A stretch of 44,738 nucleotides of DNA from an uncultured Granulosicoccaceae bacterium (GTDB lineage: Bacteria; Pseudomonadota; Gammaproteobacteria; Granulosicoccales; Granulosicoccaceae), in assembly GCA_938045275.1 (NCBI GenBank), contig CALIMV010000301.1:1-44738 (forward strand), given 5' to 3'. Below are positions 1 through 44,738 of the stretch, piece by piece. The position numbers and the translations under genes were made by a program. Each line of letters opens with the position of its first letter. The stretch's first letter is position 1. The notes beneath the pieces are model-generated. The model ran no database searches. It was not told the DNA's origin and was given only the letters and a program-made list of their open reading frames with translations.

Positions 1-1144
1 ACGCATTGCCTACCTCGGTAGCCTCTATCGATACCGAGCCACCCAATAATAAAAGACGTTGCACTAAATTTTTCAGTTCCAACAGGTTTCCCGGCCAATC
101 CAGATTTCGCAGCTTGTTCTGAGCCCCGACACTAAAATGACGGTAGGGCAAGCCCTCTATTGCAACATGCCAATCGACAAAACCCTCTAACAGAGCCGGA
201 ATGTCTTCCAGATGTTCTCGCAGCGGTTTTATTTGTATGGTTTCTGCTGCAAGCTGCCGGGCCAATGAAGGGTCAAGCACACCCTGTTTTACCTGCTCTG
301 AGAGTTCAGTTCGGGATGACGCCATAAGACGCGCCCGAAAAGGCACTCTGACACTACCGCCAACACGAACAAACCCTTGTTGTTCGATGGCTTGCCTCAA
401 ACACTGTTGGGCACTGATCGGCAATAGTTCTATATCGCTAAGAAACAGGGTTCCACCTGACGCAGATTCGAGAAACCCCATACTGACCGAGCCGTTGGTC
501 TCTTCACCTAACAGTTCGCGGTGCGAATTGGCCGCGGACACAGTATCGCAGCGCAATTGAATAAACGGTCCGGGGTTTTCGCTGCTTTTGTCGTGCACAT
601 GTTGCGAGAACAATACTCGCCCACTGCCTGGCTCGCCGATAAGTAGCAAGGTGTTGGTGGTTGTGGCCTGTTCGTCAAGCTGCTCGCGAAGCCGGATAAT
701 GTAGTCGCTGTCGCCAAGCAGCAACGGCAGACGTCGGACCGGCGTTGCCTTTGTTCCGTCGGTATTGTCTTCGAAACCCTCAGCAAGCGCTTTTTCAACA
801 TTCAGCAACAGCTTTGCCAGAGATACCGGTTTTTCGATGAAATCCACTGCACCGTGACGAGTGGCTTCGACAGCAGTTTCCACCGTTCCATGCCCGGAAA
901 TCATGATAACCGGGAACTGCAAATCACCGGTTTTTCGCCATGTTTTTAACAAACTTATCCCATCGGTATCAGGCATCCAGATATCGAGTAGCACCAAATC
1001 AGGCGTTTGCTCGTCGATACAAGTTTGAGCGGCACTGGCAGATTCCGCTATGGACACTGCATAGCCCTCGTCTTCAAGAATTTCCTGAAGTAAATTCCTA
1101 ATATCAGGCTCGTCATCTACGACCAGCACAGAACGATTGCTCAT
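1..1144 (-). CDS. NtrX-like response regulator with degenerate AAA+ domain (3' end outside window)
   Basis: Partial gene; 381 codons are visible and the C-terminal DNA-binding part lies beyond position 1. Residues 1-115 are a CheY-like receiver with acidic pair D10/D11, phospho-acceptor D54 (LLDIWMPD) and the IEKP lysine. Residues from about 145 align with the sigma-54 activator AAA+ domain, but key positions are changed. Walker A reads GEPGSGR, with R176 in place of Lys. Walker B reads LFLSDI instead of LFLDEI. The GAFTGA loop that contacts sigma-54 is absent: [15 protein letters not shown] runs straight into GGTLFL. The usual FREDLYYRL arginine-finger segment is also not recognisable. Its ATG overlaps the kinase stop codon (ATGA), so the two are translationally coupled. 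I infer a phosphorylation-controlled regulator that no longer remodels sigma-54 polymerase. Confidence 0.9.
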
Positions 1145-3345
1145 GCGGCATCACCTCGTAGTTGCGCAGCTGTTGGAAAAGGTAATTGGACAGTCACCAT
1201 AGCACCCCCATCCGAACGATTTTCAGCTTTAATTGTACCGTCATGCTCCTCAACGATCTTCTTCACAATGGCCAAACCGAGTCCTGTTCCTCGTGGCTTT
1301 GAACTAACATAAGGCTCAAAAACGCGGCTGAGAGACTCTACAGGGAATCCGGGGCCATCGTCCATAGTGACTATCTCAAGTATACGCTGGTTATGCGCTA
1401 AGGCATATCGGGTGATAATTCGCACCTCAGGTGATGGGTGCGACTGCTGCGCTTCCAACGCATTTTTGATCAAGTTATGCATTAACTGACGCATACGCGG
1501 CAAATCGACCGGTATTGGCGCAAGATCGGTATCGAGGTTCAAAATAAATTTTGCATCTGCGTCTCCGTCTCGATACAGCATCGTGACGTCTTCCAACAGC
1601 TGATTTATATCGGTTAGGGTCAAGCTCAGCTTGGGAGCCGACGCGTACTCGGCAAACGCATTTACCATTGACTTCATCACATCGACCTGGTTCTCGATTG
1701 TTTGAGTCAGTCGCGACAATAAATCCACATCATCGGCATTGAGCTTTTTAATGAACTTCAGCCTTAGCCGTTCGGCAGATAATTGTATCGGTGTGAGTGG
1801 GTTTTTAATCTCGTGTGCCAGGCGACGGGCAACCTCGCTCCATGCGGCATCTCGCTGTGCGCTGATGATGGTGGTCATGTCATCTATGACTACGACTCTG
1901 CCTGCAGGTTCATTCGCCACATCGTGTAAAGAGGCTCCGCGGCAAAACAGAAATCGCCTGCCCGTTTGATCGAGCACTTCCAGCTCCGCTGACCAATCGA
2001 TACTATTATCGACCAGAAAATCGGATATTTGCTCTGCAAACTGAGCTGTAATACTGGTGTCCTGGGTGGCCTGCTTCAATGGACTACCTTGAAGCTCTGA
2101 TAGCTCCGACCCCAAAATGTCGATCGCCGCTTGATTGAAGGTACGCACGTTATTTTCGGCATCGAGAGTGACAACACCTGACGATATTTGACCCAACACC
2201 GCCTGTAGGTAAGCGCGTTGACTCTCAACCTCTCGTTGACTTTTTTCTGCGGTTTCACGAGATTGATCCAGTTGCAAAGTCATGTAGTTAAATGACTGCA
2301 CAAGAAAGCCAAGCTCATCATTTTTACTGCGCTTATAAATTCGCTGACTGTAGTCTCCTTCAGCAACCGCGCGCGTACCTTGCACAAGATCATGCACAGG
2401 CATCATCATGCGCCGGGCCGCATAAAAAGAAAACCAGACAGCCATCATTACCGACAGCAACAAGGCCAATGACAAGCTCAACATGGTGCTGATCATCAAC
2501 GGCTTACGCAGGAATACCAATTGCCGGTACTGCTGATAACTTGACTGCACGCTTTCGGCCAGGTCTGATGAGCGCTCGGCAATTGGGTAAAGCGCCTGGA
2601 GTACTGAATTTTCCCGCGTGGCGTTTTCTGAAAACACAGGGGCGACAACTCGAATATACAATTCGCCGTCCCCAATGGGGTCAACGCCCACGTAAGACAG
2701 GCCTTGGCGGGCTCGCACAACCAGATCGTCATCTGGTCTGTTCGGTTGCACGGCAATATTGTCGAGTAATCCGGTGGAGGCTACGATACGGTTGTCCGGC
2801 CCGATCAGCGTCATCTCCGATGCATCGGTTTCAACTGTCAGGTTATTCAATTCAATGACTGCAACTGAATCACTAACACCCACCAACTGTTCCGCTACGT
2901 TTAACGTGTCGCGTTGCAGTGTCCGCATTTGCAGTCCAAGCGACTCTCTACTCAGCTCAATTGCGTCATCGAGTGCCTGCTCTATTTCCAGATCGAAGTA
3001 GCTATTAATGTTGGCCCGTAAAAATCGGATAGAAAATCCGTATACCAACGTAACAGGCATCAATGCCAACAACACCGACAAAATGACTAACTTTACGGTA
3101 AGGCGAGAACCGGCAACACGCGCACGAAATTCTCGCATCAAACGCCAGCCATTGATAATGATGAGCACACCAATAAACGACAAAGCCACTATATTGCCGA
3201 GCAACAGCCAATAGTAGTAGCGGCCGAATTGATCGAGACGCAACGCCATTGTCCCCAGTACGTACAACGACGCAATAAGCACAAGGAACAACAAGCCCAT
3301 AAGAACCGGGCTGGTTAATGTTCTGTTGCTCAATTTAGTGACCAA
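1141..3345 (-). CDS. NtrY-like membrane sensor histidine kinase
   Basis: 734-residue inner-membrane kinase paired with the regulator immediately downstream. Transmembrane segments lie near residues 13-34, 43-65 and 82-104. A periplasmic region runs to about 280, followed by a fourth segment (about 283-308) and a HAMP linker. A PAS domain (about 375-490) precedes the H-box [13 protein letters not shown] with phospho-acceptor H511. The N-box is NLIKNALEA and the G-boxes are DDGPGF and GTGLGLAIV. This architecture is that of NtrY rather than soluble NtrB. The start is TTG at 3345, supported by a GAGGA Shine-Dalgarno about 6 nt upstream; the gene overlaps the preceding DUF4390 gene by 16 nt. NtrY-NtrX systems are linked to nitrogen or redox and envelope responses; the signal here is unknown. 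Confidence 0.93.
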
Positions 3346-3965
3346 GCGAAATCCTCACTGGCCAATTTCCACGTTGACGACAGCAAAGGCTGCAATGGAA
3401 GTGGCAATGCTTTGTCATCCAGACGGACATTTAACTGCCCATATAGCTGGGTATTATCTCCGGACTCAGTAATGTTAATCTCATCTCGATCAATGCCATC
3501 TGACGAATTCGCTACTACACTTTGCAATCGACCCAGCTTTTCAAGTGCCACCAGCAGAGATCGATAGTTACCGCTTTCCCCGGTGGTAAGCGACTGTAAT
3601 CGATAGTGTCTGGTAAGCTCATAATAGATTAGCGAGTGGCGATGCTGATACTCAAGCACGGTATCGTCAAACCAGAAAGCGCGATTGCGCTTGATGCGAA
3701 AATCGACAATGAATTGTAACGGTACACCACTGTTCAAGCCTTGTCGCATTTCCGGAGACAACTGGATATCCGCTGTGGCGACTAGCTGCAACCCGGCTGG
3801 CGATTCGCGCAATGATGCACTTTGAATTTCTATGCGGCCCTGGCCAGACGACGTTTGCGCACTGACAGAAACAGGTTGCATCGCTGCGGCGATATATAGC
3901 ACACACAACCCCACTACCCAAAACCAGTGCAACACCGTTTTCTGCTTGGCTTTTTTGCAGCTCAC
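3330..3965 (-). CDS. DUF4390 domain protein, membrane-anchored or exported
   Basis: 211-residue protein with a basic N-terminus, a hydrophobic segment (about 13-30) and then a beta-rich region with the look of the DUF4390 family: a [17 protein letters not shown] stretch, then YELTRHYRL and the C-terminal SEDFAWSLN. The start codon is GTG directly abutting the rsmB stop, which suggests translational coupling. The function of the family is not known. In gammaproteobacteria it commonly sits between rsmB and an NtrY/NtrX pair, as here, so it may act in the envelope with the kinase. That last point is inference from position. Confidence 0.85.
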
Positions 3966-5270
3966 TTAAGTTTTCGCCAACAGTGCGTAGAAAAAACCAT
4001 CCATATCATGTTCTCCAGGCAGTATCTGGATACACCCAGCGGAGCGTGAAGTACCAAACGGTAAATTAATTTCAATTTCGCGAGCATTGTCTTTTTGCTC
4101 CAGAAACCAACTTATTTGCTTTTCGTTTTCATCCTTTAAAACCGAACAGGTTACGTATAACAATTGTCCGCCTGGTGCCAGCGTTTCCCATAGCGCATTT
4201 AACAATATTCGTTGGACGCCGACCAACTTTTCAATATCATGCTCGCGTCTCAGCAGTTTTATATCCGGATGACGACGAATCACGCCAGTTCCGCTGCACG
4301 GTGCATCGAGTAAAATGGCATCGAATGCGTCACCATCCCACCAGCTATTTGTGTCGGCAGCATCTGTACAATGCAGCTCACACCTATCCTCAAAATTTAA
4401 TCGTTGCAAAGTTTGCTTCACGCGGTTAAGTCGATCTGCATCATGATCCAACGCTACCACTTGACGCCATTCCCCATGCTCTAAGGCATGCGCCGTTTTT
4501 CCACCAGGTGCGGAACAGGCATCCAGCAAGCGTTTACCGTTTCCTTTGCCCAGCAATGGTGCCGCAATTTGCGCTGCAGCATCTTGAACACTGATATAAC
4601 CATTATCGAAATTCGGCAGGCTTTGTACTGGCACCGGTTTTTTAAGCGTTAGCGCAGAGCTTATGCCCTCTACAGTATTGGCTTCAAATTCACAGTCGTT
4701 GAGTTGCAGTAAATAGTCGACAGTACTCACGCTTCGCCGGTTGACGCGCAAGGTCATCGGTGCTTGTTGATTGCCATGTTCAATAATATCTTGCCAATGA
4801 TCGGGCCAATCTTTTTTGAATCTCGACAGTAACCACGGCGGATGCGAATAACACGCAGGTTCATCCAGTAACTCAACCAATGAATCTCCACGGCGCTGGA
4901 AATTTCTTAGCACTGCATTCACCAACCCTTTGGCCCAAGGCTTTTTGAAGTGTTTTACTGCAGCAACTGTAGTGTCAACAGCCGCATGCGGCGCTATGCG
5001 TGTATAGGCCAGCTGAAAAACACCCAGCTGCATAAGAATGTAGATATCGGTATCTTTGCGTTTAAGTGGTTTTTTTAGCAACCCGTCTACCAAACCACTC
5101 AAGCGACCCGACCAACGCGCCATGCCAAAACACAATGCCTGTAACAAGGCTTTGTCAGCGTCTGCAACTTGTTGCTGCGCGATCGGTAAAAGGCGCGTTA
5201 ATGAACCACCTCCGGATTGCATATCCAACATAACATTAACAGCAGCCACTCGTACATCAAGGACTGCCAT
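3966..5270 (-). CDS. rsmB: 16S rRNA (cytosine-967-C5)-methyltransferase RsmB
   Basis: 434 residues, the usual length for RsmB. It transfers a methyl group from SAM to C967 of 16S rRNA. The N-terminal NusB-like RNA-binding domain (about 1-140) is followed by a Rossmann methyltransferase domain. The two cysteines of the m5C RNA methyltransferase mechanism are present: C325 in DAPCSGTG (motif IV) and C375 in VTCSVL (motif VI). The SAM-binding motif is LLDACSAPGGKT. It lies 2 nt downstream of fmt and abuts the DUF4390 start, within the def-fmt-rsmB operon. E. coli has trkA after rsmB; here an NtrYX module follows instead. Confidence 0.97.
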   Translation of the reverse strand: MAVLDVRVAAVNVMLDMQSGGGSLTRLLPIAQQQVADADKALLQALCFGMARWSGRLSGLVDGLLKKPLKRKDTDIYILMQLGVFQLAYTRIAPHAAVDTTVAAVKHFKKPWAKGLVNAVLRNFQRRGDSLVELLDEPACYSHPPWLLSRFKKDWPDHWQDIIEHGNQQAPMTLRVNRRSVSTVDYLLQLNDCEFEANTVEGISSALTLKKPVPVQSLPNFDNGYISVQDAAAQIAAPLLGKGNGKRLLDACSAPGGKTAHALEHGEWRQVVALDHDADRLNRVKQTLQRLNFEDRCELHCTDAADTNSWWDGDAFDAILLDAPCSGTGVIRRHPDIKLLRREHDIEKLVGVQRILLNALWETLAPGGQLLYVTCSVLKDENEKQISWFLEQKDNAREIEINLPFGTSRSAGCIQILPGEHDMDGFFYALLAKT

Positions 5271-5272
5271 GG

Positions 5273-6229
5273 TTAACCGAAAACCTTACCGGTTAAATCA
5301 TTGCCCCGATTAAAATCAGCCGCTCGCATTGGTTTTTTTCCAGGCTTTTGTATTTCAGTAATGTCGAGCGCACCAGCCGATGTAGCCACTCTTATACTTT
5401 TATCGTCAGCACGAATAACTTGCCCCGCCACAGCCGATGCTGGTACGACTGCATCGTTGTCCAACGTGCTGCGCAAAATTCGGTATCGCACCCCCTCAAG
5501 CGACGCATCACAACAAGGCCAGGGATTAAAAGCCTGAATTTTGCGATGTAACGACAGCGCCGGTTCGGAAAAGTCTAATGCTGCCTCGGCTTTACTTAAT
5601 TTCTTCGCGTAAGTAATACCGTCTTTAGCTTGCGCGACCGGGCGCAGATCTTGACGACAGTAACCGACCAGGCTATCAACCAGTGTTGAGGCACCCAGTG
5701 CGGCTAACGCATCATGCAATTCACCGCCGGTCATGTTTTCAGTGAGTGACATACGCGCGGTCGTAACCACATCGCCTGTATCCAGACCTTCGTCCATTTT
5801 CATGATACAAACGCCCGACTCTGCATCGCCTGCCAGCAGAGCACGCTGAATTGGCGCTGCCCCTCGCCATCTGGGTAATAACGATGCGTGGATATTCAGG
5901 CACCCGAGTTGAGGCAATGCCAACACTGCAGCCGGCAGAATAATGCCGTAAGCAGCCACCACCATTACATCACCAGCAAGATGGGCAACCGCATCTATGC
6001 TGCCGTCATCAGCTCGAAAGCCGACGGGTTGCTGCACGGGAATATTGTGTTCAAGGGCCAATGACTTTACTGGACTGGCTTTCAGGGTTCGACCTCGTCC
6101 GGCAGGCCGATCTGGTTGTGTCAGCACGCCTACAACTTGATGATCTGTTTCGAGTAGCGCTTGCAGAGCACTGGCGGCAAAATCTGGTGTACCTGCGAAG
6201 ATGACACGCAAGCGCTGACAGTCAGTCAT
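5273..6229 (-). CDS. fmt: Methionyl-tRNA formyltransferase
   Basis: 318 residues, full length. It formylates initiator Met-tRNA using 10-formyltetrahydrofolate. Visible landmarks are the N-terminal FAGTPDFAA, the folate/active-site segment HASLLPRWRGAAPIQRA with the catalytic Asn/His context (LNIHASLLP), and the C-terminal tRNA-binding domain from about residue 205. It lies 8 nt downstream of def and 2 nt upstream of rsmB, so the three are almost certainly co-transcribed. Formylation (Fmt) and deformylation (Def) are the paired steps of bacterial initiation. Confidence 0.98.
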   Translation of the reverse strand: MTDCQRLRVIFAGTPDFAASALQALLETDHQVVGVLTQPDRPAGRGRTLKASPVKSLALEHNIPVQQPVGFRADDGSIDAVAHLAGDVMVVAAYGIILPAAVLALPQLGCLNIHASLLPRWRGAAPIQRALLAGDAESGVCIMKMDEGLDTGDVVTTARMSLTENMTGGELHDALAALGASTLVDSLVGYCRQDLRPVAQAKDGITYAKKLSKAEAALDFSEPALSLHRKIQAFNPWPCCDASLEGVRYRILRSTLDNDAVVPASAVAGQVIRADDKSIRVATSAGALDITEIQKPGKKPMRAADFNRGNDLTGKVFG

Positions 6230-6237
6230 TGTCCGGC

Positions 6238-6765
6238 CTACTCATCATCGTCAAACTCTTCCTCATCACGTTCCTTAGCCGCCTTGATCATTTTCTTGCG
6301 GATACGGTTGCGCTTGAGCGGAGAAAGGTAATCGACAAATAATTTGCCATCAAGATGATCCAGCTCGTGTTGTATACACACTGCCAGCAACCCATCAGCC
6401 TCGAGCTCAAACGGATTGCCCTCCCGGTCTATCGCGGCAACTTGAACCTGGGATGGACGTTTGATGGTCTCGAAGATGCCGGGAATGGACAAACAACCTT
6501 CCTGCATCTCGCCTTCACCATCCAACGCTTTTATTTCCGGGTTGATCAGCGTTATCGGAGAGTCGCTCTCCTCTGACACATCAATAACCACTATTCTTTC
6601 ATGGACATTGATTTGCGTAGCCGCCAGACCAATACCTGGCGCGTGATACATGGTGTCGAGCATATTATCGACCAAGTCGGCCACACGGCCATCCACATTG
6701 GCCACCGGCGCCGCTATCTTGCGCAGCAGAGGGTCTGGGTAGAACAATATATCCAACAATGACAC
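6238..6765 (-). CDS. def: Peptide deformylase
   Basis: Removes the formyl group from nascent N-termini using Fe2+ or Zn2+. All three deformylase motifs are present: GIGLAATQ (motif 1), EGCLSIPG (motif 2, metal-ligand Cys) and QHELDHLDG (motif 3, HExxH metal ligands). I chose the GTG at 6765 because it gives the family-typical N-terminus [14 protein letters not shown], about 175 residues, and has GGAAA about 7 nt upstream. An in-frame ATG at 6819 would add 18 poorly conserved residues and has its purine run immediately against the start codon. The C-terminal tail is unusually acidic (EEEFDDDE). First gene of the def-fmt-rsmB operon. Confidence 0.95.
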
Positions 6766-6894
6766 AACAGTTTCCGGTGCTTTTATCGATTGGTGCATTC
6801 TAACAGGGCTCGAAGGCATCCCCCTTGCATATCAATCCGTGAATGGTCCTCAGATCCGTGATGGGCCAATGGTTGAACAGGAGATTGCCTACAA

Positions 6895-8094
6895 ATGGCC
6901 AAAATTACTGCTTATCCGGCCGCACAAGCCACACTGTTACTAAGCATGGTTGCCCTGGTGGCCTGTTCCTTTGGTGATAAACCTGCATTGGTAGCAATGG
7001 ACGCACCCGCAGCTGCGAACGCCGAAGATCGATTCTCAAAGGACGGCGATTATACTGCAGTGGTTCCCGGACCACCCGCCCTGGGCGCAGCCATCGACCC
7101 GGACGCTCCCAAAAGCTACACGGTAGTCAAAGGCGATACACTCTGGGACATATCCGATCGGTTCCTGAAGCAGGCGTGGCTATGGCCGCAACTTTGGGAC
7201 TACAACCCGCAAATAAGAAACCCGCACTTAATATACCCTGGCGATGTAGTCGGCCTTGAGTACGTCGGCGGTCAACCGCGACTGGTCATCGAACGTGACG
7301 GTCAACGTGTTTCTCAGTCGGGTGGTAGCAATAGTCTTGGTGGCAACACCGAAAGACTTTCACCGAGAATTCGATCTGAATCGCTTGACGATGCAATCCC
7401 GATGATTCCAGGCGATGCCATTTCCTCGTTTTTAATACACCCGCGCGTCGTGGCAGCAGAACAAATTGACAGCGCACCCTACGTCGTTGGCAACTATGAC
7501 GGCCGACTCATTAGTGCAATTGGCCACCAGATATACGTACGCGGTGAATTAAATCGGGAGCAGCCACAATACGCCGTATTCAGAAAAAGTAAAAAACTGA
7601 CTGACCCGGTTACCAAGAAAACCCTGGGTTTTGAAGTCCAGCATGTTTCGGACGCCAAGCTTATGCATCTCGGCGACCCGTCCACACTGATAGTGACGTC
7701 CAATAAAATGGAAACCATCGCAGGCGATGTATTGCTTCCAACCAGCGACGAAGGCATTGTTCCTAACTATCAAACACGCATGCCCTCACTGGGTGACGGT
7801 GAAGGACGCGTTGTTTCGCTGGTTAATGCGATCAGTCAAAGTGGTCGAGACCAGGTTGTCGTGTTGAATCTTGGCAAGAATAACCAGATCAAACCCGGCG
7901 ACGTGCTGGCTATTGAGTCGCGTGGCGGCAGTTTTATCGATACTCGAGGCGAAGGTGGGTACGAGAAAGTCAATATGCCGGATACACGAACCGGAGTGGT
8001 AATGGTATTCAAAACCTTTGATGAGGTAAGCTATGCACTTGTCATGGAATCGACACTCCCAGTACGCGTAAATGATGGCGTTACTGGCATTTAA
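6895..8094 (+). CDS. LysM-domain lipoprotein
   Basis: 399-residue protein divergent from def. The N-terminal signal ends in a lipobox (ALVAC, Cys about residue 25), so it is probably a lipoprotein. A LysM peptidoglycan-binding module follows at about residues 75-125 (YTVVKGDTLWDISDRF, then WLWPQLWDYN and NPHLIYPGD). The C-terminal two thirds has repeated beta-type segments seen in the LysM protein that accompanies dprA in Pseudomonas and relatives. A good ribosome site (CAGGAGA) precedes the ATG by about 10 nt. The precise role is not known; cell-wall attachment or remodelling is the family expectation. Confidence 0.9.
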   Translation: MAKITAYPAAQATLLLSMVALVACSFGDKPALVAMDAPAAANAEDRFSKDGDYTAVVPGPPALGAAIDPDAPKSYTVVKGDTLWDISDRFLKQAWLWPQLWDYNPQIRNPHLIYPGDVVGLEYVGGQPRLVIERDGQRVSQSGGSNSLGGNTERLSPRIRSESLDDAIPMIPGDAISSFLIHPRVVAAEQIDSAPYVVGNYDGRLISAIGHQIYVRGELNREQPQYAVFRKSKKLTDPVTKKTLGFEVQHVSDAKLMHLGDPSTLIVTSNKMETIAGDVLLPTSDEGIVPNYQTRMPSLGDGEGRVVSLVNAISQSGRDQVVVLNLGKNNQIKPGDVLAIESRGGSFIDTRGEGGYEKVNMPDTRTGVVMVFKTFDEVSYALVMESTLPVRVNDGVTGI

Positions 8095-8144
8095 ACACCT
8101 GCTACCAGTATTTAATTGATATAACGTTAATATAAATATGTGGT

Positions 8145-8159
8145 CGCGGGTCAACCGCG
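8145..8159 (+). other. Small GC hairpin ahead of dprA
   Basis: CGCGG-GTCAA-CCGCG, a 5-bp perfect stem with a 5-nt loop, ending 9 nt before the dprA ATG. It covers where a ribosome site would be, so it could limit initiation of dprA; that effect is inference. Confidence 0.4.
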
Positions 8160-8168
8160 GCTACATTC

Positions 8169-9359
8169 ATGGATGAATTTACCGGCGACCAGACGCCTGC
8201 GTCACTCTGGCTCAAGTACTCACTTACCCGCAGCATTAATGCCGCATTGCGAAGGCAATTTTTGCAGCATTATCCTGATTTAAACGATCTGGCGACATTG
8301 CTATCGTCAAGCCAACCTCGTGTGCTAACAAACGACTCGGCATTTAATCAAAAAGCCACCAATGCACTTGGCCAACGACATTCCCCAAAGGTACTCGAAT
8401 TGGTTGAACAGGCCCTCAAGTGGGAATCGCGTGACCCGTTAAACCACATTGTCGGACTCGATCATCCAGCATACCCGCGCCTGTTACAAACGACAAAAAA
8501 CGCCCCTCCCGTATTGTATGTCACCGGCGAACTGGCATGCCTGAATTCGCCCTGTGTCGCCATCGTCGGCGCAAGAAAAGCCAGTCACAATGCCCTGGAA
8601 CAGGCCCACTGCATCGCTAAGGAATTGGCTGAACACGGTGTCACCGTGGTCAGCGGGCTGGCTTTGGGTGTAGACGCAGCAGCACACAGAGGCGCGCTAG
8701 CTGGCGGCGGACACACCATCGCGGTATCGGCCACCGGACCTGAACGCATCTACCCCCGTTCGCACGTAAATCTGGCATCGCACATTCAAAAAAATGGTGC
8801 ATCTATTACCGAATTCGCGCTTAATAACACGTTACAGCCGCATTGCTTTCCACGCCGAAACCGTATTATCAGTGGCATAAGTGCGGGGGTGCTGGTAGTT
8901 GAAGCTGCGTTGCCAAGTGGCACCCTGACCACAGCCCATCACGCGCTGCGTCAAGGTCGGGAGGTCATGGCTATGCCAGGCTCAGTGCACAATCCGCTTA
9001 CCCGCGGCTGTCACGAGTTAATTAAAAGTGGGGCTGCGCTTGTGGAAAATACTCAGGATGTGTTGATTTGCCTGCAAAATGAGCTTGAGCGTCATATTAT
9101 TGGCTCTCAGAAGATGCCACAAGGCCAAAATTCCGAATCTGCTTATGATAAGTTGACCAAGTTAGACCCAGACACGCTAACCTTGCTGGATTGTCTGGGG
9201 TTCGATCCTGTATCAATTGATACGCTGGTTCACCGTACGGGTCTCAATGCGGCTCAGGTAGCGGGGGCATTGACGCATCTGGAGATATCTGGTTTGATCG
9301 TGGCCGACTCAGGTGGGCGGTATATCCGTTGCAAGCATACCGGACTGGCACCAATTTGA
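8169..9359 (+). CDS. dprA: DNA-processing protein DprA (Smf)
   Basis: 396 residues. DprA binds incoming single-stranded DNA and loads RecA during natural transformation. The Rossmann-like core shows VAIVGARKASHNAL, VVSGLALGVDAAAHRGAL, ERIYPRSH, ITEF and RRNRIISG, in family order. A winged-helix module occupies the C-terminus (from about residue 325, TLLDCLGFDPVSIDTLVHRTG). The usual GTGLD turn before the YP motif is replaced by ATGPE. The start ATG follows a short GC-rich hairpin (8145-8159) and has no obvious Shine-Dalgarno. Downstream, the smg gene often found between dprA and topA is absent. Confidence 0.96.
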   Translation: MDEFTGDQTPASLWLKYSLTRSINAALRRQFLQHYPDLNDLATLLSSSQPRVLTNDSAFNQKATNALGQRHSPKVLELVEQALKWESRDPLNHIVGLDHPAYPRLLQTTKNAPPVLYVTGELACLNSPCVAIVGARKASHNALEQAHCIAKELAEHGVTVVSGLALGVDAAAHRGALAGGGHTIAVSATGPERIYPRSHVNLASHIQKNGASITEFALNNTLQPHCFPRRNRIISGISAGVLVVEAALPSGTLTTAHHALRQGREVMAMPGSVHNPLTRGCHELIKSGAALVENTQDVLICLQNELERHIIGSQKMPQGQNSESAYDKLTKLDPDTLTLLDCLGFDPVSIDTLVHRTGLNAAQVAGALTHLEISGLIVADSGGRYIRCKHTGLAPI

Positions 9360-9430
9360 AATTGCCAGCAGAGGCCTCATCATGGCTTTAACCGGCAGTT
9401 CAGAGCTGATTATTTATTGCAGGCAAGACG

Positions 9431-9456
9431 CACCAGCCAATGAAACAATGCTGGTG
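9431..9456 (+). other. Inverted repeat after dprA
   Basis: CACCAGC and GCTGGTG are perfect 7-bp arms with a 12-nt loop, about 70 nt past the dprA stop. The run after it (TTCGAGTTTG) is only moderately T-rich, so a weak terminator or a processing hairpin are both possible. The rest of the 235-nt gap before topA holds no recognisable gene. Confidence 0.35.
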
Positions 9457-9516
9457 TTCGAGTTTGAATTGTTGAGATATTAGTAAAACAAGGCACTCGA
9501 AAATTAATTTAAAGGG

Positions 9517-9533
9517 GTTGACTGTTAGTCAAC
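9517..9533 (+). promoter_or_regulatory. GTTGACT/AGTCAAC dyad upstream of topA
   Basis: Perfect 7-bp inverted repeat with a 3-nt centre, 61 nt before the topA ATG. The left arm contains a TTGACT that resembles a -35 box, but no convincing -10 lies at 16-18 bp, so I call it only a candidate operator or small hairpin. A further GTCAAC copy occurs about 20 nt downstream. Confidence 0.3.
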
Positions 9534-9594
9534 ATTACATCGTTAGACCGCAGGTCAACGAATACTTAAACACGTTAGAACGTTAAGTGGTTTC

Positions 9595-12114
9595 ATGAGC
9601 AAAAATCTCATCATTGTCGAATCACCCGCCAAGGGTAAGACCATTGAGAAGTATCTTGGAAAAGATTACAAGGTACTTGCCTCCTATGGTCATGTTCGCG
9701 ACCTACTCCCAAAAGAGGGAGCTGTCGATCCGGACAACGACTTCGCAATGAAATATCAAATGATTGAACGCAACGAAAAACGCGTTGATGCAATCATAAA
9801 AGCCCTTAAAAAAGCCGACTCCCTACTGCTCGCAACTGACCCTGATCGCGAAGGTGAGGCAATCAGTTGGCATTTGGTTGAACTGCTGCGTGAACAAGGG
9901 CACCTGGAAAACAAAAACGTTCAACGAGTGATTTTTCATGAGATAACAAAGTCAGCGGTAATCGATGCAGTAGCCAATCCGCGCAAACTGGGCACGGATT
10001 TGATCAACGCACAACAAGCACGCCGGGCGCTTGATTATCTGGTGGGCTTTAACTTGTCCCCACTACTGTGGAAGAAAATAGCACGTGGGCTCTCTGCTGG
10101 ACGCGTACAATCTCCGGCGCTTCGAATGCTATGTGAACGTGAAGACGAGATCGAAGCATTTGTGCCGGTTGAGTATTGGAGCGTACTGGCTGAGCTTGAA
10201 AAAAACAATCAAGCGTTCAATGCCCGACTTTCCTTGCTGGAAAACGAAAAAGTAAAACAATTCACCATCAACAATGGCGAGCAGGCGCACGCCGCCAAAG
10301 ATATGCTGATGGGCCACGCGAAAGGCAAGCTAACAGCAGTTAAGGTTGTTAAGAAACAACGCAAACGCAATCCCACTGCTCCGTTTACCACGTCGACACT
10401 TCAGCAAGAGGCATCTCGCAAGCTCGGGTTTGGCGCACAGCGAGGTATGCGTATTGCCCAAGGACTGTATGAAGGCATCGACATTGGTGAAGGACAAGTT
10501 GGCCTTATCACCTACATGCGTACAGATTCAATCACTCTATCGCAGGAGTGCCTCGATGAATTGCGCGAGTTAATACCAGAGCGCTACGGAAAAGACTACC
10601 TGCCAGCAGAAATTAATATTTATAAAAATAAATCAAAAAACGCGCAGGAAGCCCACGAAGCCATTCGCCCAACATCGGTTAAGCGCACGCCCGAAGAGAT
10701 GAAACCTTTTTTAAATGAAGATCAGTACAAGTTATACAACCTGATCTGGAAGCGAACCGTAGCCAGCCAAATGATACACGCAACTATTGATGGCGTAGCG
10801 GTTGACTTCGCCTGCGGCGAAGGCAATCTGTTCAGGGCAAACGGTTCGACGGTTACTTTCCCAGGCTTTATGAAAGTCTACATAGAAGATGTAGACGACA
10901 AGAAAAACACCGATGACGACGACAAGATGTTGCCTGAACTCAAAGAAGGCGATCAAGTACCCTTGCAAGACATCAAATTAACTCAGCACTTTACTGAACC
11001 TCCACCTCGCTACAGTGAAGCAAGTCTGGTAAAGACTTTGGAAGAATACGGCATCGGCCGACCTTCAACCTATGCGTCAATCATTCAGACATTGCAGTCG
11101 CGCGAATACGCTGAGGTAGAGTCCAGGCGATTCTTCCCCACCGATAAAGGTCGTGTGGTAAACAAATATTTAACCATGCACTTTGAGAAATATATCGACT
11201 ACGACTTCACCGCTAATCTCGAAGATCAACTCGATGCCGTTTCACGAGGTGAAAAGCAGTGGATTCCCGTACTCGACGAATTTTGGAAGCCGTTCAAAAA
11301 AACAGTCGATATCAAGGAAACCGATACCGGTCGTGATGATCTTTTCCGACAACTGGGTACCGATGAAGAGACGGGTAAACCCATTTCTGTACGAGTTGGT
11401 CGATATGGTGCGTTTGTGCAAATTGGCACCAGAGACGATGAAGACAAACCCAAATTCGCCGGCCTGCGACCCGGTCAGAAAATGAACTCGATTACGTTGG
11501 AAGAAGCGATACGTCTGTTCGATTTACCCCGTGATCTTGGCGAGTCGCCTGAAGGAGAAAAAATCTCCGCGAATATCGGCCGCTTTGGACCATACATTAA
11601 ATACGATTCCAAGTTTGTGTCCTTAAAAGATGAAGACCCATATGAAGTGACGCTTGAGCGCGCGTTGGAAATTGTTGCTGAAAAGAAGATTGCCGATGCC
11701 AACAAGCTGGTCAAGCATTTTGAAGGCACCGACGTACAAATTCTAAACGGCCGCTGGGGCGCATACATCACTGACGGCAACAAAAATGCAAAGATTCCCA
11801 AAGAGCTAAAAGAAAAACCAGCCGAAATTCCACTGGAAACATGTTTGAAGTTGCTTGAAGAAGCACCTGAGAAACGCGGTCGCGGCAAGAAAAAAGCCGC
11901 TGCGAAAAAAGAAGCCGAAGGCAGTAAGAAAGCCGCCGCCAAGAAAAAAACCAAAAAGAAGGCAGCAGCGAAAAAGAAGAAAAAGAAAGCAGCCAGTAAA
12001 AAGAAGAAGGCGACTGCAAAGAAGAAAGCAACGACCAAAAAGACAACAGCGAACAAAACTGCCGCAAAGAAAAAGGCGGCTGCCAAAAAAGTGACCGCTG
12101 CCACAAAGCAGTAA
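9595..12114 (+). CDS. topA: DNA topoisomerase I, zinc-finger-less with lysine-rich tail
   Basis: 839 residues. Type IA topoisomerase that relaxes negative supercoils. The Toprim domain shows ESPAKGKTIEKYL and TDPDREGEAISWHL (acidic DxD and Glu). The active-site tyrosine is Y307 in YMRTDS. After the catalytic core (to about residue 595) there are no C4 zinc fingers of the E. coli type. Instead, two or three glycine/aromatic repeats occur (VRVGRYGAFVQIG, ANIGRFGPYIKYD, ILNGRWGAYITDG), as in the topoisomerase C-terminal-repeat class. The last 80 or so residues are a Lys/Ala tail resembling those of histone H1-like proteins. The tail probably binds DNA or aids processivity, as proposed for actinobacterial enzymes with similar tails. 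Confidence 0.97.
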   Translation: MSKNLIIVESPAKGKTIEKYLGKDYKVLASYGHVRDLLPKEGAVDPDNDFAMKYQMIERNEKRVDAIIKALKKADSLLLATDPDREGEAISWHLVELLREQGHLENKNVQRVIFHEITKSAVIDAVANPRKLGTDLINAQQARRALDYLVGFNLSPLLWKKIARGLSAGRVQSPALRMLCEREDEIEAFVPVEYWSVLAELEKNNQAFNARLSLLENEKVKQFTINNGEQAHAAKDMLMGHAKGKLTAVKVVKKQRKRNPTAPFTTSTLQQEASRKLGFGAQRGMRIAQGLYEGIDIGEGQVGLITYMRTDSITLSQECLDELRELIPERYGKDYLPAEINIYKNKSKNAQEAHEAIRPTSVKRTPEEMKPFLNEDQYKLYNLIWKRTVASQMIHATIDGVAVDFACGEGNLFRANGSTVTFPGFMKVYIEDVDDKKNTDDDDKMLPELKEGDQVPLQDIKLTQHFTEPPPRYSEASLVKTLEEYGIGRPSTYASIIQTLQSREYAEVESRRFFPTDKGRVVNKYLTMHFEKYIDYDFTANLEDQLDAVSRGEKQWIPVLDEFWKPFKKTVDIKETDTGRDDLFRQLGTDEETGKPISVRVGRYGAFVQIGTRDDEDKPKFAGLRPGQKMNSITLEEAIRLFDLPRDLGESPEGEKISANIGRFGPYIKYDSKFVSLKDEDPYEVTLERALEIVAEKKIADANKLVKHFEGTDVQILNGRWGAYITDGNKNAKIPKELKEKPAEIPLETCLKLLEEAPEKRGRGKKKAAAKKEAEGSKKAAAKKKTKKKAAAKKKKKKAASKKKKATAKKKATTKKTTANKTAAKKKAAAKKVTAATKQ

Positions 12115-12129
12115 GAGACGGTTGCATCA

Positions 12130-12678
12130 ATGCTATTGAGTTGCGCTGCCGCGGCTAGCGCCATAAAGGCAGGCGAGATCATCGCCTACCCTACCGAAGC
12201 GATTTATGGTCTTGGTTGTGACCCGCGCAATCATGAGGCCCTGACACGTCTGTTGGCATTAAAAAGCCGAGCCAGTAACAAAGGCCTGATTTTGGTCGCC
12301 AGCAACTTTTCCCAGCTCGACCCGTTCATAGACAATCAAAACCCTGCGATACTCGAGCGTGCAAACAAAAGCTGGCCTGGCCCGGTTACCTGGATTATGC
12401 CTGCAAGTTCTCAAGTTCACCCGTTACTCACCGGCGACAGACCAACTATTGCGGTGCGAATCAGCGCTCACCCGGTGGTACGTGACCTGTGCGACCGGTG
12501 TGAACATGCCTTGGTTTCTACCAGCGCCAATATCAGTGGAGAAATTCCTTTAGCGAACGCTGAAGAAATAGCTGACACATTTGCATCATCAATTGCAGGT
12601 GTTGTAGAAGGCGCGCTGGGTGGACTTGAAAGTGCCACATCCATATTCGATGCCAGTACCGGCGTTCAACTAAGATAA
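12130..12678 (+). CDS. tsaC: Threonylcarbamoyl-AMP synthase (TsaC/YrdC family)
   Basis: 182 residues, matching the short TsaC form rather than the longer Sua5. It makes threonylcarbamoyl-AMP from Thr, bicarbonate and ATP for t6A37 tRNA modification. YrdC motifs present: [30 protein letters not shown] (basic ATP-binding cluster), [11 protein letters not shown] and STSANISGE. It begins 15 nt after topA and is followed within 11 nt by hemF, giving a topA-tsaC-hemF run. The tsaC-hemF adjacency resembles the Pseudomonas arrangement. Confidence 0.95.
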
Positions 12679-12688
12679 GTTAGTGGTT

Positions 12689-13627
12689 ATGGTTGAATCA
12701 AATAACAGCCAAATAAACAGTCAAGCTGTCCGAGATTACTTACGCGCGCTGCAAGAAACGGTGTGCAACACACTTGCAGCACTGGATGGAAAAGCCACCT
12801 TTGATACTGACCCATGGACACGATCAGAAGGTGGTGGTGGCATCACACGTACTTTGGCAAATGGCGATGTATTTGAAAAAGCCGGGGTCGGCTTCTCAGA
12901 AGTTTCAGGCACAAAACTACCCCCATCTGCCTCAGCGGCACGACCAGAGCTTGCCGGTAGAGCGTGGAAGGCACTTGGCGTATCGCTGGTTATACACCCG
13001 TACAACCCTCATGTGCCCACCACTCACGCTAATGTCAGGTTTTTTCGGGCAGACAAACCTGGGGAAGAATCTGTTTGGTGGTTTGGTGGCGGAATCGACC
13101 TCACCCCTTACTACGGTTACACAGAAGACTGCCAACACTGGCACCAGATCGCCGCCAAGGCATGCGCACCGTTTGGTGATTCGCTGTATGCAGAATATAA
13201 GGCGTGGTGCGACAAATACTTTTATATAAAACACCGGGATGAAACCCGAGGCATAGGTGGAATATTTTTTGATGATTTTACTACCGGTGGTTTTCAAAAT
13301 GCGTTCGCTTTTATGCAAAGCGTTGGCGATTGTTTTCTACCTGCTTATGTACCAATAGTAGAAAAACGCAAAGACACGCCATTTACAGATGCGCAAAAGC
13401 AATTCCAGTTATACAGACGCGGGCGCTATGTCGAATTCAATCTGGTTTACGATCGCGGCACCTTGTTTGGTTTGCAGTCGGGTGGCCGAGCCGAATCAAT
13501 ATTAATGTCTATGCCACCACAGGCAAATTGGGCTTATCAATATGAAGCCCAACCAGGTACAGCCGAAGCGCAATTAACGAAAAAATTTCTGACACCACGA
13601 AATTGGCTCATCGAAGCTGCTGAATAA
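12689..13627 (+). CDS. hemF: Oxygen-dependent coproporphyrinogen-III oxidase
   Basis: About 312 residues. It oxidatively decarboxylates coproporphyrinogen III to protoporphyrinogen IX using O2, in haem biosynthesis. Family signatures: [19 protein letters not shown] near the N-terminus, [39 protein letters not shown] and [15 protein letters not shown] prefer the ATG at 12689 over the GTG at 12683; neither has a strong ribosome site. hemB, an earlier step of the same pathway, lies about 3.5 kb away on the other strand. Dependence on O2 implies at least part-time aerobic growth. Confidence 0.97.
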
Positions 13628-13650
13628 ATAGCTATGCGTTACAGCAGCTA

Positions 13651-13664
13651 CTGTAGATCTACAG
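13651..13664. promoter_or_regulatory. 14-bp perfect palindrome upstream of the 477-residue gene
   Basis: CTGTAGATCTACAG is its own reverse complement and ends 10 nt before the ATG at 13675. It lies in the 47-nt gap after hemF. It could be an operator or, as RNA, a hairpin next to the ribosome-binding region. No T-run follows, so a terminator is unlikely. Confidence 0.5.
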
Positions 13665-13674
13665 GACTCATGTT

Positions 13675-15108
13675 ATGAACATCGATCAGGCATCGCCCGG
13701 GAAACGCGTCAGCAGTCGGTCTACCATTAATAAAGCGCTGCGAATTAATCTCGATGAAAAAAAATACGGAACGATTGCCGAAATCGGTGCCGGACAAGAA
13801 GTTGCCAGACACTTTTTTCTCGCAGGTGCCGCAGCCGGTACCGTTGCGAAAACAATTTCTGCCTATGACATGCAGTTCTCTGACGCGATTTACGGTGTAG
13901 AAGACGGTGGCAGGTATGTATCCAAAGGCCGTGTCGGTGCCATGTTGGAAAAAGAATTCAGCCTTGTTGTTAACCGTGTCAGTGAGACTCGCTCCAAAGC
14001 ATCACGATTCTTTGCTTATGCTGCAACAGTTTCAGCAAAGAGTTATAACCGTGAAAACGAATGCCATGCCTGGTGTGGTGTGCGCATACAAACCTACCCT
14101 GGTGCCGAGCCAACAGACATTATTGTTCACGTTCGCATGCACGACAAATCGGCGGAACAACAACAAGAAACTCTTGGCGTTTTGGGTGTTAACTTAATCT
14201 ACGCGTCTTACTATTATTTCGAAGACGCCAGAAAAATCATTGATTCACTAACGGACAATCTGTCACCCGATCAAATAGAAATAGATTCTATCGATTTCCA
14301 TGGACCCTATTTCGAAGACATTGACAATCGAGCAATCAATTTACAGCTAATTCGCAGCTGGAAAACTCGAGCAATCATTTTTAGACCAGATGGCTCAGTC
14401 GGTGTTCCGGCAAACATGTTATACAAGAAAAATGTACTCACTATAAGAGGCTCATTCAAACCTGTTACCAATCTCAATGTCGATATGATTGAACAAGGCA
14501 TGGAGGCATTTAAGAAAACCCAAGGCGTAACTGACGACAACACCATAGTGTTAGCCGAGATCTCGCTAAACGATCCCAAAGGCAATGATTTAATGCAGCC
14601 AGAGGAAGACCTGATTGAACGGGTCGGATTGCTTAACTCGCTCGGTTACAGCGTTATGATTTCAGATTACACTCGATACTTCTCACTACGCGCCTATTTC
14701 CGTCAGTACACGTCTTTACAAATCGGCATAGTACTTGGCATGATCAACATGAGACAAATTTTTGATGAAGAAAGTTACGTTGGTGTTGAAGGTGGCATTC
14801 TAGAAGGCTTTGGCAAACTGTTCCCTGATAACACCCGACTATTCGTATACCCTGAAACCGATACTGACGGGGAGCTCTGCGAATTTACAACACTAAAAGT
14901 GCCTGATCACTTGCGATTTTTGTATCGGCACCTGTTGGAAAATCAATTTGTTTTTGGAATCAGTTGTAGTGATAAAAAATTACTTAAGGTGTACTCACGA
15001 GATATTCTGACTGAGCTGCCAAACGGGCGCGGAGAATGGGAGGCCTGCGTTCCACCGCAGATTTCGAAACAAATAGTAGAGCGCGAGTTGTTTGGATTTC
15101 GCAACTAG
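13675..15108 (+). CDS. Conserved protein of unknown function (477 residues)
   Basis: I recognise this as a widespread, highly conserved soluble family found for example in cyanobacteria and scattered proteobacteria, whose database names are inconsistent and in my view untested. Family hallmarks are an N-terminal block (EIGAGQEVARHFF, then GAAAGTVAKTISAYDMQFSD), a central LGVLGVNLIYASYYY, a YKKNVLTIRGSFKPVTN block and a GGILEGFGKLF block near the C-terminus. No signal peptide or membrane segment is seen. The gene sits 47 nt after hemF behind a perfect 14-bp palindrome and is followed by a convergent gene. Function is not assigned here; the position next to hemF may be incidental. Confidence 0.85.
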   Translation: MNIDQASPGKRVSSRSTINKALRINLDEKKYGTIAEIGAGQEVARHFFLAGAAAGTVAKTISAYDMQFSDAIYGVEDGGRYVSKGRVGAMLEKEFSLVVNRVSETRSKASRFFAYAATVSAKSYNRENECHAWCGVRIQTYPGAEPTDIIVHVRMHDKSAEQQQETLGVLGVNLIYASYYYFEDARKIIDSLTDNLSPDQIEIDSIDFHGPYFEDIDNRAINLQLIRSWKTRAIIFRPDGSVGVPANMLYKKNVLTIRGSFKPVTNLNVDMIEQGMEAFKKTQGVTDDNTIVLAEISLNDPKGNDLMQPEEDLIERVGLLNSLGYSVMISDYTRYFSLRAYFRQYTSLQIGIVLGMINMRQIFDEESYVGVEGGILEGFGKLFPDNTRLFVYPETDTDGELCEFTTLKVPDHLRFLYRHLLENQFVFGISCSDKKLLKVYSRDILTELPNGRGEWEACVPPQISKQIVERELFGFRN

Positions 15109-15131
15109 TTGTTGAAACTAGTCACCATCCC

Positions 15132-15155
15132 AGTAGCCATCAGAGTAGCCATCAG
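15132..15155. repeat. 12-bp tandem duplication between convergent genes
   Basis: AGTAGCCATCAG occurs twice head to tail and a third partial copy (AGT) follows. A small inverted repeat, ACTAGTT/AACTAGT (15104-15122), overlaps the preceding stop codon. Probably slippage-generated; no function is implied. Confidence 0.7.
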
Positions 15156-15176
15156 AGTTGTGACCAGCGCGCTTGC

Positions 15177-15602
15177 TTAAGTTACAAATAACCATACAAA
15201 ACCGCTGTTGTACACTGAATGCAGCAACACACTTGGCAACACAGCATTATAACGATCTCGAGCCCAACCGAACACCAACGAAGGTATGAACACCAGCGCA
15301 GCCCATGCGGGCGGTTGAGAAATTAGATGCAACGATGCGAACAGCACTGACGTAATTAGGTTAGCTAAACTAATGCCGCACCAGCTCCTGGCAAATACAG
15401 ACCTTGAAATCAGTGCGCTCTGAATGCCACCGCGAAAGACTATCTCCTCAAGCACCGGCATTAGCACTGTCAATTTAAGCCAAAATAGTAAGGCCGGAGG
15501 ACCAGTGACAGGGATACCTGCAATTATCAGAATTAACCAACAAGCCGGTCCAGCCAATATCGCAAGATAGAATGGCGCGTCCCGCCAAGCCAGCTTCTGC
15601 AT
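15177..15602 (-). CDS. Small CPBP-family intramembrane glutamic protease
   Basis: About 141 residues, hydrophobic throughout, with about four membrane helices. The CPBP (Abi/CAAX protease-like) motifs are all present: EEIVFRGG (catalytic EExxxR), FASLHL (FxxxH) and LPSVLLHSVYNS. I chose the ATG at 15602, which begins 11 nt after the stop of the upstream OmpA-like gene. A longer reading from 15680 would overlap that gene by 68 nt and add a charged segment lacking hydrophobic character. It is shorter than most CPBP proteins and resembles in size the dedicated sorting-type members, but I see no matching C-terminal sorting signal in this window. Substrate unknown. Confidence 0.8.
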   Translation of the reverse strand: MQKLAWRDAPFYLAILAGPACWLILIIAGIPVTGPPALLFWLKLTVLMPVLEEIVFRGGIQSALISRSVFARSWCGISLANLITSVLFASLHLISQPPAWAALVFIPSLVFGWARDRYNAVLPSVLLHSVYNSGFVWLFVT

Positions 15603-15612
15603 CGAGCCAGAG

Positions 15613-17013
15613 CTAATTTCTGATTTCAATGACCTCGACTCTGTTGTTGCCGGTTCGACCCTGCGCAGTTTTATTGTCATACAAAGGCCGGCTTGCGCCG
15701 AACGATCGTAACGTCAGACTGCTAACCGCGACCCCTTGCCTGACCAGATACGCACCAATGGTTCGAACTCGCGCCCGCGTCAAGGCCGTCTGATCTGCCA
15801 CTGTGCCGGCATTGTCGGTGTGCGCGTGTAATTCAACTTTGGCTTTTGGATACTGTATCAGCACGTTCGCCAGAAAATCGAGTTGATCAGTAGCATCTGG
15901 CAACAACGCCGATGAACCCGCTACAAAATTGACACCACTGAGCACACCATCAAACAACGCACAGCCCGTTGAACGAACCGGGTAACCGGCACGCGAACCT
16001 ATGCAACGATCTTCTGCATCTGAAACATTGTCACCGTCCTGGTCAGTACTCTCTGAGCCGGTGGGCGTTTCAGGTTCTTTCGGTACGGACGGTTCAATCG
16101 GTTCAATCAGATCGGCTTTTTCTGCTTGCTCAGCCAACACGGCCGGTTCGATTTGTGTTGCCGGCTCGATGGGCTTTATCTTTTCAACCGGTCTAAGCAG
16201 TTCGACCGATTCAACCTGCTCTATTTTTTCAGCTGGTTCAGTCGGTTCAGTCGAGTTAGTTGATTGACTCGACTCGACAGGCTTACTTGGCACAGTTGGC
16301 CCAGTTGGCGCACCCGGTACCAAAACCACTGATGTATCTGGCGCACTTGGTTTAGGCGCACTTGGTTTATCTGTTGTCGATGGAGATTCTACTGGCGCAT
16401 CTGACACACCGTCAGGTATTGGCAGAGGTCTTGATGATGGAAGTCCACGTCTGCCACCGAATCGTCCAACCAGCTGCAAGGAACCATATGCGGCGTCCTT
16501 GTCGTGATACATGCCCTCCAGTCGTATTGAGAAAGCGTTATTGATAAACCATTCAGCACCGCCCCCTGCGCCAAAATACACGGCAGAATCGTTAACGAGC
16601 CGCTCATCAGTGTCCCGGTTAAGAAAGCCAAGTGCGAAACGTCCGTAAAGTGCCAGATGCATACTACTGCGACGCACGCGCAAATCGTTTGTATCAAAAA
16701 AACGAAACAATACAGAGCCATCAAACGCTTGATATGCCACCAGTTCCTCGTTATCCAATTCGGCATCACCAAGCCCGTAAAGGGTTAACTGGCCACTGGT
16801 GCGATCGTCGACGTCCATGCCTACAAAGAGGTTGCCGCCGACACCAAGTCTTCGGTCAATATCAATACCGGCCTGTCTGGGATTGGGTTGAAGCCAGGAC
16901 GAACCCCCGCCCACACCGATATACCACTGATTACCCAGCGCAAAGGCGTTGCCTGTTATTACGCACAAACCGCAGGCGATAGCGAAAAAAACTGACTTTT
17001 TCAAGTTATTCAT
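15613..17013 (-). CDS. OmpA-family outer-membrane protein with Pro/Glu-rich linker
   Basis: 466 residues. A signal peptide (about 1-25, ending AFA) precedes a predicted eight-strand beta-barrel (about 26-195; NQWYIGVGGGSSWL at its start). A long low-complexity linker (about 200-325) is rich in Pro, Glu, Ser and Thr with recurring EP and VE units. Next comes a thrombospondin type-3-like calcium loop (DQDGDNVSDAEDRC), then the OmpA C-terminal peptidoglycan-binding domain with VNFVAGSSALLPDA, HAHTDNAGT and LTRARVRTIGAYL. The barrel sits in the outer membrane and the C-terminal domain should tether it to peptidoglycan. The small protease gene follows closely and may be co-translated. Confidence 0.92.
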   Translation of the reverse strand: MNNLKKSVFFAIACGLCVITGNAFALGNQWYIGVGGGSSWLQPNPRQAGIDIDRRLGVGGNLFVGMDVDDRTSGQLTLYGLGDAELDNEELVAYQAFDGSVLFRFFDTNDLRVRRSSMHLALYGRFALGFLNRDTDERLVNDSAVYFGAGGGAEWFINNAFSIRLEGMYHDKDAAYGSLQLVGRFGGRRGLPSSRPLPIPDGVSDAPVESPSTTDKPSAPKPSAPDTSVVLVPGAPTGPTVPSKPVESSQSTNSTEPTEPAEKIEQVESVELLRPVEKIKPIEPATQIEPAVLAEQAEKADLIEPIEPSVPKEPETPTGSESTDQDGDNVSDAEDRCIGSRAGYPVRSTGCALFDGVLSGVNFVAGSSALLPDATDQLDFLANVLIQYPKAKVELHAHTDNAGTVADQTALTRARVRTIGAYLVRQGVAVSSLTLRSFGASRPLYDNKTAQGRTGNNRVEVIEIRN

Positions 17014-17118
17014 TACTGTGTGTCAAGCCGGTGACCATGTAGATAATAGTTGGCTTTTGGCGTTAAGTGCATAATGCCGTAGTGGAAAGCCAGCAAATGG
17101 GTGTTCAGTTGCATCAAA

Positions 17119-18240
<1,122 letters not shown>

Positions 18241-18288
18241 TTAGCGCTCAACCGCTGAAAACCACAAGGTTTGTTCCACAACCCAACT

Positions 18289-19188
18289 ATGTTCTATTTC
18301 AAACTTTTTTTGATCGTTCTGGCTGGCACGCTTGGTATCTGGTTTGCCGTGTACAGATTGGTAGCGTCTACCGATCACATGACGGAAACTTTCTCGCACG
18401 ACACCGGTTACGAGGCCAGAGCGAAAGCGGAAGCGAAAAAAAAAGGTGATTCACATGAAGAAGAAGTAGCAAAACCAGTCACCGCCCCACCGAGCAATCT
18501 TGCAACAAAAATCAGCGGAGAAGTTATGACTGTGCAAACACAGTCCAACGCCGACGATGAAGAAAAAGCCATGGTTGCCGAGTTGAAGTCGGTTGTTGAA
18601 GAAGACGCCAAGAATAAAGTTGTGTTAGCTATCAATAGTGAAGACGATGCTAATGTCGACGTTCAAAAGAAGCAAACAGAAAATCAAGATAGCAGGTCTG
18701 AGTCGTCGGCATCAGAGCGCGCTGACAGCGATGCTGATATACAAGCCGTCAGAAACAACGATAGTGAAGGTATCAGCCAAAACGACAATAGCCGTGGCAA
18801 AGCGCTTGATCTGGATAAAAAGCTGGCTAACATCATCAGGCCCAATGATATAGCCGAAAAAACTGAACCAGATACCATTCGAGCGATCGATATCGCTTAT
18901 GCAATGCTGGATAATTCAGTATGCGTGTTACCCAGTGATGACAATTACCCGCGTATCGGTGTTCACTACCGACCAAGCTCATATGCAATCAAGGGAAAAA
19001 GCCTGTCTAATATCGATAAAATCATTGCCGTGTACAAGAAATGCGGTGGCAAATTGCTGGTAATTGAAAATAAAGTAAACGCCGAAGAATCAGATGAAGA
19101 TTTAGCTCAACTACGGCAGGATGAGGTCAAATACTACTTATTACAGAGACGCGTACCAAAAGACGACATGATATTCTCGAACAATTGA
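18289..19188 (+). CDS. Membrane-anchored protein with acidic linker and possible degenerate OmpA-like fold
   Basis: About 299 residues; not recognised as a named family. One membrane helix (residues 3-25) is followed by a charged, low-complexity, Ala/Glu/Lys/Asp/Ser-rich region to about residue 180. The C-terminal 110 residues are folded-looking. The stretch SYAIKGKSLSNIDKIIAVYKKCGGKLLVIENKV followed by LAQLRQDEVKYYLLQRRVPKDDMI has the spacing of an OmpA peptidoglycan-binding domain, with the LSxxRAxxV arginine kept but the TD pair of GHTD lost. That assignment is weak inference. I prefer the ATG at 18289; a TTG at 18271 would add six residues. Probably in the periplasm, tethered to the inner membrane. 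Confidence 0.7.
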   Translation: MFYFKLFLIVLAGTLGIWFAVYRLVASTDHMTETFSHDTGYEARAKAEAKKKGDSHEEEVAKPVTAPPSNLATKISGEVMTVQTQSNADDEEKAMVAELKSVVEEDAKNKVVLAINSEDDANVDVQKKQTENQDSRSESSASERADSDADIQAVRNNDSEGISQNDNSRGKALDLDKKLANIIRPNDIAEKTEPDTIRAIDIAYAMLDNSVCVLPSDDNYPRIGVHYRPSSYAIKGKSLSNIDKIIAVYKKCGGKLLVIENKVNAEESDEDLAQLRQDEVKYYLLQRRVPKDDMIFSNN

Positions 19189-19282
19189 TATTATCTGACA
19201 AATTCCTTTGGCAAAGTCCCCAGGCAAATATTTTTCAAAAAATTATTTCTCGGATAAATCATCAATGGATAAATGTTAAATA

Positions 19283-20122
19283 ATGATCAATCGCTACACT
19301 ATTATTGGCCAACCTGTTGCCCAAAGTGTGTCTCCGGCAATTCATCATATGTTTGGCGAGCTAACCCAAAGGCGCTTGCAATACACGAGAACGGAAGCAA
19401 CCAGTGATTCGTTCGCCGCAATCGTTAAAGATTGGCAAAGCAGTGGCGGCAAAGGGTGCAACATAACTGCGCCATTCAAGGAGCTTGCGGTAACAATCTG
19501 CGATAGGCTCAGCGAAAATGCCCGGCTCGCAGGAGCGGTTAACACAATACAGATGCATCGCGATGGGTCCCTGGTTGGACACAATACCGATGGTATTGGG
19601 CTGCTAACTGACATTGAAAAAAACAAGCAATTGCCAATCAAAGGTTTACGCGTATTAATGGTTGGTGCCGGAGGGGCCGCTCGAGGCGCTATTGGGCCTT
19701 TACTCTCAGCAAGGCCTGCGTGTGTTCACATTGCTAATCGCACAATTGAACGAGCAGAAAAATTGGCGAATACGTTTGCGTCGCTTGGCCCGGTTGCCTA
19801 TAGCAGTTTCGATGATTTGAGTTCGGTGGAAAGCTTCGACTTGGTTATCAACGCCACGAGTATGGGATTTGATAACAGCGCACCACCACTACCGGTTAAT
19901 ATTCTGCATACCGAAACGTTTGCGTACGACATGATGTACAAAGCTCAGCAAACACCCTTCTTAACCTGGTGCGAGCAAAATGGTGTAACCCATTTTTCGG
20001 ACGGTTTTGGCATGCTGGTTGAGCAAGCCGCCGATGCGTACCTGATCTGGGAAGGGGTCAGACCGAAAACCCGAAAAGTGTATCTTGCCACTGATGAAAT
20101 TATAAGTAGCGCTAATGTGTAA
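19283..20122 (+). CDS. aroE: Shikimate dehydrogenase (NADP+)
   Basis: 279 residues, standard length. It reduces 3-dehydroshikimate to shikimate in the chorismate pathway. The substrate-binding N-terminal domain shows GQPVAQSVSPAIHH and NITAPFKELA with the catalytic Lys, then NTDGIGLL with the Asp partner. The Rossmann domain has GAGGAARGA, NRTIERA (an NADP-type NRT) and NATSMGF. It overlaps the following DUF192 gene by 8 nt. Confidence 0.97.
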   Translation: MINRYTIIGQPVAQSVSPAIHHMFGELTQRRLQYTRTEATSDSFAAIVKDWQSSGGKGCNITAPFKELAVTICDRLSENARLAGAVNTIQMHRDGSLVGHNTDGIGLLTDIEKNKQLPIKGLRVLMVGAGGAARGAIGPLLSARPACVHIANRTIERAEKLANTFASLGPVAYSSFDDLSSVESFDLVINATSMGFDNSAPPLPVNILHTETFAYDMMYKAQQTPFLTWCEQNGVTHFSDGFGMLVEQAADAYLIWEGVRPKTRKVYLATDEIISSANV

Positions 20123-20663
20123 TACCAATAATCCAGTACTTTACGTTGACTGTTTAAAACGATGTTTGTCAACATCGCTAAGGTCATTGTCGTCGAAACA
20201 ATTGACCTTGTTTTTTTTAGCAGCTGTCCCAACAATCGTACTATCTGGTTTCATAAACTTAAGTTTTATCAGTTCAGCCATCGCACAAGACAAACCACAA
20301 GCAGCGTTGCCTAGCGTCGAATTAACGGTAGCTGGTAAAATTCTGAATACAGAACTGGCCAGCACACCAAACCAAAGATACATGGGTCTGAGCTTTCGCA
20401 AGTCATTGGCAGAAAACGCGGGCATGCTGTTTGTGTATCCAGCTGAAGAGCAACTGGTCTTCACAATGCGTAACACCTTAATACCCTTATCTATTGCGTT
20501 TATCTCAGAAGACCTGGTTATACAAGAAATTCTGCACATGCCCGTTGGTCCAAATCAGATATTTCCTTCAAAGGCACCCGCAAGATTCGCGCTGGAAGTA
20601 AACCAGGGTTGGTTCGAACGTAACAATATCGGTGTAGGTGAGAAAATCAGCGTTGGGCAGTAA
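20115..20663 (+). CDS. DUF192 family exported protein
   Basis: 182 residues. A long N-terminal segment with a hydrophobic stretch (about 34-55, ending SAIAQ) suggests export or a membrane anchor. The rest is a DUF192 domain with NQRYMGLSFRKSLAENAGMLFVY, FTMRNTLIPLSIAFI and PARFALEVNQGWFERNNI. The ATG overlaps the aroE stop, implying coupling. No biochemical role for the family is established as far as I know. Confidence 0.88.
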   Translation: MCNTNNPVLYVDCLKRCLSTSLRSLSSKQLTLFFLAAVPTIVLSGFINLSFISSAIAQDKPQAALPSVELTVAGKILNTELASTPNQRYMGLSFRKSLAENAGMLFVYPAEEQLVFTMRNTLIPLSIAFISEDLVIQEILHMPVGPNQIFPSKAPARFALEVNQGWFERNNIGVGEKISVGQ

Positions 20664-20695
20664 AGCTTTCGGCAGATCAATAAAACAGGAAATAC

Positions 20696-21739
20696 ATGCA
20701 GTACAGAAAACTTGGTAATACTGACATCGACATCAGTCAGTTGTGTCTTGGCAGCATGACTTGGGGCACACAAAACTCAGTTGAAGATGCCTGCGAGCAA
20801 ATTGATTATTCGCTCGACAAAGGCGTGAACATTATAGACACAGCTGAACTCTACCCAACGACCCCGCTTTCTGCCGACACATATGGTCGCACTGAGGAAT
20901 TTATCGGTCAGTGGGTTAGTCGATCGGGCAAACGCGATCAAATACTCATTGCCAGCAAAGTGGCTGGCAATGGCCCCAAATGGATTGACGACGGTGCGAA
21001 CATTGATTCGCGTAAAATTCGCAAATCTCTCGAAGGCAGTTTGCAACGCCTGAACACAGACTACATTGATTTGTACCAACTGCATTGGCCCAATCGCGGC
21101 TCCTATCATTTTCGACAATCCTGGACTTTCGACCCGACCAAGCAAAATCGGGAACAATTTCTGGAGCACATTGAGGATGTGTTGCAGACACTGCAATCAT
21201 TAGTTAACGAGGGCAAGATACGTCATATTGGTTTATCCAATGAGTCTTGCTGGGGAACGTCGCAATTTCTGTCTGTTGCGGCTCAACATAACTTTCCACG
21301 TGTTGTAACCGTGCAAAACGAATACAGCCTGATGCAACGTATTTTCGATCTGGATTTTGCAGAGTTAGCCCACAATGAACAGGTAGGTCTTCTCGCGTTC
21401 TCACCTTTGGCCGCCGGAATGTTAACTGGCAAATACGACAACGATGTTATTCCAGAGGGTTCACGGCGTACTTTTGCCAAAGATCTAACTGGGCGTCTTT
21501 CAGAAAAAAGTAAACCGGCTTTGAATCGCTACATCGCATTAGCTCGTGAACACGGTTTAGAACCCGCTCAAATGGCTTTAGCGTTTTGCATGACGCGCCC
21601 TTTCATGACATCGGTTATTTTTGGTGCGACGTCGATGGATCAGTTGAAAACAAATCTTGGTGCTGCTGATTTAGAGCTTAGTGAGGAAGTGTTGCAGGGC
21701 ATTGCAGATATTTATCGCGATTACCCAATACCGATGTAG
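20696..21739 (+). CDS. tas: Aldo/keto reductase, Tas family
   Basis: 347 residues, closely following E. coli Tas along its length. It is an NADP(H)-dependent TIM-barrel reductase. The catalytic tetrad context is visible: DTAELYP (Asp and Tyr), ASKVAG (Lys) and LYQLHWPNRG (His). C-terminal cofactor segments include FSPLAAGMLTGKY, GLEPAQMALAFC and FGATSMDQLKTNL. Tas was described as suppressing a tyrosine auxotrophy in E. coli; the natural substrate is not clear. It is convergent with the ABC exporter, 17 nt apart. Confidence 0.94.
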   Translation: MQYRKLGNTDIDISQLCLGSMTWGTQNSVEDACEQIDYSLDKGVNIIDTAELYPTTPLSADTYGRTEEFIGQWVSRSGKRDQILIASKVAGNGPKWIDDGANIDSRKIRKSLEGSLQRLNTDYIDLYQLHWPNRGSYHFRQSWTFDPTKQNREQFLEHIEDVLQTLQSLVNEGKIRHIGLSNESCWGTSQFLSVAAQHNFPRVVTVQNEYSLMQRIFDLDFAELAHNEQVGLLAFSPLAAGMLTGKYDNDVIPEGSRRTFAKDLTGRLSEKSKPALNRYIALAREHGLEPAQMALAFCMTRPFMTSVIFGATSMDQLKTNLGAADLELSEEVLQGIADIYRDYPIPM

Positions 21740-21756
21740 TCAAGGATGCTAATTCA

Positions 21757-23667
21757 TCACACCGTCAACCCAAGCTCAGTGGGCAAAAATCCCCCAGACT
21801 GACGCTTCCAAAGCTTTTCGTACAATCCTTTAGCCCGTACCAGCTCCGCATGAGTACCCTCTTCTACAATTGTGCCGCTATCAATCACAATCAATCGATC
21901 CATCTCCGCTATGGTTGAAAGCCTGTGAGCAATGACAACGGTAGTTTTGTTTTGCATTATACGCTTTAGATTGCGCTGTATTTCTGCCTCGGCCTCTGAA
22001 TCGAGTGCCGAAGTAGCTTCATCAAGCAATAAAATTTCAGCATCTTTTAATATAACTCTGGCAATCGCTAAACGCTGTCGCTGACCTCCGGAAAGTTTCA
22101 CGCCTTTATCACCTACCATGGCATCAAGGCCTCGCCGGCCATCTTTGTCACGCATATCGCTCACAAATTCGAGTGCCTCTGCTAAATCCAGTGCGTTTTC
22201 TATCGCTTCATCTGTAGCGTAGCGTGCACCATACCTAACATTGTCTCGCACTGACCGATTCAACAGGAATGCATCCTGAGATATGACACCAATTTCCTTT
22301 CTTAACGACATTTGGGTAACATCTCTCACATCCTGGTTATCAACTTTTATTGAACCGCTATCTACATCTCTCAGCCTGAGTAACAATGCGATCAAGGTAG
22401 ACTTACCAGCTCCGGATACGCCGATCAGGCCAACCTTCTCATTAGGCTTGATGTGCAAACTAAAGTTGTTGATTACGCGAGAAACCATTACACCTTCAGT
22501 TGATTCTTCGTTGTCTTCATCATTTGCTGACTTGTTATTGTAGGCATAACAAACATTGTCGAAAACTATTTCACCCTTACCAATAATGAATGGTTTCGCA
22601 TCGGGTTTATCGTATACAGAGGGCTCCGATGTTAGCACCGGCATAGCATCACGAATGGTTCCCAGAGTTTGCGACACTGAATAACCAAGCCCCAAAAACG
22701 CGTATGAAGAACCAATCATCGCGCGTGTAATGGTAACCGCTGCGACAAAATCACCGACACTGACAAAGTCCTTTACCATGCCCCAGATACCCATCACAAA
22801 AATGGAGATAGCGAGTAGCGCATTGAGCAAGCGCATAGCCGTTTCATAGATCACGTATTGTCGTGTTTCTGCATGTCGCGTATCAATACCATCGCTTAGT
22901 ACTTTGCGTATGGCATCAGATTCTGACGCTTCGGCACTGTACGCTTTAACCAGAGCAATGTTTCCGTAAACATCTGTCATGACTCCGGTGGCTCTCGATG
23001 AGGCTTCCGCCACCTTTCCCGACCTTTTAATAAACGAGGGAACCGCCCAGAACGCCAGCAATACATTGAGCACAATCCAGACTAATACCGGCAATGCCAG
23101 TTGCCAGGCCAGAAATAGCATCAATCCAACCGAACCAACAAATTCAATTGTGATTGCCGGTATTTGATGTACCGCCAAAAACATTTGTTGTTGTACCGAG
23201 CCAGTTACCTGCTCAATTCTTGATGCGACCTGTCCGGCATAGGTGTCTTCAAAGAATTCAACATCCTGAGATTCAACTGCCTTGTGTGATTGCCAGCGCA
23301 TTGCAGCGGGTAGTAGTGTGCCCGCAGTCTGTTGTGAGAAAGCACCCTTTATAAAAGAAAGTGTCGGGTCTACCACAGCGATTAGCACCGCCAACAGAAT
23401 AAGTAACACAGCATTTTCACTGACAAACTGTGCGGCACCGCTGCTCACCACTCCGTCCACAACGTAAGCAAGCGACCAAACCAGTAGAATTGTGAAAAGC
23501 GCCGAGACAATCGACAATACCGACACAGCAGCCAATACACCCTTAAACATCTTTGCAAAGTGCAGAACAACGAAAACAGGGCCTTTGTCAGGTATTTTTG
23601 TTATAGGCAGATCAAGTGGCTTGATCAGTGTTTCAAAGGGCTTGAAAATACGATTAGACAGTGTCAT
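21757..23667 (-). CDS. ABC exporter, fused permease-ATPase (ABCB type)
   Basis: 636 residues: a six-helix exporter membrane domain (about 40-340) followed by an ATPase domain. ATPase motifs are GVSGAGKST (Walker A), ISQDAFLLNRSVRDNV (Q-loop), LSGGQRQRLAIARV (signature), ILLLDEATSALD (Walker B and D-loop) and VIAHRLST (H-loop). It likely works as a homodimer in the inner membrane and exports lipids, peptides or drugs; the substrate cannot be told. A 20-residue acidic insertion (ANDEDNEESTEG region) lies just before the Walker A. No partner genes adjoin it. Confidence 0.93.
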   Translation of the reverse strand: MTLSNRIFKPFETLIKPLDLPITKIPDKGPVFVVLHFAKMFKGVLAAVSVLSIVSALFTILLVWSLAYVVDGVVSSGAAQFVSENAVLLILLAVLIAVVDPTLSFIKGAFSQQTAGTLLPAAMRWQSHKAVESQDVEFFEDTYAGQVASRIEQVTGSVQQQMFLAVHQIPAITIEFVGSVGLMLFLAWQLALPVLVWIVLNVLLAFWAVPSFIKRSGKVAEASSRATGVMTDVYGNIALVKAYSAEASESDAIRKVLSDGIDTRHAETRQYVIYETAMRLLNALLAISIFVMGIWGMVKDFVSVGDFVAAVTITRAMIGSSYAFLGLGYSVSQTLGTIRDAMPVLTSEPSVYDKPDAKPFIIGKGEIVFDNVCYAYNNKSANDEDNEESTEGVMVSRVINNFSLHIKPNEKVGLIGVSGAGKSTLIALLLRLRDVDSGSIKVDNQDVRDVTQMSLRKEIGVISQDAFLLNRSVRDNVRYGARYATDEAIENALDLAEALEFVSDMRDKDGRRGLDAMVGDKGVKLSGGQRQRLAIARVILKDAEILLLDEATSALDSEAEAEIQRNLKRIMQNKTTVVIAHRLSTIAEMDRLIVIDSGTIVEEGTHAELVRAKGLYEKLWKRQSGGFLPTELGLTV

Positions 23668-23745
23668 TGGTTAATACTCACTAGCCTTTAATGCGCCAGG
23701 ACCAACAGGATCCCGCATGATCAGTCTAAACTACTACACGAAGAT

Positions 23746-23816
23746 GGTGTTACCCACGAAAAACGGACACGTTTTTATGCACTCGCTGCATAGAATTGCT
23801 TTTCGTGGGTAACACC
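23746..23816. repeat. 71-bp nested perfect palindrome
   Basis: GGTGTTACCCACGAAAA (23746-23762) is matched perfectly in inverted orientation at 23800-23816, leaving a 37-nt centre. Inside that centre is a second perfect inverted repeat, TATGCA/TGCATA (23776-23792, 5-nt loop). The inner ends of the long arms carry A and T runs, opposite to an intrinsic terminator, so termination is not the obvious role. Candidates are a palindromic repeat or MITE-like element, or a protein-binding cruciform. It abuts a gene fragment on its right side. Confidence 0.75.
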
Positions 23817-24038
23817 AAAGCAACTCAGAAGAAGGCATTGCCGGTGTTCAGATAACTACAAAAAATGAGAATGGAGAGCGAGAATAAAACGCTGGCAGAC
23901 GCCAGCGGCAACTACGAATTCGTACTTGATATTTTCAGTGTCTGGGACATCTTAGAAACCCAGCCGAACGGTTTTATCGATGGTAAAGAAGCTTCTGCCG
24001 CACCCTTTGGCACTACTGACGCTGATCAATTTCTTTAG
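23813..24038 (+). pseudogene. Frameshifted SdrD_B-like repeat-domain fragment
   Basis: Two plus-strand frames together resemble an SdrD_B/Cna-B type beta-sandwich unit. The first frame reads EEGIAGVQITTKNENGE and then stops at 23885. A second, overlapping frame continues with TLADASGNYEFVL and then ILETQPNGFIDGKEA and GTTDADQFL to a TAG at 24036-24038. In intact SdrD_B domains these blocks occur in exactly this order (GIxGVxVxL, T(D)AxGNYxF, ETQPxGFxDGK). One frameshift near 23880 would restore them. No start codon or signal peptide precedes, so this looks like the remnant of a larger surface protein. The remainder of the 427-nt gap (23668-24094) shows only the palindrome. Confidence 0.55.
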
Positions 24039-24094
24039 ACCTCATGTTTACGCTGTACTTTAAGCAAACAGCTCGATCGGCTTGTTACACCACA

Positions 24095-25732
24095 CTAGTG
24101 ACGAAAGTGTCTTACACCTGTGAACACCATGGCCATATTGTGTTCATCAGCAGCGCTGATAACTTCACTGTCGTTACGTGAGCCACCCGGCTGAATGACT
24201 GCGGCTATACCAACATCGGCTGCCTGGTCCATGCCATCGCGAAAAGGGAAAAACGCATCCGATGCCATTACCGCGCCGGACACTTCCAAACCAGCATCGG
24301 CAGCTTTAATAGCTGCTATTTTTGCAGAGTAAACTCGACTCATTTGTCCTGCACCAACACCGACCGTTGCGCTATCTTTACAGTACACAATGGCATTCGA
24401 TTTTACGAACTTGGCTACTTTCCAGGCGAAAAGCAAGTCTTGTAACTCGGTTTGAGTCGGTGCCCTTTTGGTGACAATCTTTACATCATTTTGTGAGAGC
24501 GCGTGCAAATCATCGTCTTGTACCAACAAGCCACCAGAGACAGGTTTCGTTATCCAGCTATTTTCCACCGGCGGTTGACTGTGACAATCGAGCAGTCGAA
24601 TGTTCGGAAACGCCGCTAACACATCGCCAACACCCGGCTCCATACCTGGCGCAATAATCACTTCAACAAACTGTCGCTCTGTTATCGCTTTGGCAGTGGC
24701 CACATCCAGGCTGCGATTGAAGGCGATGATGCCACCAAAAGCTGATGTTTCATCGGTCTTGTATGCACGGTCGTAGGCATCGAATACCGATTTTGCTATG
24801 GAGACACCGCATGGGTTGGCATGCTTAACGATCACGCAGGCAATTTCTTCAAATTGCCTGACACAGGCTAGCGCCGCATCGGCATCCATAACATTGTTAT
24901 AGGAGAGTGCTTTGCCCTGTAATAATTCAGCTGCCGCAAGCGAACCTTCCGGCGGAGATTGCTCGTGATAAAACGCCGCCTGCTGATGCGGGTTTTCACC
25001 GTATCGAAGCTCATTGGAAAGCAAGTATTGTCGGTTCAACGTGCCAGGAAATGACTGACGATCTTCCAGGTTACCCGGTGTTTTTATTCGTCCAAGAAAA
25101 TTCGCGATTGTGCCGTCGTAGTTAGCCGTATGAGCAAACGCCTTTACCGCTAATTCGAAACGCAGCCGTTCCTGGTTTTCTGCCGAAGATTGCAGAGAGT
25201 CAATAACACGCGAGTAGTCTGATGGATCTGTCACCACACTAACCGATGCAAAATTCTTTGCCGCCGAGCGAACCATCGCAGGACCGCCAATATCGATATT
25301 CTCAATGGCATCCTCGAAGCTGACATCAGTCGCTGTATCATTGGCAGCCGCACTACCGCTTTCGGCTGCACGCTTACCAGCGGCATCAATACGGGCAACG
25401 GTTTGCGCAAACGGATACAGATTAACGACGACAAAATCTATAGGAGCAATATTTCGCTCCCGCATCAATGCGTCGTCAGTGCCTCGCCTGCCAAGAATCC
25501 CGCCATGCACCGTTGGATGCAACGTTTTAACTCGACCCGACATCATCTCTGCGGCACCGGTGTGTTCAGACACCTCGGTAACCACCAAGCCGGACTCTCG
25601 TAAAAGCGTCGCTGTTCCGCCTGTTGACAGTAGGGTATAGCCGGCGCTTTGCAGCGCCTTGGCTATTAGACAGATATCGGTTTTGTCAGATACGCTGAGT
25701 AAAGCGCAGCGTTTAGCTGAAACTGCTGTCAA
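24095..25732 (-). CDS. purH: Bifunctional AICAR transformylase / IMP cyclohydrolase
   Basis: 545 residues, both domains present. The N-terminal IMP cyclohydrolase domain (about 1-215) shows [38 protein letters not shown] and [16 protein letters not shown]. The C-terminal AICAR formyltransferase domain shows [34 protein letters not shown] (catalytic Lys-His) and [10 protein letters not shown]. It performs the last two steps of IMP synthesis. Its ATG overlaps the fis stop, so dusB-fis-purH are translated as a coupled series. Confidence 0.98.
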
Positions 25733-26031
25733 GTTTGCTTGCTGTCAGCCAATTTTCCGCGCAAGGTGCCACGACTGATACCAAGCCATTGAGCCGCTTT
25801 GCTTTGATTGCCACGACACTCATCGAGAACATAGGTGATCAATGCCGATTCAACTTGCCGCATAACCATGCGATGCAAGTCGTGTGGAACTTCACCATCA
25901 AGCATTTCAAAATAGCGTTCAAGCTCACTATTTACGCAACGTTGTAGTGCCGTATCTTCCCTGGATTCCATCGGCGTATCTTGTGTGCTGTGGACGTCTT
26001 GGGTGTTTTGTGTTGTAGATTCTGAAACCAT
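25729..26031 (-). CDS. fis: Nucleoid-associated DNA-binding protein Fis
   Basis: 100 residues. The C-terminal helix-turn-helix is clear ([22 protein letters not shown]), preceded by the dimer helices ([22 protein letters not shown]). Fis bends DNA and regulates rRNA and recombination loci. Its position 7 nt after dusB matches the conserved dusB-fis order of gammaproteobacteria. A start at M22 would give a size nearer some homologues; I keep the longer frame. Confidence 0.95.
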
Positions 26032-26038
26032 AAATTAC

Positions 26039-27025
26039 TCATGCGGCTGCCGCAAACGAATCTGGGCAGGTGAAAAACTCCTCAACTATTGCAAGCTGTT
26101 CTACGCTTGATTCTTTGCTATAGGCACGAACACGAAATTCAGTCGCGTTACGTAATCCTTTGCAATACCAAGCGATATGCTTGCGCGCAACTCTCACACC
26201 CGTATATTCGCCGTAAAGCTCATAGAGGCCGTTCAAGTGCGTAGTCAAGGTCTCGTATATTTGTTCTGTTGTTGGTGGTACCGGCGCAGCGCTTCCATTC
26301 AATTGTTCAGTTATCGATTTAAACAACCACGGATTCCCTTGTGCCGCCCTGCCTATCATAACGCCATCTGCGCTAGTTAGATCAAGTACTTTTTTCGCAT
26401 CTTCTGCGCAATTAATGTCGCCATTTGCAATAACAGGGATGTTAATCGCTTTTTTTATTTGTGCAATAGTATTGTACTCAGCCTGGCCTTTAAATCGATC
26501 AGTACGAGTACGCCCGTGCACAGCGAGACAGGCAATGCCTTCTTCTTCGGCAAGTCGCGCTATCTCAACACCGTTTCTTTCATTAGGGTTAGGGCCGGTT
26601 CTAATTTTTAACGTAACCGGCACTTTAACTCTTGTAACAACCGCCCTAATAATATCGCGAACCAACTCAGGGTGTTCAAGTAAAGCAGAACCAGCTGCTT
26701 TATTACACACTTTCTTTGCCGGGCAACCCATGTTGATATCAATAACTTCTGCGCCGTACTTCACATTTAATTCAGCAACATCAGCCATGGCTGTCGGCTC
26801 AGACCCGGCAATTTGTACTGCATGCGGAAGGCCATTGTCAACGTGCTTTATTCGATGTCGTGTTTTTTTTGTCGCGAAAAGCAATGCATCGCTGGAGATC
26901 ATTTCCGATGCAGCATAAGCCGCCCCTTCGCGTGCACATAGCATGCGAAACGGTGCATCAGTGATTCCAGCCATAGGTGCGAGAAACACATTATTGCGCA
27001 GCTTGTAGGGGCCGATATGCAACAT
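26039..27025 (-). CDS. dusB: tRNA-dihydrouridine synthase B
   Basis: 328 residues. FMN-dependent enzyme that reduces specific uridines in the tRNA D-loop. Motifs: APMAGITDAPFR near the N-terminus, INMGCPAKKVCNKAAGSALL with the catalytic Cys, VTLKIRTG, VHGRTRTDRFKG, IPVIANGDI and GVMIGRAAQGNPW. It is the first gene of dusB-fis-purH. The 104-nt gap upstream is AT-rich and probably contains the promoter. Confidence 0.97.
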   Translation of the reverse strand: MLHIGPYKLRNNVFLAPMAGITDAPFRMLCAREGAAYAASEMISSDALLFATKKTRHRIKHVDNGLPHAVQIAGSEPTAMADVAELNVKYGAEVIDINMGCPAKKVCNKAAGSALLEHPELVRDIIRAVVTRVKVPVTLKIRTGPNPNERNGVEIARLAEEEGIACLAVHGRTRTDRFKGQAEYNTIAQIKKAINIPVIANGDINCAEDAKKVLDLTSADGVMIGRAAQGNPWLFKSITEQLNGSAAPVPPTTEQIYETLTTHLNGLYELYGEYTGVRVARKHIAWYCKGLRNATEFRVRAYSKESSVEQLAIVEEFFTCPDSFAAAA

Positions 27026-27106
27026 GAATTAGTCAGATATTGATCAGGAAAAACATCCTAATACAGATCGAAGAATAAAAAAACCAGATGCACTAACAAA
27101 AATAAA

Positions 27107-27123
27107 TTGCAATAACTTTGCAA
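27107..27123. promoter_or_regulatory. Paired TTGCAA palindromes upstream of dusB-fis-purH
   Basis: Two TTGCAA hexamers, each self-complementary, are spaced 11 bp start to start, one helical turn, about 85 nt upstream of the dusB ATG and just past the DUF3426 stop. This arrangement could bind a dimeric regulator on one DNA face; no known motif is matched. Confidence 0.3.
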
Positions 27124-27129
27124 AGAAAT

Positions 27130-28347
27130 TTACGATTTAAATTCCAAAAAATGAAACTCAAAATTTTGCGCATCCTGGCCTGGATCGGTTACTTCCAACT
27201 TGACATCAAGCTGTTGGTTTGCCTCTATGACCGCGCCATCTTGCCAATTAGGCATATAGTGATTAGGAATAAAGTCTTGCTTTGCAACGACGCGCCCTAC
27301 ACGATTGGATAACACCATCTGTAAAACCGGTAATTGTTGAGCAAATTCGGCTTCATTACGAAATGACACATTGATGACCAATGCGTTAGGTGTACTTGGA
27401 TGTGAATAGACATTTCGCTTAACCATTTTTAATGATGCAACATCAACACGTGCGGGTAAAGTGCATCGCATTATTTTGCAAGCCGTTTCAAGCGCTGGTC
27501 GTAATGTTGTGTTGTTGTAAAGCTGGGGACGCGAGCGATAGGTAAATAAACCTATAAGCAACACACCAAGTAACACAAGCATACCGGCACGGAAGAGCCA
27601 CGGGCTCTTCTCTGACTGCTCTTTAGGTGAACTTGCCCGTGTTCCAACATCAACCTTGACCGCAGGTGAACCAATCGATCTGGCCTGCGCACCGTGTGCA
27701 CGAGGCACCACATTATCGGTGGCTGAATCAATGTCAGTTGCTGCTACAGCAGAGTCAGGTGGCTCGCTATCGCGGTACTTAAAAATCAGCGGCTCACTCG
27801 ATTGCTCTTTACCAACAAAGTCGACTTGCGCATATTCAGCAGACTGCTGCGATATGTTGCTTACAGATTTGTTGGTTGAAGAATTGGCGTTGGCATCGAT
27901 GGTGATATCGTGCGCAAATATATAGTCATTGAACGTTTCGTCATTACCCATCTCCACAGCATCGAAATCAAAGTCGGGGGTATCACGGGTTTGGTCGAAA
28001 TAAGCAATTTCGGGTAGATCGGCGTCTTTGGAAAATATATCGAAATCTGAATAAGTAATATCTAATGCCGCTGTTTCGTTGCTTAGCCCATCCGAGCTAT
28101 CAATTGAATTTAGCGGTGCAGGTGAACCCACGCTGCTGACCGAGCTCGACGCACGCTGCTCGTCTGTCATTGCTTCGTCTGAGTGCAGCTCCTCGAGAGC
28201 GTCAAAAATACTCAAGCATTCTCCACAACGCACGCGCGTATCACTCGAGGACAATAGTTCTCGAGCTACTTCGAACACCGTTTGGCAGTTCGAACATCGT
28301 GTTTGCGGATTCGTTCTAGCTTTCAATTTTGAGCTGAGGTCAGCCAT
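27130..28347 (-). CDS. Zinc-ribbon (MJ0042-type) / DUF3426 membrane protein
   Basis: 405 residues. The N-terminus carries a zinc-ribbon with two Cys pairs (TRCSNCQTVFEV and RVRCGECLSIFDAL) of the MJ0042 type. An acidic, Ser/Asp-rich linker spans about residues 55-240. One membrane helix follows (about 247-268, LFRAGMLVLLGVLLIGLF), then a DUF3426 domain (about 285-400) with FRNEAEFAQQLPVLQM and VGRVVAKQDFIPNHYM. The ribbon is cytoplasmic and DUF3426 periplasmic by this topology. Lies 3 nt downstream of prmA, the usual neighbour of this family. Function unknown. Confidence 0.9.
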   Translation of the reverse strand: MADLSSKLKARTNPQTRCSNCQTVFEVARELLSSSDTRVRCGECLSIFDALEELHSDEAMTDEQRASSSVSSVGSPAPLNSIDSSDGLSNETAALDITYSDFDIFSKDADLPEIAYFDQTRDTPDFDFDAVEMGNDETFNDYIFAHDITIDANANSSTNKSVSNISQQSAEYAQVDFVGKEQSSEPLIFKYRDSEPPDSAVAATDIDSATDNVVPRAHGAQARSIGSPAVKVDVGTRASSPKEQSEKSPWLFRAGMLVLLGVLLIGLFTYRSRPQLYNNTTLRPALETACKIMRCTLPARVDVASLKMVKRNVYSHPSTPNALVINVSFRNEAEFAQQLPVLQMVLSNRVGRVVAKQDFIPNHYMPNWQDGAVIEANQQLDVKLEVTDPGQDAQNFEFHFLEFKS

Positions 28348-28350
28348 GAG

Positions 28351-29268
28351 TCATTTTGGTCGGCGAGTCGCAGTCGTCAGCGCCCAGCCATTCCTTACCG
28401 TTGTAGGCCCGAACTCGAACCAACTATTGTAGCTCATCTGGAGTTCATCTACCTGATCTTCAAGAATACCCGACATCAGCAACATTCCACCAGTTTTAAG
28501 CATAGTGGAAAAGCGTTCTGACAGAGTTGTTAACGGTTCGAACAATATATTGGCGACGATCACATCGGCATTATCCAGCGCCAGACAGCCGGGTTGGCTG
28601 ATAGTCAGCCTATCCAGCACCCCATTCTGAGCAGCATTTTGGCTTGTCGCCATAATCGCCTGTTCGTCAATATCGACGGCATAGACCATTTTTGCACCAA
28701 GTTTCGCCGCCGCTATGGCCAAAACTCCGGAACCACAACCAAAATCAACCACGATAGCGCCGTCGAAAGGTTTACTCTGCATTGCAGTATTACGACCAAA
28801 CCAGCTCAAGCACAGCGCTGTAGTGGCATGGGTCCCTGTACCAAAAGCCAGTCCAGGGTCTAGTTGAATATTGATTGCATCTGCATTTGGAGGAGCTACG
28901 TGTGACGGACAAACCCACAAATTTTGACCAAACTGCATCGGCCGGTAATCCTGCATCCAGGCGCGCTCCCAAACGGCGTCAGGCAGCGCCCTGAGCTCAT
29001 AGTCGGGGATTGCCAGACCTGAACTATAGGCAGCTAAATGCAGCGAGCTGATTAACGAGTCCGGGTTTTGTGCCTGTGCGAAAAGCCCGATCAACGAAAT
29101 ATCGTCCCATAGACGCATCTCACCAGGCGCAGGCTCAAGTATGGGTTGATCGTTTTTGTCTTGGAACGTTACTGACACAGCACCAGCCATAAACAACCAG
29201 TCTTCAAGCTCGGAAGCCGTTTCAGGGGTTGCGACTACCGCGACCTCGGGCCAATCGCCCGCTGTCAT
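28351..29268 (-). CDS. prmA: Ribosomal protein L11 methyltransferase
   Basis: 305 residues. SAM-dependent trimethylation of ribosomal protein L11. The methyltransferase core shows LAFGTGTHATTALCL, VVDFGCGSGVLAIAAAKLGA, YAVDIDEQAI and DVIVANILFEPL, the standard PrmA set. The N-terminal substrate-recognition domain (about 1-100) contains WERAWMQDYRPMQFG. It follows accC by about 125 nt on the same strand. Confidence 0.97.
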   Translation of the reverse strand: MTAGDWPEVAVVATPETASELEDWLFMAGAVSVTFQDKNDQPILEPAPGEMRLWDDISLIGLFAQAQNPDSLISSLHLAAYSSGLAIPDYELRALPDAVWERAWMQDYRPMQFGQNLWVCPSHVAPPNADAINIQLDPGLAFGTGTHATTALCLSWFGRNTAMQSKPFDGAIVVDFGCGSGVLAIAAAKLGAKMVYAVDIDEQAIMATSQNAAQNGVLDRLTISQPGCLALDNADVIVANILFEPLTTLSERFSTMLKTGGMLLMSGILEDQVDELQMSYNSWFEFGPTTVRNGWALTTATRRPK

Positions 29269-29361
29269 GACACGCTTGCTGGCAGCGCCGCAAGCATTTG
29301 AGGCGCATAGCTATTCATACGTAGTGAACATTATTGATTAAATCGGTCCGTCGAGGCGTGT

Positions 29362-29384
29362 TGGCAGTAACGGCAGTTACGCCA
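29362..29384. other. Hairpin between accC and prmA
   Basis: TGGC-A-GTAAC, a GGCA loop, then GTTAC-GCCA: a 9-bp stem with one bulged A. Short GCGTG/CACGC flanks could extend it. On the minus strand it begins about 10 nt after the accC stop. No U-run follows, so it may be an attenuator, an mRNA 3'-end stabiliser or a Rho-dependent end rather than an intrinsic terminator. Confidence 0.45.
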
Positions 29385-29393
29385 CGCGGGCTC

Positions 29394-30746
29394 CTATTGC
29401 AGGCCAAGCTTGTGCTCAAGGTAATGAATATCGACCCCGCCTTCGAGAAATCCTTCGTCAAGGAATATATCGTTGTGCAACGGAATGTTAGTCACAATGC
29501 CATCGATAAATACTTCGCTCAACGCGCCACGCATTCGAGACATGGCAGTTTCCCGCGTCATGCCCTTAACGATCAACTTCGCAATCATTGAATCGTAGTT
29601 CGGCGGCACTTTATAACCGTTATATATATGGGTATCCATACGTACGCCTAGTCCACCAGGCGCATGATATTGCGTAATAGTACCTGGCGAAGGCATGAAA
29701 GTATTGGGATCTTCTGCGTTAATACGGCACTCAAACGCATGTCCATTGACGACAATATCTTCCTGTTTGTAAGCAAGCTCGTGCCCTTCAGCCACTTTAA
29801 TTTGCTGTTTGATAATATCCACACCGGTAATCATTTCTGTTACCGGATGTTCAACTTGGACCCGGGTGTTCATTTCAATGAAATAAAACCCACCGTTCTC
29901 ATACAGAAACTCAAACGTGCCAGCACCCCTATAACCAATTCGTTTACAGGCATCGGTACACCGCTTGCCCATATCTTGTCTGGTTTTTTCGTCAATGCCC
30001 GGCGCAGGCGCTTCTTCAACAATCTTTTGATGTCGCCGCTGCAATGAACAGTCCCGCTCTGCCAGATGAATGGCATTTCCATGCGTGTCTGCGATGACCT
30101 GAAATTCTATATGGCGAGGCGACGTCAGGAACTTCTCCATATACACAGTGGAGTTGTTGAAAGCCAATTCAGCCTCACTCTGTGTCATTGAAATCGACTG
30201 CTCAAGCTCGTCAGCACTATGCACAACGCGCATGCCACGGCCACCACCCCCACCCGATGCCTTAATAATGATCGGGTAGCCAATTGATTCCGCCATACGT
30301 CGATTTTCGGCTGCATCATCATTCAAAGGACCATCAGAACCGGGTACACAAGGTACACCTGCAGCACGCATCTCTTTGATAGCGCTCACTTTATCGCCCA
30401 TCGTTCGGATGGTGTCGGCGGTTGGTCCGATAAACACAAAGCCGCTGGATTCAACACGTTCAGCAAAATCTGCATTTTCAGCCAGAAAGCCATAGCCAGG
30501 GTGGATAGCATCAGCACGGGTGATTTCTGCCGCTGAAATAATGGCAGGGATATTTAGATAGCTATCAATTGATGACGGTGGACCAATACAGACAGCTTCA
30601 TCGGCCAGCCGCACGTGTTTCAGATCGCGATCTACAGTGGAGTAAACAGCAACGGTTTGCAGACCGAGATCGCGGCAGCAGCGCATAATGCGCAGAGCTA
30701 TCTCGCCACGATTCGCGATCAGTACTTTTTTCAGTGGTTTTACCAT
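29394..30746 (-). CDS. accC: Biotin carboxylase subunit of acetyl-CoA carboxylase
   Basis: About 450 residues from the ATG at 30746, which gives the expected N-terminus [19 protein letters not shown]; a start at 30773 would add nine residues. It carboxylates the biotin on AccB using ATP and bicarbonate. Landmarks: the [15 protein letters not shown] block, the ATP-grasp glycine loop [12 protein letters not shown], the biotin-carboxylase [14 protein letters not shown] segment and [10 protein letters not shown]. Operon with accB, 37 nt upstream. Confidence 0.98.
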
Positions 30747-30783
30747 GCGCCTGCCCAAATCAATATTTGTCAACTAATGACGA

Positions 30784-31257
30784 TTAGTCAATAACGATTA
30801 GTGGCTCACCATACTCAACAGGCTGCCCTTCCTCAATTACAATGGCGCGAACCGTACCGCTGGTCTCTGAGACGATCTGGTTCATGATTTTCATCGCCTC
30901 GATAATACATAAGGTGTCGCCTTTGGACACTTTTTGTCCAATATCAACAAAGGGTTTAGCACCAGGTGAAGGTGATCGGTAGAACGTACCAACCATTGGC
31001 GACTCAACAATGGTGCCCGGCGGCAGCAAGTCATCAACGTCGTTGGATGCTGCGGAGCCAGTTGCATCGGGCGCGGCTGGCATACTGCCAGTTGGTTGAA
31101 CTGGATTCATAATGGGCTGGGGGGCGACTGCAACGGCATTGCCGACCGGAGCACCGCGTGCGATTCGCACCGACTCCTCACCTTCCACAATTTCTATTTC
31201 GGCCACATCCGAGTCTTCCAGCAACTCAATCAGTTTCTTAATTTTTCGAATGTCCAT
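30784..31257 (-). CDS. accB: Biotin carboxyl carrier protein
   Basis: 157 residues. The N-terminal helix-rich region (about 1-35) is followed by an Ala/Pro-rich flexible linker (about 45-80). The biotinyl domain contains [15 protein letters not shown] (the thumb) and [12 protein letters not shown] with the biotinylated lysine of EAMKM-type motifs. It carries CO2 between AccC and the carboxyltransferase. The adjacency of a likely biotin-uptake locus some 7 kb away is notable because AccB is the main biotin acceptor in the cell. Confidence 0.98.
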
Positions 31258-31305
31258 CCTGCTCTTCTCATGATGTTTCTGAATAACAATTACTAACGAC
31301 GCTTA

Positions 31306-31338
31306 TCAACGGCGATTCAACGGCGATTCAACGGCGAT
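31306..31338. repeat. 11-bp tandem repeat, three copies
   Basis: TCAACGGCGAT repeats exactly three times, head to tail, about 50 nt upstream of accB in the divergent accB-srkA region. Probably slippage-generated; copy number could vary between strains and change promoter spacing for accB. Confidence 0.8.
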
Positions 31339-31356
31339 GTGGTTCGCTGTTATCAA

Positions 31357-31377
31357 AGACAATGCTTTGTATTGTCT
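31357..31377. promoter_or_regulatory. AGACAAT/ATTGTCT dyad in the accB-srkA divergent region
   Basis: Perfect 7-bp inverted repeat with a 7-nt spacer. An overlapping alternative stem, CAAAG (31354-31358) with CTTTG (31365-31369), cannot form together with it. The AT-rich stretch just to the right (TAATTATG) is a possible -10 for srkA. Role is conjectural. Confidence 0.35.
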
Positions 31378-31463
31378 GATCTAATTATGCGAAGATACCA
31401 TCGAATCGAGGTAAGTTACAGACATTTAGCAACAAATTAGCATAAAAAACCCGGGATAACACT

Positions 31464-32459
31464 ATTTCTACTCAAGACCCAACACTGGCTTTTGCCGCGC
31501 TAGACCCACACCAGATACTCGACGCTATCGATGCGCATGGCTGGCAAACCGATGGCCGCGTCTCGGCTTTGAACAGCTATGAAAATCGGGTTTACAGTAT
31601 CGGGCTGGAAGACGGCTCGACCATCGTAGCCAAGTTTTATCGACCGGAGCGCTGGACTGATGCTGCCATTTTGGAGGAGCACCACTTGTGCGATTTACTG
31701 GTTGAGAATGACATTCCGGTTATCGCGCCACTGAAATCTGCATCGGGTGAATCACTTTTTACGCACGGTGTTTTTCGATTCTGTGTTTTTCCTACCGCTG
31801 GCGGCAGACCACCTGAACTGGACAATGACGATCAGCTCATGGTGATAGGCCGTGCGCTCGGCCGCTTGCATTTAAGCAGCGATACTCACAGTTTTAAGCA
31901 CCGGCCGATCATCAATGCGGAAAGGCTCGGAGATGAATCGGTTGCGTTCCTTGAAAATTCAGCGTTGTTACCGTTGGACGTTCGAACCCCCTATCTGACT
32001 TTGGTACACGAGATCATGCCAGTTGTGCACCAGCAATTTGCCGATTGCTCGTCACTGCATACGTTCTGCATCCATGGGGATTTTCATCCTGGAAACATTC
32101 TATGGGGACGAGACGACACACCCCATTTATTGGATTTTGACGACACCGGGATTGGCCCGGCAATTCAGGATTTGTGGATGTTTATTTCCGGAGATCGTCA
32201 GTATGCCCAAGCCCGATTGGGTAGCATACTGGATGGTTACCATGAATTTCGTGAGTTTGATGATCGAGAATTATGCTTGATTGAACCACTGCGAGCACTG
32301 CGCATTATTCACTACGCCGCGTGGATTGCAAGACGTTGGGAGGATCCTGCGTTCCAAAGAGCATTTCCATTTTTTGCCGGTAACCGATTTTGGGATGAGC
32401 ACATTCTGGCATTGAAAGAACAACGCTCAGCCCTCGACGAACCAGCACTGATCTACTAA
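31464..32459 (+). CDS. srkA: Stress response kinase A (YihE/SrkA family), apparent ATT start
   Basis: 331 residues if begun at the ATT at 31464, against about 328 in E. coli. Ser/Thr protein kinase of the choline-kinase fold. Signatures: LNSYENRVYSIG, VAKFYRPERWTDAAILEEH, CIHGDFHPGNILW (catalytic loop), HLLDFDDTGIGP and IQDLWMFISGD. The homologous N-terminus begins about 35 residues before LNSYENR. In that frame there is no ATG, GTG or TTG between a TAA at 31443 and the internal TTG at 31569, so ATT (31464) or CTG (31479) are the plausible starts. The TTG at 31569 would remove a conserved N-terminal segment. Confidence 0.92.
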   Translation: MSTQDPTLAFAALDPHQILDAIDAHGWQTDGRVSALNSYENRVYSIGLEDGSTIVAKFYRPERWTDAAILEEHHLCDLLVENDIPVIAPLKSASGESLFTHGVFRFCVFPTAGGRPPELDNDDQLMVIGRALGRLHLSSDTHSFKHRPIINAERLGDESVAFLENSALLPLDVRTPYLTLVHEIMPVVHQQFADCSSLHTFCIHGDFHPGNILWGRDDTPHLLDFDDTGIGPAIQDLWMFISGDRQYAQARLGSILDGYHEFREFDDRELCLIEPLRALRIIHYAAWIARRWEDPAFQRAFPFFAGNRFWDEHILALKEQRSALDEPALIY

Positions 32460-32483
32460 GCAACTCACCCTGCGCTTTATTTA

Positions 32484-32502
32484 AGTGCATCAATTCTGCA
32501 CT
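32484..32502. terminator. Possible shared terminator hairpin between srkA and fabB
   Basis: AGTGCA and TGCACT form a 6-bp stem with a 7-nt loop in the 60-nt gap between convergent srkA and fabB. Flanking AT-rich sequence is short. A weak bidirectional terminator is possible; confidence is low. Confidence 0.3.
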
Positions 32503-32519
32503 CAATGAAAAGAGCGGCT

Positions 32520-33731
32520 TTACATACGGCGAAAAACCAGCGATGCGTTAGTGCCACCAAAGCCGAAACTGTTAGACATGACGGTATCGAGTTTCGCATT
32601 GTCGAGCCGACTGGTCGCTATGTTCATGCCTTTGGCAGCCTCATCCAGTGTATGGATATTGGCTGATGCTGCGATAAAACCCGCCTGTTGCATAAGCAAC
32701 GTGTAGATCGCTTCCTGAACACCTGCCGCACCTAAGGAATGGCCAGTTAATGATTTTGTTGAATTGATGGTTGGACAATTGTCACCAAACACCGCTTTTA
32801 CTGCACCGAGTTCAGCAATATCACCAACCGGCGTGCTGGTTCCGTGCGCATTAATATAGTCGATCGGTGTATCAACGGTGGACTTTGCGAGTTTCATGCA
32901 ACGCTGCGCGCCTTCGCCCGAAGGTGCAACCATGTCATGCCCATCCGAGGTCGCACCATAGCCAACCACTTCAGCATAGATATTTGCTCCTCTGGCAAGG
33001 GCTGTTTCAAGCTCTTCGACCACCACCATGCCGCCGCCACCGGCGATGACAAAACCATCCCGATCAGCATCGTAGGCTCGTGAGGCCTGGCCAGGATTGT
33101 CGTTGTACTTAGATGACAACGCCCCCATCGCATCAAACATGCAACTCAATGTCCAATGTTCCTCTTCACCACCACCTGCGAAAATACGATCTTGTTTACC
33201 CAATTGTATGAGCTCTAAAGCGTTACCAATACAATGCGCACTGGTCGAGCAGGCAGATGAAATGGAATAGTTAGTGCCCTTGATTTTGTACGGCGTTGCC
33301 AGACAGGCAGAAACAGTTGACCCCATTGTTTGCGTAACGCGATACGGGCCTACCCGACGTATGCCCCGTTCGCGCAAAATATCTGCGCTTTCAACTTGAG
33401 AGAATGCTGAACCACCACCAGAACCTGCAATAATACCGGTTCTTTCATTAGACACTTCATCTTCACTTAAGCCTGCATCACTAATGGCATCTCGCATCGC
33501 TATATAAGCATACGCGGCTGCATCGCACATAAAGCGCAATTGTTTACGGTCAATATTTTCTTTTAAATCTATTTCGGGGCGAGCTGCTACGTGCGAGCGC
33601 ATTCCCATTTCCTGATAGATTTCGCGAGCAGTAATACCCGACGTTCCATCACGCAATGCTGCCGTGACAGTTGATTTATCATTGCCCAAGCAGGAAACAA
33701 TGCCGATACCGGTGATGACTGCACGACGCAT
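32520..33731 (-). CDS. fabB: Beta-ketoacyl-ACP synthase I
   Basis: 403 residues. Condensing enzyme that elongates unsaturated fatty acids. The Cys-His-His triad is visible: [10 protein letters not shown] (nucleophile Cys), [10 protein letters not shown] and [10 protein letters not shown]. The C-terminal [15 protein letters not shown] is standard. It lies 12 nt after fabA, the pairing that defines the anaerobic unsaturated fatty-acid branch. Confidence 0.98.
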
Positions 33732-33743
33732 AGGAGGAACTCG

Positions 33744-34259
33744 CTAGAAATCTTTAGTTGAGGTGAATAGACCAACGCGTAAATCGTTTGCCGTATATAT
33801 TTCCTTGCCATCGACAAGCATACGGCCATCGGCTATGCCCATGACCAATCGACGTTCGATAAGACGCTTAATGTGTAATTCGTAGGTGACCAGTTTGGCT
33901 TCTGGTAAAACTTGGCCAAAAAATTTCACTTCACCGCTACCCAAGGCTCGACCCCGACCCGGATTGCCTTTCCAGCCAAGGAAGAAACCAACCAATTGCC
34001 ACATAGCATCGAGGCCAAGACAACCTGGCATTACCGGGTCTCCGACAAAATGACACCCGAAGAACCATAAATCGGGGTTGATATCGAGTTCCGCAGTAAT
34101 GTGGCCTTTACCTGCGCTACCACCGTCAGCAGTAATGCTGGTTATGCGGTCCATCATCAGCATATTCGGTGTTGGCAATCGCGCATTACCTTCACCGAAA
34201 AGCGCACCCTGACCGCAGGCTAAAAGCTCATCCCGGCTAAAAGAATTTTTGTCTATCAC
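33744..34259 (-). CDS. fabA: 3-hydroxydecanoyl-ACP dehydratase/isomerase
   Basis: 171 residues, full length. It dehydrates 3-hydroxydecanoyl-ACP and isomerises the product to the cis-3 form, committing chains to unsaturation. The active-site His lies in [15 protein letters not shown] and the Asp in [10 protein letters not shown], both as in E. coli FabA. It is the first gene of fabA-fabB. The N-terminus starts at [18 protein letters not shown], as in homologues. Confidence 0.98.
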
Positions 34260-34348
34260 TTAATCTAGCTATTCCGTAGAGATCACGAACATTCTACTGC
34301 TTTGATCGAAACACTGCCACGCAGTAGTGGTAAATACGAGAAAAATGG

Positions 34349-35083
34349 CTACTGTGCACCAAACACCCGGCGCAACAGTTCGCTGGTGCGCTTGACAGGA
34401 TTGGTTCGAATGGCTTTCTCTTCTTGCGCCAAATACAAAAAGATACCATCGGCTCCCTTTTCGACCACATGGCCAGACAAATCTGCTTCCACTTTGGGTG
34501 CTAACGGTATGGCGTTATATTGCTTTAACAATTGGTTGAACGATTGCACCGCACCCACTTCAGCCAGCGCGTCGTCTACAAGAGGACGCATTGCGGTTTG
34601 TATTGAAGGTCCGGTTTTACCACGAAAATAGCTAGTGGCTGCATCATCTGGCCCTTTTAAAATACCACTGGCGTCTTGCACGCTCATGTCTTTGATAGCA
34701 CCAACGAACAAGCTTTTGGCTTTGGGCGTTGCCAATTCGGCAGCTCGGTTCAATCGTAATTCAAGATCATCGAAAGACTTTTCCATACCAATTTTGCTAG
34801 CGTAGTTACGCGCTTTAAGTAAAGTTTGGGGCAGAGGAATACGAATAGTCGGATCATTGGAAAAACCGTTTTGTTGACCTAACTGGCCAACCACGGCCGA
34901 CGAGCCCTTGGTTAGTGCTTCTTTCAAACCGGCAGTAATGTCTGCATTGCTCAGTAATCCGCTCTGAGAGTCACCCAATACCGCCTCAGCCGTCTTGGTG
35001 AGATCGTCCAACGTTGGGCCGGTACCTCCACAAGCACTTAGTGAGATAACAAAAGCGTACGGAACGATGTGTTTTAAGCGCAT
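34349..35083 (-). CDS. DUF4197 family lipoprotein
   Basis: 244 residues from the ATG at 35083, which has a strong GGAGG site 6 nt upstream and gives a lipoprotein signal with lipobox (SLSAC, Cys about 18). A longer frame from 35230 is not supported. The mature region is a helical DUF4197 domain: LKEALTKGSSAVVGQLGQ, a DPTIRIPLPQTLLKA block, AKSLFVGAIKDMSVQDASGIL and KGADGIFLYLAQEEKAIR. The family is widespread in proteobacteria with no established function. Divergent from the acyl ligase gene. Confidence 0.9.
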   Translation of the reverse strand: MRLKHIVPYAFVISLSACGGTGPTLDDLTKTAEAVLGDSQSGLLSNADITAGLKEALTKGSSAVVGQLGQQNGFSNDPTIRIPLPQTLLKARNYASKIGMEKSFDDLELRLNRAAELATPKAKSLFVGAIKDMSVQDASGILKGPDDAATSYFRGKTGPSIQTAMRPLVDDALAEVGAVQSFNQLLKQYNAIPLAPKVEADLSGHVVEKGADGIFLYLAQEEKAIRTNPVKRTSELLRRVFGAQ

Positions 35084-35146
35084 TATGCCTCCAGTGTGTT
35101 GCATAGTTTCTATTAGATGAGGGTAAGCTTTTTCGGCAATCAATGC

Positions 35147-35178
35147 ACAGTTAACTACCGTGAATTGGCGTAAACTGT
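35147..35178. promoter_or_regulatory. 9-bp inverted repeat in the divergent region before the acyl ligase
   Basis: ACAGTTAAC (35147-35155) and GTAAACTGT (35170-35178) are inverted with one mismatch and a 14-nt spacer. It lies 66 nt upstream of the ligase TTG and 64 nt upstream of the DUF4197 start. Half-sites containing GTTAAC or GTAAAC separated by about 14-16 nt recall BirA (biotin repressor) operators, but the outer bases differ from the TTGTAAAC-type consensus and the half-site orientation is not an exact match. Candidate operator only. Confidence 0.4.
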
Positions 35179-35243
35179 CAGATAAAAGCCCACTGCGAGT
35201 ATAACTCGCGAATGATATTCGAACACGCAATGGAAAAGGACAA

Positions 35244-36557
35244 TTGGACGACGAGCAAAATGAGTCTTTCCGCTGGCACCCTCAGTCTCAATTGCGAAGC
35301 ATTTCAAACACCGGCAAATCAAACACCGGCAAATCAATCACCGGCAACAATCCGCAACAGACAATCCACAAATCACTGAGTGGTGTCCAATATATTACCG
35401 AAGTCGATTGCGAAAATACCCTGCGTTGTCTGCGTAATATCATAACCAATCGGCAAGAATTCTGTGTTCATCCTGCGCAGTACCAACCTGAGCCAGAGTC
35501 TCAACGCACCGAACAAGCAGCGTTTTTCCAATGCTTAAGCGCGGGTACTAATGGAGTACCGAAACGCATTCGACGCACCCATCAATCCTGGATAAGTAGC
35601 TTTCGCATTAATGCGCAGCTAGCCAATATTGGCAGCACTGACAGCTACGCAATCATTGGCAGGCTATCGCATTCTTTGGCTCTCTACGCCGCTTTAGAGG
35701 CGTCTCACCTTGGGGCCGACCTACACGCACTTACCGATCTGCGACCAGACAACCAACTCAAAGCACTGGCTATATTGCAATCCAGCATTCTTTATGCAAC
35801 ACCAACTCAATTGCGACTCCTATGCAAACAGGCAAAGTCTATCGATAGTAGCCAACTGTTTGTACGTCATATTTTTTGCGGTGGTGGAAAGCTCGACCAG
35901 GCAACAGCGCATGATGTTCAAGAGCTGTTCCAGCAAGCAACGCTACGGGAGTTCTACGGTGCCTCAGAAACCAGTTTTATTTCCTTGACCGATGAACACA
36001 CACCCAGTGGTTCGGTTGGAAAACCTTATCCAGGAGTAGAGATAGCAATTGGAGAAACACCAAATACGCAAGATAGCTCTGGAGAATGCGCAACAGGTGA
36101 AATTTGGGTAAAGAGTCCGTACGTATTTCATGCATATGCAGATAACTGCGCTACAGCGGCTTGTTGGCAGGCTGGCTTTATTAGCGTTGGTGAAATGGGC
36201 TATTTTGATAAAAACGGTTATCTGTTTCTAGCAGGCCGTCAGTCGCGTCGCGTTAATATTGCCGATACTGTTGTTTATCCTGAGGAAGTAGAAAATGCAC
36301 TGCATGCACACGCAGCCGTAAGTCATTGCGCAGTTGTTGCTGTAGAAGATACTCAACGAGGGTGTGTATTGATGGCTGTCGTTGAAGCTGATGACAGTGT
36401 CGAACTGAAAAAAAGTTTGCTCGTTTATCTTCGGCAATGTGTTGGACCACTAAAAGCACCGCGTGATATTGTCTTTGTCAGTGCAATGCCACTGCTTGCT
36501 TCCGGAAAACCAGATTTACGCACAATTAAACGGCTTTTGTCAAAACGATCACAATAA
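35244..36557 (+). CDS. AMP-dependent acyl ligase with short N-terminal part
   Basis: 437 residues, adenylate-forming (ANL) superfamily; activates a carboxylic acid as acyl-AMP and normally transfers it to CoA. Motifs: P-loop SAGTNGVPKRIRRTH (about 99-113, Lys107), REFYGASET (A5), SVGEMGYFDKNGYLFLAGR (A7/A8, with Glu where Asp is usual), VVYPEEVENAL and the C-terminal LASGKPDLRTIK with the catalytic Lys. The P-loop lies about 60 residues nearer the N-terminus than is common, so the N-terminal subdomain is shortened. The only starts in frame are TTG at 35244 or a non-canonical ATT at 35217. Residues 22-35 are built from a 15-bp tandem repeat. Just upstream of a thiolase gene. Confidence 0.85.
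   Translation: MDDEQNESFRWHPQSQLRSISNTGKSNTGKSITGNNPQQTIHKSLSGVQYITEVDCENTLRCLRNIITNRQEFCVHPAQYQPEPESQRTEQAAFFQCLSAGTNGVPKRIRRTHQSWISSFRINAQLANIGSTDSYAIIGRLSHSLALYAALEASHLGADLHALTDLRPDNQLKALAILQSSILYATPTQLRLLCKQAKSIDSSQLFVRHIFCGGGKLDQATAHDVQELFQQATLREFYGASETSFISLTDEHTPSGSVGKPYPGVEIAIGETPNTQDSSGECATGEIWVKSPYVFHAYADNCATAACWQAGFISVGEMGYFDKNGYLFLAGRQSRRVNIADTVVYPEEVENALHAHAAVSHCAVVAVEDTQRGCVLMAVVEADDSVELKKSLLVYLRQCVGPLKAPRDIVFVSAMPLLASGKPDLRTIKRLLSKRSQ
35306..35350 (+). repeat. 15-bp tandem repeat inside the acyl ligase coding region
   Basis: AAACACCGGCAAATC occurs twice exactly and a third time diverged, encoding NTGKS-NTGKS-ITGN. The unit is a multiple of three, so copy changes keep frame. Confidence 0.8.
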
Positions 36558-36568
36558 AATATGCACGC

Positions 36569-37681
36569 ATGTCTATCTGCAGTTACATCATTGGCGCGAA
36601 GAGATCACCCATAGCACCGCGCGGAGGTGCGCTGTCAAGCTTAAACCTTCACCAGTTGGCATCACCAGTCATAGGCGCTCTACTATCATCGGCTAAAATC
36701 GAGCCGCAACAGGTCGATGAACTCATCGTAGGCAACGCACTGGGGGCTGGTGGAAATCCCGCTCGGTTGCTGGCATTAGCAAGTGGCCTTGATGAAAGCG
36801 TTGCGGGCTTGAGTATTGATCGACAATGTTGCAGTGGCCTTGACGCCATATTGATCGCTAACGACATGATTGTTTCTGGGCGTGCGTCCATCGTTATCGC
36901 CGGTGGAGCAGAAAGCTATTCACAGAGACCACATCGATTTTATAAAACGCCTGGCAGCGATACTTTACACGCCTACGATCAACCCGCATTTACGCCCTGG
37001 CCTGAGCGTGATCCTGACATGACGGTCGCAGCAAGCACATTGGCGACAAAGTTAGGCATATCATTCAAACAACAAAATAATTACGCTATTCAAAGCCATA
37101 AAAAAGGTTTAGGTGCAGTTGAACGAATGTCAGCTGAGATAGTACCCATGGCTCAGATCGATAAAGACGACTTCACACGTAAACTCAACACGAAACTTTG
37201 CGAACGCGCCACTCGACTTCACGGCAGCATATCCGTTGCCAATACCGCGGTCGCGGCAGATGGCGCAGCGTTTTGTCTGGTGGTTAGCGAAGCGATTGCC
37301 GCTAAAAGTTTCGGCCATAAATTATGTATTCGATCTGGGGTGACCCTGGGTGCCGACCCAATGCTTCCCGGACAGGCACCTATCGCGGCGATGGATTTTG
37401 TTCTGCAGCAAGAGAACATCGATGCCGCGCAATTGGCAAGAGCAGAAATTATGGAAGCTTATGCCGTTCAAGCCATCGCTTGTACTGAACAAGCAAACAT
37501 AGATTCAGCTATAGCCAACGTTGGTGGCGGTGCACTTGCACGCGGCCATCCGATTGGTGCTTCCGGAGCCGTGCTTATGTCGCGACTTTTTAACGAAATG
37601 GTCAACATTCACGGATGGGGAATTGCTGCCATAGCTGCTGCAGGTGGTTTGGGAACAGCCGTTCTGGTACACAACGACTGA
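36569..37681 (+). CDS. Thiolase-family acyltransferase with altered active site
   Basis: 370 residues. Thiolase fold with the nucleophilic cysteine in DRQCCSGLDA (C87) and the conserved His in RGHPIGASGA (H327). The second catalytic cysteine of the usual C-terminal CIGGGQG is replaced by alanine (A356 in AIAAAGGLG). The NEAFA asparagine is replaced by Met (M295 in IMEAYAVQA). These changes should impair ordinary thiolysis or Claisen condensation, so the true activity is unclear. The ATG at 36569 follows the ligase stop by 11 nt, so the two are an operon. With BioY-type transport genes opposite, a YhfS-like role in biotin-precursor metabolism is the best guess. Confidence 0.88.
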   Translation: MSICSYIIGAKRSPIAPRGGALSSLNLHQLASPVIGALLSSAKIEPQQVDELIVGNALGAGGNPARLLALASGLDESVAGLSIDRQCCSGLDAILIANDMIVSGRASIVIAGGAESYSQRPHRFYKTPGSDTLHAYDQPAFTPWPERDPDMTVAASTLATKLGISFKQQNNYAIQSHKKGLGAVERMSAEIVPMAQIDKDDFTRKLNTKLCERATRLHGSISVANTAVAADGAAFCLVVSEAIAAKSFGHKLCIRSGVTLGADPMLPGQAPIAAMDFVLQQENIDAAQLARAEIMEAYAVQAIACTEQANIDSAIANVGGGALARGHPIGASGAVLMSRLFNEMVNIHGWGIAAIAAAGGLGTAVLVHND

Positions 37682-37738
37682 TTACTTACGACTGATTACT
37701 TACGACTGATTAGTTACGATTGATTAGTTACGATTGAA
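37676..37738. repeat. 14-bp tandem repeat between converging operons
   Basis: GACTGATTACTTAC occurs twice exactly, then twice with one or two changes, then a partial fifth unit, starting within the last codons of the thiolase gene. It fills the gap between the thiolase and the convergent nitroreductase. Likely slippage-generated. Confidence 0.8.
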
Positions 37739-37744
37739 TTGCCA

Positions 37745-38446
37745 TTAAAACCCGTGAAACGAGGCGAAAGAATCCAGAGGTGCACGAGTTGTTCTTACTC
37801 TATTAACTGGATGATCATGATCAGGCAAGCCCAAAGCAACACCACACACAACCATTTCCTGCACAGGCAGTGATAAACATTCGTGAACCACATCTGCATG
37901 GTTCGCAAGCGCACCTATACCACTGGTACCATAACCACGGCTTTGTGCACTGACAAATAGACTCATCAACCCCATGCCTAAATCCATAAAACAACCTTTA
38001 CCCATGTCTCTGTCAATACTGACCACTATTCCAACCGGGGCATCAAAGAACCGGTAGTTGCGCGCAAACTGCTCTCTTCTTGCCTGAGTATCGCGCCGTC
38101 CAATGCCCAAGGCTTTATACAGAGCAAAACCTGCTTCGTGCTGCCGCGCTTTGAGCTCATCCGACAATACTGGAGGGAAATAGGAATATTCGGAAACCGG
38201 TTTTCTATTTTGTTCGATGGCTTCTGACAGTGCATTTGTTAATGTCGATAATGCACTGCCGGTTAATACATGAAAACGACCAGGTTGCAAATTGGCACCA
38301 CTGGGTGCATGTCGAGCGCAGGTTAGTATGGCTTCCAGACTGTTACGATCAATTGCATCAGGTAAAAATGCCCTGACTGAACGACGCTGTTCAATCAGTT
38401 TCTCAATATCATTTAAATTCACTTGAATCTCTAAGTAATGCTTCAA
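37745..38446 (-). CDS. Nitroreductase family flavoprotein
   Basis: 233 residues. FMN-binding nitroreductase fold: IEQRRSVRAFLPDAIDRNSLEAIL, ARHAPSGANLQPGRFHVL and a late GIGALANHADVV block. Its ATG overlaps the bioY stop by 4 nt (ATGA), so it is translationally coupled to the transporter. Members reduce nitro, quinone or enoyl groups, and one branch (BluB) cleaves FMN; the substrate here is unknown. Its fixed place in a biotin-like transport operon suggests a role in processing a ring or sulphoxide form of the vitamin, which is speculation. Confidence 0.85.
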   Translation of the reverse strand: MKHYLEIQVNLNDIEKLIEQRRSVRAFLPDAIDRNSLEAILTCARHAPSGANLQPGRFHVLTGSALSTLTNALSEAIEQNRKPVSEYSYFPPVLSDELKARQHEAGFALYKALGIGRRDTQARREQFARNYRFFDAPVGIVVSIDRDMGKGCFMDLGMGLMSLFVSAQSRGYGTSGIGALANHADVVHECLSLPVQEMVVCGVALGLPDHDHPVNRVRTTRAPLDSFASFHGF

Positions 38447-38988
38447 CTGCGAGATAACACACTGTGTGGTCGTGCCTTGAACAATGCGCCTGTGAGAAAG
38501 CCTGCGATGATTGCCTTAACAATATCACCTGGAATATACACCAACACCAAGGTCGCAGCCTCCAGAACAGGCTTATCCAAATTTTTTGACAAACCTGCTA
38601 TGCCAAACACATAGAGCACTATGATGCCGCCAACAATAGAGGCAATGATGGCAATGGCAACAATGGATATGGCGCGCACTTGTTCCACGATCAGACCAGT
38701 AACAAACGCAGCAACCGGCCAGCCGATTAAAAACCCGGCCGTAGGACTTGCCAACAATCCAATACCAGTTCGACCACCTGACAATGGCACCAGGCCAACC
38801 AAAACCAACGCAAGTACCAACAATACCGCAAGTGCACCACGCTTGGCCCCTAACACGGTACCGCACAACATCACGCCCAAAGTTTGCGCAGTTATTGGTA
38901 CACCAACAGGTAGCATAATGGGTGGTATAAAACCTAAAGCGATAATAAGTGCTGCAAATAAAGCAATAAATACAACATCCCGATCCAT
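38443..38988 (-). CDS. bioY: BioY, substrate-binding component of an ECF biotin transporter
   Basis: 181 residues, about six helices. Matches BioY across the LPVGVPITAQTLGVMLCG block, GAKRGALAVLLVL, LVPLSGGRTGIGLL and SPTAGFLIGWPVAA, and ends with the YIPGDIVKAIIAG segment. Binds biotin with high affinity in the inner membrane and works with an energising EcfA-EcfT module, whose genes are directly upstream. Gap of 41 nt to the upstream EcfT gene; overlapped by the nitroreductase at its 3' end. Confidence 0.95.
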   Translation of the reverse strand: MDRDVVFIALFAALIIALGFIPPIMLPVGVPITAQTLGVMLCGTVLGAKRGALAVLLVLALVLVGLVPLSGGRTGIGLLASPTAGFLIGWPVAAFVTGLIVEQVRAISIVAIAIIASIVGGIIVLYVFGIAGLSKNLDKPVLEAATLVLVYIPGDIVKAIIAGFLTGALFKARPHSVLSRS

Positions 38989-39029
38989 GAACTTTACCTT
39001 TGAGGAAAATTTGTATTAAAAATTAGCGT

Positions 39030-39644
39030 TTAATTGTCGGAAAGTTTGTGTGAACCGCCGCGTGCTTTTAAAGCTTCGGCGACACGTTCTGCATCATCTA
39101 TAGCAACCAGACAAAGTGGAAACGCAACGCGCCAATGGCTTCTCTTAACAGACCGTGCTCGCCAGGCTTCTAGCAACATACCACCCTTGACTATTAATAC
39201 CGGAGTATATCTGACCACCAACGCGACTGCTATTTCTATTGGACGCGTATTAATGCCCAGCTTACGAATAGGTTTGAAAACACGCCGTACCAACTCAAGT
39301 AAATCGGTAAGCCGACTGGTCATTGTCATCAAATTTGACAGTGCAATAATTGAGACTAAACGCAATGTCATTCCCAGCCCCTGCAGAGCCGTTCCGGTCA
39401 AACCATGCCAAATAAGAATAATCAGAATGATTGGCCATAAAAACAATAATCGTTTTACTCCCGCGTAAAAAAAAGTGGGCCCAGCTGATAGATAAAGCAG
39501 GCAACACGTTAAGAATGCAACAAGTTGCAGTTGGACAGCATCCAGCAAAAACAATGTAACCGAGCAAATACAAACAGTCAGAAACTTCCACATTACTGGC
39601 ACTTTGTGCCAATGTGTGACTACTGGAGAATCAAAGTAAAGCAC
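39030..39644 (-). CDS. bioN: EcfT-type transmembrane component (BioN-like)
   Basis: 204 residues. CbiQ/EcfT family: several membrane helices in the N-terminal half and two cytoplasmic coupling helices marked by the Ala-Arg signatures AWRARS and ALKARGG near the C-terminus, which dock the ATPase. It overlaps the upstream ATPase gene by 14 nt. With the adjacent BioM-like ATPase and BioY this makes a three-gene BioMNY set. Confidence 0.9.
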   Translation of the reverse strand: MLYFDSPVVTHWHKVPVMWKFLTVCICSVTLFLLDAVQLQLVAFLTCCLLYLSAGPTFFYAGVKRLLFLWPIILIILIWHGLTGTALQGLGMTLRLVSIIALSNLMTMTSRLTDLLELVRRVFKPIRKLGINTRPIEIAVALVVRYTPVLIVKGGMLLEAWRARSVKRSHWRVAFPLCLVAIDDAERVAEALKARGGSHKLSDN

Positions 39645-40371
39645 TTGAACAACCTAACTCCTTCATACGTTCTGTGAATGCTGGCAGAACGCTCTCTGGC
39701 GTACCGTCATTGACGATCTCGCCTGCCTCTAACCATAGTATCCGCTCGTAATTCAATAACGCATCCGTTTGATGACTAACATGAATAACCACTGCCTCCA
39801 CGTTATCCAGATGTCGGGTTAATTGCATGGTGGTTGGGATATCCAAACCTGCATACGGTTCATCCAATACAATAAGACGCGGCTTCATTAACATTACAGC
39901 CAAAAGACAAACCAGGTGTCGCTGTCCTTGCGATAACGCACTCACCGACTTACCGGCCCATTCTTCAATACCAAACCTACATAAGGCATCATGGGTATGT
40001 TCGCGTGCATTTTCGCGCGACATACCCAGTTGTTGCAGACCAAAACCCAGCTCTTCTTCTACTGTTGGAAAAATGATCTGATGATCGGGATTTTGAAATA
40101 ACATACCTACTGTGCGTATTGCCTGATGTCGATCGTGCGCCACATCAATTCCAGCCACACGAATGGTCCCGGAGCTAGGATTAATCAATCCGCACAACAG
40201 TCGTGCAAGCGTGGATTTTCCGGATCCATTACGACCTACAATACCGATTCGCTGTTGATCTGCTGTAAATGACAAGCCTTGGAGAATGGATTCCCCCGCA
40301 ATGCAATAGCGAACATCATTGAGCTCAATGTTGCAACTAGCTTTTGAAAAAGCCTGATTCACGCAGCCCAT
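39631..40371 (-). CDS. bioM: EcfA-type ATPase of ECF transporter (BioM-like)
   Basis: 246 residues. One ATP-binding domain: GIVGRNGSGKSTLARLL (Walker A), LFQNPDHQIIFPTVEEEL (Q-loop region typical of ECF ATPases), SALSQGQRHLVCLLA (signature variant), LIVLDEPYAGLD (Walker B) and VIHVSHQTD (switch His). It overlaps EcfT by 14 nt and the TauE gene by 13 nt. Energises BioY-mediated uptake. Confidence 0.93.
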   Translation of the reverse strand: MGCVNQAFSKASCNIELNDVRYCIAGESILQGLSFTADQQRIGIVGRNGSGKSTLARLLCGLINPSSGTIRVAGIDVAHDRHQAIRTVGMLFQNPDHQIIFPTVEEELGFGLQQLGMSRENAREHTHDALCRFGIEEWAGKSVSALSQGQRHLVCLLAVMLMKPRLIVLDEPYAGLDIPTTMQLTRHLDNVEAVVIHVSHQTDALLNYERILWLEAGEIVNDGTPESVLPAFTERMKELGCSSALL

Positions 40372-41126
40372 TTACTCCACAAGTTGATCAGACCTAACAG
40401 CGACACCAGAGTCAATCCAGTACCTATAAATTGTTCAAATCGTCTTTTATCACCTTTCATAATTTTTTCATGGGCCTGCAAACCCAGAAAGTGTCCAATA
40501 CCGGCCAACGGGAAAGACAACAAAGTTAGTCGCCATTGCAGGTTGATGTCTGCCGCCGCGAACGTACTTAGTTTCAGAATTGTCAGCACAATCCATAAAA
40601 CGAAAAATGTATCGCGCATTTTGTTCCTGTGTAGATAACGATTGCCAACAGCAACGATCAATGGAGCACCAATTAACGATACTCCGCTAACGTAGCCACC
40701 AAAGCACAGAAAAACGAAATCAGCTACCCGACTTTTACTGGAAAACACATAATTTATGACATATCCAATGCCGTAAATCAGTGTAGTGGCGTACACAATA
40801 CTGCTCAATAACGCGCCAGGAAATTCCAATAGTCCCATCAAACCAATAACAAACGGAATAGATAAGGCGAGAATGATTTTTAAAAGAAAATCCCAGTCGA
40901 CATTGCTGATACGAGTCACGACAGTGAGCAATGAGAAAAAGAGCAATTGGAAGCATATTGCCGGCAGGAAGACCAAGGGGTCGTTTACAAACATAAGCAA
41001 CAACGGCAATGACAAGGCTGTGCCACCGAACCCTAAACCAGACCTTACAAAGCCGCTCCAGATAAAGCACGCCCCGACCAGCAGCATTTGCCACAAAGGC
41101 AGCGTATCCAGAACCGAATTCGTCAT
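40359..41126 (-). CDS. TauE/SafE family sulfite or organosulfur exporter
   Basis: 255 residues, about eight membrane helices, with the TauE/SafE N-terminal GFVRSGLGFGGTALSLPLLL and a second GGYVSGVSLIGAPLIV repeat. Members export sulfite, sulfoacetate or related anions, or have been linked to sulphur-compound handling. Its overlap with the BioM-like ATPase ties it to the transporter operon. Biotin contains sulphur, so exporting a sulphur by-product of biotin breakdown is a possible link, though unproven. Confidence 0.85.
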   Translation of the reverse strand: MTNSVLDTLPLWQMLLVGACFIWSGFVRSGLGFGGTALSLPLLLMFVNDPLVFLPAICFQLLFFSLLTVVTRISNVDWDFLLKIILALSIPFVIGLMGLLEFPGALLSSIVYATTLIYGIGYVINYVFSSKSRVADFVFLCFGGYVSGVSLIGAPLIVAVGNRYLHRNKMRDTFFVLWIVLTILKLSTFAAADINLQWRLTLLSFPLAGIGHFLGLQAHEKIMKGDKRRFEQFIGTGLTLVSLLGLINLWSKWAA

Positions 41127-41150
41127 TTCTGTGAACTACTGATCGGTAAA

Positions 41151-41774
41151 TTACCTAAGTCCAGTCCAGTGAGCTGGTTGTTTGGTTTTCTTATCCAATT
41201 TAGCGACCCGGGCGTGGTGAGGACAAGAAATAAGGTGATCGTTGACCATGCCCGATGCTTGCATAAACGCATAACACGTAGTGGGGCCAACAAACTTGAA
41301 GCCGGCTTTTTTTAACGCTTTGCTCATTAAAACAGACTGATCGGTACTGCCTTGTACGGTCGCCATACTTTTGTGCTTATTCTGCACAATTTTATAATCA
41401 ACAAATGACCATAAGAAATCGACGAATGATTCGCCTCTTTTCTCCATAGCCACAACCACTTGCGCATTATTAACGAAGGCTTCAATTTTTTGCCTGTGAC
41501 GGATAATGCCGGCGTCGAGCACCAATTTGTCTATTTTGGCGGCTTTGAATCTGGCAATTTTGGTGACATCAAAATTGGCAAACAAACGACGATAGTTCTC
41601 GCGCTTATTTAAAATGGTAATCCAGCTCAGACCAGCCTGAGCACCTTCCAGACTCAGCATTTCAAACAAACCCTGGGTGTCATAGCAAGGTACACCCCAC
41701 TCCTGATCGTGATAAGCAATGTATAGCTCGCTGCCCAAACACCAACCACAACGTTTTTCTTTTGATTTAGCCAT
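41151..41774 (-). CDS. tag: 3-methyladenine DNA glycosylase I
   Basis: 207 residues from the ATG at 41774 (weak AGG site); the longer frame from 41891 adds an unrelated N-terminus. Excises 3-methyladenine in base-excision repair. Signatures: RCGWC near the start, LYIAYHDQEWGVP, LEGAQAGLSWITIL, AGIIRHRQKIEAFV and VGPTTCYAFMQA. The zinc-snap ligands Cys and His at the N-terminus and His/Cys in VNDHLISC are present. It lies 24 nt upstream of the TauE gene and may be in the same transcript. Confidence 0.95.
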   Translation of the reverse strand: MAKSKEKRCGWCLGSELYIAYHDQEWGVPCYDTQGLFEMLSLEGAQAGLSWITILNKRENYRRLFANFDVTKIARFKAAKIDKLVLDAGIIRHRQKIEAFVNNAQVVVAMEKRGESFVDFLWSFVDYKIVQNKHKSMATVQGSTDQSVLMSKALKKAGFKFVGPTTCYAFMQASGMVNDHLISCPHHARVAKLDKKTKQPAHWTGLR

Positions 41775-42019
41775 ACCTAATTGTGCACAGACAACAAGCA
41801 CAACACAATCGTCAAGTGTCAAATCAAAGAAGTTTGGCATGAAATCGCCTAAACGCCAGGTTGTATAACAGTCGCCAACTACTGGATTCAACTGATTTTT
41901 ATAGGCTAATGTGGTGTGGCAAACAAACGATGCAAAACAGGTTTGGCCAAAATTGACTCAGCAAGGCACCATTCGCAGCGAATGGCTCGGCGCTCCCATA
42001 ATCATATTGGGAATAACGG

Positions 42020-44125
42020 TTAGGTGCCAAATCTCCTGGCAGGTGGCATTGGAACGACATTGTCGCCCTGGTCTGAAACTTCGTACGTGCCTTGCGGCCA
42101 TTTTCGTAGCCACGCAAGGAAGATCGCCACTGGCATAGGCTTACTAATGAAATAGCCCTGCGCTATATCACAGCCCTGGATTTCCAGAAAAGTCAATTGA
42201 TCTTCATCCTCTACACCTTCCGCTACGACCTTCATATTGAAGTGCTTGCCTAAACCCAAGACCGCTTCAACGATTGCTACATCGTCACTGTCGCTGGATA
42301 TATCGGTAATGAAGGCTCGATCAATTTTAAGTGTATGTACTGGAAAACGTTTTAAATAAGCCAAAGACGAATAGCCGGTGCCAAAGTCATCGATTGCCAG
42401 ACCCAGACCAAATCGACTGAGCTCATGCAAGGAGTTGATTACCTCTTCAGGGTCGTGCATTACCGCACTTTCAGTAATTTCCAACTCCAGAAATCTCGGT
42501 GGTAGTTTAGTGTCTTTTAACGCTTTGCTAACCATGGGTAACAAGTTGCCGTCAGTAAACTGTACGGTAGAAATATTCACTGCAATATGCAAATTACCAA
42601 AACCGAGCTGATGTAATTTTCTGATCTCTTTACAAGCAGTTCTTAGAATCCATTCGCCCAACTCAATTATCATACCGGCCTCTTCTGCAACTGGTACAAA
42701 TTCTTCTGGCGAAACGAATCCTCTGGTCGGGTGTTTCCAACGAACCAGAGCCTCCGCTCCTGTGACCTTCCGGCTCGCTATGTCGATTTTGGGCTGATAA
42801 TAAACCTCAAATTGATTTTCTTGCAACGCAAGCTTGAGGTCTTGTTCCATTCGAATGCGAGCGGTCAATCGGCTGCGCATTTTTTCGTTAAAAAGTTGGT
42901 ATTGATTCTTGCCGTTGCTCTTCGCTTCCTGCAAAGCTACTGCGGCGTTGTTGACAATTTCCTCTCCCATTAACTCTTCGTCATGGCTGTCATTCACATC
43001 TTTCGGGAAACATGAAATGCCAACAGATACAGCCGCCTTTAATGTGAATCCACGATACTCGTACGGTGCTATAGCCATACTCATGATACGGCGGGCAATC
43101 TCTTCTGCCGATTGGCGATCATCCGTGTTTTTTTGTATTACAACAAACTCATCACCATCGAGGCGAGCAACCAAATCGATGTCTTGCATCATGGACTGCA
43201 GGCGATTTCCGATCTCTGCAACCATTTTATCGCCAACCAGATGGCCGTACTGATCATTAAAAAACTTGAAGTTATCAAGATCGACCAAATAGACAATAAA
43301 CGGCTCACTGTTTTCCAGCGCGTTTAGAACGGTGCGCTTCAATTTGTCTTCAAACATCAAGCGATTGGGCAGGTGGGTTAGCGGGTCGTGGTGCGCAGCG
43401 AACTCAAGATATTGTTGCTTTACCTTGACTTGTCGAGAGGAGCGCTGTTGTGCCTCGATTAAACTATTGAACTCATCTGCCAGTGCATTAAGATCTTCTG
43501 TTTCTGGATAGTCAATTTTTTCAGGCACGTTGCCTTTACTATTCTCACGACTGGCTCGTAAGCTTGTCGCCAGTTCTGCCATGGGATAGATATATGCTCT
43601 GTTGGTACCCCATAAGGTGACGATCGCAGCAATAAGACTGATTAACAATGATGCGAATATCACTAACACAGTAAATATCATTGATTTTGTGAGAAGTTCA
43701 GACGTACTGATTCTTGCAGCAGCAAGTACTCGAGTTTCGTTATGTTCAAGAAACCAAAGGACATCGATTAAACCACTGACGCTACTGCTGGTTTGTTTTC
43801 CGGTATGTGCCAGGTTTTCAAATTCTGGTAATGCGCCTTCTGCGATGACCGGATTCCCAGCCGAATCGGTTATTAACAATCCGACTAAAGCCGTGTTGAT
43901 CAAACCTTCAGTGTTGCGCAGCGATTCAGGCGGACTGAGGAAAATGATGTTTTGCAGTGAGTTGCGTTCCTGAGCGATCAATGCATCGACAGTTTGATGA
44001 TGCCGAACCCACAACAACGGCAGCAGAATAAGCAGCTGCGCAGTAAATACAGAGCACAGCACCACCACAGCCAGCTTCTGGGCTGGTCGTGAGCTTGATA
44101 GCTTGTCAAGGGCGTTTCGAATCAT
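42020..44125 (-). CDS. Membrane-bound GGDEF-EAL diguanylate cyclase/phosphodiesterase
   Basis: 701 residues. A membrane helix (about 17-39), a periplasmic sensor region (about 40-135), a second helix (about 138-162) and a HAMP-like stretch precede a GGDEF domain and an EAL domain. The cyclase signature reads D323-G-D-E-F, with Asp in the first position. The EAL domain is intact by motif: GAEALVRWKHP (E458), LEITESAV, DDFGTGYSSL, LKIDRAFI and EGVEDEDQ. It should hydrolyse c-di-GMP; cyclase activity is uncertain. It controls biofilm or motility in most bacteria. Upstream region carries a 7-bp dyad. Confidence 0.94.
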   Translation of the reverse strand: MIRNALDKLSSSRPAQKLAVVVLCSVFTAQLLILLPLLWVRHHQTVDALIAQERNSLQNIIFLSPPESLRNTEGLINTALVGLLITDSAGNPVIAEGALPEFENLAHTGKQTSSSVSGLIDVLWFLEHNETRVLAAARISTSELLTKSMIFTVLVIFASLLISLIAAIVTLWGTNRAYIYPMAELATSLRASRENSKGNVPEKIDYPETEDLNALADEFNSLIEAQQRSSRQVKVKQQYLEFAAHHDPLTHLPNRLMFEDKLKRTVLNALENSEPFIVYLVDLDNFKFFNDQYGHLVGDKMVAEIGNRLQSMMQDIDLVARLDGDEFVVIQKNTDDRQSAEEIARRIMSMAIAPYEYRGFTLKAAVSVGISCFPKDVNDSHDEELMGEEIVNNAAVALQEAKSNGKNQYQLFNEKMRSRLTARIRMEQDLKLALQENQFEVYYQPKIDIASRKVTGAEALVRWKHPTRGFVSPEEFVPVAEEAGMIIELGEWILRTACKEIRKLHQLGFGNLHIAVNISTVQFTDGNLLPMVSKALKDTKLPPRFLELEITESAVMHDPEEVINSLHELSRFGLGLAIDDFGTGYSSLAYLKRFPVHTLKIDRAFITDISSDSDDVAIVEAVLGLGKHFNMKVVAEGVEDEDQLTFLEIQGCDIAQGYFISKPMPVAIFLAWLRKWPQGTYEVSDQGDNVVPMPPARRFGT

Positions 44126-44495
44126 TTAAAAATCTGCTGTATCCAGCCAATCCACAAATCATTACGACTGTTTGATAAACCCCATAGCAAATACCATGTG
44201 ATGCAAAGCTTTAGGGAACATCTCCACAGTAAAGCTATCGGCACGTAAAAATCTGCCTGAAGCGCGTCAAGCGGGGCTTAGAGAGAACGTCAGGGAAGTA
44301 GAAGCGAGGCTGAATTGATTGGGCTTAGATGGAACATGAGAATGAACGATATCTGCTTTGATATATTCAATGTCGACCGTAGTAATGCTCAGTTTAGGCG
44401 TGCATAGCGCACAGCATCGACAGACGTAACGTAAAGAAAAAAAAACCCCCGCCACTGGCGAGGGTTTTTTTGATTACTCAGTTATGAGCGCTGGG
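44126..44495. other. Intergenic region between the GGDEF-EAL gene and groEL
   Basis: About 370 nt without a recognisable gene. It contains a dyad AGCTTTA/TAAAGCT (44207-44213 and 44230-44236, 16-nt spacer), which lies about 82-111 nt upstream of the GGDEF-EAL start and could be an operator. The groEL terminator lies at its right end. Nothing else is seen. Confidence 0.5.
44437..44471. terminator. Intrinsic terminator downstream of groEL
   Basis: On the minus strand CCCTCGCC, loop AGT, GGCGGGGG forms an 8-bp stem (one G-T pair), followed by a T-run, with an A-run before the stem. That symmetry makes it bidirectional. It starts about 25 nt after the groEL stop. Confidence 0.9.
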
Positions 44496-44738
44496 TCACA
44501 TCATGCCACCCATACCGCCCATGCCACCCATACCGCCCATGTCTGGCATTCCGCCACCAGCAGCTGCGCCAGCCTCTGAAGGCTTATCGGCGATCATAGC
44601 TTCTGTGGTGATCATCAGGCCAGCAATAGAGGCTGCGTTCTGTAGAGCGTATCGAGTCACTTTGGTTGGATCAAGAATACCCATCTCAACCATATCGCCA
44701 TACTCGCCACTAGCTGCGTTGTATCCGAAGTTACCGCT
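44496..44738 (-). CDS. groL: Chaperonin GroEL, C-terminal part (start outside window)
   Basis: About 80 C-terminal residues are visible and the gene continues past the right edge. The visible sequence ([18 protein letters not shown], then [19 protein letters not shown] and ITTEAMI) is diagnostic for GroEL, ending in the Gly-Gly-Met tail repeats ([17 protein letters not shown]) that project into the folding cavity. A strong intrinsic terminator follows. No groES or upstream promoter is visible here. Confidence 0.97.

Follow-up and report, generated by a model that had tools for sequence, protein, structure and literature searches.

A candidate mobile biotin-acquisition cassette coupling an ECF-type BioY transporter to YhfT- and YhfS-like enzymes

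The closest described counterparts of the enzymes considered here are the products of yhfS-yhfT. In Staphylococcus aureus, these genes are repressed by BirA with biotin, according to PMC6391492, and repression by BirA and biotin is likewise given for the Bacillus/Staphylococcus counterpart of the ligase–thiolase pair in PMC6391492 and PMC7235819. A second point of reference is the 191-kb plasmid of Dinoroseobacter shibae, a biotin auxotroph, which carries an ECF BioY biotin-uptake operon; transposon mutants in this operon lost the ability to kill the dinoflagellate tested, which the authors explained by biotin depletion (PMC8831719). Here, we describe a locus from a Granulosicoccus-type MAG in which relatives of both systems lie together; it forms part of a stretch of 44,738 nucleotides, the whole of which is referred to as the window. 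A literature search that covered mainly open-access papers found no paper on a cassette of BioY, ligase, thiolase and nitroreductase.

Gene content of the locus

The seven genes, whose positions and names were borne out by ORF calls and Pfam matches, comprise a ligase and then a thiolase on the forward strand, facing a nitroreductase-BioY-EcfT-EcfA run on the reverse strand, with TauE behind. The first product (35244–36557, + strand; 437 aa) is an ANL-family ligase with Pfam AMP-binding and AMP-binding_C domains, and its top NCBIfam match is PRK07638, which we take to be the B. subtilis YhfT model, at 217 bits against an equivalog cut-off of 518. For the thiolase-fold product (36569–37681, + strand; 370 aa; Pfam Thiolase_N/C), PRK06690, presumably the B. 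subtilis YhfS model, is the second best NCBIfam match (247 bits; cut-off 498), TIGR01930 scoring slightly higher (254.5 bits). Both enzymes score far under the equivalog cut-offs, and they are therefore named 'YhfT-like' and 'YhfS-like'. The ligase gene starts with TTG and encodes some 50–100 N-terminal residues fewer than full-length ligases; the FxWH-type N-terminus common to this protein and its relatives agrees with such a start. The catalytic Lys422 is retained and, together with Ser115 and Trp116, is invariant across 31 aligned ligases; the AlphaFold2 model of the ligase has a pLDDT of 89 and a pTM of 0.87.

The earlier note had described the facing genes as a complete ECF biotin transporter, and this holds for the components: BioY, EcfT and EcfA lie side by side and were confirmed by Pfam, transport itself being predicted. 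The S component, BioY (38443–38988, − strand), scores 103.8 bits with PF02632 (cut-off 25) and is the only BioY found in its genome; the transmembrane T component, EcfT/BioN (39030–39644, − strand), matches PF02361 (CbiQ/EcfT); and the ATPase, EcfA/BioM (39631–40371, − strand), matches ABC_tran, its best NCBIfam match, ECF_ATPase_1, lying below cut-off. The FMN-type nitroreductase (NTR; 37745–38446, − strand; 233 aa; Pfam Nitroreductase) and the TauE/SafE family permease (40359–41126, − strand; PF01925) do, as previously claimed, overlap the transporter genes, by 4 nt (NTR/BioY) and 13 nt (EcfA/TauE), respectively, and EcfT and EcfA overlap by 14 nt. The nearest solved structures to NTR are 3gr3 and the nitroreductases 7dp0-2, and the thiolase fold is supported by a structure model and a fold search. 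The structure models and fold searches gave family-level matches only, and neither structure search hinted at a substrate.

At lower coordinates lie accC (29400–30734, − strand) and accB (biotin carboxyl carrier protein; 30787–31257, − strand), the latter located by tblastn with the BCCP of a relative (59% identity). The gap is 4.0 kb to the ligase and 7.2 kb to BioY, in keeping with the 4–7 kb estimated earlier. A search of the window against Rfam gave no match.

Recurrence of the cassette and its tie to ECF-type BioY

Our scan of named genomes returned 45 thiolase loci, and the ligase adjoins the thiolase in 40 of them. BioY is found in 34 of these 40 loci, EcfT in 33, NTR in 27 and all six genes in 24, so that the proposed tie between the YhfT/YhfS-like pair and the transporter is upheld, as is the membership of the nitroreductase. 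The cassette also recurs on alphaproteobacterial plasmids, in at least four gene orders and with unrelated flanks. Of 23 plasmid records, 14 were examined, 13 of them annotated; all 13 annotated regions hold a gene in the ligase position, a thiolase, a nitroreductase (annotated as an oxidoreductase in one) and BioY, and 11 also hold EcfT and the ATPase. A form without NTR, EcfA-EcfT-BioY-YhfT-YhfS, occurs in Azospirillum, Shinella, Sinorhizobium and the actinomycete Streptantibioticus, the actinomycete copy sitting on a megaplasmid. Protein distances among the cassette genes correlate (Mantel r 0.77–0.89, with 0 of 999 permutations as high), as would also be expected from host kinship alone.

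Some of the neighbours do behave as though they were hitch-hikers: TauE, accB, DUF4197 and fabA-fabB are absent elsewhere. TauE is present in 3 of the 40 ligase–thiolase loci, all of them from Granulosicoccaceae, and in 0 of the 32 outside that family, and it also adjoins a solitary BioY in several relatives within the window's genus; accB is a local, housekeeping neighbour, absent at cassette loci elsewhere. TauE had been put forward as part of the system. On their distribution among loci and relatives, both TauE and accB are rejected as parts, TauE being judged a genus-level neighbour. It might be supposed that the whole locus is likewise a chance assembly with no common role, but the enzymes and transporter recur in differing orders, between unrelated plasmid flanks and in distant hosts, which refutes the idea for ligase, thiolase and transporter and leaves it with next to no probability. 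The random variation of neighbours that would count against a common system is seen for TauE, whereas ligase, thiolase and nitroreductase recur together. Judged by gene neighbourhood, the ligase, the thiolase, the transporter and often the nitroreductase form a genuine cassette, their grouping being far above chance.

In a quick tree of BioY proteins, rooted at the midpoint, a split with support 100 separates 81 ECF-type from 81 solitary rows, and the window BioY lies on the ECF side. At the Rhodobacteraceae BioY sites examined, ligase and thiolase lie alongside 16 of 34 ECF-type BioYs and 0 of 65 solitary ones; the corresponding counts in the window's genus are 6 of 7 and 0 of 14. As the enzymes are missing from 18 of the 34 Rhodobacteraceae ECF-type sites, import is presumably independent of them. 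The BioYs of these 18 sites are intermixed with the cassette BioYs in the tree, leaving the notion of a specialised cassette BioY unsupported. Equally, the enzymes can exist apart from the ECF importer, because the ligase–thiolase pair occurs without BioY in G027 and G035 and, as thioesterase-ligase-thiolase with no BioY nearby, on Rhizobium plasmids. Four Granulosicoccus genomes retain ligase-thiolase-NTR and have neither BioY nor bioB, and in 3 of 28 thiolase-bearing Rhodobacteraceae the sole BioY is on a different contig. Separately, a candidate thiolase match was seen on contig C20 of G031.

That the pair can occur without BioY lends some weight to a different explanation, according to which YhfT and YhfS act on fatty acids and not on biotin: when biotin shortage slows acetyl-CoA carboxylase, they would feed exogenous or recycled acyl chains to lipids. 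Fatty acids spare biotin, and biotin control in Bacilli agrees with either reading. Moreover, the locus lies near fabA-fabB in Granulosicoccaceae, and the ligase–thiolase pairs of G035 and G027 directly adjoin fabA. However, FabA is beside 0 of the 32 ligase–thiolase loci outside this family, and the pair accompanies ECF-type, not solitary, BioY, which a general bypass would not predict. We consider such a lipid bypass possible, but unlikely.

Catalytic residues and biotin metabolism of the hosts

Residues were compared over 93 thiolase ORFs, with 74 readable YhfS-like rows and 18 other thiolases. The nucleophilic Cys (Cys89 type; Cys87 in the window) is present in 73 of the 74 YhfS-like rows, the remaining row being a fragment, and the His of the GHP motif (His348 type; His327 in the window) is present in all 74. 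The second catalytic Cys, which we take to be Cys378 in canonical thiolases, is found in 0 of the 74 YhfS-like rows versus 18 of the 18 other thiolases, and it has also gone from 5 of 5 further YhfS-like rows; all the YhfS-like rows that were read have Ala, Gly or Pro at this position (Ala356 in the window). At the position of the NEAF Asn (Asn316 type), the window has Met295, and the 74 rows have Met in 61, Asn in 7, His in 4 and Thr in 2. Three Bacillaceae plasmid thiolases retain the second Cys and are ordinary thiolases.

The best reading of these replacements is that ordinary thiolysis would not be the reaction of the YhfS-like enzymes. This bears on whether the ligase and thiolase might break down imported biotin by β-oxidation of its side-chain, a pathway whose enzyme classes they match in outline. 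The second Cys needed for thiolysis is absent throughout the 74 rows; in the annotation of the 13 cassette-bearing plasmid regions, neither an acyl-CoA dehydrogenase nor an enoyl-CoA hydratase is listed next to the thiolase; and biotin turns the S. aureus operon off, not on. Biotin breakdown is, in our view, improbable.

The distribution of biotin genes bears on two further explanations. None of the 36 genomes searched from the window's family has a bioB match above the family cut-off (the window genome, G000, is a MAG and 82% complete), as against 18 of 21 other members of the class that do; the best match in G000 (E 5.9e-6) is below cut-off. Three of 30 other genomes with a cassette-type thiolase have bioB above cut-off. 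The pair might make or activate a precursor of the pimelate type that feeds de novo biotin synthesis, given that it combines acyl ligase and condensing-enzyme classes and that Bacilli with yhfS-yhfT are also able to make biotin. Because bioB was not found in the 36 family genomes, the pimelate-to-biotin role suggested earlier is unlikely here; it is rejected for most hosts, is nearly refuted for the window genome and, taken overall, seems very improbable indeed. The idea that the cassette marks biotin auxotrophs failed a control, as bioB is equally rare in Rhodobacteraceae with the thiolase (3/28) and without it (18/122; p 0.77): missing bioB is also a background feature of this group.

YhfT belongs to an adenylate-forming family, and biotin ligases also act via an adenylate; hence, YhfT and YhfS might conceivably attach biotin to proteins in place of biotin protein ligase. 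However, TIGR00121 is above cut-off in the window genome and in 9 of the 10 thiolase-bearing genus members, the tenth (G010) having a TIGR00121 fragment at a contig end. With biotin protein ligase present, we reject this alternative, which is scarcely credible. The BirA repressor domain (TIGR00122) is above its cut-off of 70 in 0 of 57 genomes, the best score being 30.7 bits in the window's family versus 48.6–67.3 in 11 other class members.

Proposed function and comparison with known systems

We would give roughly even chances to the cassette being a mobile biotin-acquisition system, in which ECF uptake is combined with CoA-thioester processing of a biotin-like acid. EcfA-EcfT-BioY would import biotin, and perhaps close relatives of it. 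YhfT would adenylate a biotin-like acid at its carboxyl group and then hand the acyl group on to CoA or another thiol. The acyl group would next be taken up by YhfS on Cys87 and either transferred or, with release of CO2, condensed with a malonyl-type donor; ordinary thiolysis and acetyl-CoA condensation are not expected, because the second Cys, which handles the acetyl-CoA enolate, is absent. The nitroreductase may contribute an FMN-dependent reduction to the same route. Bacteria that are mostly unable to make biotin would thereby gain a wider or more secure supply of it. Loss of the second Cys, with the Cys and His kept, would allow a decarboxylating condensation, and a more specific version can be envisaged in which imported, partly degraded biotin that has lost some of its side chain, for example bisnorbiotin, is activated by YhfT and extended by two carbons by a decarboxylating, malonyl-using YhfS, with NTR reducing an intermediate, to give usable biotin without bioB; such repair is a long shot. 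The earlier proposal of a combined import and processing system survives with the transporter, the ligase–thiolase pair and the nitroreductase, and loses TauE and the pimelate precursor; biotin sulphoxide, also suggested there, would be a conceivable substrate.

In Bacilli, yhfS-yhfT are biotin-regulon genes to which no role is assigned, and the cassette makes that role directly testable. A pair of the same kind is physically linked to one class of biotin transporter in Proteobacteria and Actinobacteria, is frequently plasmid-borne and occurs mostly in hosts without bioB. The cassette also narrows the chemistry, which is probably neither de novo synthesis in most hosts nor ordinary thiolysis. 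Should biotin vitamers be what the enzymes process, the range of dissolved compounds that serve marine bacteria as biotin would have to be redrawn.

The fold, the nucleophilic Cys and the GHP His are shared with biosynthetic thiolases (Zoogloea ramigera and Ralstonia PhaA), from which the YhfS-like enzymes differ in the replaced second Cys and in the NEAF Asn, mostly Met (61/74). The locus resembles BioMNY of the Rhodobacter capsulatus type in its adjacent BioY, T and A components and in a BioY of the ECF-type clade; unlike BioMNY, it bears an enzyme module, the Paracoccus denitrificans and D. shibae systems being discussed without one in the available text of PMC4554459 and PMC8831719. The cassette shares with the D. 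shibae plasmid operon its ECF BioY genes and frequent plasmid location, whereas the accessible part of PMC8831719 names BioY, an ATPase, EcfT and an oxygenase-like gene, and no ligase–thiolase pair, in that operon. With B. subtilis yhfT-yhfS-yhfU, and with S. aureus yhfS-yhfT plus bioY, the window cluster shares its nearest models (PRK07638 and PRK06690) and BioY. It differs from the Bacillus/Staphylococcus arrangement in its dedicated EcfA-EcfT and, as is usual across the cassette, a nitroreductase, in its shortened ligase, in enzymes far under the Bacillus-type equivalog cut-offs, and in a BirA repressor domain that is not above cut-off in the window's family. Overall, yhfS-yhfT of Bacilli is an already-known member of the biotin regulon, and the proteobacterial cassette is a variant of it.

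Gene content of the locus and its conservation in Granulosicoccus

Contig C301, the window, belongs to a 5.75-Mb MAG (completeness 82%), and at 35244..41126 it carries a ligase and a thiolase on the forward strand, facing nitroreductase (NTR), BioY, EcfT, EcfA and TauE genes on the reverse strand; the presence, coordinates and overlaps of all seven are as the earlier note had claimed, and Pfam confirmed each class. The top NCBIfam match of the ligase is PRK07638, whilst the thiolase matches TIGR01930 first and PRK06690 second; PRK07638 and PRK06690, which we take to be the models of Bacillus subtilis YhfT and YhfS, respectively, both score under half of their curated cut-offs. The ligase is short (its PRK07638 alignment starts at residue 67, model position 118), its fold prediction is good (pLDDT 89, pTM 0.87), and 31 aligned ligases show no variation at catalytic Lys422 or at Ser115–Trp116, an unusual pair. 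Two relatives have YhfT-like ligases enlarged by low-complexity inserts (L047:4951-7068 in G028, where an NxDTPNL-type repeat occupies part of the N-terminal region, and L053:6101-7663 in G011). At two further loci, L069 and L070, the ligase start is uncertain because short tandem repeats (reading LEVLEVLEV) lie immediately upstream of it or at it.

BioY was found in 21 of the 27 genus members searched: by neighbourhood, seven are ECF-type (EcfT beside BioY) and 14 solitary. Cassette-type thiolase is present in 6/7 ECF-type genomes, 0/14 solitary ones and 4/6 lacking BioY. The latter four retain ligase, thiolase and NTR together, adjoining a gene that we presume, from its sequence rather than from a search, to be ammonium-transporter-like. 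One genome (G013) retains BioY-EcfT-EcfA-TauE with all three enzymes gone, and in another (G026) the six genes lie at a different site, without TauE or fabA. Being retained, lost and moved jointly, ligase, thiolase and NTR behave as one group in the genus. TauE also adjoins solitary BioY in several relatives, and we therefore assign it to the old locus. Depending on the genome, one chromosomal slot of the Granulosicoccaceae, between glycosylase/GGDEF genes and fabA-fabB (window 32520-44125; relatives L029-L054, L072 and L073), is occupied by the full cassette, by ligase and thiolase only, or by a solitary BioY, which TauE may or may not accompany.

Linkage to ECF-type BioY

A thiolase-alignment scan of named genomes gave 45 loci: eight are Granulosicoccaceae already in the relatives' set, and the other 37 come mostly from Rhodobacteraceae and other Alphaproteobacteria, with some Burkholderiales. 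Ligase adjoins thiolase in 40; among the remaining five, L108 begins 235 bases before its thiolase, and the other four hold ordinary thiolases, which keep the second Cys. The 40 ligase-thiolase loci hold BioY in 34 (weak or partial in L102 and L120), EcfT in 33, the ATPase (≥38% identity) in 32, NTR in 27, all six genes in 24, FabA in four and TauE in three; for the 32 outside Granulosicoccaceae, the counts are BioY 29, EcfT 28, NTR 19, and TauE and FabA none. L103 (labelled Gammaproteobacteria) and L096 (Rhodobacteraceae) are nearly identical in BioY and may be one organism. The link to biotin uptake advanced in the earlier note stands; the inclusion of TauE and accB as parts was judged wrong.

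Among 150 Rhodobacteraceae genomes, 137 have BioY. The first 100 BioY places listed, viewed with 4.5 kb on each side, have EcfT beside 35 and not beside 65; because two of the former overlap, they count as 34 sites. Ligase and thiolase occur at 16/34 ECF-type versus 0/65 solitary sites (Fisher p 2e-9, a test that assumes independent sites although the genomes are related); one more ECF-type site has ligase only, and one NTR only. BioY is present in each of the 28 genomes that carry the thiolase; of the 26 with a listed placement, 23 have the two genes within about 3 kb of each other and three have them on different contigs. In a BioY tree (quick method), the ECF-type and solitary rows separate with support 100. 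All cassette rows fall on the ECF side, interspersed with enzyme-less ones (at least five forced changes); the enzymes are therefore gained and lost while the kind of transporter stays the same. Granulosicoccus cassette BioYs group among alphaproteobacterial ones, a placement pointing to transfer. Distances between cassette proteins correlate (r 0.77-0.89), part of which host kinship alone would give.

Plasmid-borne copies and thiolase active sites

The thiolase is carried by 23 plasmid records, of which 14 were examined for gene content. All 13 annotated ones have a gene at the ligase position (annotated as AMP-binding protein in 12 and as hypothetical in the other), thiolase, NTR (oxidoreductase in one) and BioY, and 11 have T and ATPase. 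Gene order is window-like (ligase-thiolase facing NTR-BioY-EcfT-EcfA), EcfA-EcfT-BioY-ligase-thiolase facing NTR (Paracoccus), six genes on a single strand (Salipiger), or BioY-ligase-thiolase facing NTR, with T and ATPase absent. A second, more distant thiolase type comes without NTR, in the order EcfA-EcfT-BioY-ligase-thiolase, and is carried by two Azospirillum, one Shinella, one Sinorhizobium and an actinomycete, Streptantibioticus cattleyicolor. Three Rhizobium plasmids (L139, L141 and L249) carry thioesterase-ligase-thiolase, the second Cys being lost as in cassette thiolases, and the surrounding stretch has no BioY: a clear case of the ligase-thiolase pair without this importer. A Rhizobium etli copy is annotated VraB.

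In G216 (L148/L227) and G112 (L151), an ECF-type BioY operon has another BioY roughly 2 kb from it, on the opposite strand. This is the arrangement described in Dinoroseobacter shibae, whose plasmid-borne ECF BioY operon was needed for killing of a dinoflagellate, an effect that the authors attribute to biotin depletion (PMC8831719).

The 93 thiolase ORFs from fetched loci comprise 74 that have lost the second catalytic Cys, 18 that keep it and one cut off there. The 74 YhfS-like rows (63 distinct; near-copies included) replace it with Ala (63), Gly (nine) or Pro (two); 73 have the nucleophilic Cys (the exception is a fragment), all have the His, and Met stands in most of them for the NEAF Asn. 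All come from loci with a YhfT-like ligase except two: L108 lies where its contig begins, and L019 covers a short part of the G010 locus. Of the 18 thiolases that keep the Cys, two have a ligase match in their locus: in L100 the ligase belongs to the cassette elsewhere in the stretch, and in L052 the match is 27%. Additionally, five further YhfS-like rows carry Gly at this position, and three Bacillaceae plasmid thiolases keep the Cys. In thiolases generally, the second Cys handles the acetyl-CoA proton; its loss makes thiolysis of the ordinary kind, or condensation with acetyl-CoA, unlikely for YhfS-like enzymes, whereas they could perform acyl transfer or a decarboxylating condensation. The chances are roughly even that the enzymes process a biotin-like acid; a lipid bypass under biotin shortage is distinctly less probable.

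Biotin status of the hosts and relation to the Bacilli association

No bioB exceeds the cut-off in any of 36 genomes of the window's family, so that the handling of pimelate-like compounds, also proposed earlier, is unlikely in this host; 18 of 21 other class members have bioB. Likewise, 27 of 30 other genomes with cassette-type thiolase have no bioB over the cut-off. Cassette hosts are mostly auxotrophs, yet the cassette is not a mark of auxotrophy, since bioB is rare in Rhodobacteraceae (21/150) regardless of the thiolase (3/28 with, 18/122 without; p 0.77). The Granulosicoccus genomes G012, G019, G023 and G024 (L068-L071), 6.7-7.8 Mb in size and 99-100% complete, have biotin protein ligase, and genome searches gave no bioB over cut-off and no BioY match.

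Biotin protein ligase is present in the window's genome. None of the family's genomes has a BirA repressor domain that scores over the cut-off; control must therefore differ from the repression by BirA with biotin described for bioY and yhfS-yhfT of Staphylococcus aureus (PMC6391492 and PMC7235819), and reported for B. subtilis in a review (PMC11089781). The literature searched, which lacked coverage of key older papers, contained no cassette with NTR. Overall, we conclude that the cassette is a widespread, often plasmid-borne variant of the Bacilli BioY-YhfT-YhfS association, from which it differs in having dedicated T and A components and, in many cases, a nitroreductase.
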